Below are positions 1 through 64,000 of a DNA stretch of 64,000 bases, one piece after another. Position 1 is the stretch's first letter; each line of letters opens with the position of its first letter. Below the pieces are notes generated by a model. It was not told the DNA's origin, made no database searches, and saw only the letters and a list, made by a program, of their open reading frames with translations. The stretch lies in NCBI GenBank assembly GCA_902526005.1, contig CABZIW010000002.1, positions 124,001 through 188,000 of the forward strand, given 5' to 3'. Position numbers and translations under genes: made by a program. The DNA comes from an uncultured Pelagibacteraceae bacterium. GTDB taxonomy: Bacteria; Pseudomonadota; Alphaproteobacteria; Pelagibacterales; AG-422-B15.

Positions 1-855
1 ATCCACTAGACGGTGCTGTATAACCTGGTTTTTTGCAATTGATTGTCCGAATTGTTTCCGGTTTTTACAATATTCAGTTGTGGAATCTTTTAAAACTTGC
101 AGAATACCAACTGCTTCAGAGCATGCAGCAATAGTGCTTATATCTACAATTTCCTCAATGGCATCGTAAGCCATATTAACTTTTCCTAAAACATTATCTT
201 TTGAAACTTTTAGATTCTCAATGATAACTTCAGAGGCTCTGTATTCATCAATTGTTGGATAATTTTGCAGTGTAAGTCCCTCAGACTTTGTATCAACAAT
301 AAATAATGTAATTCCAGACTCAGATCTTTGCTCTCCTTCAGTTCTTGCAGAAATAATAAGGTGTGAAGCCATACCTGCTCCAAATACCACCGACTTAAAA
401 CCATTTAATACATAGTCATCTCCGTTAAGTACAGCTGACGTTTTTACATCATTTAAATCAAATCTACTTTGTGGTTCAGCATATGCAAATGCACATCTTA
501 TCTTGCCTGAGATTATCTCTGGTATAATCGAATTCTTTTGCTCCTCGGATCCAAGCTTTGATATCAATCCACCAGCTAATATTACAGTTGGTAAATATGG
601 TTCAACAACGAGTCCTTTTCCAAACTGTTCCATAACAATCATTAAATCAGCAGATTTTCCACCAAGCCCTCCATAAGCTTCATCAAATGGAACCCCTAGA
701 AGACCAAGTTCAGCAAATTGTTTCCAATTTTCTTCTTTCCATCCCTCTTCTGATTTGACTATGTTGCAACGAGTGTCCCAATCATAATTATCTCTTACAA
801 AAGAAGTAACCATGTTGTCCAGCAAGGTCTGTTCCTCGGTGTAATCAAAATTCAT
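1..855 (-). CDS. acyl-CoA dehydrogenase family protein (3' end truncated by window edge)
   Basis: Not in the ORF track because it has no stop in the window. Reverse-strand translation from ATG at 855: MNFDYTEEQTLLDNMVTSFVRDNYDWDTRCN...GLLGVPFDEAYGGLGGKSADLMIVMEQFGKGLVVEPYLPTVILAGGLI...; ACAD N-terminal and middle domains. Confidence 0.9.
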   Translation of the reverse strand, partial: MNFDYTEEQTLLDNMVTSFVRDNYDWDTRCNIVKSEEGWKEENWKQFAELGLLGVPFDEAYGGLGGKSADLMIVMEQFGKGLVVEPYLPTVILAGGLISKLGSEEQKNSIIPEIISGKIRCAFAYAEPQSRFDLNDVKTSAVLNGDDYVLNGFKSVVFGAGMASHLIISARTEGEQRSESGITLFIVDTKSEGLTLQNYPTIDEYRASEVIIENLKVSKDNVLGKVNMAYDAIEEIVDISTIAACSEAVGILQVLKDSTTEYCKNRKQFGQSIAKNQVIQHRLVD

Positions 856-898
856 AAAAAAGCGTTATAAGTTATGACAGTAAATATGTCAAAAGGTA

Positions 899-2101
899 CT
901 AAAGTCCTAAGACCATTTTAGCTATGATATTTCTTTGAATTTCGTTAGATCCTCCATAAATGGATGCCTTACGAAAGTTAAAATATGTTCCTGATAGGTT
1001 AGTAGCGTAATCTGGACCGACATATTCATTACTCAAAGTTGTGCCTAGGTGAGGATTTGCATAATATCCAACAGCTTCCATGGCCAACTCAGTAACGGCT
1101 TGCTGAATGTCTGTTCCTTTAATCTTTAAAAGAGAAGACTCTGGCCCAGGACCTTTACCTGCAGAATCCTTTGCGAGCGTTCTTAATTCGGTGTATTCAA
1201 GTGCTGATAATTCTAATTCTGCAGCTGCTATTTTTGCCTTAAATGCTGGATCTTGAATTAAAGGTTCGCCGTATGACATTTCAGAACTAGCAATCTGCTT
1301 TATTCTTTCAATTGCTTTTTTTGATCTTGCAACACCGGCAATACCTGATCTTTCATGAGCTAATAAAAATTTTGCATAAGTCCAACCCATATTTTCTTGG
1401 CCAATTAAATTTTCTACTGGAACTCTAACATTATCAAACCAAGTTTCATTCACCTCATGAGATCCATCCATAAGCTTGATAGGTCTAACAGTTACGCCAG
1501 GAGTTTTCATATCAATCAAAAGAAATGAAATGCCTTGTTGAGGTTTTTCTGCATCAGGATTGGTTCTTACCAAGCAAAAAATCCAATCTGCATACTGTGC
1601 CATTGTAGTCCAAGTTTTTTGTCCATTAACGATATAATGGTCACCTTCCTTCACAGCACTTGTTTTTAATGAGGCAAGGTCCGAACCTGAGCCAGGCTCT
1701 GAGTAACCTTGGCACCAAAAAACTTCACCACTCAAAATTCCAGGTAAGTGCTGAGCTTTTTGCTCTTCATTTCCAAAGGTATAAATTACTGGACCAACCA
1801 TGTTGATTCCAAATGGCATTATGTATTGGCATTCAGCTTTTGCACATTCTTGTTCAAAAATATACTTTTGTGTAGGGGTAAATTCTGCGCCACCATACTG
1901 TTTAGGCCAACTTGGTGCTGACCAACCATTGTGCTTTCCTAAAATCTTATGCCAAGCTGTAAGATCTTCTCTCGAGAGTTCTTTACCTAGTTTTCTTTTT
2001 GAATTGATTGAGTCTCTAAGTTCTTGCGGGTAATTTGTTTTAATAAAATCCCTTATTTCACTTTGAAACTTTAAATCTTCATTTGAAAACGCGGTGTCCA
2101 T
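899..2101 (-). CDS. acyl-CoA dehydrogenase family protein
   Basis: 400 aa; QGYSEPGSGSDLASLKT and YGGSNEIQRNIIAKMVLGL ACAD signatures. Confidence 0.95.
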   Translation of the reverse strand: MDTAFSNEDLKFQSEIRDFIKTNYPQELRDSINSKRKLGKELSREDLTAWHKILGKHNGWSAPSWPKQYGGAEFTPTQKYIFEQECAKAECQYIMPFGINMVGPVIYTFGNEEQKAQHLPGILSGEVFWCQGYSEPGSGSDLASLKTSAVKEGDHYIVNGQKTWTTMAQYADWIFCLVRTNPDAEKPQQGISFLLIDMKTPGVTVRPIKLMDGSHEVNETWFDNVRVPVENLIGQENMGWTYAKFLLAHERSGIAGVARSKKAIERIKQIASSEMSYGEPLIQDPAFKAKIAAAELELSALEYTELRTLAKDSAGKGPGPESSLLKIKGTDIQQAVTELAMEAVGYYANPHLGTTLSNEYVGPDYATNLSGTYFNFRKASIYGGSNEIQRNIIAKMVLGL

Positions 2102-2164
2102 AGAATCTCCTAAAATTGTATTTATAATTATATAATGTTAAAAAAAAAGCTTTTCAATATTCTT

Positions 2165-2683
2165 TTAGGCCTGTTTTGCGCTAAATTTTAGATGTTTATC
2201 AGCCATTAAATATAATACACAAGCGGCCATACCATAGAAAATGCTTGATAAAAATGTATTTTGTAAAAAAGGTAGAGCCATTATGTAGCAAGTAATTAGT
2301 CCATTCAAATCAGAAGCATACATTCCCGATCCATACCAAACAGCAAAATTTGATATTAAATAAAAAGATATTACACCTGTGCTAATTCCTATAAATGAAG
2401 TAGTTAGATTTAATTTTGAGTGAAAAAAAGTACCAATCAATATACACACGCAAATAGCAAAATAAATTATTGGCATACCAGCATGAAAACCTAAAAATAA
2501 ATCACTGATCAACATTGCTAAAATTGGAATACAATATGCCAATACTTTTTTATCAAACACGGCACCTGCAAAAAAAGCCATTCCTAATATTGGCGTGAAA
2601 TTAGGAGGATGAGGCAGTACCCTGCTTAATGCCAATACAAATACTATTGAAATACCAAAAATAATTTTTTTATTGATTTGCAT
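2165..2683 (-). CDS. DUF6580-type integral membrane protein, putative cobalamin-linked
   Basis: 172 aa, multiple hydrophobic helices, N-terminal SRVLPHPPNFTPILGMAFFAGAVF motif; same strand and directly downstream of a riboswitch-controlled TonB receptor. Confidence 0.7.
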   Translation of the reverse strand: MQINKKIIFGISIVFVLALSRVLPHPPNFTPILGMAFFAGAVFDKKVLAYCIPILAMLISDLFLGFHAGMPIIYFAICVCILIGTFFHSKLNLTTSFIGISTGVISFYLISNFAVWYGSGMYASDLNGLITCYIMALPFLQNTFLSSIFYGMAACVLYLMADKHLKFSAKQA

Positions 2684-2707
2684 TTAATAATTTATATCTC
2701 CTCTATA

Positions 2708-4927
2708 TCAAAAAGTATATCCAAAATTAAAAAATAAATTTCTTTCTGGCAATGGATATACATTGGATAATCCGTAATGTGCGTCATTATGAAAAGTACT
2801 TGAAACTGCATAATCGTAAGCTGCTTCATCAAATAAATTGTTTACACCAAAATTTAGAGTGTAGTTTTTATCAACAAAACTAAAGTACGAATTTACAATA
2901 TAATAATTTGGTATCTGCGGCTCGATATTTTCTTCATCATTCGAAACATATTTTTTATCAAAATAATTCAATTCTAAATCAAGAGTTAAATTATTTCTCA
3001 CTTCAGTTTCATAAGCTAAACTAAATTGCATTGGTGAAATAAGTGGTACAGATTTACCTCTTAAATTTAATGTATCAACTCCGCTTAAGAGATTTTGCCA
3101 CGTATTAGGTGCAAATGATTCTCCATAAGTGCTTACTCCCGGCGTAAGTGTTCCAGAAGTAAACTCTGCAACAGTATAACTAAAAGATCCCCTTAATTTA
3201 TTAGATTGATCAAGACTATATCCAAAATCAATATCAAAGCCCTTACGCTCGATCGGATCTACATTTGTATTAATTGAATTTCTATATTGTATTTCATTTG
3301 TTGTATCGATCGAATAATAACTAACATCTAAATTAAGTTTATCACTGAAATATCTGACACCAATATCGTAACCCTCAGACTCCTGAGGTTTTAAATCAAA
3401 GGTTGTCTTTGGGCTCGAAGAGGCAACTCTCTCATCAATATTAGGAATTCGAAAAGATTCGGCATAACTTGTATACAAAGAAAGGTCTCTATTTAATTTT
3501 TTTTCAAAACCAACATTGAATGCCTCATTGCTCGTCGTATCATTATGAGTTGTCATATCATAAATGACTGGATAGAAAACTCCAAAATATTCTACATCTG
3601 CAAAACCTGGGGCTGTTTTATCAATGTCATCACGAGCTCCAAACATACTTTTTTCATCTCTATACCCTAATGAAATTGTAAGGTCACTTTCATTTACATA
3701 AGTGGTATTTTGAAAATATAATGATCTGACCTTAAGATCGGCAAAAATTTGTTGTCCCATTGCCTCATCTTCTTTTCTATGTTTGGTTGAGTCATAAAAA
3801 GAATGTGCAAAGTCATACCCTATGCTTAAGATATTAGAGTGAGTTTCATTAACTTGCTTTGTCTCATATCTGGAATTAAAATTATTGCCGTCTATTGTTG
3901 TGACTGTATATCTATCACCATTATCCGGAGTAGACGCTGTATTTGCATTTGCTCCAAAAAAAGATTTATCTGTTTTATCTCTGTAGCCAGCGTTAATAAA
4001 AATCTTATTCATATCATTTAAAGGAACAACAACACTGGCATTAATCGAGTCCATTTCAGTATTAGCATAATCTACTCGTCGCTCTGAATTACATGAGTCT
4101 CCATTTTCTAATGTGCTTCCACCTATGTTTCTTGCTGTCTTGCTGTCCTCGTAGCGGTTACAAATATGGTAGTTATAAACTTCACCGCCTTTAATTCTTC
4201 CACCTGGGAGATCTTTTTCATTTTCCATCGACATCACGTCTATATTTAAAGTTATATCTTCAACTTTATGACTCATATTTAATAAAATATTACTTTCATC
4301 AAAATCCGCCGCATCTCGGTAGTTACTGTTTGTAGTTTGAGATCCAAAAAGACCAACAGAACTCTGATCATTTATTTTAGTAAACAATGATATATCCGCA
4401 CTTTTATTGCCAAATGAACCAATTGAGGTTTTAAGAGAATTAATTATATCCTTATTGTTTGTAACGATGTTAATTGCACCTCCGACTGCACCTGAACCAT
4501 ACAATGTCGCGGCTGATCCTCCTCTTATTATCTCTATTCTTTCAATGCTCTCTGTAGGTATATGAGAGTTTATAGTTGACATATCAACGTCATTGAGGCG
4601 TCTACCATTAATTAGAATCAGAGTATTTGATTTCGCTGTTTCTCCAAAACCCCGCATATCTAATGTGGTGTATACTCCGTCATATCCAGCTGACGTTGTT
4701 CTCGTAGAAATACCTGAATAGCTTTCTATTATTTTTGGCAAGGATTTGTTTTGATATAATTTGAGTTCTTCTTTTGAAATTATAGTGATATTTGATCCAG
4801 CTAAGCCCGATGAAAGTCGAGTGTACTCTTCACTGCTAGGGTTAATAGGAATTTCCGGCGTTTCAGCACTTAGATTAGTAATAAAAGTTACAAATATAAT
4901 TATTGAGAATAAAAGTTTTTTGGTCAT
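2708..4927 (-). CDS. btuB: TonB-dependent outer membrane receptor, BtuB-like (vitamin B12)
   Basis: 739 aa; signal peptide, plug domain (IERIEIIRGGSAATLYGSGAVGGAINIVT), C-terminal beta-barrel ending in aromatic F; cobalamin riboswitch in the leader. Confidence 0.85.
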   Translation of the reverse strand: MTKKLLFSIIIFVTFITNLSAETPEIPINPSSEEYTRLSSGLAGSNITIISKEELKLYQNKSLPKIIESYSGISTRTTSAGYDGVYTTLDMRGFGETAKSNTLILINGRRLNDVDMSTINSHIPTESIERIEIIRGGSAATLYGSGAVGGAINIVTNNKDIINSLKTSIGSFGNKSADISLFTKINDQSSVGLFGSQTTNSNYRDAADFDESNILLNMSHKVEDITLNIDVMSMENEKDLPGGRIKGGEVYNYHICNRYEDSKTARNIGGSTLENGDSCNSERRVDYANTEMDSINASVVVPLNDMNKIFINAGYRDKTDKSFFGANANTASTPDNGDRYTVTTIDGNNFNSRYETKQVNETHSNILSIGYDFAHSFYDSTKHRKEDEAMGQQIFADLKVRSLYFQNTTYVNESDLTISLGYRDEKSMFGARDDIDKTAPGFADVEYFGVFYPVIYDMTTHNDTTSNEAFNVGFEKKLNRDLSLYTSYAESFRIPNIDERVASSSPKTTFDLKPQESEGYDIGVRYFSDKLNLDVSYYSIDTTNEIQYRNSINTNVDPIERKGFDIDFGYSLDQSNKLRGSFSYTVAEFTSGTLTPGVSTYGESFAPNTWQNLLSGVDTLNLRGKSVPLISPMQFSLAYETEVRNNLTLDLELNYFDKKYVSNDEENIEPQIPNYYIVNSYFSFVDKNYTLNFGVNNLFDEAAYDYAVSSTFHNDAHYGLSNVYPLPERNLFFNFGYTF

Positions 4928-4979
4928 CTTTGCCTCCAGTTTGAAGTCACCGCAAACAAATTGTCCAAATGATTATCCC

Positions 4980-5152
4980 GATCACCTGTGGATGACTATG
5001 TTTTGTTGGTAGGTCTCCTGACTTCTCCATCACTACTTAAGCACACCTTCCCGATTGATCAGTGGTATTTGTACTTAAATTCCAAAGTTACAGTTGCGGG
5101 TACAGTTAAGGCTTTAAACCTTATTCCCTGTTATTCACTTTACGTGAACCAA
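4980..5152 (-). promoter_or_regulatory. cobalamin riboswitch (boundaries approximate)
   Basis: Reverse strand contains AACAGGGAATAAGGT...ACCCGCAACTGTA...GGGAAGGTGTG...GTCAGGAGACCTACC, i.e. the conserved core plus B12 box (about 5008-5022), upstream of btuB. Confidence 0.92.
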
Positions 5153-5195
5153 CATTAAAACTATTGTATATTCGAAATTACAAAGCAAGAAAAAA

Positions 5196-6704
5196 ATGGA
5201 AATTTTTGAAAATCAAAAACCTCTTTCTTTTGATTTTGACGAGGGTTTAGACAAGGCTCAAATATCTCCAAACGGGTTTAGAGAGTATGATTCACGTTGG
5301 CTTTATCCAGAAGAAATAAACAAAAAAGGATTAGAAATATTTGGTTACAGCCTTGGAAAATATATAAGCAATTCTGAAGGTCAAGGCTCATCTATCGTTA
5401 TTGGTCAAGATTATAGATCATACAGTACTGAGGTAAAATACCATCTAACAAAAGGATTATTGACAAGTGGTCTCAAAGTAATCGATGTTGGTTTAGCTTT
5501 ATCACCAATGGTATACTTTGCCCAACACCACTTAGATACCGATAGTCTTGCTATGGTAACCGCAAGCCATAATGAAAATGGTTGGACAGGAATAAAGTCT
5601 GGAATAGAAAAATCACTTACATTTGGTCCTGATGATATAAAAGAAATAAAAACTATTTCTGAAAATAGTCATGATTACATTCCATCGAATAACGGCAGTT
5701 ACGAGTTTAAAGAAGGTATTCGTGATGCATATCTAAAATATCTAAAGGGCACACAATCAGTAAAAAGAAATTTGAAAATTGTTATAGCTTGTGGCAATGG
5801 AACAGCAGGTGCATTTGCCCCTGATTTGATAAGAAGCCTTGGATGTGAAGTAATTGAATTGCATTGTAATTTAGATTTTAAATTCCCTAATTATAATCCT
5901 AATCCGGAAGATCTGACAATGCTCAATGATCTTGCAAAAAGTGTAAAAGAAAATAATGCAGATGTAGGATTTGCTTTTGATGGTGATGGCGATCGTCTTG
6001 GGGTTGTGGATAATGAAGGTAATGAAATATTTTCTGACAAAATAGGATTAATGCTTGCAGAGTATTTATCTGAGAAATATTCAAGTTCAAAATTTGTTAT
6101 CGATGTAAAATCGACTGGTTTATTTTTTAATAATGAGATTTTGAAAAAAAATAATTGCACTGTTGATATGTGGAAGACTGGTCACTCACATATAAAAAGA
6201 CGGGTTAATGAAATAAATGCCTTATGTGGTTTTGAAAAAAGTGGTCATTTTTTCATTGGTAAGCCCTTAGGACTGGGCTTTGACGATGGTTTGAGATCAG
6301 CTTCTATGATGATTGAATATTTGGATCACTATAAAAATAAGAGTTTGTCTGAATTATATTCAAATTTGAAAACTTCTTATCAATCTCCAACTATGGCCCC
6401 TTTCTGCAAGGATGAGGAGAAATATAGCGTCGTAGATGAAATAACAAATAAAATAATTCAAGATAAAAAAAATAAAATAAATGTCGCTGATTGTGAAATT
6501 GTTGAAACAAATACAGTAAATGGAATTAGATTTAGCTTATCCAATGGCTCATGGGGGTTGATTAGAGCATCATCAAATAAGCCATCTTTAGTTATAGTTA
6601 TTGAAAGCCTTGTTTCAAATGAAGAAGTTGAAATAATTTTTAAATATATAAACACACTTTTAAATGAAACTGGTAAAGTTGGAGAATACGATCAAAAACT
6701 ATGA
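5196..6704 (+). CDS. phosphomannomutase/phosphoglucomutase
   Basis: 502 aa; TASHNENGWTG phosphoserine loop, FDGDGDRLGVVD metal-binding loop. Confidence 0.9.
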   Translation: MEIFENQKPLSFDFDEGLDKAQISPNGFREYDSRWLYPEEINKKGLEIFGYSLGKYISNSEGQGSSIVIGQDYRSYSTEVKYHLTKGLLTSGLKVIDVGLALSPMVYFAQHHLDTDSLAMVTASHNENGWTGIKSGIEKSLTFGPDDIKEIKTISENSHDYIPSNNGSYEFKEGIRDAYLKYLKGTQSVKRNLKIVIACGNGTAGAFAPDLIRSLGCEVIELHCNLDFKFPNYNPNPEDLTMLNDLAKSVKENNADVGFAFDGDGDRLGVVDNEGNEIFSDKIGLMLAEYLSEKYSSSKFVIDVKSTGLFFNNEILKKNNCTVDMWKTGHSHIKRRVNEINALCGFEKSGHFFIGKPLGLGFDDGLRSASMMIEYLDHYKNKSLSELYSNLKTSYQSPTMAPFCKDEEKYSVVDEITNKIIQDKKNKINVADCEIVETNTVNGIRFSLSNGSWGLIRASSNKPSLVIVIESLVSNEEVEIIFKYINTLLNETGKVGEYDQKL

Positions 6705-7550
6705 TGTTAATGATGCCCATTCAATAAAGAATCGAATGGACATGAATAAAATAAATAAACCAAAAATAAAACTTAATTTACCTTTGGAGAGATAATGGGC
6801 AAATCTTACTCCCAAAGGGGCGCCTATTATTGTCATGGGCGTTATTAAAATTAAACCTACTAAACTTACGTATCCATAAGTTAGTGGTAGAGATACATTA
6901 TTTTGAACTCCAGCTATAATGAAACCAATTGTACCAGGAACAGCAATTATTGTTCCAATGCCAGCAGCGGTTCCAATGGCACGGTGTATATCGAAGTTAT
7001 AAAGTTTTAAGATGGGTATACTTATTGAGCCACCACCAACACCTATTATTACAGATAAAAAACCAATTGTTGATCCATAGCCATGACCTTTTAAATTGTT
7101 TGGAAATTTATCTGCAAATCTCCATTCATCTTTCCAAAAGAAAAATTGAAGAGCCACAAAAAATAAGATTATAGAATAAATTAGTATTAGGCTACTACCT
7201 TCAAGAAAGGATACTGCTATCGAACCGAAAATTACTCCGATCAATAATGACAAAGAAATAAATTTTAAAAAATCTAAATTGACTGAACCTCTTCTATGAT
7301 GATTTATAGCCGATATAATTGAAATCGGCACAATATTTGCAAGAGAAGTTCCAACAGCCAAGTGCATTCTTATACTCTCATCTACTTCTGCTAGCGTATA
7401 GATATAGTATAGAGCAGGTACAACAACTACACCTCCTCCAATTCCAAAAAGTCCTGCAATAAATCCTGCAAAAATACCTGTACTAACCAATAACATTACA
7501 GAAAATAGCAAGTCGCCAGAGGCAACATTGCTAAATATCGTTGTAAACAC
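6699..7550 (-). CDS. sulfite exporter TauE/SafE (TSUP) family protein
   Basis: 283 aa membrane protein; GFIAGLFGIGGGVVVVPAL and GVGGGSISIPIL TSUP repeats. Confidence 0.9.
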   Translation of the reverse strand: MFTTIFSNVASGDLLFSVMLLVSTGIFAGFIAGLFGIGGGVVVVPALYYIYTLAEVDESIRMHLAVGTSLANIVPISIISAINHHRRGSVNLDFLKFISLSLLIGVIFGSIAVSFLEGSSLILIYSIILFFVALQFFFWKDEWRFADKFPNNLKGHGYGSTIGFLSVIIGVGGGSISIPILKLYNFDIHRAIGTAAGIGTIIAVPGTIGFIIAGVQNNVSLPLTYGYVSLVGLILITPMTIIGAPLGVRFAHYLSKGKLSFIFGLFILFMSIRFFIEWASLTS

Positions 7551-7557
7551 TTAGAGC

Positions 7558-8841
7558 TTAGTTTTTGCCAGATGGAAGTTCGTTAAATGGAACTTTTTTA
7601 TCCGCTCTTTCATCTTGTGGTAACCCAAGAACTCGCTCTGCAATAATATTACGAAGAACTTCATCTGTACCACCTGCAATTCTCATTGCCGCAGAGAAAA
7701 AATATCCATTTTGAAATAAGTTCTTTAATACAGGGTTTTGATCGTGATGAACCATTCCTGAAGAATCCATTAGTTCAAGCGCATAAGCAGAGACATCTTG
7801 CATTTTTGATGCTGTAACAAGTTTGCTTATTGATAGCTCTGGACCTGGAGTCTGACCTTTTGATAAAGCAGTAATACTTCTAAATTTTGTATATTGCAAA
7901 CCACGAGACTGAACATACCAATCGGCCATTTTCTGTCTAACTTCACTATTTTTGATGGCAAGCCCATCTTCAACTTCTAGTTCTTTTGTTGCTTCAAATA
8001 TTTGATCAAAATCAAGCCCAGGAGGGTCACCTACTGCAAGTCTTTCATTCATTAGTGTAGTAAGCGCAACTTTCCAGCCTTCACCTTCTCCACCTAATCT
8101 TTGACTATCAGGAATTCTTACATCATTAAAAAAGACTTCGTTAAAATTTGAAGTACCTGATATTTGCTTGATTGGTCTTACTTCTATTCCAGGTGTTTTC
8201 ATATCTAAATAAAAATAAGTAAGGCCTTTATGCTTTAACGCAGATGGATCAGATCTTGCAACTATCATTCCATAATCAGCAAAATGCGCCCCAGATGTCC
8301 AAACCTTTTGACCATTTAAAACCCACTCATCGCCATCCTTTTCTGCCTTCATTTTTATTCCAGCTAAATCCGATCCGGCTGATGGCTCTGAAAATAGTTG
8401 GCACCATATTTCTTCACCTGTAATCATTTTAGGTAAGTATCTTTTTTTATCTTCATCTTTACCCCACACCATCATTGTCGGGCCAAGCATGCCAATTCCA
8501 ATTTCAAAATAACCAGAAGGAACCAAATAATCATGTTCCTCTTGAGAATAGATAACTTGTTGTATAGGCGATCCACCATATCCACCAAACTCTTTAGGCC
8601 ATAAAATAGCAGCAAACCCTGCTTCAGCTTTTTTCTTTTGCCATACTTTAGCTCGCTCTAAAGCCTCCTGAGCTGCTTCTTTACCGCCCTTTACTGTTTC
8701 AGGAGCTCCTGCAACAGCAATCTGAGGGCTTTTATCATTAGGCTTATCAGAAATTATTGATCTTTTTTCTGCATTTGCCTCGAGAAAGTCCCTCGCTTCT
8801 TTTCTAAATGCAGCTTCCTGCTGTGAGTCATTAAAGTCCAT
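7558..8841 (-). CDS. acyl-CoA dehydrogenase family protein
   Basis: 427 aa; QLFSEPSAGSDLAGIKMKAEKDGDEWVLNGQKVWTSGAHFADYG and GGTDEVLRNIIAERVLGLP. Confidence 0.95.
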   Translation of the reverse strand: MDFNDSQQEAAFRKEARDFLEANAEKRSIISDKPNDKSPQIAVAGAPETVKGGKEAAQEALERAKVWQKKKAEAGFAAILWPKEFGGYGGSPIQQVIYSQEEHDYLVPSGYFEIGIGMLGPTMMVWGKDEDKKRYLPKMITGEEIWCQLFSEPSAGSDLAGIKMKAEKDGDEWVLNGQKVWTSGAHFADYGMIVARSDPSALKHKGLTYFYLDMKTPGIEVRPIKQISGTSNFNEVFFNDVRIPDSQRLGGEGEGWKVALTTLMNERLAVGDPPGLDFDQIFEATKELEVEDGLAIKNSEVRQKMADWYVQSRGLQYTKFRSITALSKGQTPGPELSISKLVTASKMQDVSAYALELMDSSGMVHHDQNPVLKNLFQNGYFFSAAMRIAGGTDEVLRNIIAERVLGLPQDERADKKVPFNELPSGKN

Positions 8842-8843
8842 AA

Positions 8844-9974
8844 CTAAACTATATTCCTTTTCTCAAGATTTGAAATTAAATTTTCTTTCCATTGTCTTGT
8901 ACTGCCAATATTTAAAGAAAGTAGTTTTGATCTACGATAAAACAAGTGGCAATCATAATCCCAGGTAAAGCCAACTCCTCCATGAATTTGAATATTCTCT
9001 TTTGCAGCATAATTAAAGGCATCAGAGGCGCTCACTCTTGCGCCAGCTGCCGCAACAGGCAATTCATTGGAGTCAGTGCTCAACGCCCATGCCCCATAGT
9101 ATGCATTTGATCTAGCTAATTCAATTTTAACATACATATCTGCCATTTTATGCTTTAAAGCCTGAAATGAACCAATTTGTCTTCCAAAAGCAAATCTTTC
9201 CATTGAATACTTTTTTGCCTCATCCAGAGAAACCTGCGCTCCTCCAACTTGCTCAAAAGAATACAAAACTGCCGCTCTGTTAAATATATTTTCTGTCATA
9301 TCCCATGCCATACCTTGCTCACCGAGCAATTCGGCTTTTACATTTTCAAATTTAATACTGCAAGCAGGTCGCGTCGGATCAATTGTTTCAAGGCTTGTTT
9401 TGCTTACTCCATCTTGATGTAAATCAACTATGTATAATGAAAGTGAATTTCTATTTCCTTTATTATCGCTGTTGGCAGCAATTATTAGATAATCAGCGGT
9501 CTCTCCATCACTTACAGGTGATTTGTATCCATCAATTTTTTCTGATGAATATTCTGTTTTTACATTTGATGGTTTTGGCGTCCCATTTGTTTCGGATAGG
9601 GCAAACGTGCCTATTTTTTCACCTGATGCAATCAAAGGTAAGAATTTTTTCTTTTGATCTTCAGATCCATAGTTTTTAATAAATTCTGCAAATAAATATA
9701 TTGAGGATGAGAATGGTGTGGGTGCTAGAGATCTTCCCAATTCTTCTGCTATGACACATAGTTCCAACATACCGAGACCAAGTCCACCGTATTCCTCTGG
9801 AATTGCAGTTCCAGTCCAACCCATTTCGGATATTTGTGACCATAGTTCTTTATGATAATGCAGTTGATCGTCATCAAGAATTGTTCTTACTGATTTACGA
9901 TCACACTTGTCGAATAAAAATTTTCTAGCTTGATCACGTAGAAGTTTTTGATCATCTGAAAAATCAAAATTCAT
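8844..9974 (-). CDS. acyl-CoA dehydrogenase family protein
   Basis: 376 aa; GGLGLGMLELCVIAEELGRSLAPTPF and IHGGVGFTWDYDCHLFYRRSK. Confidence 0.93.
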   Translation of the reverse strand: MNFDFSDDQKLLRDQARKFLFDKCDRKSVRTILDDDQLHYHKELWSQISEMGWTGTAIPEEYGGLGLGMLELCVIAEELGRSLAPTPFSSSIYLFAEFIKNYGSEDQKKKFLPLIASGEKIGTFALSETNGTPKPSNVKTEYSSEKIDGYKSPVSDGETADYLIIAANSDNKGNRNSLSLYIVDLHQDGVSKTSLETIDPTRPACSIKFENVKAELLGEQGMAWDMTENIFNRAAVLYSFEQVGGAQVSLDEAKKYSMERFAFGRQIGSFQALKHKMADMYVKIELARSNAYYGAWALSTDSNELPVAAAGARVSASDAFNYAAKENIQIHGGVGFTWDYDCHLFYRRSKLLSLNIGSTRQWKENLISNLEKRNIV

Positions 9975-9982
9975 GATAGCTA

Positions 9983-10639
9983 CTAATCTTTTGTATCGTT
10001 TTCTTCTTGAGCTACTGTCTCAGTTTCAGGAGCTATATCGATACTTTCTGAAACCTCTTCTGCTTCAATGCTGTTCACTTCAGTTTCCTCAACCTCAGAT
10101 ACATTCATGGTTTCACTTGGTGATGTAGGCTCTTCTGTTGACACAGAACTTTCTACATCATTCATTATATCAATTTCAGAATTTTCTTGTTCAATTTTTT
10201 CAAGTTCGTCATCGCTTGGAACTATTTCATCAGAGGATGGTTGTGGTTGAATAACTTCTTCAATTGGCTTTGCTCTAGACTCTACTCTTGGTGAACGAGC
10301 AGTAAATTTTCTCGTAGCCGATTTTTCCATTTCTGACTTTGATAAACCACCTTGATACATTTGTCTGAAAGTATCATTATCAACTTCTTCTAGCTCTTCC
10401 TCTTCTTCATAATCAGGTATTTGTCTAAGCTTCGAAACAATACTTTCCTTTAATTCTTCAGCAGTTATTTTTGACTCTCCAATTTCTCGAAGAGCAATAA
10501 CAGGTTTTTTATCATTTTCAGGATCAACAGCTGGAGTAGCTCCTCTACCTAATTGAACAGCTCTTTCTTTAGCTAATATGACTAAGTCGTATTGGTTATT
10601 CACCAACTTTATACAATCTTCAACAGTAATTCGTGCCAT
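9983..10639 (-). CDS. rpoZ: DNA-directed RNA polymerase omega subunit with long acidic C-terminal extension
   Basis: N-terminus MARITVEDCIKLVNNQYDLVILAKERAVQLGRG is typical RpoZ; followed by about 130 residues rich in E/S/D/T. Confidence 0.9.
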   Translation of the reverse strand: MARITVEDCIKLVNNQYDLVILAKERAVQLGRGATPAVDPENDKKPVIALREIGESKITAEELKESIVSKLRQIPDYEEEEELEEVDNDTFRQMYQGGLSKSEMEKSATRKFTARSPRVESRAKPIEEVIQPQPSSDEIVPSDDELEKIEQENSEIDIMNDVESSVSTEEPTSPSETMNVSEVEETEVNSIEAEEVSESIDIAPETETVAQEENDTKD

Positions 10640-10716
10640 AAGAATATTTAGAATTGATGTTGCTTTTTATTGAAATATATAAATAAATCAAGCTGAAAGT
10701 TTAATTTATTAAGCAA

Positions 10717-10932
10717 ATGGCCCAATTTAAAGAAAACACTGAATATATCGGTAGTCCATGTGTAAAAATTTGTAAGTATAAAAAAGACTTCATGGATGGG
10801 AATGTTTGCATTGGTTGTTTTAGAGAACAGTTTGAAATAACTAATTGGGTAAAAATGAGTAACTCTGAAAAGCAGTTAGTAATAGAAGATACTAAAGAAA
10901 GAAAAAAAGAATTTTTAAAAAATCATGTTTGA
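10717..10932 (+). CDS. DUF1289 family protein (Cys-rich)
   Basis: SPCVKICKYKKDFMDGNVCIGCFR cysteine pattern. Confidence 0.8.
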   Translation: MAQFKENTEYIGSPCVKICKYKKDFMDGNVCIGCFREQFEITNWVKMSNSEKQLVIEDTKERKKEFLKNHV

Positions 10933-11350
10933 TATTAGTTGGACGTGTAAACATACTTGGCAGAAAGCAAGCTACAACACAATGTGGTGTTTGATTGGCT
11001 GCAGTATCGGTGACTTTGGAACAATTTATTATTTTCAGATCATTGATCACTCTTTATCTATATATTTGGTGATGTTGCTCGCAATAATAAATGGTTTGAT
11101 TACAAGCATTATATTAGAAACAATAATTCTAATGAAAACATTTGTTTTTGCTGATGCAATTAGTATTGCATTTAAAATGAGTTTCATCAGCATGGTCAGC
11201 ATGGAAATAGCTATGAATGCCACAGACTTAATATTTGCTGACGGAGTTCTTACTATTACAATAATTCCTTTTATGCTGCTTGCGGGTTTTATTACCCCGC
11301 TTCCATATAATTATTACAGACTCAAAAAATATAACGAGTCATGTCATTAA
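10925..11350 (+). CDS. DUF4396-like integral membrane protein
   Basis: 141 aa; TWQKASYNTMWCLIGCSIGDFG and SMVSMEIAMNATDL, as in DUF4396 proteins. Confidence 0.65.
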   Translation: MFDISWTCKHTWQKASYNTMWCLIGCSIGDFGTIYYFQIIDHSLSIYLVMLLAIINGLITSIILETIILMKTFVFADAISIAFKMSFISMVSMEIAMNATDLIFADGVLTITIIPFMLLAGFITPLPYNYYRLKKYNESCH

Positions 11351-11354
11351 AATA

Positions 11355-12218
11355 ATGATTAAAGAAAATGTCAAAATTGACACTGGTAATATCGTAACGT
11401 ACAGAAGATCAAAAAAAACAAATGATATACTGTATTTTTCTCATGCTAACGGTTTCTGTGGGCAGGCGTATACAGATCTCTTAAATAAAATTGATAATTC
11501 ATACGAAGTTATTACGTATGATATGCGTGGTCATGGCGAAACCGATTTAATTGCAGACTCTAGTAAACTAAAATCATGGTATACATTCAGAGATGATTTA
11601 GAGCAATTAGTTGAAAAACATAGTGAGCCAGTAACTTTGTCGGGGCATTCAATGGGAGGTACTGCAAGTTTGCTTCTAGCCCTCTCAAAACCTAAATTAG
11701 TAAAGAAACTTATCCTCATAGATCCGGTCATATTGCCATTAAGTTATATCATTTCATACAAACTTTTACAGATTGTTAACCTTGCTCATTTAGCAAGTCC
11801 TCTTTCAAAGAATGCTTTGATTAGACGAAATTTGTGGAATAGCGAAGATGAAGCTCATAAATATTTTTCTAGTAAGCCTCTTTTTAAAAATATCAGTGAA
11901 AAGATAATTAAAGACTATGTCCAATATGGACTAAAAAAAATTGACCAAAATAAATATGTTTTAAAATGCGATCCACGCTGGGAGTCAGCTTGCTTTAAGC
12001 TTACCTCGCACGAGGTTTGGTTTGATTTAAAGAAAATTAATATTCCAATTAAGATTATACTCACACCTAACAGTGTTGTCTGTAATGTGACAAGTCAAAA
12101 TAGAATTAAAAAATTAAATCCTCAAACTGAGATTTGTTTTATTGATGAAACATCGCATATGCTTCCACTCGAAAAAACTGAGGATGTTGCAAGTGAAATT
12201 AATAATTTTCTCGCCTAA
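11355..12218 (+). CDS. alpha/beta hydrolase
   Basis: GHSMGGTASLL nucleophile elbow, SHANGFCGQAY oxyanion region. ATG at 11355 preferred over the track's upstream TTG (11280), which overlaps the previous gene. Confidence 0.88.
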   Translation: MIKENVKIDTGNIVTYRRSKKTNDILYFSHANGFCGQAYTDLLNKIDNSYEVITYDMRGHGETDLIADSSKLKSWYTFRDDLEQLVEKHSEPVTLSGHSMGGTASLLLALSKPKLVKKLILIDPVILPLSYIISYKLLQIVNLAHLASPLSKNALIRRNLWNSEDEAHKYFSSKPLFKNISEKIIKDYVQYGLKKIDQNKYVLKCDPRWESACFKLTSHEVWFDLKKINIPIKIILTPNSVVCNVTSQNRIKKLNPQTEICFIDETSHMLPLEKTEDVASEINNFLA

Positions 12219-12260
12219 CTAAATCTGTTCTTAACAAAACAAATAAGGTATGTTTAGCAA

Positions 12261-13343
12261 ATGGAAAATTTTGTAAATTTAGTGCTATCTGTATGGAACC
12301 AAGGGGTTTTTGGTATCGATCTAAACAATATTTTAGTTGCAATAGTAATACTCTTAATTTTTATAATTTTAAGATCAGTTTTTTCAAAAATTGTGATTGG
12401 TAGATTAAAAGTTCTTGTAAAAAAATCTAAGACTAAGATAGATGATGCGATGCTTGAGGCTTTTGATGGCCCTCTCAGATTTTTTCCTGTAGTGATCGGT
12501 GTTTACATTAGCACTCAGTATTTAAATTTAAATACAACTCTTGAACTGTTTGCTGCAAATTTAAATCGTTCACTCATAACAATTCAAATATTTTGGTTTT
12601 TATACAAAATTATTGATCCGATTTCATCATTTGTTCACAAATTGGGAGAATTGCTAACAAATGATCTTATAGATTGGGGAGTAAGAATTTTAAAATTCTT
12701 CATATTTGTTATTGGGGCAGCTGCGGTTTTAGAAATATGGGGAATCAAGGTTGGACCAATTCTTGCTGGACTGGGACTTCTCAGTGTGGCTGTGGCTTTG
12801 GGTGCCCAAGATTTATTTAAAAATCTGATATCAGGAATTTTAATTTTATTAGAGAAACGATTTCAAAATGGAGATTGGATTAAAGTTGAAAACATTGTTG
12901 AAGGGGTAGTAGAAAAAATAGGTTTTCGATCAACATTAGTTAGAAGATTTGATTCTTCACCTGTTATGGTTCCAAATTTTAATTTTGCAGAAAATGCTGT
13001 CACAAATTTTAGCAATATGAAAAGTAGGCGTATATATTGGAATATTGGCTTAGAATATAGGACTACACGTGACCAGTTAAGAAAAATTAGAGACGAGATA
13101 GATGACTACATCACAAGCGATGGTAATTTTGTTAAATCTTCCGAACAGCCATTGTTTGTAAGAATTGAAAAATTTTCAGATAGCTCAATTGATTTGTTAA
13201 TTTACTGTTTTGCAACAACTACAAATTGGGGTGAGTGGTTAGAGATCAAAGAAAAATTAGCTTTAGAAATAAAAGAAATTGTCGAGAAAAATGGCGCTGG
13301 CTTTGCTTTTCCTTCTCAATCAATTTATATCGAAAAAAATTAA
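12261..13343 (+). CDS. mechanosensitive ion channel family protein (MscS type)
   Basis: 360 aa; GLGLLSVAVALGAQDLFKNLISGILILLEKRFQNGDWI MscS signature. Confidence 0.93.
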   Translation: MENFVNLVLSVWNQGVFGIDLNNILVAIVILLIFIILRSVFSKIVIGRLKVLVKKSKTKIDDAMLEAFDGPLRFFPVVIGVYISTQYLNLNTTLELFAANLNRSLITIQIFWFLYKIIDPISSFVHKLGELLTNDLIDWGVRILKFFIFVIGAAAVLEIWGIKVGPILAGLGLLSVAVALGAQDLFKNLISGILILLEKRFQNGDWIKVENIVEGVVEKIGFRSTLVRRFDSSPVMVPNFNFAENAVTNFSNMKSRRIYWNIGLEYRTTRDQLRKIRDEIDDYITSDGNFVKSSEQPLFVRIEKFSDSSIDLLIYCFATTTNWGEWLEIKEKLALEIKEIVEKNGAGFAFPSQSIYIEKN

Positions 13344-14674
13344 AAAGACTCGCCCTCAAAGAGTTTCTGGATATTCAATTCATTATTTTGAAAATACAGT
13401 TTTTTAGCTTTTTCTGATGCAGTTTCTTTTTTGTCGATCACTTCAAACAAATAATCTAAGTGTACGGTTTCATCATCTCCGTATAAATTTTTCTTACTCC
13501 GTTTTTTGAGTCCCTCAAATGAGATGTTTATAAGTTTCTCTGCTAATTGCCAGCCTGTTTTATTTTTGTAAAAAGAATTAAGCCCGTTTGATAGGACATC
13601 ACTTCTAAATTTAATTAAATCATCATATTCAAATTCACTAATCAATTTGATAGTTTCTTCTAATGCTTCTTCTTGATATAAAATGCCTGACCAAAAAGCT
13701 GGTAAAGCGCAGAGTGTGTCGTAACTTCCTGCATCAGCACCTCTCATTTCAATAAAAGTTTTTAACCTCACCTCAGTAAAGATGGTCGAGATATGATTAA
13801 TCCAATCTTCAATTAAAATATCATCAGGCGCAAATTGGTTATTTTTTCCATCTAACAGGTCTTGGAATGTATATTTAGTACAATTATGATAATTATTATC
13901 TCTGATAATTGCGTATACGGGAACTTGTAAGGCATAATCAATGTATTCCTCAAAGCTCAAAGTTTTTTCAGTCAAAAACTTCGGAATACCAGTTCTCTCT
14001 GTATCAGTTTTTGTCCAAACATAACCTCTATAAGTTTCATAGCCTGAAAGCTTTGAATTTTTGAATGGGGAGTTTGAAAATAAACCTGTCACTATTGGCT
14101 GAATGAATGCTGATACATTAATTTTTCTTTGCATATCACTTTCTGAAATATAGTCGAAATTTGCTTGAACTGTTGCTGACTGATACATCATTTCTAGACC
14201 TAAACCAGAAAGCGATTTCATATAAGGAGTCATAATCTCTGAATATCTTTTCTTTGGAACCATTGGTACATCTTTTAGCTCACCAATTGGAAAGAAGCCG
14301 AGTCCTAAAAAGCCAATATTATACTTTTCTTCTAATTTTTTTGTAAATTCGAGGTGATTATTTATTTCCTTACAAGTTTCGTGGATCGTTTTAAGAGGCG
14401 CTCCAGATAATTCAAATTGACCGCCAGGTTCAAGTGTTATACTTGCCCTATCTTTATTGAGCGCAATAATATTTTCATTCTCTTTTATTGGTGTCCAGCC
14501 ATCCTTTATAAAGTCGTCAAAAATTGAGTTAATACTTACATCGCCGCTATAGGGAACTAAACTAAGATCACTTTTGTGATAAATAAACTTCTCATGTTCG
14601 GTACCTATTTTAATTTCAGATGTATTCTTAATACCGTTTTCAAAATATTTTATTAGATCACTTTTTTTAAGCAT
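13340..14674 (-). CDS. gshA: glutamate--cysteine ligase
   Basis: 444 aa; KIGTEHEKFIY, ITLEPGGQFELSGAPL, FIEMRGADAGSYDTLCALPAFWSG. Confidence 0.92.
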   Translation of the reverse strand: MLKKSDLIKYFENGIKNTSEIKIGTEHEKFIYHKSDLSLVPYSGDVSINSIFDDFIKDGWTPIKENENIIALNKDRASITLEPGGQFELSGAPLKTIHETCKEINNHLEFTKKLEEKYNIGFLGLGFFPIGELKDVPMVPKKRYSEIMTPYMKSLSGLGLEMMYQSATVQANFDYISESDMQRKINVSAFIQPIVTGLFSNSPFKNSKLSGYETYRGYVWTKTDTERTGIPKFLTEKTLSFEEYIDYALQVPVYAIIRDNNYHNCTKYTFQDLLDGKNNQFAPDDILIEDWINHISTIFTEVRLKTFIEMRGADAGSYDTLCALPAFWSGILYQEEALEETIKLISEFEYDDLIKFRSDVLSNGLNSFYKNKTGWQLAEKLINISFEGLKKRSKKNLYGDDETVHLDYLFEVIDKKETASEKAKKLYFQNNELNIQKLFEGESF

Positions 14675-15386
14675 TATAAATTTTGTCCATAATAATTGAA
14701 GTCGCAGTAATTGCAGCAGTTTCTGATTTTAAAATATTTGGCCCAAGTGTAATGCCTATAGATTTTTTCTTTGATTTTAAACGTTCATACTCTTTACCTG
14801 AAAAATCTCCTTCAGGTCCTATGATTATACCAATTGCTTCATTTTTGGTCAGTTTTCTATTCTTTATTTTTTCTCCATTATTATCTAACGAGCAATATAA
14901 ATAACTTGCTAAAGAGTTATCATTAATCATTGTGGTAAATGATATGGGTTTATTAATTTCTGGTATCTTATTTCGATTAGACTGCTCACACGCTTCAACA
15001 GCAATAAGTCTCAGTCTCTCAAAATTCACATTCTTCATATTAGTTCTTTCCATAATTACTGGTTGAAAAATTGAAATTCCAATTTCTGAACACTTTTGTA
15101 TCATGATTTCTAGAGGTGTACGTTTTATAGGGGAAAAAAATAGAGTTATATTATGATCTTCACTTTCGATTTTTTTTTGATCAATTATTTCTAATTTACA
15201 TGTATTTTTTGTAATATTAATAACTTTTGTTAAACAAAGAAACTCATGATTGAAAACTGTAACATAGTCACTTTTTTTTGTTCTCAAAACACTCTTTAAA
15301 TAGTGTATCTGGTTAGCATCAAGAATAATTTGATCGTTTGAATTTATTTTTTTATCTACAAAAATTCTGTTTTTAATTTTTTTCAT
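14667..15386 (-). CDS. rsmE: 16S rRNA (uracil(1498)-N(3))-methyltransferase
   Basis: IGIIIGPEGDFSGKEYE and GITLGPNILKSETAAITA SPOUT motifs; ATG at 15386 (MKKIKNRIFVDKK) preferred over the longer ORF start. Confidence 0.92.
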   Translation of the reverse strand: MKKIKNRIFVDKKINSNDQIILDANQIHYLKSVLRTKKSDYVTVFNHEFLCLTKVINITKNTCKLEIIDQKKIESEDHNITLFFSPIKRTPLEIMIQKCSEIGISIFQPVIMERTNMKNVNFERLRLIAVEACEQSNRNKIPEINKPISFTTMINDNSLASYLYCSLDNNGEKIKNRKLTKNEAIGIIIGPEGDFSGKEYERLKSKKKSIGITLGPNILKSETAAITATSIIMDKIYNA

Positions 15387-15427
15387 ATATATATTGGTTA
15401 TAACATTATTTATTTTATAAAGATAAG

Positions 15428-16279
15428 TTGAAAAAATATTCACAATTATTGCGTCTAGAGCAGCCCGTTGGTTTTTTTCTGCTAATGTTGCCGTGTTTTT
15501 GGGGTGTGCTCGCTGCCTCAAATTCCTACCAACACTTATGGAGCAATAGTTACTTATTTCTTATTTTTGCAATCGGATCAATTGTCATGAGATCGGCTGG
15601 ATGTATCATAAATGATTTTTTTGATAAAAATCTAGACAAACATGTATCAAGAACATCTCAAAGACCACTTGCTAGTGGTGCAATTTCTTCTTTTGAAGCC
15701 TTCATAATTTTTTCAATACTTAATTTGATTGGTCTGGCTATATTACTATCTCTCAATTTGCTCGCCATTATTATTGGTTTAATTTCTTTTGTGTTATTTA
15801 TTTTTTATCCTTTAATGAAAAGAATAACTTATTGGCCTCAACTTTTTTTAGGTATAACTTTTAATATTGGCTGTTTGATAGGATATGCTGCAATTGAAAA
15901 TCAATTAAGTTTTCAAATTATAATTTTATATCTCTCTGGTATTTTTTGGACTTTAGGCTATGACACAATATATGCTCACCAGGATCGTGAGGATGACTTA
16001 AATATTGGAATAAAATCGACTGCAATTTTATTTGGAAATAATACGAAACAATGGATCATTATTTTCTATGGCTTGATGGTATTATGCTTGATATTATTTG
16101 GTTTATTGCATGATCAAAATATTTACTATTTTATTCTATTGATATTCGTTAGTGCCCATTTGTTTTCCCAGATAAAGAGACTAGATATAGAAAATAAAGA
16201 CAAATGTTTAAGTATTTTTAAAAGTAACCAATACTTAGGTTTGATGGTTGCCCTGACTTTATTTATAGGTATTTTATAA
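15428..16279 (+). CDS. ubiA: 4-hydroxybenzoate octaprenyltransferase
   Basis: RSAGCIINDFFDKNLDKHVSRTSQRPLASG and GYDTIYAHQDREDD; probable TTG start. Confidence 0.93.
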   Translation: MKKYSQLLRLEQPVGFFLLMLPCFWGVLAASNSYQHLWSNSYLFLIFAIGSIVMRSAGCIINDFFDKNLDKHVSRTSQRPLASGAISSFEAFIIFSILNLIGLAILLSLNLLAIIIGLISFVLFIFYPLMKRITYWPQLFLGITFNIGCLIGYAAIENQLSFQIIILYLSGIFWTLGYDTIYAHQDREDDLNIGIKSTAILFGNNTKQWIIIFYGLMVLCLILFGLLHDQNIYYFILLIFVSAHLFSQIKRLDIENKDKCLSIFKSNQYLGLMVALTLFIGIL

Positions 16280-16281
16280 TA

Positions 16282-17613
16282 ATGAACTTTGAAGAAACTG
16301 CTCAAAATATAATAGATTTAACTCTCAAAGCAGGCGCATCAGATTGTGACGTTGTTCTTGCTAAATCCTATGGTAAGTCAATAAGTTGTAGATTTCAAAA
16401 AATAGAAGACTTAGATGAGTCTAATGAAAAAACAATAGGCATTAGAGCATTAGTTGATCAACGCCAAGCATTTGTTTCATCGTCAGATATTGAATCTGAC
16501 AATATTGATAAACTTGTTTCAAAATGTGTTGAAATGGCAAAATTGGCTCCAATTGATGACACTGCTGTACTTGGAGACAGCTCGATGTTTGAACACGATG
16601 CAATTGATTTAGATTTATTTGAGAAAGACGAAGTAGATACTGAAAAACTTATTGATGCTGTAAAAGAATGTGAAGATGCAGCTTTGTCGGTAAAAGGTAT
16701 TACAAATTCAGAGGGAGCTGGGGCTTCTACTTCCAAGGGAGAGTTTTATCTTGCTACAAGTAATGGCTTTCAAGGTGGATATCAATCATCAAGCAGTTCG
16801 GTATCTTGTTCGGTTCTCGCTGGACAGGGTCAGGACATGGAAAGAGATTACGAATATGCTGTGAAAAGACACTCAACTGATTTACCAAGTGCAAAGGGAA
16901 TTGGATTATCTGCTGCAAAAAAAACCCTAAAAAGGCTTAATCCCAAAAAAATCAGTTCAACAAAATTGCCTGTTGTTTTTGATAAACGAATAAGTAATGA
17001 CTTATTGGGCTATCTAGCAAGTTCAATATCGGGCACTTCAATAGCTAGAGGTACAAGTTTTCTTAAAGATAGTTTAGGAAAACAAATATTTAATAAAGAC
17101 GTAACAATTATAGATGATCCAGCGATTAATAGAGGACTTGGATCAAAACCATTTGATGGTGAGGGTATTAAAGTTAAGAAAAGAGAGTTAGTTACAAACG
17201 GCAAACTCAATACTTGGATCTTAAATACATCAACTGCAAAAAAATTAGGATTAAAAACTACAGGAAACGCATCAAGATCAGTTAGTTCTCCACCAGGTGT
17301 ATCTACCTCTAATTTATACATGACAAACGGATTAAAAAGTTACGATGATATTTTATCCTCTATAAGTTATGGTTTTTATGCGACTGAATTAATTGGTATG
17401 GGAGTTAATTTAGTCACTGGCGATTACAGCATGGGGGCGAGCGGCATGCTTATTGAAAAAGGTGAAATTACGCATGCAGTAAGCGAAGTAACGATTGCTT
17501 CAAATCTAAAAGAAATATTTATGAATTTATCAGCAGCAAATGATTTAGAATTCAAATACCGTACCAATGCCCCAACAGTGCTCATCGAGAGCATGACTTT
17601 AGCTGGAAAATAA
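16282..17613 (+). CDS. TldD/PmbA family metalloprotease
   Basis: 443 aa; NLVTGDYSMGASGMLIEKGEI, typical PmbA/TldE C-terminus. Confidence 0.9.
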   Translation: MNFEETAQNIIDLTLKAGASDCDVVLAKSYGKSISCRFQKIEDLDESNEKTIGIRALVDQRQAFVSSSDIESDNIDKLVSKCVEMAKLAPIDDTAVLGDSSMFEHDAIDLDLFEKDEVDTEKLIDAVKECEDAALSVKGITNSEGAGASTSKGEFYLATSNGFQGGYQSSSSSVSCSVLAGQGQDMERDYEYAVKRHSTDLPSAKGIGLSAAKKTLKRLNPKKISSTKLPVVFDKRISNDLLGYLASSISGTSIARGTSFLKDSLGKQIFNKDVTIIDDPAINRGLGSKPFDGEGIKVKKRELVTNGKLNTWILNTSTAKKLGLKTTGNASRSVSSPPGVSTSNLYMTNGLKSYDDILSSISYGFYATELIGMGVNLVTGDYSMGASGMLIEKGEITHAVSEVTIASNLKEIFMNLSAANDLEFKYRTNAPTVLIESMTLAGK

Positions 17614-17678
17614 GAGTTTTAGCCATTTATCAATATTTAGATTTAAATTTTTGATAATAGTATTATGAATACCTCTTC

Positions 17679-19409
17679 ATGACAGGATCGCAAATACTAA
17701 TCAGGCTGTTTAAGGATAGTATTAAACCCTATACAGTTAGACTGTTTAGTTCTCTATTTTTTATGGTCATCATCGCACTTGCAACTGGAGCGACTGCTTG
17801 GCTTTTGGACCCTGCAATTGATAAAATTTTTCTGGATAAAGATGAGTCAATGCTCTTATTAATTCCGATTGCAATAATACTAACACTATTTATTAAGAGT
17901 GTAGCAACTTACATACAAATAATATTATTGAATGGAGTTGCTCAGAATATTATTGCTGATACACAAATAAAACTTTTTAAGAAAATTATAAATGCAGATC
18001 TTGCCTGGTTGCATAAAATTCATTCAGCTAAAATAATATCGAATTTCTTATACGATGTTACATTGTTACAAGATTCTGTAAGTAGTAGTTTGGCAAATGG
18101 AGTAAAAGATATACTCACATTGATTTGTCTGGTTGGTGTAATGTACTATCAAGATTGGCAGCTAGCAACAATCTCAATAATTGCTTTTCCGTTGGTTGGG
18201 ATACTCACTAGACGTTTAGGAAAAAGAATAAAAAAAGCTTCAACAGAAACACAAGAGGAAACTGGTGTCCTTGCTTCTATATTATCTGAAAATCTAGATG
18301 GAACAAGAATTGTAAAAGCCTATCAACAGGAAAAGCAGGAAATAGAAAAGCTTAGTAAATCCGTATTTCGAAGAATGCAAAAAATTTTGAAAGGCATCAA
18401 TGCAAGAGGTGCTGCATCTCCATTTGCAGAATTTCTGGCAGGTTTCGGTATCGCTGGCGCACTCTACTATGCAGGTTTAAGAGGACTGCAAGGTGAATTG
18501 GCTCTAAACGAATTTGTATCATTTTTGGGAGCAATGATGCTCGCTTTTCAACCTCTAAGACGCTTAGCTCAAATAAATGCAACTTTACAAGAGGGATTTG
18601 CAGCAGCAATTAGAGTGTTTGGATTACTTGACCAAAAAAGCTACATTAATGAGAAGCCTAACTCATCTAATCTATCTCTAAGTAAATCAGATATATCTTT
18701 TGAAAATGTAACTTTATCTTATGAAGGGCAAAAAAACTCAGCTTTGAGAGAAATTAGCTTAAAAGTCCCGCACGGTAAAACAACCGCTTTAGTTGGCCCA
18801 AGCGGATCAGGCAAATCATCAATTTTAAATCTTATACCAAGATTTTATGACCCTGATACAGGAAGTGTTAAAATTGATAACCAAGACATAAAAGAATTAT
18901 CAATTGCATCGGTAAGATCTTCTATTGCATTAGTAAGTCAAGAGCCGATTTTATTTGATATGTCTATTCACGATAATATTTTATATGGAAAACCAGACTC
19001 TTCTGATGATGAAGTCATCAAAGCTGCAAGAGCAGCTGCGGCGGATGATTTTATTAATGAGCTACCAGATAAATATAAAACTATAGTAGGTGAAAAAGGT
19101 TATAGTTTATCAGGAGGGCAAAAACAGAGGATTTCAATTGCAAGAGCCTTTCTTAAAGATGCACCAATACTTTTACTTGATGAGGCTACTTCAAGTCTTG
19201 ATACAGAGTCTGAACATCTTGTACAAAAAGCGATAAGTATTCTTATGAAGGATAGAACTACTCTCGTAATCGCTCATAGACTTAGTACGATTATAAATTC
19301 AGATCAAATAATTGTTTTGGACTCAGGTAAGGTTTTAGAAACTGGTACTCATGAGGAATTATTAAATAAAGATGGCGTTTATAAAAAATTATATGAGCGT
19401 GAGTTTTAA
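17679..19409 (+). CDS. msbA: ABC transporter ATP-binding/permease, MsbA-like lipid flippase
   Basis: 576 aa; fused TM plus NBD (GPSGSGKSS, LSGGQKQRISIARA, LLLDEATSSLD); adjacent to lipid A genes. Confidence 0.85.
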   Translation: MTGSQILIRLFKDSIKPYTVRLFSSLFFMVIIALATGATAWLLDPAIDKIFLDKDESMLLLIPIAIILTLFIKSVATYIQIILLNGVAQNIIADTQIKLFKKIINADLAWLHKIHSAKIISNFLYDVTLLQDSVSSSLANGVKDILTLICLVGVMYYQDWQLATISIIAFPLVGILTRRLGKRIKKASTETQEETGVLASILSENLDGTRIVKAYQQEKQEIEKLSKSVFRRMQKILKGINARGAASPFAEFLAGFGIAGALYYAGLRGLQGELALNEFVSFLGAMMLAFQPLRRLAQINATLQEGFAAAIRVFGLLDQKSYINEKPNSSNLSLSKSDISFENVTLSYEGQKNSALREISLKVPHGKTTALVGPSGSGKSSILNLIPRFYDPDTGSVKIDNQDIKELSIASVRSSIALVSQEPILFDMSIHDNILYGKPDSSDDEVIKAARAAAADDFINELPDKYKTIVGEKGYSLSGGQKQRISIARAFLKDAPILLLDEATSSLDTESEHLVQKAISILMKDRTTLVIAHRLSTIINSDQIIVLDSGKVLETGTHEELLNKDGVYKKLYEREF

Positions 19410-19415
19410 AAGCTG

Positions 19416-20093
19416 ATGGTAAAATACATTGCTGGATTTAAATTAACCCAATTATTAATATCCTTACTTGGATCACTTTATGTGTTATTTGTTTATAAGA
19501 CATCTACAATTAATTTAAAGAATAGAAAAAATATTGATAGGTTATTTAAAAAAAATGAATCATTCATTTATGCATTTTGGCATGATCAACTATTAATTTG
19601 CCCTCTTACATGGCAAAGTAAATTTGAAATAAAAGTATTAATCTCTAAACACAGAGATGGCGATATAATCGCTAGATTAATATCGAAACTTGGATTTAAG
19701 GCTATTAGAGGGTCTACCCATAAATCTGGCAAAACTAAGAATAAAGGTGGGCTGACATCAGCGCGCCAAATGATAAAATCTCTTAAAAACGGTATTTCAA
19801 TTGGAATCTCGCCTGACGGTCCTAAAGGACCGCGACACAAGGTCAGCGACGGCATCCTGAGTATCTCCCGTCTAAGTAATTCATCGATACTTCCAGTAGG
19901 AATAGGTTTTAAAAAAAAATGGGTACTGAATACTTGGGATAAATTTATTATACCAAAACCATTTAATCAAATCACGATAGTCTGGGGTGAAGCAATTCCA
20001 GCCATAAAAAATGAAAAAAGTATTAATCAGACTAAGAATAAACTAGAAAGTAAAATGGAAGATTTAACTAAAAAAGCAAATAAAAATAATTAA
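19416..20093 (+). CDS. lysophospholipid acyltransferase family protein (DUF374)
   Basis: FWHDQLLICPL, ISKHRDGDIIARLISKLGFKAIRGST, GISPDGPKGPRH. Confidence 0.87.
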   Translation: MVKYIAGFKLTQLLISLLGSLYVLFVYKTSTINLKNRKNIDRLFKKNESFIYAFWHDQLLICPLTWQSKFEIKVLISKHRDGDIIARLISKLGFKAIRGSTHKSGKTKNKGGLTSARQMIKSLKNGISIGISPDGPKGPRHKVSDGILSISRLSNSSILPVGIGFKKKWVLNTWDKFIIPKPFNQITIVWGEAIPAIKNEKSINQTKNKLESKMEDLTKKANKNN

Positions 20094-20095
20094 TA

Positions 20096-21343
20096 ATGCT
20101 ACCTTATTATAGTTATAGGTTAATTACGACACTCATAAGACCATTTATTGTTTTTTATATTCTTATTAGAATTTTAAAGGGTAAAGAAGATAGATTAAGG
20201 GTAACAGAAAGATATGGAACAAGTGATATTAAGAGAAAAGACGGCAAAGTCATTTGGTTTCATGCCGCTAGTATTGGAGAAAGTTTATCAATATTACCTT
20301 TACTAAAAAAATTAAACTCTGATAAATCCATTGATCAAATAATTCTTACTACCGGGACACTTACTTCTGCAAATATCCTCAAAGATAAGTTATCAAAAAA
20401 AATTATTCATCAATTTATTCCATTTGATATTCCATCTTATATACATAAGTTTCTAAATCACTGGAACCCCTCTTTGGCTGTATTTGTCGAGTCTGAAATT
20501 TGGCCTAACTTTCTAACTGAGCTTAAGAAAAGAAATGTATGTTCTCTAATTGTAAATGGAAGAATGACAATTAAAAGTTTTAAAAGATGGTCAATGCTCA
20601 GTAGATCATCAAAAAATCTATTTTCTAATATTACTGCATGCTGTACTCAAAACAGTGATAGTGCTTTTTTTTATGAGAAGTTAGGTATTAAAAATACTAT
20701 TAACACAGGAAATCTTAAATTTGCTTATAAACCTGATGAAATTATTTCAGATGAACTAAAAAAACTGAGATCCCTTACAAAAAAACGTAAAATATTTCTT
20801 GCAGCCAGTACACATCCTGGAGAAGAAGAAATAATTAAAAATATTACACTTAATTTAAAAAAAACTGTAAAAGACCTTCTAACAATTATTGTACCCAGAC
20901 ACGTAACTAGAAAATCATTTTTTTCATCATCTAAAGGACTTGGCTTATCTATCAGATCAAAGAAAGAAAAGATCAATGATCGAACATATTTATATCTTGC
21001 TGATACAATAGGAGAATTGAACATATTTTATAGTTTAGCAAATATCGTTTTTATTGGTGGCAGTTTAGTTCCACATGGTGGACAAAATCCCATAGAAGCT
21101 GCTTATTTAGGTAAAAAAATATATCATGGCAAAAATATCCAGAATTTCATCGATGTCTACGACGTACTTAATCAATTAAAATTTACTCAACAAGTAGAAA
21201 ATGAGCGCCAGCTAGAGCATTACGTTAAAGAAGCATTAGCTAACCCAAAGTCTATAAATAAGGATATTAATATAAATAGACTAAAAAAAGAGGGTGATGA
21301 TACAGTAAGTAAAGTACTGGACGTTATTTACCAATATTTATAG
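20096..21343 (+). CDS. waaA: 3-deoxy-D-manno-octulosonic acid transferase
   Basis: WFHAASIGESLSILPLLKKL, FVESEIWPNFL, GGSLVPHGGQNPIEAA. Confidence 0.93.
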   Translation: MLPYYSYRLITTLIRPFIVFYILIRILKGKEDRLRVTERYGTSDIKRKDGKVIWFHAASIGESLSILPLLKKLNSDKSIDQIILTTGTLTSANILKDKLSKKIIHQFIPFDIPSYIHKFLNHWNPSLAVFVESEIWPNFLTELKKRNVCSLIVNGRMTIKSFKRWSMLSRSSKNLFSNITACCTQNSDSAFFYEKLGIKNTINTGNLKFAYKPDEIISDELKKLRSLTKKRKIFLAASTHPGEEEIIKNITLNLKKTVKDLLTIIVPRHVTRKSFFSSSKGLGLSIRSKKEKINDRTYLYLADTIGELNIFYSLANIVFIGGSLVPHGGQNPIEAAYLGKKIYHGKNIQNFIDVYDVLNQLKFTQQVENERQLEHYVKEALANPKSINKDININRLKKEGDDTVSKVLDVIYQYL

Positions 21344-22321
21344 TTGCGCATGGAAAAAATAATATTGAAAATATGGTATTCCAATCAAATTTTTTATAGA
21401 TTGGTCTCGTACGTACTTGTTCCAATATCTTTACTATATTTACTAATTTTTTATTTAATCAGAATATTCAAAACTGAACACAAAATTGATATTCCAATCA
21501 TATGTATAGGAAATATAAACTTAGGTGGCACAGGAAAGACCTCGACTCTTTTAGAAATTATTAATCATTTCAAAATTAATAACAAAAATATTTGTGTATT
21601 GTTAAAAGGATATGGTGGTAAAAAAACTATTTTTAAAAAAGTATTACCAGATGAATCAGCGGTCCTAGTGGGTGATGAGGCAATTCTTTATTCAAATCAT
21701 GTACCTACTTATATTTCAACGAACCGGAGATTAGCTGTGAAAAAAATTCTAGATGATGTTAATCCTGATTTTATTTTACTTGATGATGGTTTCCAAGATA
21801 AGTCTCTTTTTAAAGATAAAAACATTTTGATGGTAAATGGGGAACGTGGTTTTGGAAACGGATTGTGTTTGCCAGCTGGACCATTAAGAGAACTAATTAA
21901 GCCTGCATTAAAAAAAGCCCAATTTTTAATTATTGTTGGCGATGATAAAACAAAAATAAAAAGTATGTATAAAAATATAAATATTGATACCTTTACCGCT
22001 TCGATAAAACCATTATATGTCGACAAAAATAAAAAATACTTAGCTTTTAGCGGTATTGGTAACAATCAGAGCTTCTTTGATACTCTTATCGATAATAATT
22101 GCACTGTACTTAAAACAGTTGAATTTCCGGATCATCATTTTTTTTCAGAAAATGATCTTAACAAACTTAAAAAAACTGCATCGGATAATAACCTTTCACT
22201 TATTACGACTGAAAAAGATTTTGTTAGAATTCCAAAAGAAAAAAGGGGCGGAATTGAATGTTTAAAAGTGAAGGTAAAATTACACAACATGGATAAATTT
22301 ATGCATAAACTGGTTAACTAA
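21344..22321 (+). CDS. lpxK: tetraacyldisaccharide 4'-kinase
   Basis: ICIGNINLGGTGKTSTLLEI, DDGFQDKSL, LPAGPLREL, EKDFVRI; ATG at 21350 is an alternative start. Confidence 0.92.
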   Translation: MRMEKIILKIWYSNQIFYRLVSYVLVPISLLYLLIFYLIRIFKTEHKIDIPIICIGNINLGGTGKTSTLLEIINHFKINNKNICVLLKGYGGKKTIFKKVLPDESAVLVGDEAILYSNHVPTYISTNRRLAVKKILDDVNPDFILLDDGFQDKSLFKDKNILMVNGERGFGNGLCLPAGPLRELIKPALKKAQFLIIVGDDKTKIKSMYKNINIDTFTASIKPLYVDKNKKYLAFSGIGNNQSFFDTLIDNNCTVLKTVEFPDHHFFSENDLNKLKKTASDNNLSLITTEKDFVRIPKEKRGGIECLKVKVKLHNMDKFMHKLVN

Positions 22322-22326
22322 CTCTT

Positions 22327-23205
22327 ATGAAGATTTTTCTAAAAAGATATATTCGATATCCTTCCGAATTTATTCTATTTGTTTTTTTATATCTTTTATT
22401 CAAGTTACTACCTCTTTCTATTGCAAGAAAACTAGGGGTAAGCATAACAACAAGCTTAGGCCCCTTATTTTCAATTAATAATTTAGTTAAAAAAAATTTA
22501 AGAATTGCTTTTAAGGATCAAGACGAAAAATGGATTAATACTAAAGCAAAAAAAGTATGGGAAAATTTAGGACATACAATAGCTGAATATTCACATCTCA
22601 AAAAAATATTAAAAGATAAAATTAATGTAATTGAAAATGATCTTTACAGAGAAGCCTTCTCGGGTAGCGAAAGATCAATTATTATATCTGCTCATAATTC
22701 AAATTGGGAAATACCAGGAATGTCCATAAGAAAAACGATGCATCGAACATCTGCGATTGTAAGAGAACCTAACAATCCTTTTATTAATTTTGTTTTAAAG
22801 CAACTTAGAGACAAATATAGTCTTAGATGTTTGAGTAAAAACAGAATAGGTACAAAACAATTACTTAATAATTTTAAAAATGGTGAGTCAATTGCTCTGT
22901 TAGCTGATCTTCAGTTATCGTCAGGTATTAACCTTAATTTCTTTGGAAAGAAGATGAAGTTTTCATCTTTACCCGCGCAACTTGCCCTAAAATCTGGGTG
23001 TAAAATATTTTTAGGATGGCCTATAAGAAAAAATGATGGAAAATTTGAATTTGAAATTCATCAATCAATTCATGCCAGCGATTATAAAGATACTTCAGAT
23101 AACGTAGAGAAAATATCGGAGATAATTATTGCTTATTATGAAAGCATGATTAAGAAATACCCGGAACAATATTTTTGGTTTCATAATAGGTGGAAACTAG
23201 ATTGA
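22327..23205 (+). CDS. LpxL/HtrB-type lipid A acyltransferase
   Basis: SAHNSNWEIPGM, YPEQYFWFHNRWK. Confidence 0.88.
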   Translation: MKIFLKRYIRYPSEFILFVFLYLLFKLLPLSIARKLGVSITTSLGPLFSINNLVKKNLRIAFKDQDEKWINTKAKKVWENLGHTIAEYSHLKKILKDKINVIENDLYREAFSGSERSIIISAHNSNWEIPGMSIRKTMHRTSAIVREPNNPFINFVLKQLRDKYSLRCLSKNRIGTKQLLNNFKNGESIALLADLQLSSGINLNFFGKKMKFSSLPAQLALKSGCKIFLGWPIRKNDGKFEFEIHQSIHASDYKDTSDNVEKISEIIIAYYESMIKKYPEQYFWFHNRWKLD

Positions 23206-23211
23206 TTTTAT

Positions 23212-24015
23212 TTAATTTTCTAATAACAAAAGTGGATCAACATAAGTATTAAAAACCATCACACCCCAATGTAGATGTGGTCCAGTTGACCTGCCTGTTG
23301 ATCCTACTTTGCCTATTATATCTTTTTTGCTAACTTTTTGATTCACTGCAACATTTACAGAAGACAAGTGGGCATAAATAGATTTTACTCCATGACCATG
23401 ATCAATGATTATTGTGCCTCCGGTATAATATAAATCACTTTCAGCATGAATGACTATTCCTTCATTACAAGACAATACAGGTGTTCCTTCATTAGCAGCA
23501 ATATCAATACCTCTATGAGGGCTTTTTGCTTTACCATTAAGAATTCTTTGGCTGCCAAAAACTCCACTGATAATTCCAGTTGTTGGTTGAATAAATTCTT
23601 CCTTAAAATAAGTCAAATCCATGTCTAATTTCTTCGCTTCTTTTATTACTTCATTTTCAGCAATAATTCGCTTTATGATTTCATCATCAAGAGGTGTAAC
23701 CATCTGTTCAGGTAGGCCATCAATTCTTTGAATATCATATTCTTGTTCTTCGATTGAGATTTGGTGGATTAAGAAAATACCATCACTGTTGCTATATGTA
23801 ACATTTATTGGTTCTATCTGCTCTCGAGATATTGGGAAAACATAGTATCCATCATGGCTTATTTTAATTGGCTCTCCATCAACAAAGATTTCATTTGCTT
23901 CATTGTTTTGACCTACAACAAGACTTCCTTGTGGAAAACTTTTAGAAAGTTCAGACGAGTACGCGTATACGTTTAAATAAAATAAAAGAAGAAAAACCCT
24001 ATTTATTAAGACCAT
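23212..24015 (-). CDS. M23 family metallopeptidase
   Basis: SPHRGIDIAANEGTPVLSCNEGIV, IDHGHGVKSIYAHLS, GPHLHWGV. Confidence 0.92.
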   Translation of the reverse strand: MVLINRVFLLLFYLNVYAYSSELSKSFPQGSLVVGQNNEANEIFVDGEPIKISHDGYYVFPISREQIEPINVTYSNSDGIFLIHQISIEEQEYDIQRIDGLPEQMVTPLDDEIIKRIIAENEVIKEAKKLDMDLTYFKEEFIQPTTGIISGVFGSQRILNGKAKSPHRGIDIAANEGTPVLSCNEGIVIHAESDLYYTGGTIIIDHGHGVKSIYAHLSSVNVAVNQKVSKKDIIGKVGSTGRSTGPHLHWGVMVFNTYVDPLLLLEN

Positions 24016-24208
24016 TAAGCTCTTTATATCTGTTTAGTGCCACTTCAGGTGATGCATATACTTCTTGAAGTTCTACGTTCCAATATTTAAGATTTTCGAG
24101 TGTAATTTTTTCTCCGGTTATTGAACATTCCACAAAATCACCGGGTGTCTTAACTTGGAAATGACCATGATTAAGAACGATTTCAGCTTTAGTCCCAAAA
24201 TTATTCAT
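23999..24208 (-). CDS. DUF2093 family protein
   Basis: 69 aa; GDFVECSITGEKITLENLKYWNVELQEVYASPEVALNRYKEL, next to xseA. Confidence 0.8.
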   Translation of the reverse strand: MNNFGTKAEIVLNHGHFQVKTPGDFVECSITGEKITLENLKYWNVELQEVYASPEVALNRYKELNGLNK

Positions 24209-25505
24209 CTTTAATTTCCTTCACTTTAGCAGAAATTTTTGTAAAGCTTGTTTCAATAATTATATCTGTATCGTGTTCAAGATCTTTTTTTGACTTTATA
24301 ACCTTATTATTTAAGTTTTTTGTAACAGAGTACCCTCGATTTAAAACTGACTTATAGCTCATACTTTCTAATAACTTTTCATTATAATTAATTTGATTGC
24401 GCATATTTTCTACAAATAAGTTTGTAGAACTATTTAATTTATCAAATTTTGAAATCAGTTTTTGTTGAAAATTATTTACTTGTTCCTCTAAAATACGATA
24501 GTTAAGTGACTGAGTAATTTCTTTAAATTCTGATAACAAACTTTTTATAAATAATTTCAAAGAGACTGGCAACTTATCACTTAGATTTTTAAATGAACTT
24601 AATTTATTTTCTAAATTACTGTTAATTGAGTCACGAAGATCTTTTTGAAGGTCTTTTAAATTGATTAAAAGCTCATCTCTATTAGGTGTACACAACTCTG
24701 CTGCTGCTGTAGGGGTTGGCGCTCTGAGATCGGACACAAAATCAATAAGTGTCGTATCTGTTTCATGTCCAACAGCTGACAAAACAGGTATTTCACTAGC
24801 GAATACAGCTCTCACAACAATTTCCTCATTAAATGCCCAGAGATCTTCAATGCTCCCTCCACCTCGGGCTACAATTATTAAGTCTGGAACTTTAATTTCG
24901 CTATCTTTCAGAGAATTGTTAAATCCATTTAAAGCATCTGCTATTAAATGTGCAGCATCATCTCCTTGTACAGGAACTGGCCAAAGAATAACATCACACG
25001 GAAATCTATCTTCAAGTCTATGAATAATATCTTTTATCACTGCTCCAGTTGGTGAAGTAATTATACCAATTGTTTCAGGATACAATGGAAGAGGCTTTTT
25101 GTGATCTTGATCAAAAATACCTTCTGACATTAATTTTTTCTTTCTTTGTTCAAGCAATGCCATTAGTGCACCCTCTCCCGCTGGTACAATTGAATCTATA
25201 ATAATAGAATAATCCGATCTTCCAGGGTATCTATCAGAGTACCCAGTTGTAAGTCTCCCAGAGCAAATTACTTCAAGGCCTTCATCTGGCATAAAGCTTA
25301 GTTTTGCAACAGTGCTTCTCCATGCAATCGCTTTTATAATTGCATTTTCATCTTTAAGGTTAAAATATACATGGCCTGATGCTGGCTTGCTTAAACCAGA
25401 TACTTCTCCACGAACTTTCACATAGCCAAAGTTATCCTCAAGAGTCTCTTTAATTGAGGTTGAAATTTCAGTTACTGTATATTCTTTGATGTTCTCTCTT
25501 ACCAT
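24201..25505 (-). CDS. xseA: exodeoxyribonuclease VII large subunit
   Basis: VRGEVSGLSKPASGHVYFNLKDENAIIKA, GIITSPTGAVIKDI, VARGGGSIEDLWAFNEE. Confidence 0.95.
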   Translation of the reverse strand: MVRENIKEYTVTEISTSIKETLEDNFGYVKVRGEVSGLSKPASGHVYFNLKDENAIIKAIAWRSTVAKLSFMPDEGLEVICSGRLTTGYSDRYPGRSDYSIIIDSIVPAGEGALMALLEQRKKKLMSEGIFDQDHKKPLPLYPETIGIITSPTGAVIKDIIHRLEDRFPCDVILWPVPVQGDDAAHLIADALNGFNNSLKDSEIKVPDLIIVARGGGSIEDLWAFNEEIVVRAVFASEIPVLSAVGHETDTTLIDFVSDLRAPTPTAAAELCTPNRDELLINLKDLQKDLRDSINSNLENKLSSFKNLSDKLPVSLKLFIKSLLSEFKEITQSLNYRILEEQVNNFQQKLISKFDKLNSSTNLFVENMRNQINYNEKLLESMSYKSVLNRGYSVTKNLNNKVIKSKKDLEHDTDIIIETSFTKISAKVKEIKDE

Positions 25506-25557
25506 TTAATTTAAATATTAATGTGCTAATATAACAAGAAAATCAAAAATATACTTT

Positions 25558-26820
25558 ATGAAAATTTTAGTGATTGGCAGTGGGGCTCGTGAGCATGCGT
25601 TATGTTACTTGATATCTAAGAGCTCTCTGGTTTCATCTATTTATGCAATACCTGGAAACTACGGAATAAGTCAACTTGCTGAATGTGAACAAATTGATCA
25701 AACAGATTTTGAGAAAATATACGACTTCTGTAAAAGTAAAATGATAGAATTAGTCATTGTCGGCCCTGAAGTGCCATTGGTTGCAGGGATTGTTGATTTT
25801 TTTAGAGAGAAAGAAATAAAAATCTTTGGACCTGATAAGTATGCATCGCAGTTAGAAGGATCCAAAGGCTTTATGAAAGATCTTTGCAAACAAAATAGTA
25901 TACCAACAGCTGATTATGCTCGATTTGATAATAAAGAAGAAGCTATAAACTATTTAAATGCACAGTCTTTACCTATTGTGATTAAAGCTGATGGTCTAGC
26001 GGCCGGGAAAGGCGTTACTGTTGCGGACACAAAGAAAATGGCAGAACAAGCAATAAATGACATTTTTGATGAGAAGTTTGGGGCAAATATGGATGTAGTT
26101 ATTGAAGAATTTATGGATGGTGAAGAAGCGAGTTATTTTGTTTGTTGTGATGGTGAAGATTTTGTTTCATTAGAAAGTGCCCAAGATCATAAAAGAATTG
26201 GTGAAAATGATACAGGGCCTAACACTGGAGGAATGGGGGCATATTCACCTGCACCAATTTTTACACCTAAAATAAAAGAACAAGTAAACAGAGAAATTAT
26301 TAGACCCACTCTAAAGGCCCTTAAAAAAAATGGACATCCCTATAAAGGTATTCTCTATGCTGGATTAATGATTAAAGATGGTTATGCCCGATTGGTTGAA
26401 TATAATATTAGATTTGGTGATCCAGAGTGTCAGGTATTAATGCTTAGAATGAAAAATGATTTAATTAAATTAATTCTTGATTGCTTGGAAGGCAGTCTAA
26501 GTAAAACTAAATTGGAATGGGAAGATGATAATAGTGCTACAGTGGTTGTGGCAGCAAAAGGTTATCCAGGTGACTATAAAAAAAATACAAAAATTATTGG
26601 CTATGAAAATTTTGAGAGTAATGATCTATTTCAAGTATTCCACGCAGGAACAAAACATGATGGAAATAACCTTCTAGCTAACGGAGGCAGAGTTCTTTCC
26701 GTAACAGCAAAAAATAAAAATCTAAGAGATGCTCTTAATATGATTTATGCTTACATCGGTCAGCTGGATTGGCCGGATGGTTATTACAGAAGAGATATAG
26801 GAAAAAAGGCAATTAAATGA
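25558..26820 (+). CDS. purD: phosphoribosylamine--glycine ligase
   Basis: MKILVIGSGAREHALCY, DGLAAGKGVTVAD, GPNTGGMGAYSPAP. Confidence 0.97.
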   Translation: MKILVIGSGAREHALCYLISKSSLVSSIYAIPGNYGISQLAECEQIDQTDFEKIYDFCKSKMIELVIVGPEVPLVAGIVDFFREKEIKIFGPDKYASQLEGSKGFMKDLCKQNSIPTADYARFDNKEEAINYLNAQSLPIVIKADGLAAGKGVTVADTKKMAEQAINDIFDEKFGANMDVVIEEFMDGEEASYFVCCDGEDFVSLESAQDHKRIGENDTGPNTGGMGAYSPAPIFTPKIKEQVNREIIRPTLKALKKNGHPYKGILYAGLMIKDGYARLVEYNIRFGDPECQVLMLRMKNDLIKLILDCLEGSLSKTKLEWEDDNSATVVVAAKGYPGDYKKNTKIIGYENFESNDLFQVFHAGTKHDGNNLLANGGRVLSVTAKNKNLRDALNMIYAYIGQLDWPDGYYRRDIGKKAIK

Positions 26821-27884
26821 CTACTCGTGATGAAATATTTTCTGGTACTAAGGAGGTTGACGAAAAGTTAGTTTTTAATAGTGGTAATCTCAATGATTAC
26901 TTAAAAAAAGTAATTGGAAGTGAGTTTGATATTGTAAGTATAAAGCAATTTAAAGGGGGGCAATCCAATCCTACTTATTTGATTGAGGATAAAACAAAAA
27001 ACTATGTGTTAAGGCGTAAACCTCCTGGTAAATTACTAAAATCTGCACATGCGGTAGATAGAGAATATAAAGTCATTACTGCACTTGGCAAGACTGATGT
27101 GCCAGTTCCTGAAACTTATTGTTTTTGTGAAGATGAAAACGTCATTGGAACACAATTTTTTTTAATGGATCATGTTGATGGAAACATATACTGGGAACTT
27201 TTATTGCCAGACTCAGATATCAATCAACGCCGTGAAATTTACTTATCTATGAATGATACAATTGCAAAGCTTCATAACGTTGATTTTCAAAAAATTGGGC
27301 TAAGTGATTATGGAAAACACGAAAATTACATGGCAAGACAAATTCATCGTTGGACCAAACAGTATAAAGATTCTGAAACACAAAAAATCAATGAAATGGA
27401 TAATTTAATAGAATGGTTGCCAATAAATATTCCTGAAGATAATGAAACTACAATTGTACATGGAGATTTTCGTCTTGATAATATGATATTTGATAAACAA
27501 AATAATAAAGTTATGGCTATACTGGATTGGGAGCTATCTACACTCGGCAATCCTATAGCGGATTTTACTTATCACATGATGTCATGGCGACTGCCTGCTG
27601 CGGCGAAGGGTCTCGGAATGATGGGATCAAACTTAGAAGAGCTTAATATTCCCTCTGAACATGAGTACGCTGAAATGTATTACAAAAAAACAGGCAGAAG
27701 TAAAATTGAAAACTGGGATTTTTATATGGCATATAATATTTTCCGCTTGGCTGGAATTGCGCAAGGAATTGTTGGTAGAGTTAGAGATGGGACAGCCTCA
27801 AGTTCGGAGGCTAAAAACTATGAGAGCTTTGTTCCAATATTAGGAAAATTAGGATGGAGTATTGTGGAAGAGGCAGCAAAATAA
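26817..27884 (+). CDS. APH-family phosphotransferase, ACAD10/11 kinase-domain-like
   Basis: FKGGQSNPTYLIEDKTKNYVLRRKPPGKLLKSAHAVDREYKV, VHGDFRLDNMIFD, AILDWELSTLGNPIADF. Confidence 0.88.
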   Translation: MTTRDEIFSGTKEVDEKLVFNSGNLNDYLKKVIGSEFDIVSIKQFKGGQSNPTYLIEDKTKNYVLRRKPPGKLLKSAHAVDREYKVITALGKTDVPVPETYCFCEDENVIGTQFFLMDHVDGNIYWELLLPDSDINQRREIYLSMNDTIAKLHNVDFQKIGLSDYGKHENYMARQIHRWTKQYKDSETQKINEMDNLIEWLPINIPEDNETTIVHGDFRLDNMIFDKQNNKVMAILDWELSTLGNPIADFTYHMMSWRLPAAAKGLGMMGSNLEELNIPSEHEYAEMYYKKTGRSKIENWDFYMAYNIFRLAGIAQGIVGRVRDGTASSSEAKNYESFVPILGKLGWSIVEEAAK

Positions 27885-27889
27885 TTAAT

Positions 27890-29128
27890 ATGAAAGAGCT
27901 GGATATAAATTTTGTAAGAGAACAATTCCCTGTTTTTCAAAACCCTAAAACTTCAAACTTTGCATTTTTTGAGAATGCTGGTGGTACATACGTGCCAAAA
28001 CAGGTTATTGAAAAGTTAAATGATTTTATGACGACTAAAAAAGTACAGCCGTATGGCGACTTTGGTCCATCGATTGAAGCAGGTAATGAAATGGATAATA
28101 GCATAAGCAAAATTGCTGAACTCCTAAATATCAATAATGATGAATTTATGATTGGACCATCTACAACTATGAATATGTTTTTACTATCTAATGCTGTGAG
28201 ATCGTGGCTTAACGATGGGGATGAAATCATAGTCACAAATCAAGATCATGAAGCAAATATTGGTGCATGGAGAAAATTATCAGAACACAGTATCAAAATA
28301 AATGAATGGAAGTTTAACCCTGACTCTGCTGAACTAGAATTGGATGAATTAAAAAATCTCATAACAGAAAAGACAAAATTTATCTGTGTCTGTCACACAT
28401 CTAATGTTGTTGCTTCAATTAATAATCTAAAAGATATCATTACATTGGCGCATCAGAATAATATCAAAGTTGTTGGAGACGGTGTAGCTTACATGGCACA
28501 TGATATTGCCGATTTAAAAGATCTCGATATAGATTTCTATGGTTTTAGCCTATACAAAACTTATGGACCACATTTAGCACTATTATATGGTAAGAGAGAT
28601 TTATTACTTGAAACAAAAAATCTTAATCATGAATTCTTGGAAGGAAGTGTTCCATATACACTTAATCCAGGTGGTCCTAATCATGAGGAACTTGGATGTT
28701 TATCAGGTATAACTGACTACTACGAAACTTTATATGATCATCATTTTGGTGAAAATAATTTAGATCTTCATCGCAAAGGTAAAAAAGTTTTTGAATTGGT
28801 ATCCAAACATGAAGAGATATTAATGAAAGAACTGATTGAATTCCTCAAAACAAAAAAAAATATAAGAATGATTGGCAAACAAACACATGCTAGATGTGAT
28901 CGTATGCCAACTGTATCATTCACTGTTAAAGATAAAAGCTCATTGCATGTAGCCCAGGAGGCTGGAAGAAATAATATTGGCATTAGAAATGGTGAATTTT
29001 ATGCCTGGAGATGTTTGCAGGGTTTGGGCATTGAGCCAAATGATGGGGTAGTTAGAGTCTCTATGGTTCATTACAATAGCATAGAGGAGGTAAGAAAATT
29101 AATAGGGTTTTTGGATAAAACTATTTAG
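27890..29128 (+). CDS. cysteine desulfurase-like aminotransferase class V (TIGR01976-like)
   Basis: 413 codons from ATG 27890; GPSTTMNMFLLSNAV, GVAYMAHDIADLKDLDIDFYGFSLYKTYGPHLALLYG. Confidence 0.85.
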   Translation: MKELDINFVREQFPVFQNPKTSNFAFFENAGGTYVPKQVIEKLNDFMTTKKVQPYGDFGPSIEAGNEMDNSISKIAELLNINNDEFMIGPSTTMNMFLLSNAVRSWLNDGDEIIVTNQDHEANIGAWRKLSEHSIKINEWKFNPDSAELELDELKNLITEKTKFICVCHTSNVVASINNLKDIITLAHQNNIKVVGDGVAYMAHDIADLKDLDIDFYGFSLYKTYGPHLALLYGKRDLLLETKNLNHEFLEGSVPYTLNPGGPNHEELGCLSGITDYYETLYDHHFGENNLDLHRKGKKVFELVSKHEEILMKELIEFLKTKKNIRMIGKQTHARCDRMPTVSFTVKDKSSLHVAQEAGRNNIGIRNGEFYAWRCLQGLGIEPNDGVVRVSMVHYNSIEEVRKLIGFLDKTI

Positions 29129-29288
29129 AATTTTTTATATTTTTTTCTCGCTCTTTCCTCTGTCTTATTGACTCTTTCATCGAAATATCTTCCAGATTGT
29201 GGTACTCATCCCAATAGCGATCAAATTCGTGTGACTTAACGTATCTTCCGTAATTATCTTTCTGATAGGTTTTCTTCTTTTTTATCAA
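29121..29288 (-). CDS. possible small protein (55 aa, TTG start), not in ORF track
   Basis: Reverse-strand ORF XIKKKKTYQKDNYGRYVKSHEFDRYWDEYHNLEDISMKESIRQRKEREKNIKNSK*; follows the ACAD stop at 29291; protein-like composition rather than low-complexity. Confidence 0.5.
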   Translation of the reverse strand: MIKKKKTYQKDNYGRYVKSHEFDRYWDEYHNLEDISMKESIRQRKEREKNIKNSK

Positions 29289-29290
29289 AA

Positions 29291-30496
29291 TTATAAGTAT
29301 TTTTTTAATTCATTTCTTGCAATCGAAAGTCTATGAACTTCGTCTGGCCCATCCGCTAATCGCAGAGTTCTCATTCCTGCGTAAGCTTGTGCTAGGTGTG
29401 GGTCTGTTGTTACTCCAGCTCCTCCAAACGCTTGAATTGCGTCATCAATAATTTTTAATGCCATATTTGGTGCAGCTACTTTAATCATGGCTATTTCATT
29501 TTTTGCAACTTTGTTTCCTACTTCATCCATCATAGTTGCGGCCTTTAATGTTAGTAGTCTAGTCATCTCAATATTAATTCTAGCATCAGCAATTCTCTCT
29601 TGCCAAACAGAGTGCCTTACCACTTCTTTGCCAAAAGCCTTTCTGCTCATTAGTCTTTTACACATCGCTTCAAGTGCAACTTCAGCAAGGCCAATAGTTC
29701 TCATACAATGGTGAATTCGTCCAGGTCCCAACCTACCTTGTGCAATTTCAAATCCTCTGCCTTCGCCTAAAAGCATATTTTCTGGAGGAACTTTGACGTC
29801 TTTAAATTCAACCTCAGCATGTCCATGAGGGGCGTCGTCAAAACCAAAAACAGGCAAATGTCTCTTTATTTTGATACCCGGTGTATCCTTATCAACCAGT
29901 ATCATGGATTGTTGCTTATGTCTGTCAGGATTATCTGGGTCTGTTTTTCCCATGAAGATAAAAAATTGGCACCTTGGATCCATTGCACCAGAAGTCCACC
30001 ATTTTGTTCCATTAAGGACATATTGATTTCCTTCTTTTTTTATTTCACTTTCAATATTTGTTGCGTCTGATGAAGCGACTGCAGGCTCTGTCATGGCAAA
30101 AGCAGAGCGTATCTCACCTTCTAATAATGGCTTTAAGTACTTTTCTTTTTGTTCATCTGTTCCATATCGAACTAAAACTTCCATATTACCGGTATCAGGA
30201 GCAGAACAATTGAAAACTTCCGCAGACCACATTGCTCTCCCCATGATTTCACACATTGGCGCATACTCTGCGTTTGTAAGGCCATGCCCATAGTCACTTT
30301 CAGGTAAAAATAAATTCCAAAGGTCTTCTTTTTTTGCTTCCTTTTTAAGATCTTCAATCACCGGCACCACCTGCCATCTGTCAGCTCCAAAATTTTCGAT
30401 CTGACTATGATATGTTTCGTTGTTTGGATAAACGTGCTTATCCATAAAATTATTCAATCTATCCGTAGTTTCTTTTGCTTTTGGCGATATGTTCAT
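29291..30496 (-). CDS. acyl-CoA dehydrogenase, ACAD10/11-like
   Basis: [86 protein letters not shown]. Confidence 0.93.
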
Positions 30497-30945
30497 TATC
30501 TTTTACCTTTAAAAAAATTATTTATTAAGTTTTCACAGTCAGTTTTTGAAATATTATCATAAATTTCTGGCAAATGATTGCAATTTTTTGATATAAAAAA
30601 ATTTAAGTTACCATTTATCGAACCATATTTTAAATCATCTGCACCATAATACAACCTCTTAAGCTTAGCTTTTGATATAGCGCTGGCACACATAATACAT
30701 GGCTCTAAAGTCACGTAAATATTACAATCAACCAATCTATCAGAGTTAATCATTTTACACGCCTCTTTTATAGCGTTTAGCTCAGCATGACCTACCGGGT
30801 CTTTTCTGCTAACCACTGAATTATGGGACCGGGCTAAAACTTTATCTTCCTTGTTAGTGATAACGCATCCAATTGGTATTTCTCCAATTTTTAAGCCTTT
30901 TTTTGCCTCCTCAATTGCCATTGCCATGAATTTATTTTGTGTCAT
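30496..30945 (-). CDS. tadA: tRNA adenosine(34) deaminase
   Basis: [11 protein letters not shown] and [14 protein letters not shown] zinc-deaminase motifs. Confidence 0.88.
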
Positions 30946-30977
30946 AAATATTTAATTAATATAAGCAATCCTAATTC

Positions 30978-31688
30978 ATGCCTACTTTGAGACAACAAAA
31001 ATTAGTAAGAATTAATAAATTATTAGCACAGTCAACTAACTTTTCGAGAAGAGAAATAGATAAACTCATCGATGAGCAAAGAGTTGTTGTTGATAACGAA
31101 TTGGTGACAAAACAAGGAATTCAAATTGGTATCAACAGTATTGTAAAAATAGACAATAAACCTATTAACCTAAAATCTGATCAGCAATTAAATGATATAT
31201 ATATTTTCAACAAACCAAGAGGATGCTTGGTAACAAAATCAGATCCAAAAAATCGCAAAACTATTTATGAATATATACCTAAACAAAATCATAATTTAAT
31301 TTCAATTGGACGACTTGATTACAATTCAGAGGGGCTATTACTATTGACTAACAGCGGTAGCTTTAAAAGAAAGATGGAATTACCCAAAAATAATTTTGAA
31401 AGGGTTTATAAGGTAAAAATACAAGGCTTTATTGATAATAAATTTATTAATACCTTATTAAGGGGTTATACGTATAAAAAAGTTAAATATAAACCTATAA
31501 GAGCATCATTCATTAGCAAAACAAATACTTACTCATGGATAAAAATGACACTTACTGAAGGTAAAAACAAAGAAATTAGAAATATTTTTGATTCTTTGAA
31601 TATTACAGTCACAAGATTAATTAGAATAACTTATGGGGAATTTAAGCTTGGAAGTTTGAAAAAAGGGGAAATAAAAAAAGTTACTTAA
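30978..31688 (+). CDS. rRNA pseudouridine synthase (RsuA/RluB family)
   Basis: N-terminal S4 domain (RINKLLAQSTNFSRREIDKLI), GRLDYNSEGLLLLTN, EGKNKEIRNIF. Confidence 0.93.
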   Translation: MPTLRQQKLVRINKLLAQSTNFSRREIDKLIDEQRVVVDNELVTKQGIQIGINSIVKIDNKPINLKSDQQLNDIYIFNKPRGCLVTKSDPKNRKTIYEYIPKQNHNLISIGRLDYNSEGLLLLTNSGSFKRKMELPKNNFERVYKVKIQGFIDNKFINTLLRGYTYKKVKYKPIRASFISKTNTYSWIKMTLTEGKNKEIRNIFDSLNITVTRLIRITYGEFKLGSLKKGEIKKVT

Positions 31689-31689
31689 A

Positions 31690-32259
31690 ATGAGAATTAT
31701 TAGCGGAGAAAGAAAAGGTCATTCAATATTTAGCTTTAAAAGTAAAGATGTAAGACCACTTTCAGACAAAAATAGGGAAACCATTTTTAATCTTTTAACG
31801 CATGGAAAAGAATTGGTAAAAATTAACTTTAGTCTTGAAGAAGCAAAAGTAATTGATCTTTTCGCTGGCACTGGTTCATTTAGCTTTGAAGCTTTGTCAC
31901 GTGGTGCTAAACACGCAACCATGGTAGAGAACAATCAACAAATGATAGATATAATTTATAAAAGCGCAAACAAGCTGGGGTATTTAGAAAAGATGGCTGT
32001 TATATCTGAAAATGCTTGTTCATTTGAAGAGTATTCTGAGGCTACAAAGTTTAATCTTGCTTATATAGATCCACCGTATGGGAAAAATCTTGGACTCAGA
32101 GCAATTAAAAATATTATTAAAAAAAACTTATTAGAAAAAGACAGTATAATCATCTTGGAGGAAGAAAAAAAATCTAAACACATCGAACTCTCAGAAATAA
32201 TACTTTTACGTGAAAAAGAATTAGGTAATTCTAAATTTAGTTTTTTTAAATTAATTTAA
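31690..32259 (+). CDS. rsmD: 16S rRNA (guanine(966)-N(2))-methyltransferase
   Basis: MRIISGERKGHSI, VIDLFAGTGSFSFEALSRGA, YIDPPYGK. Confidence 0.94.
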   Translation: MRIISGERKGHSIFSFKSKDVRPLSDKNRETIFNLLTHGKELVKINFSLEEAKVIDLFAGTGSFSFEALSRGAKHATMVENNQQMIDIIYKSANKLGYLEKMAVISENACSFEEYSEATKFNLAYIDPPYGKNLGLRAIKNIIKKNLLEKDSIIILEEEKKSKHIELSEIILLREKELGNSKFSFFKLI

Positions 32260-33276
32260 ATAACCCTTTTGAATGTCAACTGCATCTTGAGTAAAGGGGT
32301 CAACTTCTAATAATTGAGCAAGATAGATAACCCTTAACATTTCTGTTCCAAAAAAATGGCCGATCTTACTCATATCTTTATCTTTAAAAATATGTTTACT
32401 AGTATTCTCATTTATCTTTGATAACGATTTACTCATGGCATCAAGATGATTTGAAAGTGTGATATTAATCATATTCATTTTTGAGTATTCCATGCCCATA
32501 ATCTCGAAAAAAATATTTTTGGGTCCATCCAGATATAATTGTAAGAGACTGTGCTGGTCTTTTGGCATTTCAGATACTACAGGTAAAACACCTTTGGCCT
32601 TTTTACCCAATGACTCCGCATATAATTGTTTTCGCCAATTACCAATTTCAATAAGCTCATCACCATAAATCAAATAAGCAAATATATTCTTTCCATTTTT
32701 TATTCTTTTAAAATCTTCCTCAGCCATATTCTTTATTTGGTCTTTATCTTCTAATGCTTTTCTTCCTCCATTTAAAAACTCAGTACACAGATCTTTATTA
32801 AAGTAAAAACTGGGGATAAGGCTATTATTACTAAAAATTGAAAATCTGCCTCCAATTTCGTTGCTTAGTTCAATAGTTTTTATTGATTTTTGTATAGACA
32901 AGTCTCTTAGTGGAGAAGACACATTTTCTGTAAACGAATAGAAATTTTTTGTAAAATCAATATTTCCATCTAGTTTTTTGATCAAATATTCAAATATGGT
33001 TAACGTTTCAGATGTTTGTCCTGATTTTGATACGAAAATGAAACCAGTCTCATCGAGTTGAGTATTGTCTAACAATTCATTAATCTTAATAGAATTTAAA
33101 TGATCAACATATTGAACACGTTTTTCATTTAAAAAATGATTAATTGCTTTTGATCCCTGAGAAGAGCCACCTATACCGACTACTAAAATTTTATTAAAGC
33201 TTTGTTCCAGTATCCCTAACGATTCGGAATATGAGTTTTCAAGCTTATCAAAATCAAGAAATGGATAATTCATCAT
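32251..33276 (-). CDS. pgi: glucose-6-phosphate isomerase (short form)
   Basis: VVGIGGSSQGSKAI, SKSGQTSETL, IGGRFSIFS, PKDQHSLLQLYLDGP; only 341 aa. Confidence 0.82.
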   Translation of the reverse strand: MMNYPFLDFDKLENSYSESLGILEQSFNKILVVGIGGSSQGSKAINHFLNEKRVQYVDHLNSIKINELLDNTQLDETGFIFVSKSGQTSETLTIFEYLIKKLDGNIDFTKNFYSFTENVSSPLRDLSIQKSIKTIELSNEIGGRFSIFSNNSLIPSFYFNKDLCTEFLNGGRKALEDKDQIKNMAEEDFKRIKNGKNIFAYLIYGDELIEIGNWRKQLYAESLGKKAKGVLPVVSEMPKDQHSLLQLYLDGPKNIFFEIMGMEYSKMNMINITLSNHLDAMSKSLSKINENTSKHIFKDKDMSKIGHFFGTEMLRVIYLAQLLEVDPFTQDAVDIQKGYLN

Positions 33277-34271
33277 CGCACTTCCTGACCAGCTGTTACG
33301 GTTGCCTGATCTATTTGCCTTTCAAACTCTCTCAATCTTTTATAAACACTTGCGAGTTCAATAATTGTTGGCCAGGCTTTAAGAAGATATTGCATTGACC
33401 CCTCAACTCTACCAAATGCCCTGATTATTTGTTGCATTACACCAAGAGTAACTACCCCGGCAACAATTGCAGGGGCTAAAAATACATAAGCTGATAAAAC
33501 ATTTGCCTGTAAAAATGCAATACGACCAATATCGAAATACAGATATCTTATATAACTTAAAAAATGAATTTGCCTTACATCATCAAATAATTCCTCAAGG
33601 GTTTTTGGTCTTACTGTTTCATCATCTTCAGCAATTACTAACATTTTTCTATATGCCGCTTCTTGTTTTTGTAAATCATATTCAATACCAACAAGCCTTA
33701 AAATTAAACCAAGTCCAATTAAAAATAATGTTCCTCCTATGGACCATAATAATGCACCAACGACTAAACCATACTCCCATTCACCAAAGAAAAATATTGG
33801 AATTCCAATACTCAAGCCAAACAGTATTGGCATAAATTCTACCAGGATCATTAAAGCTTCAATCAAACTTGTACCAAGAGACTCCATAATTCTTGAAAAC
33901 TTTATGGTATCCTCTTGAACTCTTTGTGACGCGCCCTCAATCTTACGCGCCTTATCATAGACAGAGTGATACCACTCAACCATGGCAGTTCTCCATCTAA
34001 ATAAAAAGTGATTAGTAAAATAACTTACAAGGACTGCAACCGCTACATACATTCCCGCTAGCGTTATAAAGGATAATAAACTTGCCCAATATTCTTCAAT
34101 TGTAATGGCGTAAGGAGCAGACAATGCTTCCTGTATCATGTCGTAAAACTCACCAAACCATTCATTAATTTTTACATCAATTTGAACCTGAACCCACAGA
34201 GATGATAAGATAATAGCTGAACCGATGTATGCCCATAAAAACCATTTTGGATCTCTAAAAAACTTAAACAT
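33273..34271 (-). CDS. SbmA/BacA-like family transporter
   Basis: 332 aa membrane protein; VQVQIDVKINEWFGEFYDMIQEAL, FRWRTAMVEWYHSVYDKARKIEGASQRVQEDTIKFSRIMESLG. Confidence 0.82.
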   Translation of the reverse strand: MFKFFRDPKWFLWAYIGSAIILSSLWVQVQIDVKINEWFGEFYDMIQEALSAPYAITIEEYWASLLSFITLAGMYVAVAVLVSYFTNHFLFRWRTAMVEWYHSVYDKARKIEGASQRVQEDTIKFSRIMESLGTSLIEALMILVEFMPILFGLSIGIPIFFFGEWEYGLVVGALLWSIGGTLFLIGLGLILRLVGIEYDLQKQEAAYRKMLVIAEDDETVRPKTLEELFDDVRQIHFLSYIRYLYFDIGRIAFLQANVLSAYVFLAPAIVAGVVTLGVMQQIIRAFGRVEGSMQYLLKAWPTIIELASVYKRLREFERQIDQATVTAGQEVR

Positions 34272-34282
34272 TAATAGAATAA

Positions 34283-34897
34283 TTAATTTTGATATGAGTT
34301 AAGTAAGTCATCCACCCTGTTAAGAAGATCATTCAAATCTTCGTTTTCATCAAAACTAGGAGCATCATCATACATTGTTTCATCAATTATTTCTGGCTTA
34401 AGCTGATCTTCTTCAGGAAGTGTAGTAATTTCATCTGTGTTTGATATTCCTTCCAAAAACTCTTCCTCGCTTAAACCAATATTATCAGTTGTATCTAAAA
34501 TGCTATCGTCATTTGTTGCAACGTCTAATTCATTACTTTCAACAAGTGAATCTTCAATTACCTCATTAATAGGATCCTCAGGTAAAGTTGAATTATTTAT
34601 ATTTTGATCCTCGTTTCCAAAATTATTATCAATAAATTCGTCTAAGGATGATGTATCAGCATTACTAGGAACGCTGGTGGATGAATCTTGTGTAATGATA
34701 TCTTGAATATCTTCAGCTGACTCACCTGTAGGCGCGGCCTCCTCTACTTCCTCTTCGCCAACAACTGGTGGGGTTAGTTCAAAATCAGGAGGTATCTCTA
34801 GTGCTTTTTGCTTTAATGATGTGTAATCTCTGACTGTATTGTTAGTACAAGCAGCAAAAATTAATAGAGAAAATATAATTAAATAGTTACGTATCAT
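34283..34897 (-). CDS. DUF3035/BamF-like lipoprotein with long acidic tail
   Basis: Lipobox LLIFAAC, RDYTSLKQKALEIPPDFELTPP; start set at ATG 34897 (MIRNYLIIFSLLIFAAC). Confidence 0.7.
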   Translation of the reverse strand: MIRNYLIIFSLLIFAACTNNTVRDYTSLKQKALEIPPDFELTPPVVGEEEVEEAAPTGESAEDIQDIITQDSSTSVPSNADTSSLDEFIDNNFGNEDQNINNSTLPEDPINEVIEDSLVESNELDVATNDDSILDTTDNIGLSEEEFLEGISNTDEITTLPEEDQLKPEIIDETMYDDAPSFDENEDLNDLLNRVDDLLNSYQN

Positions 34898-35402
34898 TTT
34901 TAACGGTTTTATCATTTTCTTTTTTTGAGAACAACTCAAGTAAAATAATCAAAATACAGCCAAGCGTGATACTTATATCAGCTATATTGAATACATACCA
35001 ATGATAATTGTTATAATGTAAATCTATAAAGTCTAATACAGCAGAATATTGATATCTATCGAGCAAGTTACCCAACGCTCCTCCTATAATTAAACTAAAT
35101 CCATAATAATAAATTTTTTTATTAATACTTATTGCATAAAAAAATACTGCTATAGCAATTATCGCCATAACAAACATATAAATATAATTAACCATCGAAA
35201 TTTCATTTTGAAATATTCCAAATGCAAAGCCCTTATTCCATATCAAGTGAAAATTAAGATATTTATTTATTGATGTTAAATATTGTGAACTGAGATTTGA
35301 TACATCAATGTTATAAACATTGATTACATAAAACTTTGAGAGTTGATCAGCTGCAAAAATAACCAGTATTAATAATATAAATCTTCCAATGGTTTGTATC
35401 AT
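34887..35402 (-). CDS. lspA: lipoprotein signal peptidase II
   Basis: AADQLSKFYV, WNKGFAFGIF, GGALGNLLDRYQYSAVLDFIDLHYNNYHWYVFNIADISITLG. Confidence 0.95.
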   Translation of the reverse strand: MIQTIGRFILLILVIFAADQLSKFYVINVYNIDVSNLSSQYLTSINKYLNFHLIWNKGFAFGIFQNEISMVNYIYMFVMAIIAIAVFFYAISINKKIYYYGFSLIIGGALGNLLDRYQYSAVLDFIDLHYNNYHWYVFNIADISITLGCILIILLELFSKKENDKTVKNDT

Positions 35403-38212
35403 TTACTAAGCACTTCTTGACATCTATCGCAAACGTTACCTTTTAAATTAGAAAAATATTTCCAACAGCGCTCACATTTTTCACCATCGGTTTTACTTAC
35501 ATGCACTCCGATGTTTTTATCTAGTTCAGATATAAAGCTGTCACTTGAAGGTTTGTCATTTACAATTTCTAATTCACTAATAATTGAAATATTTTCTAAT
35601 ATTTTTTGGTCAATCTTTTCGATTTCATCTTTAGATATGTACAGTTTAACAGAAGCTTCAAGGCTGGATCCAAGAACTTTTTCTTTTCTCTTCACTTCGA
35701 TTGCTCCGTTAATGACCTTTCTTAATTTTTTATACACTGCCCATTTGGTTGATAAATTTTTATTTATTAAAGTATCATTTAATTTTGGAAAATCTTTTTC
35801 ATGTATGCTGTTTTCAAATCCAAATCGACTTTGCCAGGCTTCTTCAGTGGTAAAACAGAGTATTGGTGCAAGCAAACTTAATAAATCGTGAAATAAAATA
35901 TCTAGAACAGTGCGAGTAGATTTTCTTACTTTATTATTTTTTGAGTCACAATAAAGAGTATCTTTTCTTATATCAAAATAGAAAGATGATAAGTCGTTTG
36001 TACAAAAATTAAATATTGCAGAAAAAACTTTTTGATACTCAAATATTTTATAGTTTGAGATAACTTCTTTTTTTAAACTCTCTAATTCTGATAAAATATA
36101 TAAATCTAATTCATCAAGTTCATTCACAGATACTTTATCGTCTTGATCAAAATCTGATAAATTACCTAAAATAAAACGAAGTGTATTGCGGAGTCTTCTA
36201 TAGCTATCAATGTTGCTTTTTATGATTTCAGGCCCGATCTTTAAATCCTCAGAGTAATCACTGCTTGCTACCCAGAGCCTTAGTATATCAGCGCCTGATT
36301 TTTCAATGACTTCTGCTGGCGAGACAGTATTGGATGATGATTTACTCATCTTTAGGCCATCTTCATGAAGTATAAATCCATGAGTTAAAACAGATTCATA
36401 AGGCGCAACTCCTCTTGTGCCACAAGATTCTAAAAGTGATGAATGAAACCAACCTCTGTGTTGATCTGTTCCTTCAAGGTAAATAGATGCTGGCCAGATT
36501 TGATCATTTTTTCCATCTAAAACAAATGCATGTGTACAGCCTGAGTCAAACCATACATCTAAAATATCATTAACTTTTTTATATTCTTTCGGATTATAAT
36601 TTGAACCTAATAATTCTTCTTTTGAATATTTAAACCACGCATCTGACCCTTCTTTTTCATAAAGTTTAATAATTTTTTCATTTATTTCTTTATCAACTAG
36701 CGGCTTTCCTGTTTTAATATTGTAAAAGATAGATAAAGGTACGCCCCATGCCCGTTGTCTTGACACTACCCAATCAGGTCTTTCTTCAATCATTGAATAA
36801 ATTCTATTTTTTCCCTGTTTTGGATACCATTTAACCTTTTCAATTTCGTTCAACGCTTTTTCTCTCAATTGATTTTTTTCCATACTGATGAACCATTGAG
36901 GAGTATTTCTAAAGATGACAGGAGCTTTTGATCTCCATGAATGAGGGTAGCTATGACGCAATGAACCCTTGCCTGCTAAATTTTCATGCTTTTTTAGCTC
37001 AATGATAACTGCTACGTTTGCGTCAGCATCTGACCCATCTTCATTAAAAATTTTTTTACCATTAAATAATGGTACGTGGGGAAAGTATTCACCATTTTCG
37101 TCTACCGTATCAGGTACTTCGATACCATTTGTAATACCCAAATTATAGTCATCAGCTCCATGGCCAGGTGCTATGTGAACAAAACCCGTGCCTTGCTCCA
37201 AAGTAACAAAATCAGCATCAAAAATTCTTACCTCAAAATCATAACCAGATTTTTTAAAAGGGTGATTACAAATAATATTGTCTAAGTTTTTTACTTCTGA
37301 TATTTTTTTTAATTCACTAATTTTGCATTGAACTTTTACATTATCTAACAGTTCATCTGCAATTATAATTTTATCTCCAACTTGTAACGTGCTGTGTTCT
37401 TCTAAACTTACTACTTCAAACATTGAATACGTTATTGATTTACTGTAAGCAATTGCTCTGTTTCCTGGAATTGTCCATGGAGTTGTTGTCCATATAATCA
37501 CGGATGCATCTTGACAATTTACATCTGAACTCTCTTTTACTGGGAACTTTACGCAGATAGTTGTTGATTTATGTTCTTTATATTCAATTTCAGCTTCAGC
37601 TAATGCAGTCTTTTCAACAGTTGACCACATAACAGGCTTTGACCCACGATATAAACTTTCGTTCTCAAGAAACTTAAAAAATTCTCTTACAATTATAGAC
37701 TCTGCCTCATATGACATTGTAGTATAGGGAGAGTACCAATCTCCATTTATTCCTAAGCGAATAAATTCTTCTCTTTGTATATCAATCCATTTTTCAGCAA
37801 ATTCTCTGCATTCTTTTCTAAATTTTATAATATCGACATCATCTTTATTCTTTCCCTGTTCTCTATATTGCTCTTCTATTTTCCACTCAATTGGCAAGCC
37901 ATGACAATCCCAGCCAGGAATATAAGAACTATCATTTCCAAGCATTTGTTGTGATCTAACGACAAAGTCTTTTAGTATTTTGTTCAGGGCGTGCCCCATG
38001 TGTAAATGACCGTTAGCGTAAGGAGGGCCATCATGTAATACGAATTTTTTTCTACTTTTTGATTTTTCCCTTAATTTTTCATAAATATTATCCTTTGACC
38101 AGCCATCTAGAATTTTTGGCTCTTGCTCGGGCAGGCCAGCACGCATCGCAAAGGACGTCTTTGGTAAAAATAGAGTTTCACTAAAGTCTATTTTATCATT
38201 TTTAGTGTTCAT
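35399..38212 (-). CDS. ileS: isoleucyl-tRNA synthetase
   Basis: 937 aa; DGPPYANGHLHMGHALNKILKD, GWDCHGLPIEWKIEE, KMSKSSSNTV, C-terminal Zn-finger CERCWKYF...CDRCQEVL. Confidence 0.98.
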   Translation of the reverse strand: MNTKNDKIDFSETLFLPKTSFAMRAGLPEQEPKILDGWSKDNIYEKLREKSKSRKKFVLHDGPPYANGHLHMGHALNKILKDFVVRSQQMLGNDSSYIPGWDCHGLPIEWKIEEQYREQGKNKDDVDIIKFRKECREFAEKWIDIQREEFIRLGINGDWYSPYTTMSYEAESIIVREFFKFLENESLYRGSKPVMWSTVEKTALAEAEIEYKEHKSTTICVKFPVKESSDVNCQDASVIIWTTTPWTIPGNRAIAYSKSITYSMFEVVSLEEHSTLQVGDKIIIADELLDNVKVQCKISELKKISEVKNLDNIICNHPFKKSGYDFEVRIFDADFVTLEQGTGFVHIAPGHGADDYNLGITNGIEVPDTVDENGEYFPHVPLFNGKKIFNEDGSDADANVAVIIELKKHENLAGKGSLRHSYPHSWRSKAPVIFRNTPQWFISMEKNQLREKALNEIEKVKWYPKQGKNRIYSMIEERPDWVVSRQRAWGVPLSIFYNIKTGKPLVDKEINEKIIKLYEKEGSDAWFKYSKEELLGSNYNPKEYKKVNDILDVWFDSGCTHAFVLDGKNDQIWPASIYLEGTDQHRGWFHSSLLESCGTRGVAPYESVLTHGFILHEDGLKMSKSSSNTVSPAEVIEKSGADILRLWVASSDYSEDLKIGPEIIKSNIDSYRRLRNTLRFILGNLSDFDQDDKVSVNELDELDLYILSELESLKKEVISNYKIFEYQKVFSAIFNFCTNDLSSFYFDIRKDTLYCDSKNNKVRKSTRTVLDILFHDLLSLLAPILCFTTEEAWQSRFGFENSIHEKDFPKLNDTLINKNLSTKWAVYKKLRKVINGAIEVKRKEKVLGSSLEASVKLYISKDEIEKIDQKILENISIISELEIVNDKPSSDSFISELDKNIGVHVSKTDGEKCERCWKYFSNLKGNVCDRCQEVLSK

Positions 38213-38217
38213 CTTGC

Positions 38218-39177
38218 TTAATTTAGAATTTTTTGTGCTTTAGATATATCTGATTTTAGCTGTTTTTTTAAGGCCTCTACTCCTGAAAATTTCTTTTCAT
38301 TCCTTATAAATTCAACAAAGTCGACTTTTAGCAAAGAATTATAAATATTCAATTTAAATCTAAATAGATGAACTTCCAAAATTTCAGTGTTCTTATGAAA
38401 TGTTGGTCTGATACCAAAATTAGCAATTCCTTTAAGAGTTCTTTTCTTTGAATTTTTAAGGAATGAGGCTTCAATAGCATATACTCCATATTTTGGTGCC
38501 ACGTATTCATTTATATTTAGATTAGCAGTTGGAACGCCAATTTTTCGGCCTCGTTGATCTCCTTTTATAACTTTTGACGTTATACTGAAATTGTTTCCCA
38601 AAAAATTTTTTGCCAATTTTACATTACCGTTTGAAATAAGTTTTCTAATATTTGTAGACGAATATATTTTCATCTTTGTTTTATTAAAAAGATGATTTGG
38701 TGTTTTTAATAATTTCACCGGGTTTACATAAAATTGATTTTCTTTACCAAAATTCAGAAGAAACTTATAGTCGCCTGATCGTTTATTACCAAATTTAAAA
38801 TTCTTACCAACTAAAATATATTTCATTGATATTCCTCTAAGTAATATTTTTTTACAAAAGTCATTAGGTGTCATAGAGGATATTTTTTTATTAAATTTTA
38901 TTATTATTGCATAATCGATACCGTAAGATTTTAAGATTTCGAGACGTTCGTTCAACTCTGTTAATAAGAAACTTTTAATATTTTTGTTAAAATATTTCCG
39001 TGGATGCGGATCAAAAAGTAACACACCTATTTTTGTTTTTTGTTTATTTGCAATTTTTTTTGCTGAATTAATTATTGATTGGTGCCCTTTATGAACTCCA
39101 TCAAGATTTCCAATAATTAATACAGAATTCTTTGTATAATTTAATGGTCTTCTATTTAAACTTTTAAAAACTTTCAT
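38218..39177 (-). CDS. ribF: bifunctional riboflavin kinase/FAD synthetase
   Basis: VLIIGNLDGVHKGHQSII, DQRGRKIGVPTANLNI. Confidence 0.94.
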   Translation of the reverse strand: MKVFKSLNRRPLNYTKNSVLIIGNLDGVHKGHQSIINSAKKIANKQKTKIGVLLFDPHPRKYFNKNIKSFLLTELNERLEILKSYGIDYAIIIKFNKKISSMTPNDFCKKILLRGISMKYILVGKNFKFGNKRSGDYKFLLNFGKENQFYVNPVKLLKTPNHLFNKTKMKIYSSTNIRKLISNGNVKLAKNFLGNNFSITSKVIKGDQRGRKIGVPTANLNINEYVAPKYGVYAIEASFLKNSKKRTLKGIANFGIRPTFHKNTEILEVHLFRFKLNIYNSLLKVDFVEFIRNEKKFSGVEALKKQLKSDISKAQKILN

Positions 39178-39185
39178 TTTTTTAA

Positions 39186-40040
39186 TTAATTTAAAATTTC
39201 AGTATACATTAGAGTTTTACAAGTTTCAGGTAAATTAGCTTTTGATATTCTCACTAAATCGTCACCATTTGCAATTTCAGTTTTATGAATACCATTTTTT
39301 ATAAATAAAAAATCTAAATCCGATTTGTGTGCCCCTAAGCAATCTGTTTTTAGGCTGTCGCCTATAGCTAATATTTCTTTTTTGATTGTTGTATCTTTAG
39401 ACAATAAATCAGTCATTACAAAATCATATATTTCTGGATAAGGTTTTCCGTAGTAAGTTACTTTACCTCCTAGTTTTTCGTAATATTTTCCAAGAGCACC
39501 TGCACAATATATGCGTGCATGACCTCGGTAGACTATTTCATCTGGATTAACACATACTATTTCTAAATTTTGTTTTAGAAAATCCTCAAAAATATTTTTA
39601 TAGTCCTCTGGGCGTTCATCGTTGTCATTATATAAGCCTGTGCAGACAACAAATTCTGAGGACTCTATGTCATTAGTTTTTTGAATATTTATATTTTCTA
39701 ACAAGTCATAATCTTTTTCTGGTCCCAAATGATAATATGAATGTCCATGAACTTTAGAATTTATGTACTGTGTACCTGTATCGCCTGAAGTATAAATTTT
39801 TTTAAACAATTCAGGATTGAGATTAAGTTTATTTATTAATCCATTTCTTACTACTGCCTCGGGTCTCGGAGCATTAGAAATCAAATAAACATCAATATTA
39901 TTTTCTTTCATTGCCTCAAGATAGGATTTTGCATCAGAGAATACTTCAACACCATTATGAATAACGCCCCAAAGATCACAAAGTATGATTCTATAAGAAA
40001 GTGAAAATTCAGTAGCGCTTACGATTTTTTTAATTTCCAT
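39186..40040 (-). CDS. TIGR01459-type HAD-family hydrolase
   Basis: ILCDLWGVIHNGVEVF, YGKPYPEIYDFVM, ILAIGDSLKTDCLGAHKSDLDFLFI. Confidence 0.88.
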   Translation of the reverse strand: MEIKKIVSATEFSLSYRIILCDLWGVIHNGVEVFSDAKSYLEAMKENNIDVYLISNAPRPEAVVRNGLINKLNLNPELFKKIYTSGDTGTQYINSKVHGHSYYHLGPEKDYDLLENINIQKTNDIESSEFVVCTGLYNDNDERPEDYKNIFEDFLKQNLEIVCVNPDEIVYRGHARIYCAGALGKYYEKLGGKVTYYGKPYPEIYDFVMTDLLSKDTTIKKEILAIGDSLKTDCLGAHKSDLDFLFIKNGIHKTEIANGDDLVRISKANLPETCKTLMYTEILN

Positions 40041-40104
40041 AATTATATTGAAATTATCCTATAAATTTATAATCTTCTTATAAATTATTATGATATTTTA
40101 TTAA

Positions 40105-40872
40105 ATGACACTTTTTAACTTAAAAGATAAAAATGCTATAATCACAGGATCTTCCAGAGGAATAGGCAAAGCTATAGCCTACAGAATGGCAGAGCATGGT
40201 GCAAAAGTCATTATCACAAGTCGAAAGCTTGATGCATGTGAAGCAGTCGCTAAAGAGATAAATGATACATTTGGAGAGGGACATGCAACGGCAATTTCAT
40301 GTAATATTTCCGACAAAGAGCAATTAAAAAATCTTTACAAAAAATCTTTAGATTTCTGTGGCAACATTTCCACTCTTGTATGTAATGCTGCAATCAATCC
40401 ATATTTTGGACCATCAAATAATATACCTGACGAGGCGTTTGAAAAAATAATGAAGTCAAACGTGCAAAGTAATTTTTGGCTCTGTAATGAGGTGCTCCCA
40501 GATATGATCAAAATGAAAAATGGTTCAATTATAATTATTTCCTCAATCGCAGGTTTGCGCGGCAACAGCATGTTGGGTGCTTATGCTATATCAAAAGCTG
40601 CGGATTCCCAGTTGGCAAGAAATATATCAGTGGAATATGGAAGAGATAATATTCGTGCAAATTGTATTTCACCTGGTTTAATAAAAACTGATTTTGCCAG
40701 AGCATTATGGGAGAATGAGAGTATCTTAAAATCTATGACTGCCAAAGCAGCTTTAAAAAGGATAGGAATGCCTGACGAAATTGCAGGCGCTGCAGTATAT
40801 TTGGCTTCTGAAGCGGGATCTTTTATGACTGGTCAAAACATCGTAATTGATGGCGGTGAATCAGAACAATAG
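40105..40872 (+). CDS. SDR family oxidoreductase
   Basis: AIITGSSRGIGKAIAYRMAEHGAKVIITSRK, YAISKAADSQLARN, GQNIVIDGGE. Confidence 0.93.
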   Translation: MTLFNLKDKNAIITGSSRGIGKAIAYRMAEHGAKVIITSRKLDACEAVAKEINDTFGEGHATAISCNISDKEQLKNLYKKSLDFCGNISTLVCNAAINPYFGPSNNIPDEAFEKIMKSNVQSNFWLCNEVLPDMIKMKNGSIIIISSIAGLRGNSMLGAYAISKAADSQLARNISVEYGRDNIRANCISPGLIKTDFARALWENESILKSMTAKAALKRIGMPDEIAGAAVYLASEAGSFMTGQNIVIDGGESEQ

Positions 40873-40933
40873 CAAATTATTGAAAATACTTGTTTTTTTG
40901 CTAATTCCAATAAAATTGAAATTTTTTCCACCC

Positions 40934-40962
40934 CTTGACACACTTGCCCTTGATCACTATAT
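40934..40962 (+). promoter_or_regulatory. sigma32-like heat-shock promoter of groESL
   Basis: CTTGAC (40934-40939), 17-nt spacer, CTATAT (40957-40962), about 46 bp upstream of groES ATG; resembles alphaproteobacterial RpoH promoters. Confidence 0.7.
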
Positions 40963-41008
40963 GCCTAGGTAATTAAGCTTTGAGCAAACATATTTAGGAG
41001 ATTAAGAC

Positions 41009-41323
41009 ATGAATTTTAGACCTTTACACGATCGTGTACTCGTTAGAAGACTGGATACTGAAGAAAAAACAGCAGGGGGTATTATCATACCAGACACTGC
41101 TCAGGAAAAACCTCAAGAAGGCCAAATTGTAGCTGTCGGAAATGGAACTAAAAGTGAAGATGGTAAAGTAACTCCACTTGATCTAAAAGTTGGCGATATC
41201 GTTCTTTTTGGTAAGTGGTCTGGAACAGAAGTAAAGGTTGATGGTGAAGAACTCTGTATTATGAAAGAGTCAGACATCATGGGCGTTATAGATACAAAAT
41301 CTAAATCAAAAAAGAAAAAATAA
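41009..41323 (+). CDS. groES: co-chaperonin GroES
   Basis: [38 protein letters not shown]. Confidence 0.99.
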
Positions 41324-41330
41324 ATATTAA

Positions 41331-42995
<1,665 letters not shown>

Positions 42996-43018
42996 GTTGA
43001 GCTCATTAAAGCTAATCT

Positions 43019-43047
43019 AAAAAAACCCGGCCTAGCCGGGTTTTTTT
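43019..43047. terminator. bidirectional intrinsic terminator between groEL and hisG
   Basis: A7-CCCGGC-CTA-GCCGGG-T7: perfect 6-bp GC stem flanked by A and T tracts, usable from both strands. Confidence 0.92.
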
Positions 43048-43747
43048 ATGAAATTCTATCTATAAAATAACTGAGTGTATTTTCTAAATTCGTATTCCAC
43101 TCAGCTACATTTGAAGTAAAAATATTTGCAGACGACTCGAGTATAAGTCCATCATCAAGTACTCTTAGATTATTAGCTCTTAATGTTTCTCCTGATGATG
43201 TGATGTCAGTAATTATTTCTGCAAAGCCATTGAATGGAGCGCTCTCGGTTGATCCATCACTTTCTACAGTCCTATAATCAACAACCCCACAATTTGAAAA
43301 ATATTCATTTGTTAAATTCTTATACTTTGTTGCAACTCTAAGTCTTTTAGAGAATTTGGTTCTGTGCAAATGGCAGATTTCTTCTAAGTCGGCCATTGTC
43401 ATTACGTCAATCCATATTTCTGGTATAGCAACAACTAAATTTGCTTTACCAAAATTTAACTTAAGTTTTTTTGAAACCTTCTGGTTATAATTAGTTATTT
43501 TTTCTTGTACTAAATCGTCACCAGTTAAACCAACATGAATGGATCCTTCATCAAGTCGATTTGTAATTTCTTTAGCGCTTAAGAAATAAACAATTGCATT
43601 ATCAAGACCCTCTATTGCTGCAATATACTCTCTATCATTTTCAAGATTACTAAAAATTATTTTTTTTTCTTCAAACAAAGACTCCATGTCTGTTCTCAAT
43701 CTACCTTTACTTGGCAATGCAATCCGAAGTTTATTTTGTATATTCAT
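43046..43747 (-). CDS. hisG: ATP phosphoribosyltransferase, short form
   Basis: RIALPSKGRLRTDMESLFEEKKI; lacks a long C-terminal domain and sits beside hisZ. Confidence 0.94.
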   Translation of the reverse strand: MNIQNKLRIALPSKGRLRTDMESLFEEKKIIFSNLENDREYIAAIEGLDNAIVYFLSAKEITNRLDEGSIHVGLTGDDLVQEKITNYNQKVSKKLKLNFGKANLVVAIPEIWIDVMTMADLEEICHLHRTKFSKRLRVATKYKNLTNEYFSNCGVVDYRTVESDGSTESAPFNGFAEIITDITSSGETLRANNLRVLDDGLILESSANIFTSNVAEWNTNLENTLSYFIDRIS

Positions 43748-43749
43748 TC

Positions 43750-44877
43750 CTAAATCAGCTCAATTATATTGTTATTATTAGTTGCAAATCCTACTGCTGA
43801 TAAGTTCGATTTAGAGCCTAAATCAATAAGCAATTTATCATACCGCCCTCCACTAATTAATTCACTTTGATTATCAGGATTATAAATTTCAAACATCATA
43901 CCATCATAAAATTCAATTGAATGACCAAAGTCATTATCAAAATAATATTTTTCTATGTTACTTTTTTCTGATACAGCATTCACAAAATTCTCCATTTCCT
44001 CTACTTCACTCTCAAATGTAGAAACATTATTTGATTTAGTAAATTCGCGAAGTAGTGATGGAAATTCCGAAAGGTTACAACTTAATTTTAAAAAATTATT
44101 AATTAAATCAACAATTTTTTTTCCATCTTTCTGACTTATTACATTTAGGCTTTTTAATTGAAATAGATCAACAATTTCCTCAACAGTTCGAGCACCTAAA
44201 CCTCGAACATTTTGTTTATTAATTAAATCTGTCAAGCCTTTGTCAGATACGTCATCTATATTAAATTTCTCTTGAAGCATGCTATGCCTTTTTTCATTAT
44301 CATACCCTACACCTTCACCTAATCTATCAAGTAAACTCCCGAAATATTTTCTTCTAAAAAAATGTCTCACTAATCTCTGTTTCCATCTAATTGGCAGCTC
44401 TAATTTGTTGATAAACTGATTAAATAATTTAATGCTACCAATTTTAATTTTATAGTTATCAATATTTAATTGACACATTGTATCCTCAGCTGTCTTTAAA
44501 ATGTACGCATCCATCTCATGTATATTATTTAAATTTTTTTCAGAAAAAATGATCTCAATACCTGACTGATTTAATTCAATGGAATTATTTGATAACTCAT
44601 TGGATGATCTGAATACAGGACCGCTGTAACATAACTTTGACTCACTGGATTTACTATTACTTGCAATAAAATTTTGACATGTTGGTACAGTCATGTCTGG
44701 TCTCAAACATTTTTCTTTTCCTGAAGTATCAGTAAACGAATACATCTTTCTTCTAATTTCTTCACCTGAAGTTTCAAAAAATATATCCGCATCAAACAGC
44801 AATGGAAGTTCAATATAATTAAAACCAGACTTAATAAAATAATTCTTTAAATTAATATTTAATTCTTGAAGTGACAT
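43750..44877 (-). CDS. hisZ: ATP phosphoribosyltransferase regulatory subunit
   Basis: HisRS-like class II fold (RPDMTVPTCQNFIAS, ISGGRYDKLL) without full HisRS domains; between hisG and hisS. Confidence 0.88.
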   Translation of the reverse strand: MSLQELNINLKNYFIKSGFNYIELPLLFDADIFFETSGEEIRRKMYSFTDTSGKEKCLRPDMTVPTCQNFIASNSKSSESKLCYSGPVFRSSNELSNNSIELNQSGIEIIFSEKNLNNIHEMDAYILKTAEDTMCQLNIDNYKIKIGSIKLFNQFINKLELPIRWKQRLVRHFFRRKYFGSLLDRLGEGVGYDNEKRHSMLQEKFNIDDVSDKGLTDLINKQNVRGLGARTVEEIVDLFQLKSLNVISQKDGKKIVDLINNFLKLSCNLSEFPSLLREFTKSNNVSTFESEVEEMENFVNAVSEKSNIEKYYFDNDFGHSIEFYDGMMFEIYNPDNQSELISGGRYDKLLIDLGSKSNLSAVGFATNNNNIIELI

Positions 44878-44883
44878 TTTATT

Positions 44884-46272
44884 TTAATTCAAAATTTCAT
44901 TTAATGCTGTCATCAGGTCAGAGCGATTAATTGTTTGTTGTCCAGCTTTTGCCTCTTTCCATTTGTTTCTATCGACAATATCTTTTGAAACCTCTTTACC
45001 TTTATTTAAATCCTTAATTGATATTTCACCCTTTTTTAATTCTTCATCACCAGCAATGATCACAATATCTGCACCTTTGCGATCGCAATACTTTAATTGC
45101 TTTCCAAGGTTTTTAGATCCAAATGATATTTCACATGCAATACCTTCATTTCTAATTTCTTTAGCCATTGAAATATAATCCGGCATATTTTGATTATCTA
45201 AATTTGCAATTACCACTAATGGATTTTTCTTATTATCTAAAAGGTCTAATTGATTTAACGCTACAATTAATCTATCAACACCTATAGATATACCAGTAGC
45301 TGGAACATCCTCTTTCCCAAATCTTGAAATAAGTCTGTCATATCTTCCACCGCCAGCAACTGATCCAAATACAATTTTTTCACCTTTCTCATTTTTAATA
45401 TCAACAAGAAGCTCTGCTTCAAAAATCATTCCAGTGTAATAGTCGAGACCGCGAACAACTGATGAGTCAAAACGAATTGGATAATCTGGGAAATTTTTTA
45501 TATAGGAGTTGAATTCTTCCATCTGGGCGTTTGATTGGTTTGAATTGGTTATAAAAGAAATAATTTTATCAGCATCTGTCTCGCTTAAGCCCACGCCCTC
45601 CATAAAGTCACCAGATACATCTTTTCTTCCTTTTTGAAGCAACTCATTAACGCCCTCTATACCTAATCGATCTTTTTTATCTACTGCTCTAAGAATTTTT
45701 GGCAAATCGTCCTCTTTAACATCTAAGTTCGAAAAAAGTTCTGTCCAAATTTCCCTATTTGAAAATTTTATTTCAAATTGTGAAGTATTTAGGCCAAGGT
45801 CAATTAAAATATCACATACCATTACACACAGCTCTGCATCAATTAGTGTTGAATCAACTCCCACCACGTCAGCATCAAACTGAAAAAATTCTCTGTATCT
45901 ACCTGGTCCTGGTTTTTCATTTCTCCAAACTAGTCCTGATTGATAACGTTTAAATGGCTTAATGAGCTCTTGATAATTTTGAGCTACGTATCTTGCTAAG
46001 GGGGCCGTTAAGTCATATCTCAGTGATAGCCATTTCTCATCATCGTCTTGAAATGAAAATACACCTCCACTAGGCCTGTCTACATCAGGAAGAAACTTGC
46101 CAATGCTCTCAGTATATTCAATTGTGGATGTATCTAATTCAATAAATCCATACTTTAGACATTCCTTCTCTATTATCTTAGAAACTTTTTTTCTAAGATT
46201 TAAAACTCCAATGTCACTGTCTTTAAAACCCTTCGGCAAAATTGCCTTTGGATTATTTTTAATTTTACTCAT
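44884..46272 (-). CDS. hisS: histidyl-tRNA synthetase
   Basis: LRYDLTAPLARYVA, VWRNEKPGPGRYREFFQFDADVVG, VVRGLDYYTGMIFE. Confidence 0.96.
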   Translation of the reverse strand: MSKIKNNPKAILPKGFKDSDIGVLNLRKKVSKIIEKECLKYGFIELDTSTIEYTESIGKFLPDVDRPSGGVFSFQDDDEKWLSLRYDLTAPLARYVAQNYQELIKPFKRYQSGLVWRNEKPGPGRYREFFQFDADVVGVDSTLIDAELCVMVCDILIDLGLNTSQFEIKFSNREIWTELFSNLDVKEDDLPKILRAVDKKDRLGIEGVNELLQKGRKDVSGDFMEGVGLSETDADKIISFITNSNQSNAQMEEFNSYIKNFPDYPIRFDSSVVRGLDYYTGMIFEAELLVDIKNEKGEKIVFGSVAGGGRYDRLISRFGKEDVPATGISIGVDRLIVALNQLDLLDNKKNPLVVIANLDNQNMPDYISMAKEIRNEGIACEISFGSKNLGKQLKYCDRKGADIVIIAGDEELKKGEISIKDLNKGKEVSKDIVDRNKWKEAKAGQQTINRSDLMTALNEILN

Positions 46273-46379
46273 TTTACTCCCACTGTAAGTAAGATACTAC
46301 AAAGTGTGTTTATTTAATATAAAAAGGGGTTATTGCCCGCTGATTGTTTTTTTCAGCGAACTTAGATATGATAGTGATG

Positions 46380-46397
46380 ATGTTTAAATTTAAACAT
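46380..46397. repeat. perfect 18-bp palindrome ATGTTTAAATTTAAACAT
   Basis: Direct reading; located in the hisS/MFS divergent intergenic region. Confidence 0.8.
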
Positions 46398-46491
46398 GAA
46401 GCTGAAATGCCTTATTTATTAATAAAAGTCAAATAATTTTAAATTTTTCTTAAAGTTTATAATAATTGCACTATTTTTATCTAAAGTAGTT

Positions 46492-47682
46492 ATGGAAAAT
46501 GATAGCAAATTAACAGTCACGTATGCCGCCTTAGGTCACTTGCTAATGCATATGTTTGCTGCATTCTATTTTGTTATAGTTCTAGCAATTGAAGATGACT
46601 GGAAGCTTAGCTACGATGAATTACTAAATCTTTGGTTTTTAGGATCTTTACTTGTGGGTTTGGGAGCCCTTCCTGCTGGATGGATCAGTGACAGATGGAG
46701 TCGTTCTGGAATGATTGCAATTATGTTCATTGGCTTGGGAATTAGTTCATTATTATGTGGCTTAAGCGGAAATAAAGTTTCTTTATTTATCAGTTTATCA
46801 TTGCTTGGATTGTTTTGCGCTATCTATCACCCCGCTGGAATTTCATGGGTTGTTAACACTTCAAAGGAAACTGGTAAAGCGCTTGGCTTTAATAATATTT
46901 TTGGGGGAGTAGGTATTGGACTAGGTGCCTTTTTTGCGGGTGTATTAATTGAACAATTTAATTGGCAAGCTGCCTTTATGCTGCCCGGATTGATCTCATT
47001 AGCAGTTGGACTAAGTCTAACGTATCATCTTAAATCAGGAAAAATATCATTAAGGAATATATCTTCAGAGCAGTTTAAAGACAATCCTGAAAAAAATCAG
47101 ATGCTAAAAATTGCAATTATTATGCTGTTAAGTATTACATGTTTGAGCTTTGTTTATCAAATTCTTCAGACAAGTCTTCCAAAGGCAATTGATATCAGAC
47201 TTACTGATAGTCTTGATTTATCTACTTCAGATATCGGCTACATAGTTGCCGCGATATATATTGTAAGTGGTTTAATGAATTATGTTGGAGGTATTTTAAC
47301 AGATAAATATTCTGAAAAGCTGATTTATTCAATTGGAATAGTTGGCCAAGGACTCCTCTTGCTCTTAATTGTTAGTCTTTCAAATTACTGGTTAATTGCA
47401 ATAAGTCTTGCAATCGTTGCTTTTAATTCAAGTATACTGCCTGCAGAAAATTTATTACTTGCAAAATTTTCACCTGAAAAATATCAAAGCCTAGTCTACG
47501 GTATTAAATTTATTGTATCATTTACAGTTGGTCCTATTGCACTGATCATGATTTCGAGAAGCTATGATTTAACTGGTGAATTTGGTGTACTCTACTTAGC
47601 TTTTGGATTTGTGATGATAATTATGTTTCTGATTGTATTAACTCTACCTGTAAAAAAAGTAATTACTGGTACAGCTGGGTAG
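46492..47682 (+). CDS. MFS transporter
   Basis: 396 aa, 12-TM-like; LPAGWISDRWSRSGMIAIM. Confidence 0.88.
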   Translation: MENDSKLTVTYAALGHLLMHMFAAFYFVIVLAIEDDWKLSYDELLNLWFLGSLLVGLGALPAGWISDRWSRSGMIAIMFIGLGISSLLCGLSGNKVSLFISLSLLGLFCAIYHPAGISWVVNTSKETGKALGFNNIFGGVGIGLGAFFAGVLIEQFNWQAAFMLPGLISLAVGLSLTYHLKSGKISLRNISSEQFKDNPEKNQMLKIAIIMLLSITCLSFVYQILQTSLPKAIDIRLTDSLDLSTSDIGYIVAAIYIVSGLMNYVGGILTDKYSEKLIYSIGIVGQGLLLLLIVSLSNYWLIAISLAIVAFNSSILPAENLLLAKFSPEKYQSLVYGIKFIVSFTVGPIALIMISRSYDLTGEFGVLYLAFGFVMIIMFLIVLTLPVKKVITGTAG

Positions 47683-47743
47683 ATTCGAACTACCGACCTC
47701 CTGAACCACAACCAGGCGCTCTAACCAACTGAGCTACAGCTGC
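47667..47743 (-). tRNA. tRNA-His (anticodon GTG)
   Basis: GCAGCTGTAGCTCAGTTGGTTAGAGCGCCTGGTTGTGGTTCAGGAGGTCGGTAGTTCGAACTACCCAGCTGTACCA; cloverleaf, anticodon loop TTGTGGT, encoded CCA. Confidence 0.95.
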
Positions 47744-47748
47744 ATAAG

Positions 47749-47824
47749 TGGTGGCTCGAGGTGGAATTGAACCACCGACACAAGGATTTTCAGTCCTTTG
47801 CTCTACCAACTGAGCTATCGAGCC
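47749..47824 (-). tRNA. tRNA-Phe (anticodon GAA)
   Basis: GGCTCGATAGCTCAGTTGGTAGAGCAAAGGACTGAAAATCCTTGTGTCGGTGGTTCAATTCCACCTCGAGCCACCA; anticodon loop CTGAAAA, encoded CCA. Confidence 0.97.
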
Positions 47825-47893
47825 ATTTAATTAGTGATCCTAGTCTTTTATTCTATAACATTAATTCGTGCAAAGAAAATATTCTGAATACAG

Positions 47894-48250
47894 TTAATCC
47901 AGAAAAACCTTTAATCTACTGATTAATTGGTCAACATTATCAAATGAATTCATCTCATGGGAATTAATTATTAATTTAAATTCATCCTTCTCATTAATAA
48001 AAACACATGGTAGCTCTGTTTTCTCATCAACAAAATCAAGTTCTTTTAGATGATCAATATAGTAAAATCGGCTATGTGCATTTATATTATTAAGAAATTC
48101 TTTCCACTTTATTTCTTTACCTAAATTATTGTATGTAATTGAGCATAAGTTGCAGTCATAAGTTTTTGGCGATATTATTTTATGCGCCCAATCTATAAAG
48201 GCATTTCCGATACCACTTTTTGCATTATAAATAAAAATTAATTCAATCAT
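47894..48250 (-). CDS. conserved hypothetical protein
   Basis: 118 aa; MIELIFIYNAKSGIGNAFIDWAHKIISPKTYDCNLCSITYNNLG; overlaps maf start by 4 nt. Confidence 0.75.
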   Translation of the reverse strand: MIELIFIYNAKSGIGNAFIDWAHKIISPKTYDCNLCSITYNNLGKEIKWKEFLNNINAHSRFYYIDHLKELDFVDEKTELPCVFINEKDEFKLIINSHEMNSFDNVDQLISRLKVFLD

Positions 48251-48813
48251 TTATATCCAGCTGAAAGAAGGAGATTTTTGACTTCAAATAAGGGTAAACC
48301 GACTACATTTGAGTAAGATCCATTTAGGGATTTGATAAAAGACTCTGCCATCCCTTGAATTTTATATGACCCTGCAACACCTTGCCAGTCATTAGTTTTC
48401 ATATAATCTTCTATATCTTGACCGCTTAATACTTTAAAACTAACAACTGTCGTAACGGTTTTTTTAAATATTCTATTTTCTAGATTTCTTATACAAATGG
48501 AAGTGCTGACTCTATGTCTTTTTCCCGATAGTCGAAGTAAGTTTTTATAAGCAATATTTTCGTCATCTGTTTTATCTATGAGTTTTCTACCAGTATAGGC
48601 AATCGTATCAGCAGTTAAAATTACTGAGTCTTTATACTTATTTTGAAAATGTTTTAGTTTCTCATGTGCTATACGTTTACAATATTGAAGAGGTAGCTCA
48701 TTACTTTTAATGGACTCATCTATATTTGGGGAAACTATCTCACTTGGATTGATGTTAAGTTTTGCCAATAACTCAAGTCTTCGTGGAGATGCGCTGCCTA
48801 GAATTAGCTTCAA
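48247..48813 (-). CDS. Maf-like nucleoside triphosphate pyrophosphatase
   Basis: LILGSASPRRLELLAKLNI, ILTADTIAY, GSYSNVVGLPL. Confidence 0.93.
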   Translation of the reverse strand: MKLILGSASPRRLELLAKLNINPSEIVSPNIDESIKSNELPLQYCKRIAHEKLKHFQNKYKDSVILTADTIAYTGRKLIDKTDDENIAYKNLLRLSGKRHRVSTSICIRNLENRIFKKTVTTVVSFKVLSGQDIEDYMKTNDWQGVAGSYKIQGMAESFIKSLNGSYSNVVGLPLFEVKNLLLSAGYK

Positions 48814-48825
48814 AATAATCTCAAA

Positions 48826-49044
48826 CTACTTATATCGAAATATTATTCTGCCTTTGGTTAGATCGTAAGGTGTAACCTGAACAAGAACCTCATCCCCGGC
48901 AAGTACTCTGATTCTATTTTTTCTCATTCTTCCTGCTGTATGTGCTAATACTTCATGGCCATTTTCTAACTCTACTTTAAACATTGCGTTGGGAAGTAAA
49001 TCTGTAACCTTACCCTTGAACTCTAGTATTTCTTCTTTTGACAT
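48826..49044 (-). CDS. infA: translation initiation factor IF-1
   Basis: 72 aa; [64 protein letters not shown]. Confidence 0.99.
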
Positions 49045-49047
49045 AAA

Positions 49048-50343
49048 TTATTTTTTTGTAAGCCTATATTCTATTGATCTTGAATGCCCGTCAAGACCTT
49101 CATTATCTGCGATTTTAATAGCACTATCTCCAACTTGTTCAATACCTTCTTTTGAAAATTCAACAAGTGATATTTTTTTGAGAAAATCAAAAACAGATAG
49201 TCCGGAAGAAAATTTAGCACTTCTAGAAGTGGGAAGTACATGGCTTGGACCTGCTAAATAGTCTCCAAGTGCCTCAGGTGTGTTACGGCCCATAAAAACT
49301 GCTCCAGCATTTTTTATTCTTTTAAGAATATCTTCCGGATTATCAACTAATAATTCCAAGTGTTCTGGTGCTAATTTATTAGATAATAAAACAGCTTCTT
49401 CAAGATTTTGAGTGATAATTATCTTTCCATTATTTTTCCAGCTTGAAGCCGCTATATCCTTTCGAGGAAGGGAATCTATCTGGTTCTCGACTTCTTTATT
49501 TACAGCATCTCCTAATTTCTGATCGGTTGTTAAAAGTATACTTTGTGCGCTTTGGTCATGTTCAGCTTGAGCAATGAGGTCGGCTGCAACAATTTTTGGA
49601 TCATTTTTTTCATCAGCAATAATGACTACCTCTGATGGGCCGGCAAACATATCGATGCCTATGAAACCTGAAACTTGTCTTTTTGCTTCAGCAACATAAA
49701 TATTGCCTGGTCCAACAATTTTATTAACAGATTTTATGGTCTTGGTTCCATATGCCAGAGCAGCAACAGCCTGGGCACCTCCTATACAGTATATTTTTTT
49801 TATTCCACAAATTTTTGCGGCATATAACACTGAAGAACTTATAGCGGTATTAGTCATTGGTGTAACCATGGTGATATCTTCAACACCGGCTACAATCGCT
49901 GGTATTGTGTTCATAATTACTGTACTTGGATAACTTGCAGTACCACCTGGGACATAAATACCCACTGACTCAACTGGACGCCAAACATATCCTAACTTTG
50001 AGTTAAGATTGTCTTCATAAACTAAATCATTTGGTAATTGCTTTTCATGATAAGTACGAACACGATCCATTGATACTTTAAGCGCATCACAAAGATCACT
50101 CGGCACGTCACTTGATTGCCTTTCAATTTCATCTTCTTCAAGCAGTATGTTGTTAATATCAAGGCTATTTTTATCAAATTGATGAGTATATTTCAAAAGC
50201 GCTTCATCTCCGTTTTTTCTAATATCGTCAATGATAGCTGCCACAGTCTGAGTAACGTCCGAGTCACTTGATCTGTTCATTGTGAGAAGATTATTAAAAT
50301 CATTCTCAAAATTTTGATCTACAGAATTAATTATTTTTGTCAT
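49048..50343 (-). CDS. hisD: histidinol dehydrogenase
   Basis: YVPGGTASYPSTVIMNTIPA, KIVGPGNIYVAEAKRQV, DMFAGPSEVVIIAD. Confidence 0.97.
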   Translation of the reverse strand: MTKIINSVDQNFENDFNNLLTMNRSSDSDVTQTVAAIIDDIRKNGDEALLKYTHQFDKNSLDINNILLEEDEIERQSSDVPSDLCDALKVSMDRVRTYHEKQLPNDLVYEDNLNSKLGYVWRPVESVGIYVPGGTASYPSTVIMNTIPAIVAGVEDITMVTPMTNTAISSSVLYAAKICGIKKIYCIGGAQAVAALAYGTKTIKSVNKIVGPGNIYVAEAKRQVSGFIGIDMFAGPSEVVIIADEKNDPKIVAADLIAQAEHDQSAQSILLTTDQKLGDAVNKEVENQIDSLPRKDIAASSWKNNGKIIITQNLEEAVLLSNKLAPEHLELLVDNPEDILKRIKNAGAVFMGRNTPEALGDYLAGPSHVLPTSRSAKFSSGLSVFDFLKKISLVEFSKEGIEQVGDSAIKIADNEGLDGHSRSIEYRLTKK

Positions 50344-50749
50344 TCTCTATTTTTTCAATATTCCAGGGTTCACCCTGATCTTCTAATTTGCATCTTATTA
50401 TTTCAGTTTCGAGCTTTATAATTGCATCATTTTTGAAAAGCAATTCAATTTCTATATTTTTAGAATTGTTAGGATAATAATTAAAAGTTACGAGTTCTAG
50501 TGTCTTATTTTTGTTCAATTGATCTATGTTTTTTGAGTAAACCGATAAAACATCTTCAAAGCTTAGTACTGCTTTTATTCTTTGATCTACTTTATTTACT
50601 ATTTTTTCCTCCCACATAAATCTAGTAATCATAAGAAAAAATGACCTAATTGATGGCAAATATTTGATATCATTTACTTCAATAAGTCCGTCTTGAAGTA
50701 TGGTTGAGATAATTTTTAGCTCGTCAGTATCAATTGCATTAAGATTCAT
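50327..50749 (-). CDS. DUF2948 family protein
   Basis: 140 aa; LKIISTILQDGLIEVNDIKYLPSIRSFFLMITRFMWE; between hisD and murA. Confidence 0.82.
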   Translation of the reverse strand: MNLNAIDTDELKIISTILQDGLIEVNDIKYLPSIRSFFLMITRFMWEEKIVNKVDQRIKAVLSFEDVLSVYSKNIDQLNKNKTLELVTFNYYPNNSKNIEIELLFKNDAIIKLETEIIRCKLEDQGEPWNIEKIENDKNN

Positions 50750-50754
50750 TTATC

Positions 50755-52017
50755 CTAATTTATTCTCCGAATATCTGCACCGCAAGCTTGCAATTTTTTC
50801 TCTATTTTCTCATAACCTCGATCAAGATGATAAATTCGGTTCAATGTTGTTTCACCTTTAGCAACTAATCCAGCTAAAATTAAACTTACCGAGGCCCGTA
50901 AATCAGTTGCCATGACTTGAGCTGAGATAAACCCTTTGCATGGATTAATAACTGCTGTTTTCCCTTTGGTTTCAATATTAGCGCCCATACGGTTTAGTTC
51001 TGGAACATGCATGAATCTGTTTTCAAAAATGTTTTCAGTTATTTGTGATTTAGATTTTCCAAGAGATAATAAAACCATCATTTGTGCTTGTACATCAGTT
51101 GGGAACCCTGGATATTCCATTGTATTAATATCAATACCATCAGAGATCTCAGATTGATTAACAATAATGCTATTCTCACCTATTGAGTAATGAATAGATA
51201 GCTCATTCAATAATTCCAATACATTGCTGATATGCTCAAGGTTTAGATTTGTAATCTTGAGATCGTTACCAATTATAGTTCCTCCAATTATATATGTGAT
51301 TGCTTCTATGCGATCAGGGATAATTGAGTGGACAGCACCTTGGAGTTGGTCAACACCTTGAATGTGAACATTTCTGTTTTCTCCTAATTCGATTTTAGCG
51401 CCCATCTTATTAAGACAGTCAATAAGATCCATAACCTCAGGCTCAACTGCGATATTTCTAATTTCACTTTCTCCTCGAGCAAGCGATGCAGCCATAATTA
51501 TGTTTTCAGTAGCTCCTACTGATACTTTTGAAAAATTAATTTTATTTCCTTTTAAGCCATCAGGGGCGCTGCATTTTATATATCCTCCATCTAATTCAAA
51601 TGTTGCGCCAAGTTTCGTCAATGCATCTATGTGCAGATCTACTGGTCGAGCACCTATTGCGCACCCCCCTGGAAGAGATACGCTTGCGTGCCTTTTGCGT
51701 GCAAGTAATGGTCCAAGAACTAATATACTAGCCCTCATCTTTCTAACTAAATCGTACTCCGCTATTGCACTTTCAGAGTCTGAATAACAAAGTGTAAGAC
51801 GATTTGTTTTAGCATCTTTTTTTGTAACATTGACACCAAGCGATGATAAAACTAATGACATTGTATTTACATCAACTAAATCTGGTACGTTTTCGAGTTC
51901 TAAATTTTCATCAGTAAGAATACTTGCGGCCATTATTGGAAGAGATGCATTTTTTGATCCACTAACAGGAACAGAACCTTGGAGAAGGTTTCCTCCATTT
52001 ATCAATATTTTTTGCAT
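50755..52017 (-). CDS. murA: UDP-N-acetylglucosamine 1-carboxyvinyltransferase
   Basis: GSVPVSGSKNASLPIMAASIL, SLPGGCAIGARPVDLHI, TDLRASVSLILAGLVAKGET. Confidence 0.97.
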   Translation of the reverse strand: MQKILINGGNLLQGSVPVSGSKNASLPIMAASILTDENLELENVPDLVDVNTMSLVLSSLGVNVTKKDAKTNRLTLCYSDSESAIAEYDLVRKMRASILVLGPLLARKRHASVSLPGGCAIGARPVDLHIDALTKLGATFELDGGYIKCSAPDGLKGNKINFSKVSVGATENIIMAASLARGESEIRNIAVEPEVMDLIDCLNKMGAKIELGENRNVHIQGVDQLQGAVHSIIPDRIEAITYIIGGTIIGNDLKITNLNLEHISNVLELLNELSIHYSIGENSIIVNQSEISDGIDINTMEYPGFPTDVQAQMMVLLSLGKSKSQITENIFENRFMHVPELNRMGANIETKGKTAVINPCKGFISAQVMATDLRASVSLILAGLVAKGETTLNRIYHLDRGYEKIEKKLQACGADIRRIN

Positions 52018-52024
52018 GAACGAT

Positions 52025-52570
52025 TTAAAGCTTAGGTAAAGTAACCCCTTTTTGCATCATATATTTACCTTTACGATCTTTATATGAAACTTCTGGTGGC
52101 GCTTCTCCCTTATAGAATAAAAACTGGCACGCTCCCTCATTAGCATAAATTTTTGCAGGTAATGGAGTTGTGTTAGAAAATTCTAAAGTTACGTGACCCT
52201 CCCACTCTGGCTCGAGAGGAGTAACATTTACGATAATACCACATCTCGCATAAGTTGATTTTCCCAAACAAATTACAAGAACATCGCGAGGAATTCTAAA
52301 ATACTCAACGGTTCTTGCTAATGCAAATGAGTTAGGTGGAATTATGCATTCTTTACCAGGCCGATCTACAAACCCTTTATCATCAAAGTTTTTTGGATCA
52401 ACTAAAGCAGAGTCTACATTGGTGAAAATCTTAAATTCTTCTGAAACCCTTGCATCGTAACCATATGATGAAAGGCCAAAAGAAATTGTACCTTCTTTTT
52501 TTTGTCCATCAACGAACGGTTCAATCATTCCTTCTTCCAAGGCTTTTTTCTTTATCCAGTTATCCGACAT
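52025..52570 (-). CDS. dcd: dCTP deaminase
   Basis: [59 protein letters not shown]; start reset to ATG 52570. Confidence 0.96.
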
Positions 52571-52580
52571 GATTGTCATA

Positions 52581-52715
52581 TTAATCTTCTTTCTTTTGCC
52601 TTCTTTGAAACTCTTTTCTTTTTCTTAAATTTTGCCTTAGTGCCTCAGCAAGCCTTTCTGTGCTGTCGAGCTTTTTATCCTTTTGCTCTTCCTTCGAGGA
52701 ATTGTTTGATTTCAT
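52581..52715 (-). CDS. small basic protein (44 aa), not in ORF track
   Basis: ATG-initiated [44 protein letters not shown]; overlaps the end of the upstream small ORF in another frame; resembles short alphaproteobacterial RLAEALRxNLRRRK proteins. Confidence 0.65.
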
Positions 52716-52863
52716 CTTTATTTAACCCTGCTTTTTTTAATTCTTTGATGAGCTTTTCTTCTTCTTTTTTATCCGTGTTATCAGAAAACTTAGCCTCACG
52801 TTTCTGCTGCTTGGCCATCGCTCTCTCCCCACGTTTTGATTTATAATCGTGATGAATACCCAT
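52675..52863 (-). CDS. small charged hypothetical protein
   Basis: [62 protein letters not shown]; start could instead be MAKQQKREAK. Confidence 0.6.
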   Translation of the reverse strand: MGIHHDYKSKRGERAMAKQQKREAKFSDNTDKKEEEKLIKELKKAGLNKDEIKQFLEGRAKG

Positions 52864-52948
52864 AATTAACTCCATGAATTGCGCTACTTTATACAATATT
52901 TAATGGATTCTCTAGTAAAAACAAGGGACGCTCATTCCCAGTTATCTG

Positions 52949-54118
52949 CTACTCTTTTATGAATAAATCGCTTGAGAAATCTGAAAACTTTTCTGAGCCA
53001 CTTTCTGTAACACGTAATGAGTGACTTGCCTCTACTCCCCAATCGCCAAATTGCATAACAGCAATCATATGAAATGTAACATTTGGTTGTAAGATAGTTG
53101 GATCACCTTTTGATATGTTTATCGTGTGCTCACCCCAATCAGGTGGATAACCAATTCCAATGGAGTATCCAGTCCGAGATTCCTTTTTGATATCGTATTT
53201 ATCTAATACTGCCCAAAATTTTTGTGCAACGTCATCTGCTGTATTGCCTGGCTTTATGGCTGATATACCCTCATTTAGCGCCTCGTTAGTTGCATTTATG
53301 GCGTCAATTTTTTTTTGTTCTGCTTTTCCAAGCAGAACTGTTCTTGCAAGTGGTGCATGATACCTTTTATAAACACCGGCTATTTCAATTATTGTTGCTT
53401 CGCCTTTAAAAAATCTTTCCTGCGTAGCCGTTAGATGTGAGGCAGAAGTCCCAGCTCCAGTTGGAAGTAAAGTTGCTATACTTGAATATTCTCCTCCATA
53501 CTCTGGAGTTCCATAAAACATTGCTTTTTGTATCTCTCCAACTGCATCGCATTGTCTAACACCTGGATTGATAACATCAATTGCAGTTTGCATTGATTTA
53601 TCAGTAATTAAAGCGGCGTTTTTCATTAGATCAATTTCTGCATCTGATTTCACAAATCGTACCCAATTCACAAGGCGCTCACAATCTTTCAGCGTGGCAT
53701 CAGGAAGCCCGTCTAATAATTTTTTATAACAAAATGCCGTGAAATAATGACTGTCCATTTCAAGTCCAATTGAAAGTTTGTCCCAATTTTTATTTTTAAT
53801 TATTTCAATCAAATAATCATAAGGATGATTTGGCCATGTATGTATATATTTTTCAGCGTAAACAATTATATTTTCTTGTGACCAGCAGTTTTGAAGGAAT
53901 GCCCCTCCAGCATCTTGATCACGTACGAAAAGTAAAGGTTCTTCTAAGTCTATATGTATAATTACACATTGAGCATAATAAAAAGACCATGCATCATAAC
54001 CGGTAAGGTAATTTATGTTTGCTGTATCTTGAGAGACTAATAAATCAATACCCTTTTCTTGCATTGATTTTTTTACTTTATTTAGTCTTTCAATATACTC
54101 ACTTTTAGAAAATATCAT
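52949..54118 (-). CDS. M24 family metallopeptidase (Xaa-Pro dipeptidase/ectoine hydrolase-like)
   Basis: 389 aa; NINYLTGYDAWSFYYAQ, GVRQCDAVGEIQKAMF, GYSIGIGYPPDWGEHTINI. Confidence 0.85.
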   Translation of the reverse strand: MIFSKSEYIERLNKVKKSMQEKGIDLLVSQDTANINYLTGYDAWSFYYAQCVIIHIDLEEPLLFVRDQDAGGAFLQNCWSQENIIVYAEKYIHTWPNHPYDYLIEIIKNKNWDKLSIGLEMDSHYFTAFCYKKLLDGLPDATLKDCERLVNWVRFVKSDAEIDLMKNAALITDKSMQTAIDVINPGVRQCDAVGEIQKAMFYGTPEYGGEYSSIATLLPTGAGTSASHLTATQERFFKGEATIIEIAGVYKRYHAPLARTVLLGKAEQKKIDAINATNEALNEGISAIKPGNTADDVAQKFWAVLDKYDIKKESRTGYSIGIGYPPDWGEHTINISKGDPTILQPNVTFHMIAVMQFGDWGVEASHSLRVTESGSEKFSDFSSDLFIKE

Positions 54119-55281
54119 TAATCATTAAGTCTTTCTTCAACAAGTTTAGACCAAAATGATGAACCAATGACAAGAAGTTTGTCGTTAAAATCATAATTTG
54201 AAGAATGTAAAGATTGTCCATGAGTTCCTTCTGTTCCATTTCCAATTAAAATATAGCATCCAGGCTTAACCATTAGCATCTGGGCAAAATCCTCAGAAAA
54301 TAATTTTGGATCACAATTTCCATCTACTTTATCCTCTCCAAATAGGTCAGCTGCAACCTTACTTGCAAAAGCTGCTTGATCTCTAGAATTAATTGTCATG
54401 TTTGTTCTTGTGAGGTAATTAAAATCATAATCGACACCATGTGCTTTCGCCGTTCCATCTACAATATCTTTCATGCTGCGTTCAATAATTTGATTGGCTT
54501 CTGGTGACAACGCACGTGCATCACCTGAAATGATAGAATGACCGGGCAGTATATTTTCATTGCCATCAGACTCAAATTTTGTGACTGAAACAACACCATT
54601 CATAGCTGGATTAATTTTTCTCGAAACAATTGATTGAAGAGCTGTTATTATTTGAGTACCTACTGTAATAGTATCAACGCCCATGTGTGGCAAGGCTGAA
54701 TGACCTCCCTGACCTCTTAATTCAATTTTAAATAAACTTTCGCTTGCAGTGATAGTTCCTGCTCTTGTTGCAAAGGTTCCAAGTTCCATACCGGGCAAAT
54801 TATGAAAAGCATATACCTCATCCATTGGGAACGTTTCAAACAGCCCATCATCTATCATTGCTTGAGCTCCCTGAGTTTTTTCTTCATCAGGTTGAAAAAT
54901 AAAATAAACAGTTCCGTTAAAATTTTTTGTATTACTTAGATATTTAGCTGCACCTAGAGCCATTGCTGTATGACCATCGTGACCACACGCATGCATTTTA
55001 CCTTCGTGATTGGACTTATACGTGCAGTCATTTTCCTCTGTTACCGGTAATGCATCCATATCTGCACGAATACCAATACTTTTATTACTGTTTCCATTTT
55101 TGAGAACAGCAACAATTCCGGTCTTACCTATGCCTTCATGTACTTCCAGTCCAAAACTCTTTAAAATATCTGCAACTTTTGATGAGGTTATATCTAAGTC
55201 AAAATTTAGCTCAGGATGCGCATGAAAATCATGACGCCACTCAAGCATTTCCTTCTCATAATTTTGTGTAACTGAATTCAT
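54118..55281 (-). CDS. M20 family amidohydrolase
   Basis: 387 aa; GIRADMDALPVTEENDCTYKSNHEGKMHACGHDGHTAMALGAA, FIFQPDEEKTQGAQAMIDDGLF. Confidence 0.94.
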   Translation of the reverse strand: MNSVTQNYEKEMLEWRHDFHAHPELNFDLDITSSKVADILKSFGLEVHEGIGKTGIVAVLKNGNSNKSIGIRADMDALPVTEENDCTYKSNHEGKMHACGHDGHTAMALGAAKYLSNTKNFNGTVYFIFQPDEEKTQGAQAMIDDGLFETFPMDEVYAFHNLPGMELGTFATRAGTITASESLFKIELRGQGGHSALPHMGVDTITVGTQIITALQSIVSRKINPAMNGVVSVTKFESDGNENILPGHSIISGDARALSPEANQIIERSMKDIVDGTAKAHGVDYDFNYLTRTNMTINSRDQAAFASKVAADLFGEDKVDGNCDPKLFSEDFAQMLMVKPGCYILIGNGTEGTHGQSLHSSNYDFNDKLLVIGSSFWSKLVEERLND

Positions 55282-55291
55282 TTGGAATAAT

Positions 55292-56434
55292 TTATAGTTT
55301 TTTTCTTAGCCAGCTGTGAAACCTTTTAATTTCATACTCTTCAGGCATTAATGTTCCATTTTTTCTTGTTGGATTATGTATGCCTTTTTGATTCAGTTCG
55401 CAAGCTTCTGCATCTTGTTTCATGACTAATACAGCAAAATCAACAACATTTTTCATTGAATATTTTTTATCTTTAAGAGTTTCTTTTCTAAATACCCACT
55501 CTGCCGTAACTTCTGTAAGTTCCTCTGATAAAGGAAGAATACGAACCATTCTTATATGGTCAGTAAATATTGCTAAAAACATAGAAGGCCAAGTAGTCAT
55601 GTAAATGTAACCAGGAAAATCGGTTTGATTTTCCAAGTACTCTACTCGATGACCTTGTGCGCTTCCATTCATTGACCAAGTTTCAGTACCTTTTTTCATT
55701 CCACCTTTGTACTTTGGATCATCATGATGAGTAAAACGTTTCCAGTTTGGATCATCTTTAATATCTACTAACCTTCTTCCATAAATAGGGACTAGGTCAG
55801 ATAGTTCAGGATGAAGGTTGGGACAATGTAAGCATTCACTATAATTTTCCCAAAATATTTTCCAATTACACTTTATTTTTTTCTTCCAGGTATGGCCAAT
55901 TTGGTAGTCACTGACATTCAATTGAGAAAAAGCATCACTGTAATCTGGAAATACTTTTTTTGCATTCCATTTAGCGTTTTTATTCATGTTAATAAAAACT
56001 AACCCATTCCAAACTTTAATTTTTACTTTTGTTAAACAATTTTCATCTTTTCTAAAATTTTTAGGATCAATAATAGATGTAGTTCGTACTAAATTTCCAT
56101 TACTGGCGTTATATGACCATTGATGATATGGGCAAATCAATAAATTTGATTTTAGTTTGCCACTTTTTTCTTTTTTTAAAATTGAACCTCGATGACTACA
56201 TGAATTATAAAAAGCATTTATTTCTCCTTCTTTATCACGAACAATAAGTATATTAAATTTGCTAATTTCAACTGTGTGAAAAGATAAAGGTTTTGAAATA
56301 GTATCCACGTGGCAAACATATAACCACTCTTTAGACAAAACTTTTGAAATCTCTCTATCAAATTGCTTTTGATTGAAATACCAATTTAAAGGTAGAGATT
56401 TTTCAGTTTTTTTTAAAATATATCCTTCTGACAT
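55292..56434 (-). CDS. Rieske-type ring-hydroxylating oxygenase alpha subunit
   Basis: Rieske CSHRG...CPYHQW; mononuclear iron region NWKIFWENYSECLHCPNLHPEL. Confidence 0.92.
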   Translation of the reverse strand: MSEGYILKKTEKSLPLNWYFNQKQFDREISKVLSKEWLYVCHVDTISKPLSFHTVEISKFNILIVRDKEGEINAFYNSCSHRGSILKKEKSGKLKSNLLICPYHQWSYNASNGNLVRTTSIIDPKNFRKDENCLTKVKIKVWNGLVFINMNKNAKWNAKKVFPDYSDAFSQLNVSDYQIGHTWKKKIKCNWKIFWENYSECLHCPNLHPELSDLVPIYGRRLVDIKDDPNWKRFTHHDDPKYKGGMKKGTETWSMNGSAQGHRVEYLENQTDFPGYIYMTTWPSMFLAIFTDHIRMVRILPLSEELTEVTAEWVFRKETLKDKKYSMKNVVDFAVLVMKQDAEACELNQKGIHNPTRKNGTLMPEEYEIKRFHSWLRKKL

Positions 56435-56479
56435 GCTTGTAAAAATTTTATACCCTTATATTGTCTATGACTAGATATT

Positions 56480-58408
56480 ATGAGAAAAATTCATTGGATT
56501 ATTCTACTCAGTACATTAGGTTTTTTGATTTTAATTGGTTCTCTTTATTTATACAACTTATACAATGTACCTGTCTTATCAAAGGAAGATATTCAAAAAC
56601 TATCCGAAGAGGCAAAAGAGCAAAGAGAGAATATTACTAAGCAAACCGTTTTTGAACCATTTGAGTTTAAAAAGCCAAGTAAAAATAAAAATGTATACTT
56701 TGGTGATCTTCATGTTCACTCCAGTTTATCATTCGACTCATATATTTTTGGAAATCGTTACGGCCTAGAAGAGACTTATAATTTTGCAAAAGGTGAACCA
56801 ATGCAGAATATGTTTGGCGAAACAATGCAAATTTCAAGACCACTTGACTTTGCAGCTGTTACTGATCACGCCGAAACATTTGGCCTTCAAGAAAGTTGTG
56901 CTGACCCAGAAATTACTAATGAGTCACGACTTACATGTGAAAGACTCGAGTCTCCTAGCTATCGTTTTTTTATTGGTCTGCGTGATACTTCTGTTGCGCG
57001 ACCACCGGTCAGTATCATGTCCGAAGCAATAGGAGATAAGGAAAAAGAAAAGCGTTTTGTAAGATCAACATGGGATAAAATTATAAAAGCTGCAGATCTT
57101 CATTATGAGCCTGGAAAATTTACAACTTTCGTTGCATACGAATATTCACCTACATTACCTGATGGTGGATATAATCACAGGAACGTCATATTTAAAAATA
57201 ATACAGTTCCAGAAAAAGCTTATTCGCTGTTTGATGCACATACTGCCATTGATTTGTGGAAAAAATTGATAGAAAACTGCAATCATCCATGTGAATTTAT
57301 GACAATACCGCACAACGGTAATAGATCATGGGGATATGCGTTTGCAAATCACACCATAGACAATGATAAATATACAATTGATGATTGGAAACTTAGAAAT
57401 GATAACGAACCGTTAGTTGAAATTTTTCAAGATAAAGGAAGTTCTGAGTGCAGTACATTTTTTGGAAGCACAGATGAAGAATGCGATATTGAGCAGTTTT
57501 ATCCAAAGTGTAAAAAAGAAAATGATACTCTTTGTATTCAGGAAACTTCTATGGCGCGCGATGGTCTAAAAATTGGACTGACCCTCGAAGATAAAATAGG
57601 CTTTAATCCACTTGATTTTGGTATGATTGGTAGTTCTGACTCACATAATTCAAATCCTGGGGATACTGAGGAATGGGATTACAGAGGTCGCACTAGTTTT
57701 GTTGGACCATCTAAAGTGAGAGTGAAGGATGGTTTACTTTTAACTCAACTAGTAAATAATCCGGGCGGACTAGCCGCAATTTGGGCTGAGGAAAATAATA
57801 GAGATACATTGTTTGAGGCAATGCAAAAAAAAGAAGTGTATGCGACCAGTGGTACGAGAATTAAATTAAGATTTTTTCTAAATTTCAATGGTACCGAAGA
57901 ATTACTAAACTCATTAGACCCAATAGCTGAGTCTTATAAAAATGGTCATCCAATGGGAAGTACAGTAATGAATGGTTCGATGCAGCAACCTAAATTTTAT
58001 ATCACTGCTGAGAGAGACACGTTGAGTGCACCTTTAGACAAAATTCAAATTATCAAAGGGTGGTCTGAGAATGGAAAAATAAATGAAGTTGTTTACGACG
58101 TGATTTGTAGTGATGATAGAGATATAAATAACAGAAACAACAAATGTAAGGAAACTAAAGCAAGTGTAAATTTTGAAAATTGTTCTTTCGATGAAAACTA
58201 TGGATCTGATCGATTAGAAGTAATTTGGACTGATACTGAGTATACACCTGATCAAAATACATTTTATTATGCAAGAGCTATCGAAAATCCTACATGTCGT
58301 TGGTCAACTTATGATAGTATTAGAATTGATGAAAAACCTGCTAAAAATTATCCAAAAATTACGCGTGAGATGGCATGGTCTTCACCTATTTGGATAAAAA
58401 ATAAATAA
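56480..58408 (+). CDS. DUF3604 domain-containing protein
   Basis: 642 aa; signal anchor, VYFGDLHVHSSLSFDSYIFGNRYG, AAVTDHAETFGLQESC, GSSDSHNSNPG. Confidence 0.9.
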   Translation: MRKIHWIILLSTLGFLILIGSLYLYNLYNVPVLSKEDIQKLSEEAKEQRENITKQTVFEPFEFKKPSKNKNVYFGDLHVHSSLSFDSYIFGNRYGLEETYNFAKGEPMQNMFGETMQISRPLDFAAVTDHAETFGLQESCADPEITNESRLTCERLESPSYRFFIGLRDTSVARPPVSIMSEAIGDKEKEKRFVRSTWDKIIKAADLHYEPGKFTTFVAYEYSPTLPDGGYNHRNVIFKNNTVPEKAYSLFDAHTAIDLWKKLIENCNHPCEFMTIPHNGNRSWGYAFANHTIDNDKYTIDDWKLRNDNEPLVEIFQDKGSSECSTFFGSTDEECDIEQFYPKCKKENDTLCIQETSMARDGLKIGLTLEDKIGFNPLDFGMIGSSDSHNSNPGDTEEWDYRGRTSFVGPSKVRVKDGLLLTQLVNNPGGLAAIWAEENNRDTLFEAMQKKEVYATSGTRIKLRFFLNFNGTEELLNSLDPIAESYKNGHPMGSTVMNGSMQQPKFYITAERDTLSAPLDKIQIIKGWSENGKINEVVYDVICSDDRDINNRNNKCKETKASVNFENCSFDENYGSDRLEVIWTDTEYTPDQNTFYYARAIENPTCRWSTYDSIRIDEKPAKNYPKITREMAWSSPIWIKNK

Positions 58409-58412
58409 GTGA

Positions 58413-59036
58413 ATGTTACCAAAAGATCTCATCAATAAATACAGAGACTGGAAAGAAAGCTCTTTCGCGCAAGAAAAAGATCACTTTGAAAGACTTGCAA
58501 AAGAAGGTCAGTCACCTAAATACATGATCATATCGTGCGTAGACTCAAGGGTTGATCCGAATGCTATATTCAAATCAAAAGCTGGTGAAATGCTAGTTCA
58601 TAGAAATATTGCTAATATAGTGCCACCCTATAGTCAATTAACGGAACATAGCGGAACAATTGCAGCTATCGAATTTGGTGTAACGGCATTAAATATTAAA
58701 AATATTATTATAATTGGGCACTCAGGATGTGGAGGTATAAAGAATGGGTATCATATGTGTCATGAAAATAATTTTGATGATAACTCATCAATTTCTAATT
58801 GGCTTAAGTTACTAAAACCAGTATACGATAACATTTCAGGCGAAGGAAACGATGAGAAAGTTAAGTACATGGAGAAAGAAAGCATTATCGTATCATTAGA
58901 GAACTTAAGTAAATATCCCTTTATAAATACTGAAGTAAAGTCGGGTGAAATTATGCTTTATGGGGTTTGGAATGATATTGGATCTGGATCTATAGAGACG
59001 TATGATTTTGAGAAAAAAAAGTTTGATTTAATTTAA
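58413..59036 (+). CDS. beta-type carbonic anhydrase
   Basis: IISCVDSRVDPNAIF, HRNIANIVPPY, IIGHSGCGGIKNG. Confidence 0.95.
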   Translation: MLPKDLINKYRDWKESSFAQEKDHFERLAKEGQSPKYMIISCVDSRVDPNAIFKSKAGEMLVHRNIANIVPPYSQLTEHSGTIAAIEFGVTALNIKNIIIIGHSGCGGIKNGYHMCHENNFDDNSSISNWLKLLKPVYDNISGEGNDEKVKYMEKESIIVSLENLSKYPFINTEVKSGEIMLYGVWNDIGSGSIETYDFEKKKFDLI

Positions 59037-59037
59037 T

Positions 59038-59685
59038 CTAATTTAATTTAAGAACTTCTGAAGAATATACAGAATTTAAATACTCCGGATGATCAAGTTT
59101 CATTAATATTGAAGGACCATTTAGAGCAGAATCAGGTGTGCGATGAAGTATACCATTGCTACCACCGGTAAATATTGCAATGTTCCATTTATCAATGAAA
59201 TGTAATTTACTTTTATCTCTAACGATCTTTTCATTTGGTTCACCTGCCTCATAGGCTAGACGGTCAGCATCCTGATTTTGTATCCATTCTGTACCTTGTC
59301 CAGCATAAGTGACCAAAAGACGTCTTGGTACGTTATCAACATGATAACGTCTACACTCTCGTTTTGTCCCAAGCCAAAAGCAAAGTGTATCAGTTTTTTC
59401 AATCTGTAAGAATATTCTGCAAACGGTTTCCATATCTGCAAGCCAATAATTATAAAACTCAGTTGAACTTAACTGGTTAGGAATTATTTCCTGGACCAAA
59501 TTTTTTAAATCTTCTTTCAAATTAATTGAACTAAGAGTGCCCTCAATTCCAAAGTCATTTTTCATTAATTTTTGAAAGAAAGAACCTGCACCCTCAGGTT
59601 GTTCACGCTCCAATATACCTAATTTATAGTCAGTATCCTTGAATTCTTTTAAAGATTCTAGATTGTCAGCTTTAAATAAGCTCAT
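59038..59685 (-). CDS. DUF1826 family protein
   Basis: TKRECRRYHVDNVPRRLLVTYAGQGTEWI; same strand and immediately downstream of znuA. Confidence 0.8.
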   Translation of the reverse strand: MSLFKADNLESLKEFKDTDYKLGILEREQPEGAGSFFQKLMKNDFGIEGTLSSINLKEDLKNLVQEIIPNQLSSTEFYNYWLADMETVCRIFLQIEKTDTLCFWLGTKRECRRYHVDNVPRRLLVTYAGQGTEWIQNQDADRLAYEAGEPNEKIVRDKSKLHFIDKWNIAIFTGGSNGILHRTPDSALNGPSILMKLDHPEYLNSVYSSEVLKLN

Positions 59686-59703
59686 GAAAAATATTTTGTA
59701 GAA

Positions 59704-60759
59704 TTAGCAATTTTCAAATGAAGATGCCATGTCCCCTATTAGATCAAAATAAAGATCTTTTCCTGGCTCCAATTCAGCTCCTAATGGATCTAAAACGGCA
59801 GACTTTATACCAGTATCACTTGCAATTGTTTCTGCAATACTTGGGTTAAATTGAGGCTCTGAAAATAAACAATTAACACTCTCATGCTCAATAACTTCTC
59901 TTATTTCTGCAAGTTGCTTCGCACCAGGCAACACCTCAGGATTTACAGTAAGAGCACCAATTACTTCAATACCAAATCTCTGCTCAAAATATTGATAGGC
60001 ATCATGAAACACAATGTATGTTGCATCACTATTTATTTTTGATCTTGTATTGTCTATTAACTGGTCAAGGTCATTAATAGCATTCGCAGCATTGGATGAA
60101 TAAATTGATTTATTGGCAGGATCAATTTCAGATAATTCTTCTGAAGCAATACTTACAATTGTTTTTGCGATTTTTGGATCTAGCCAAAAATGTATATCGT
60201 GCTCACCGTGATGGTGACCGTGATCATCATGTCCTTCGTGTTCATCATGATCGTCATGTCCGTCAGCGTGTTCTTCATGATCGTCGTGACCTTCGTGTTC
60301 ATCGTGTTCGTCGTGTTCGTCATGATCATCGTGTCCATCAGCATGATCTTCGTGTTCATCATGGTCATCGTGATCATCGTGATGATCATCAAATACATTT
60401 TTTTCTCTAAATTTTAGAAGCTCAATCTGATCGGAATCCATGAGTGTTACTCTTTTTGCACTTGCAGCAATTGAGTCAAGAGGTGTTTCCAAGAACGACT
60501 CTAAGTCTTCTCCGATCCAAAAAACGATATCTGCTTCTTGTAGCATTGTAGCGTGTGAGGGTTTCAATTGGAATGTGTGAGGAGAAGAGCTTCCGTCAAC
60601 AAGCAGATCAGGACGTCCAACACCATCCATAACATAACTTACAAGTGAATGTATTGGTTTTACTGATGTTACAACTTTTGGTTCAGCCTCAGCAGAAGAA
60701 ATAAAGAAGAATAAAGATAGAGATGATAGTAATAGGCCAAATTTATGTTGTAATTTCAT
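59704..60759 (-). CDS. znuA: zinc ABC transporter substrate-binding protein with His/Asp/Glu-rich loop
   Basis: VVTSVKPIHSLVSYVMDGVG, HDIHFWLDPKIAK; charged loop of DDHDEH-type repeats; ATG 60759 (MKLQHKFGLL signal peptide) preferred over the track's upstream start. Confidence 0.94.
   Translation of the reverse strand: MKLQHKFGLLLSSLSLFFFISSAEAEPKVVTSVKPIHSLVSYVMDGVGRPDLLVDGSSSPHTFQLKPSHATMLQEADIVFWIGEDLESFLETPLDSIAASAKRVTLMDSDQIELLKFREKNVFDDHHDDHDDHDEHEDHADGHDDHDEHDEHDEHEGHDDHEEHADGHDDHDEHEGHDDHGHHHGEHDIHFWLDPKIAKTIVSIASEELSEIDPANKSIYSSNAANAINDLDQLIDNTRSKINSDATYIVFHDAYQYFEQRFGIEVIGALTVNPEVLPGAKQLAEIREVIEHESVNCLFSEPQFNPSIAETIASDTGIKSAVLDPLGAELEPGKDLYFDLIGDMASSFENC
60180..60395 (-). repeat. 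degenerate tandem repeat encoding the His/Asp/Glu-rich loop of ZnuA
   Basis: Recurring catgatcatcgtgttc/cttcgtgttcatc-type units on the + strand. Confidence 0.85.
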
Positions 60760-60792
60760 AGTATAATTGCTTTCATTAATAATTGAGTATAG

Positions 60793-60807
60793 TGTTATAA
60801 TATAACA
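60793..60807. promoter_or_regulatory. putative Zur operator in znuA/znuC divergent promoter
   Basis: TGTTATA-A-TATAACA: perfect 7-bp inverted repeat with single central base, matching the core of the known Zur consensus. Confidence 0.82.
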
Positions 60808-60829
60808 AATTTTTAATAGCAAGTTTTTA

Positions 60830-61582
60830 ATGACCAATAATCCAAACGTCCTTGTAAAAATCTCTAACGCAGGGATTCAGAAGAGCGGCAAATGGCTTGT
60901 AAAGGATGTTAATTTAGAAATTCATAGGGGTAAAATAGTTACAATTATTGGTCCCAACGGCTCAGGAAAATCAACAACAGCAAAAATTGTCCTTGGTCTT
61001 CATAAAAAAATTGAGGGAAATGTTCAGACGTTCACTAAAAAGATCTCATATGTCCCCCAGAAAGTATCAATAGATTGGACTTTACCCATTAGGGTTTTGG
61101 ATTTTATGGTTTTAACAGAAGATTTAAAACCTCAAGAGATAAATGATGCTTTGAATTTAACTGGTGTTGATCATTTAATATCGAGAAATCTCAGAGACTT
61201 ATCTGGCGGTGAATTCCAAAGGGTACTACTTGCTAGAGCTATTGCAAAAAAGCCTGAACTTTTAGTTTTAGATGAACCGGTACAGGGAGTTGATTTTGCT
61301 GGTGAAGTAGCTTTGTATGGACTCATTAAGAAGATATCTGAAACATTAAATTGTGGTATTCTTCTGATTTCTCATGATTTACATGTAGTTATGTCGGCTA
61401 CTGATTATGTTGTTTGCCTAAATGGTCATGTTTGCTGTTCGGGTACACCTGTAGATGTGGCACGTGATAAACACTACAAAGAATTATTTGGTGAAAAATC
61501 ATCACAATTATTATCAATATACGAACATGACCACGACCATGTACACACTGCTGATGGAGACATAGTAAAAGAAAATGTTTGA
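60830..61582 (+). CDS. znuC: zinc ABC transporter ATP-binding protein
   Basis: IGPNGSGKSTTAKIVLGL, LSGGEFQRVLLARAI, His-rich C-terminus YEHDHDHVHTADGD. Confidence 0.94.
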   Translation: MTNNPNVLVKISNAGIQKSGKWLVKDVNLEIHRGKIVTIIGPNGSGKSTTAKIVLGLHKKIEGNVQTFTKKISYVPQKVSIDWTLPIRVLDFMVLTEDLKPQEINDALNLTGVDHLISRNLRDLSGGEFQRVLLARAIAKKPELLVLDEPVQGVDFAGEVALYGLIKKISETLNCGILLISHDLHVVMSATDYVVCLNGHVCCSGTPVDVARDKHYKELFGEKSSQLLSIYEHDHDHVHTADGDIVKENV

Positions 61583-62372
61583 TGATTTCTTATTCAGAGC
61601 TTTAATAGCAGGAATTGGAATTGCTCTTGTTACTGGTCCACTAGGATGCTTTGTTGTGTGGCGACGTTTATCTTTTTTTGGTGACACGTTAGCTCATTCA
61701 GCTTTGTTGGGAGTTTTGTTGTCTGTTGCATTTGATCTAAACATATCACTTACAATTTTTACTGTATCATCTTTAATTGCTCTTCTGTTATTAAGATTAC
61801 AGAAAACGACTAACTTACCAAGCGATGCTCTGTTAGGTTTGTTATCTCATTCCTCATTAGCAGTGGGATTGGTAATACTGGGATTTTTATCTTTTATTCG
61901 ATTCGATATTATGGGAGTTCTATTTGGAGATATACTCTCAGTAAATGTAAATGACTTGCTTGCTATTTGGATTGGTGGAGCCATTATTCTTTTAGTTTTA
62001 TGGTTTATTTGGAAACCGTTGTTTGCCTCAACAGTAAATTATGAGCTCGCTGAAGCCGAGGGCATGAATCCGGAGAGAGTAAATGCAATTTTCACGATTT
62101 TGCTAGCCGCACTTATTGCGATTTCAATAAAAATGGTTGGATTATTACTGATTACTGGAATGCTGATTATCCCTACAACAATGGCTCGTAATTTATCTAA
62201 TAATCCAAAACAGATGGTTATTTTATCAATTATTGGCGGTCTTTTATCAGTGTTTATTGGATTATATACTTCATTTGAAATTAACACGTCTTCGGGACCA
62301 ACAATAGTTGTAGTTGCGCTAATTTTATTTATCTTATCATTAATAGGAATCAAAAAAAGAAACTATGAATAA
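61575..62372 (+). CDS. znuB: zinc ABC transporter permease
   Basis: GPLGCFVVWRRLSFFGDTLAHSALLG, VGLLLITGMLIIPTTMAR. Confidence 0.94.
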   Translation: MFDDFLFRALIAGIGIALVTGPLGCFVVWRRLSFFGDTLAHSALLGVLLSVAFDLNISLTIFTVSSLIALLLLRLQKTTNLPSDALLGLLSHSSLAVGLVILGFLSFIRFDIMGVLFGDILSVNVNDLLAIWIGGAIILLVLWFIWKPLFASTVNYELAEAEGMNPERVNAIFTILLAALIAISIKMVGLLLITGMLIIPTTMARNLSNNPKQMVILSIIGGLLSVFIGLYTSFEINTSSGPTIVVVALILFILSLIGIKKRNYE

Positions 62373-62787
62373 GAAGAGTAAATCATTATCAAAAAATCAA
62401 AAAATTGTTTTGGACTTCATTCAGAAGAATAAAAAGCCTGTTAAAGCATATTCAATCTTATCTAATGTTCAAAAAAAAGGAATTAATGCACCTCCCCAAG
62501 TTTACAGAGCATTAGACAAATTAATTAAAATTGGAAAAATTCATCGAGTTGAGAGTCAAAATTCATTTGTTGCTTGTAAAATTTCAAACTGTGACACACC
62601 CCATAAAACTGTTTTTTCTATTTGTAATTCTTGTGAAATTGTCTCTGAAATCAATGATCCAAAACTATTTAAAAATTTAAAAGATTTTAGAGATAAAGAT
62701 GGAACAGTATTTGATGGATATAATTTAGAGTTTTTTGGAACTTGTAAATCTTGTAAAAATAAACAAATTGAAAATACGAAGCATTAA
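62365..62787 (+). CDS. zur: Fur-family transcriptional regulator, Zur
   Basis: KAYSILSNVQKKGINAPPQVYRALDKLIKIGKIHRVESQNSFVAC, CNSCEIV, CKSCKNKQ; overlaps znuB end. Confidence 0.9.
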   Translation: MNKKSKSLSKNQKIVLDFIQKNKKPVKAYSILSNVQKKGINAPPQVYRALDKLIKIGKIHRVESQNSFVACKISNCDTPHKTVFSICNSCEIVSEINDPKLFKNLKDFRDKDGTVFDGYNLEFFGTCKSCKNKQIENTKH

Positions 62788-62792
62788 AATAT

Positions 62793-62813
62793 AAATGTTA
62801 TAAAATAACATTT
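62793..62813. promoter_or_regulatory. putative Zur operator upstream of zrgA-like gene
   Basis: AAATGTTAT-AAA-ATAACATTT: perfect 9-bp inverted repeat, close to the enterobacterial Zur consensus GAAATGTTATANTATAACATTTC. Confidence 0.85.
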
Positions 62814-62870
62814 TTCTAGACACCTAAATATTTTTTCAATAAGATTTTTAAAAAATTCTCAGGAGATAAA

Positions 62871-63500
62871 ATGAAAAAAAGTATTTACTATTCACTATTA
62901 ATGTCTGCGATGATGTCAGTTGCAGCCGCAGAAGAAACAAGGCAAGTTGACAAGCATGAACATGGGGTCGGTGAGTTAAATATTGCTGTAGAAGGCAGTG
63001 CCATAAATCTAGAGTTTATGATACCTGGCGCAGATATTGTTGGGTTCGAGTATGAAGCAAAAAGTGATAGTGATATAGCATTGGTAAATACAGCTCTTTC
63101 TAAGTTTCAAGATTTTGAAAACATCTTTACTTTATCTAGCAGTGGAAATTGTAATTTAGTCGATGCTGAAATTGAAATAAATCAGGGAGATGATCATGAA
63201 GATGAGCATGATCATGAAGATGAGCACGATCATGAAGATGAGCATGAGCATGAAGATGAGCACGATCACGAGGATGAGCACGATCATGATGAACATGAAG
63301 AAGAAGCTCACAATGAGTTTGTTGCTCACTATTCATTTACTTGCGGTAATGTAAAAGAAATTGACAGAATAGATTTTCCATATTTTACTACTTTTCCTAA
63401 CTCTGGAGAGCTTGAAATACAATTTGTATCTGAAGTTGGATCCACGAGTTTTGAAGTGGAAGGAGATAAGCCTTTCATAGATTTAAAAGGGAAAATCTAA
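62871..63500 (+). CDS. ZrgA-like (DUF2796) periplasmic zinc uptake protein
   Basis: Signal peptide, HEHGVGELNIAVEGSAINLEFMIPGADIVGFEYEA, His-rich loop; Zur box upstream and ABC ATPase downstream. Confidence 0.87.
   Translation: MKKSIYYSLLMSAMMSVAAAEETRQVDKHEHGVGELNIAVEGSAINLEFMIPGADIVGFEYEAKSDSDIALVNTALSKFQDFENIFTLSSSGNCNLVDAEIEINQGDDHEDEHDHEDEHDHEDEHEHEDEHDHEDEHDHDEHEEEAHNEFVAHYSFTCGNVKEIDRIDFPYFTTFPNSGELEIQFVSEVGSTSFEVEGDKPFIDLKGKI
63187..63300 (+). repeat. 18-bp-period tandem repeat encoding HEDEHD
   Basis: gatcatgaagatgagcac units repeated about five to six times with synonymous and D/E-substituting variation. Confidence 0.88.
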
Positions 63501-64000
63501 TTGGATGAAAATATTATTAAAATTGATTCTGTAAGATTTTATTGGTCAAAAAAAAGTAGATTTAAAATATTTGTCCCCAATTTCGAGATCAATAAAGGTG
63601 AAAAGGTTCTTTTGTTGGGAGAGAGTGGCTCAGGCAAGACAACTCTTCTTTCATTAATTTGTGGGTTTTTAAATCCTTTAAGTGGGAGCATATCAATTAA
63701 TGGAAGTACGATAAATAAGCTATCTTCTAAAACTAAAGATGAACATCGAGCAGATAATATAGGTATTATTTTTCAGCAATTTAATCTGCTCCCATATGCA
63801 AATGTTATAGATAATATTGTTCTGCCTCTATATTTCTCAAAAGTAAGGTCTGCTAATGTAACTAATCAAAGAGAGTCGGCCTTAAATCTTTGCAAACAAT
63901 TGAGATTACCTGATGATATTGATCAATATAAAGCAAGTAGTCTTAGTGTTGGGCAGCAACAAAGAGTAGCCGTGGCAAGGGCATTGATAGGCAATCCTTC
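63501..64000 (+). CDS. ABC transporter ATP-binding protein (3' end truncated by window edge)
   Basis: Not in ORF track. TTG start at 63501; LLLGESGSGKTTLLSLICGFLNPLSG, IIFQQFNLLPYANVIDNI, SLSVGQQQRVAVARALIGNPS; LolD/MacB-type NBD. Confidence 0.9.
   Translation, partial: MDENIIKIDSVRFYWSKKSRFKIFVPNFEINKGEKVLLLGESGSGKTTLLSLICGFLNPLSGSISINGSTINKLSSKTKDEHRADNIGIIFQQFNLLPYANVIDNIVLPLYFSKVRSANVTNQRESALNLCKQLRLPDDIDQYKASSLSVGQQQRVAVARALIGNP

Follow-up and report, generated by a model that had tools for sequence, protein, structure and literature searches.

A DUF6580 membrane protein in a cobalamin-riboswitch operon of Pelagibacterales: a candidate S-component-like B12 importer

Many Gram-negative B12 auxotrophs possess an outer-membrane receptor but no BtuCDF, and the route by which the vitamin then enters the cytoplasm is mostly unexplained (PMC6072759). 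The question is raised directly by a 64,000-nucleotide stretch of DNA from an uncultured Pelagibacteraceae bacterium, referred to here as the window, in which a small polytopic membrane protein of the family DUF6580 is encoded behind a TonB-dependent receptor and a B12 riboswitch. What does this protein do? The earlier note on this DNA proposed that it is a candidate component of B12 or corrinoid uptake in the inner membrane, a proposal that our genome comparisons support, with the transport step itself being predicted. We consider that DUF6580 is an S-component-like inner-membrane importer of B12 (corrinoids) that stands in for BtuCD and apparently works with no ECF module, and from the sequence comparisons described below we put the probability of this reading at about 80%. 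Our literature search found no paper that mentions DUF6580; BtuN, a predicted B12 transporter next to btuB that is named in annotations (PMC8954225, PMC7038796), may include DUF6580 proteins.

The operon and its host genome

The locus is arranged on the minus strand in the order riboswitch, TonB-dependent receptor, DUF6580 and acyl-CoA dehydrogenase. The operon leader at 4991-5168 is a full-length cobalamin riboswitch (RF00174; cmscan 108 bits, E 4.2e-26, model positions 1-189 of 189), and the 739-residue receptor (2708-4927, minus strand), which contains the Pfam Plug and TonB_dep_Rec domains, starts 63 nt after it. DUF6580 itself (2165-2683, minus strand) is a polytopic membrane protein of 172 residues with an ATG start and matches PF20221 over positions 2-157 of 162 with 145 bits (cut-off 27; E 2.6e-42); the acyl-CoA dehydrogenase follows at 899-2101, also on the minus strand. 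Receptor and DUF6580 are separated by 24 nt (2684-2707), in which direct reading of the sequence shows the purine-rich AGAGGAG, and a scan of this gap for terminator-like sites on the minus strand found none; the two genes are thus likely to be co-transcribed. Judged by its position behind the riboswitch, DUF6580 belongs to the cobalamin riboswitch regulon. The exact reading frame, the placement of the gene just behind the receptor on the same strand and the riboswitch leader before the receptor are all as the earlier note had described them. Its description of the receptor as BtuB-like is borne out in part: the TonB-dependent plug and barrel and the riboswitch are in place, but the matches to BtuB models are concentrated in the plug and score far under the curated cut-offs, and the label therefore rests mainly on the riboswitch.

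The host genome (1.23 Mb, 92% complete) was found to contain one copy each of RF00174 and of the DUF6580 gene. It encodes both chains of methylmalonyl-CoA mutase, as do genomes throughout the host family, together with a PduO-type adenosyltransferase, which is present in most host-family genomes and in none of those of the sister family. No btuCDF had been seen in the window, and for btuC this now extends to the whole genome, where the sole match to FecCD, the permease family that includes BtuC, has only 30 bits (window about 61731-62327) and was rejected as BtuC, as it is a ZnuB-type ABC-3 permease (PF00950, 227 bits). FecCD matches in other Pelagibacterales were also set aside, being weak and of the same length and low score as the ZnuB of the window, and the host family is thus without BtuC. 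The zinc-type ABC system at 59704-62372 of the window, consisting of a binding protein, an ATPase and the ZnuB-like permease, has very His/Asp-rich stretches and is followed by another His-rich secreted protein at 62871-63500.

Distribution with riboswitches and BtuC-type permeases

We surveyed 78 genomes of the order Pelagibacterales, 41 from the host family (AG-422-B15, related to SAR11) and 37 from a sister family. Nearly all host-family genomes have DUF6580 and a riboswitch above the cut-off was detected in 35 of them; where one contig holds both, DUF6580 lies downstream on the riboswitch's strand at a distance of about 2-2.7 kb, which is so for nearly every riboswitch in this family. In one 98% complete genome of this family (G006), both B12-binding enzymes and PduO are present while DUF6580 and the riboswitch were not detected, which points to a gap in the assembly or to another importer. 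Neither riboswitch nor DUF6580 is found in 34 of the 37 sister-family genomes. The three that do have DUF6580 all carry a TonB receptor 38-52 bp upstream of it, with an AdoCbl-II riboswitch in two and the third locus lying at a contig end. In two complete genomes from a single genus of Pelagibacteraceae (SAR11; L083:6503-6595 and L084:6135-6226), an operon of AdoCbl-II riboswitch, TonB receptor and DUF6580 adjoins the rRNA operon and, given how rarely either element occurs in the sister family, seems to have been gained or kept locally.

DUF6580 is patchy across the phylum (8 of 398 genomes, 6 of the 8 over the cut-off) and is found in 53 of 370 sampled gammaproteobacterial genomes (14%). Among 58 loci examined in other lineages, a cobalamin or AdoCbl-II riboswitch is present at 24, in every case upstream and on the same strand; for a given gene, we put the chance expectation in the region of 0.1% per genome. 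Further alpha- and gammaproteobacteria show this gene arrangement under two riboswitch classes, and often with a cobalamin adenosyltransferase. A survey of DUF6580 neighbourhoods, which the earlier note had suggested, has thus linked the family in unrelated lineages to cobalamin and AdoCbl-II riboswitches, to TonB/BtuB receptors and to cobalamin adenosyltransferases. In Gammaproteobacteria, a riboswitch is present at 19 of 51 loci, a TonB receptor at 22 and a PduO homologue at 17, with at least one of these at 23; the other 28 have no B12 marker within about 7.5 kb. Loci with and without B12 context are interspersed in the family tree, and the context thus does not mark one DUF6580 subfamily; such context is mostly absent from the most divergent clade, and some divergent members may carry another substrate. 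Plasmid searches returned no annotated relatives of DUF6580. One locus (L081) has the order riboswitch, BtuB, DUF6580, a diphthamide-synthase-type PP-loop protein, a BtuF-like binding protein and PduO, with metH next door. Its PP-loop and BtuF-like proteins (L081:6252-8422, the latter with no evident signal peptide) sit in a B12 operon without BtuCD, and a PP-loop gene of the diphthamide-synthase family also adjoins DUF6580 in two further loci (L131 and L135).

The relationship to BtuC-type permeases was examined by searching FecCD in the same 370 gammaproteobacterial genomes at a threshold of E<=1e-30. FecCD is present in 1 of the 53 genomes with DUF6580 versus 209 of the 317 without, although the family also covers siderophore and heme permeases and the exclusivity with BtuC proper is thus indirect. 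Strong B12-binding enzymes (PF02310) occur in 32 of 53 DUF6580 genomes versus 241 of 317 others, so there is no enrichment in DUF6580 genomes as a whole; among the genomes that have them, FecCD is found in 1 of 32 with DUF6580 and 193 of 241 without (Fisher p 3e-18). Furthermore, nine families hold both states, with 15 genomes having DUF6580 and 15 having FecCD, never both in one genome and all with B12-binding enzymes, and although genomes are not independent, such splits within families answer in large part the concerns of relatedness and genome size. The exclusivity holds also where DUF6580 stands apart from B12 genes. In the 21 of 53 gammaproteobacterial DUF6580 genomes that have no strong PF02310 match, some may rely on B12 enzymes outside that model. 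Four genomes of about 1 Mb in this class (L155, L156, L167 and L169) have the AdoCbl-II riboswitch, the receptor and DUF6580, with no strong PF02310 enzyme.

Relationship to CbrT, BtuM and BtuCDF

A DUF6580 family profile built from 58 proteins was searched against 177,635 PDB sequences and gave CbrT (6fnp_A) as its sole sequence match (E 3.1e-6, over about 155 residues), with hhalign giving E 2.5e-6 and a probability of 89%; in the reverse direction, the CbrT sequence gives no PF20221 match. CbrT is a cobalamin-specific ECF S-component of Lactobacillus delbrueckii (PDB 6FNP), which takes cobalamin and cobinamide and supports no uptake without its ECF module (PMC5997447). The two share a PN..P motif after helix 1 and an S-(D/N)-..-LGF motif, and cbrT, too, is clustered with pduO (PMC5997447). 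On the other hand, their identity is about 18%, the invariant Asp61 of DUF6580 is Asn in CbrT, the EcfAA'T that CbrT needs is absent from most DUF6580 genomes, and DUF6580 is found in Gram-negatives, behind a TonB receptor. An AlphaFold2 model (mean pLDDT 82, seven helical segments), built from 28 close relatives only, finds FolT first in a fold search (TM 0.60, probability 1.00, E 0.1), with other S-components among the leading matches; these have E values of about 0.1, with no match at E <=0.001, and ECF S-components are thus the closest, if weak, counterpart of the predicted fold. The resemblance to S-components that had been suspected from protein size is thus seen with CbrT at the sequence level, while in the fold comparison S-components lead through matches that are individually weak.

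The ECF module itself is largely missing. CbiQ/EcfT was found in none of the 12 Pelagibacterales tested, and among 65 DUF6580 genomes 60 have none and 4 have a match over the cut-off. No conserved ATPase neighbour was found: just about 10 of 61 loci have ABC genes close to DUF6580, and B12 operons as a rule contain none. By this absence, DUF6580 is not an ECF transporter.

BtuM of Thiobacillus denitrificans is likewise a small membrane protein that adjoins btuB in Gram-negatives lacking both BtuCDF and an ECF module (PMC6072759). DUF6580 occurs in the same type of context, adjacent to btuB with neither ECF module nor BtuCDF, the absence of the latter being judged by FecCD. However, the invariant cobalt-ligating Cys80 of BtuM has no counterpart in DUF6580, which is therefore not BtuM by that test: no cysteine is invariant among the 58 proteins, with C132 in 40 of 58 and a Cys at column 80 in 3 of 58. 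Nor does BtuM appear among the sequence matches of the DUF6580 profile or among the 50 best fold matches. Asp61 and Phe139 are invariant in the 58 proteins, and Arg21, Asn28, Phe107, Asn112, Trp116, Tyr122, Gly128, Leu129 and Pro138 are nearly so. The conserved residues reported for the BtuM pocket include H28 and D67 (PMC6072759), and H25 and D61 of DUF6580 lie at similar spacing, which we treat as a lead only. The histidine of the PHP motif, present in 51 of 58 proteins, was considered as a cobalt ligand replacing the BtuM cysteine and was rejected, since it is missing in riboswitch-linked members, among them L155, L156, L167 and L169, and is thus not generally required. Finally, BtuCDF/FecCD shares with DUF6580 the proposed step, B12 crossing the inner membrane, and the pairing with BtuB, but no sequence relation between them was found and the two are nearly mutually exclusive.

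Proposed import route and competing explanations

We propose that the operon would be shut by its riboswitch as long as adenosylcobalamin is sufficient. Under B12 scarcity, corrinoid would cross the outer membrane by way of the TonB-dependent receptor. DUF6580, with its six to seven helices and its relationship to CbrT, would then bind the corrinoid and carry it into the cytoplasm, where the PduO-type adenosyltransferase would make coenzyme B12 for methylmalonyl-CoA mutase. As no ECF T-component is present, DUF6580 probably acts alone, as BtuM does, or with a partner. Transport may be energised through trapping by downstream binding or adenosylation, which is one possibility.

It is on this last step that a different explanation bears, namely that DUF6580 is an S-component which needs a partner, either an energising module that has escaped recognition or an ATPase that also serves a different ABC system. 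Its sequence relative CbrT does require an ECF module (PMC5997447) and a few carriers (4 of 65) have CbiQ/EcfT over the cut-off, but EcfT is absent from the 12 Pelagibacterales and from most other carriers, there is no conserved ATPase neighbour beyond the sporadic ABC genes, and BtuM and some BioY proteins transport without an ECF module (PMC6072759, PMC11109136), so that we regard a required partner as unlikely. We think it very improbable that the cargo is a precursor or part of B12 (cobalt, dimethylbenzimidazole or cobinamide only) instead of intact B12. Other S-component-type proteins carry metals or precursors, and cobalt and precursor transporters are also under riboswitch control, which lends this idea some general precedent; however, DUF6580 lies directly behind a TonB-dependent receptor, which is unneeded for a small base or ion, it replaces BtuC-type permeases, and CbrT, the closest relative of solved structure, has cobalamin and cobinamide as its specific substrates. 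Least plausible to us is an accessory or bystander role in the B12 operon, for example as a receptor helper, with another protein performing the inner-membrane step: linkage to B12 genes is indeed not absolute, as the 28 of 51 gammaproteobacterial loci away from them show, yet the near-exclusivity with FecCD persists even where DUF6580 stands apart, it is seen within nine families, and the protein has S-component kinship. We also looked for the two findings that the earlier note had named as speaking against its proposal, namely no association of DUF6580 with B12 regulation elsewhere or a complete btuCDF, and the proposal of a B12 uptake component stands.

We lean slightly towards the view that DUF6580 forms a family of its own among the B12 importers of Gram-negatives, derived from S-components, free of ECF, distinct from BtuM and without a cysteine ligand, that would explain much of the gap of BtuB without BtuCDF, including in SAR11-related ocean bacteria. 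It offers a small, single-gene candidate for B12 entry in 53 of 370 gammaproteobacterial genomes as well as in an abundant ocean lineage. If DUF6580 does work without an ECF module, it would be a further lone S-component-like transporter besides BtuM and some BioY proteins, and would bear on how S-components are energised. If true, the proposal would also make it easier to predict where in the sea bacteria rely on B12 in solution, and which bacteria these are.
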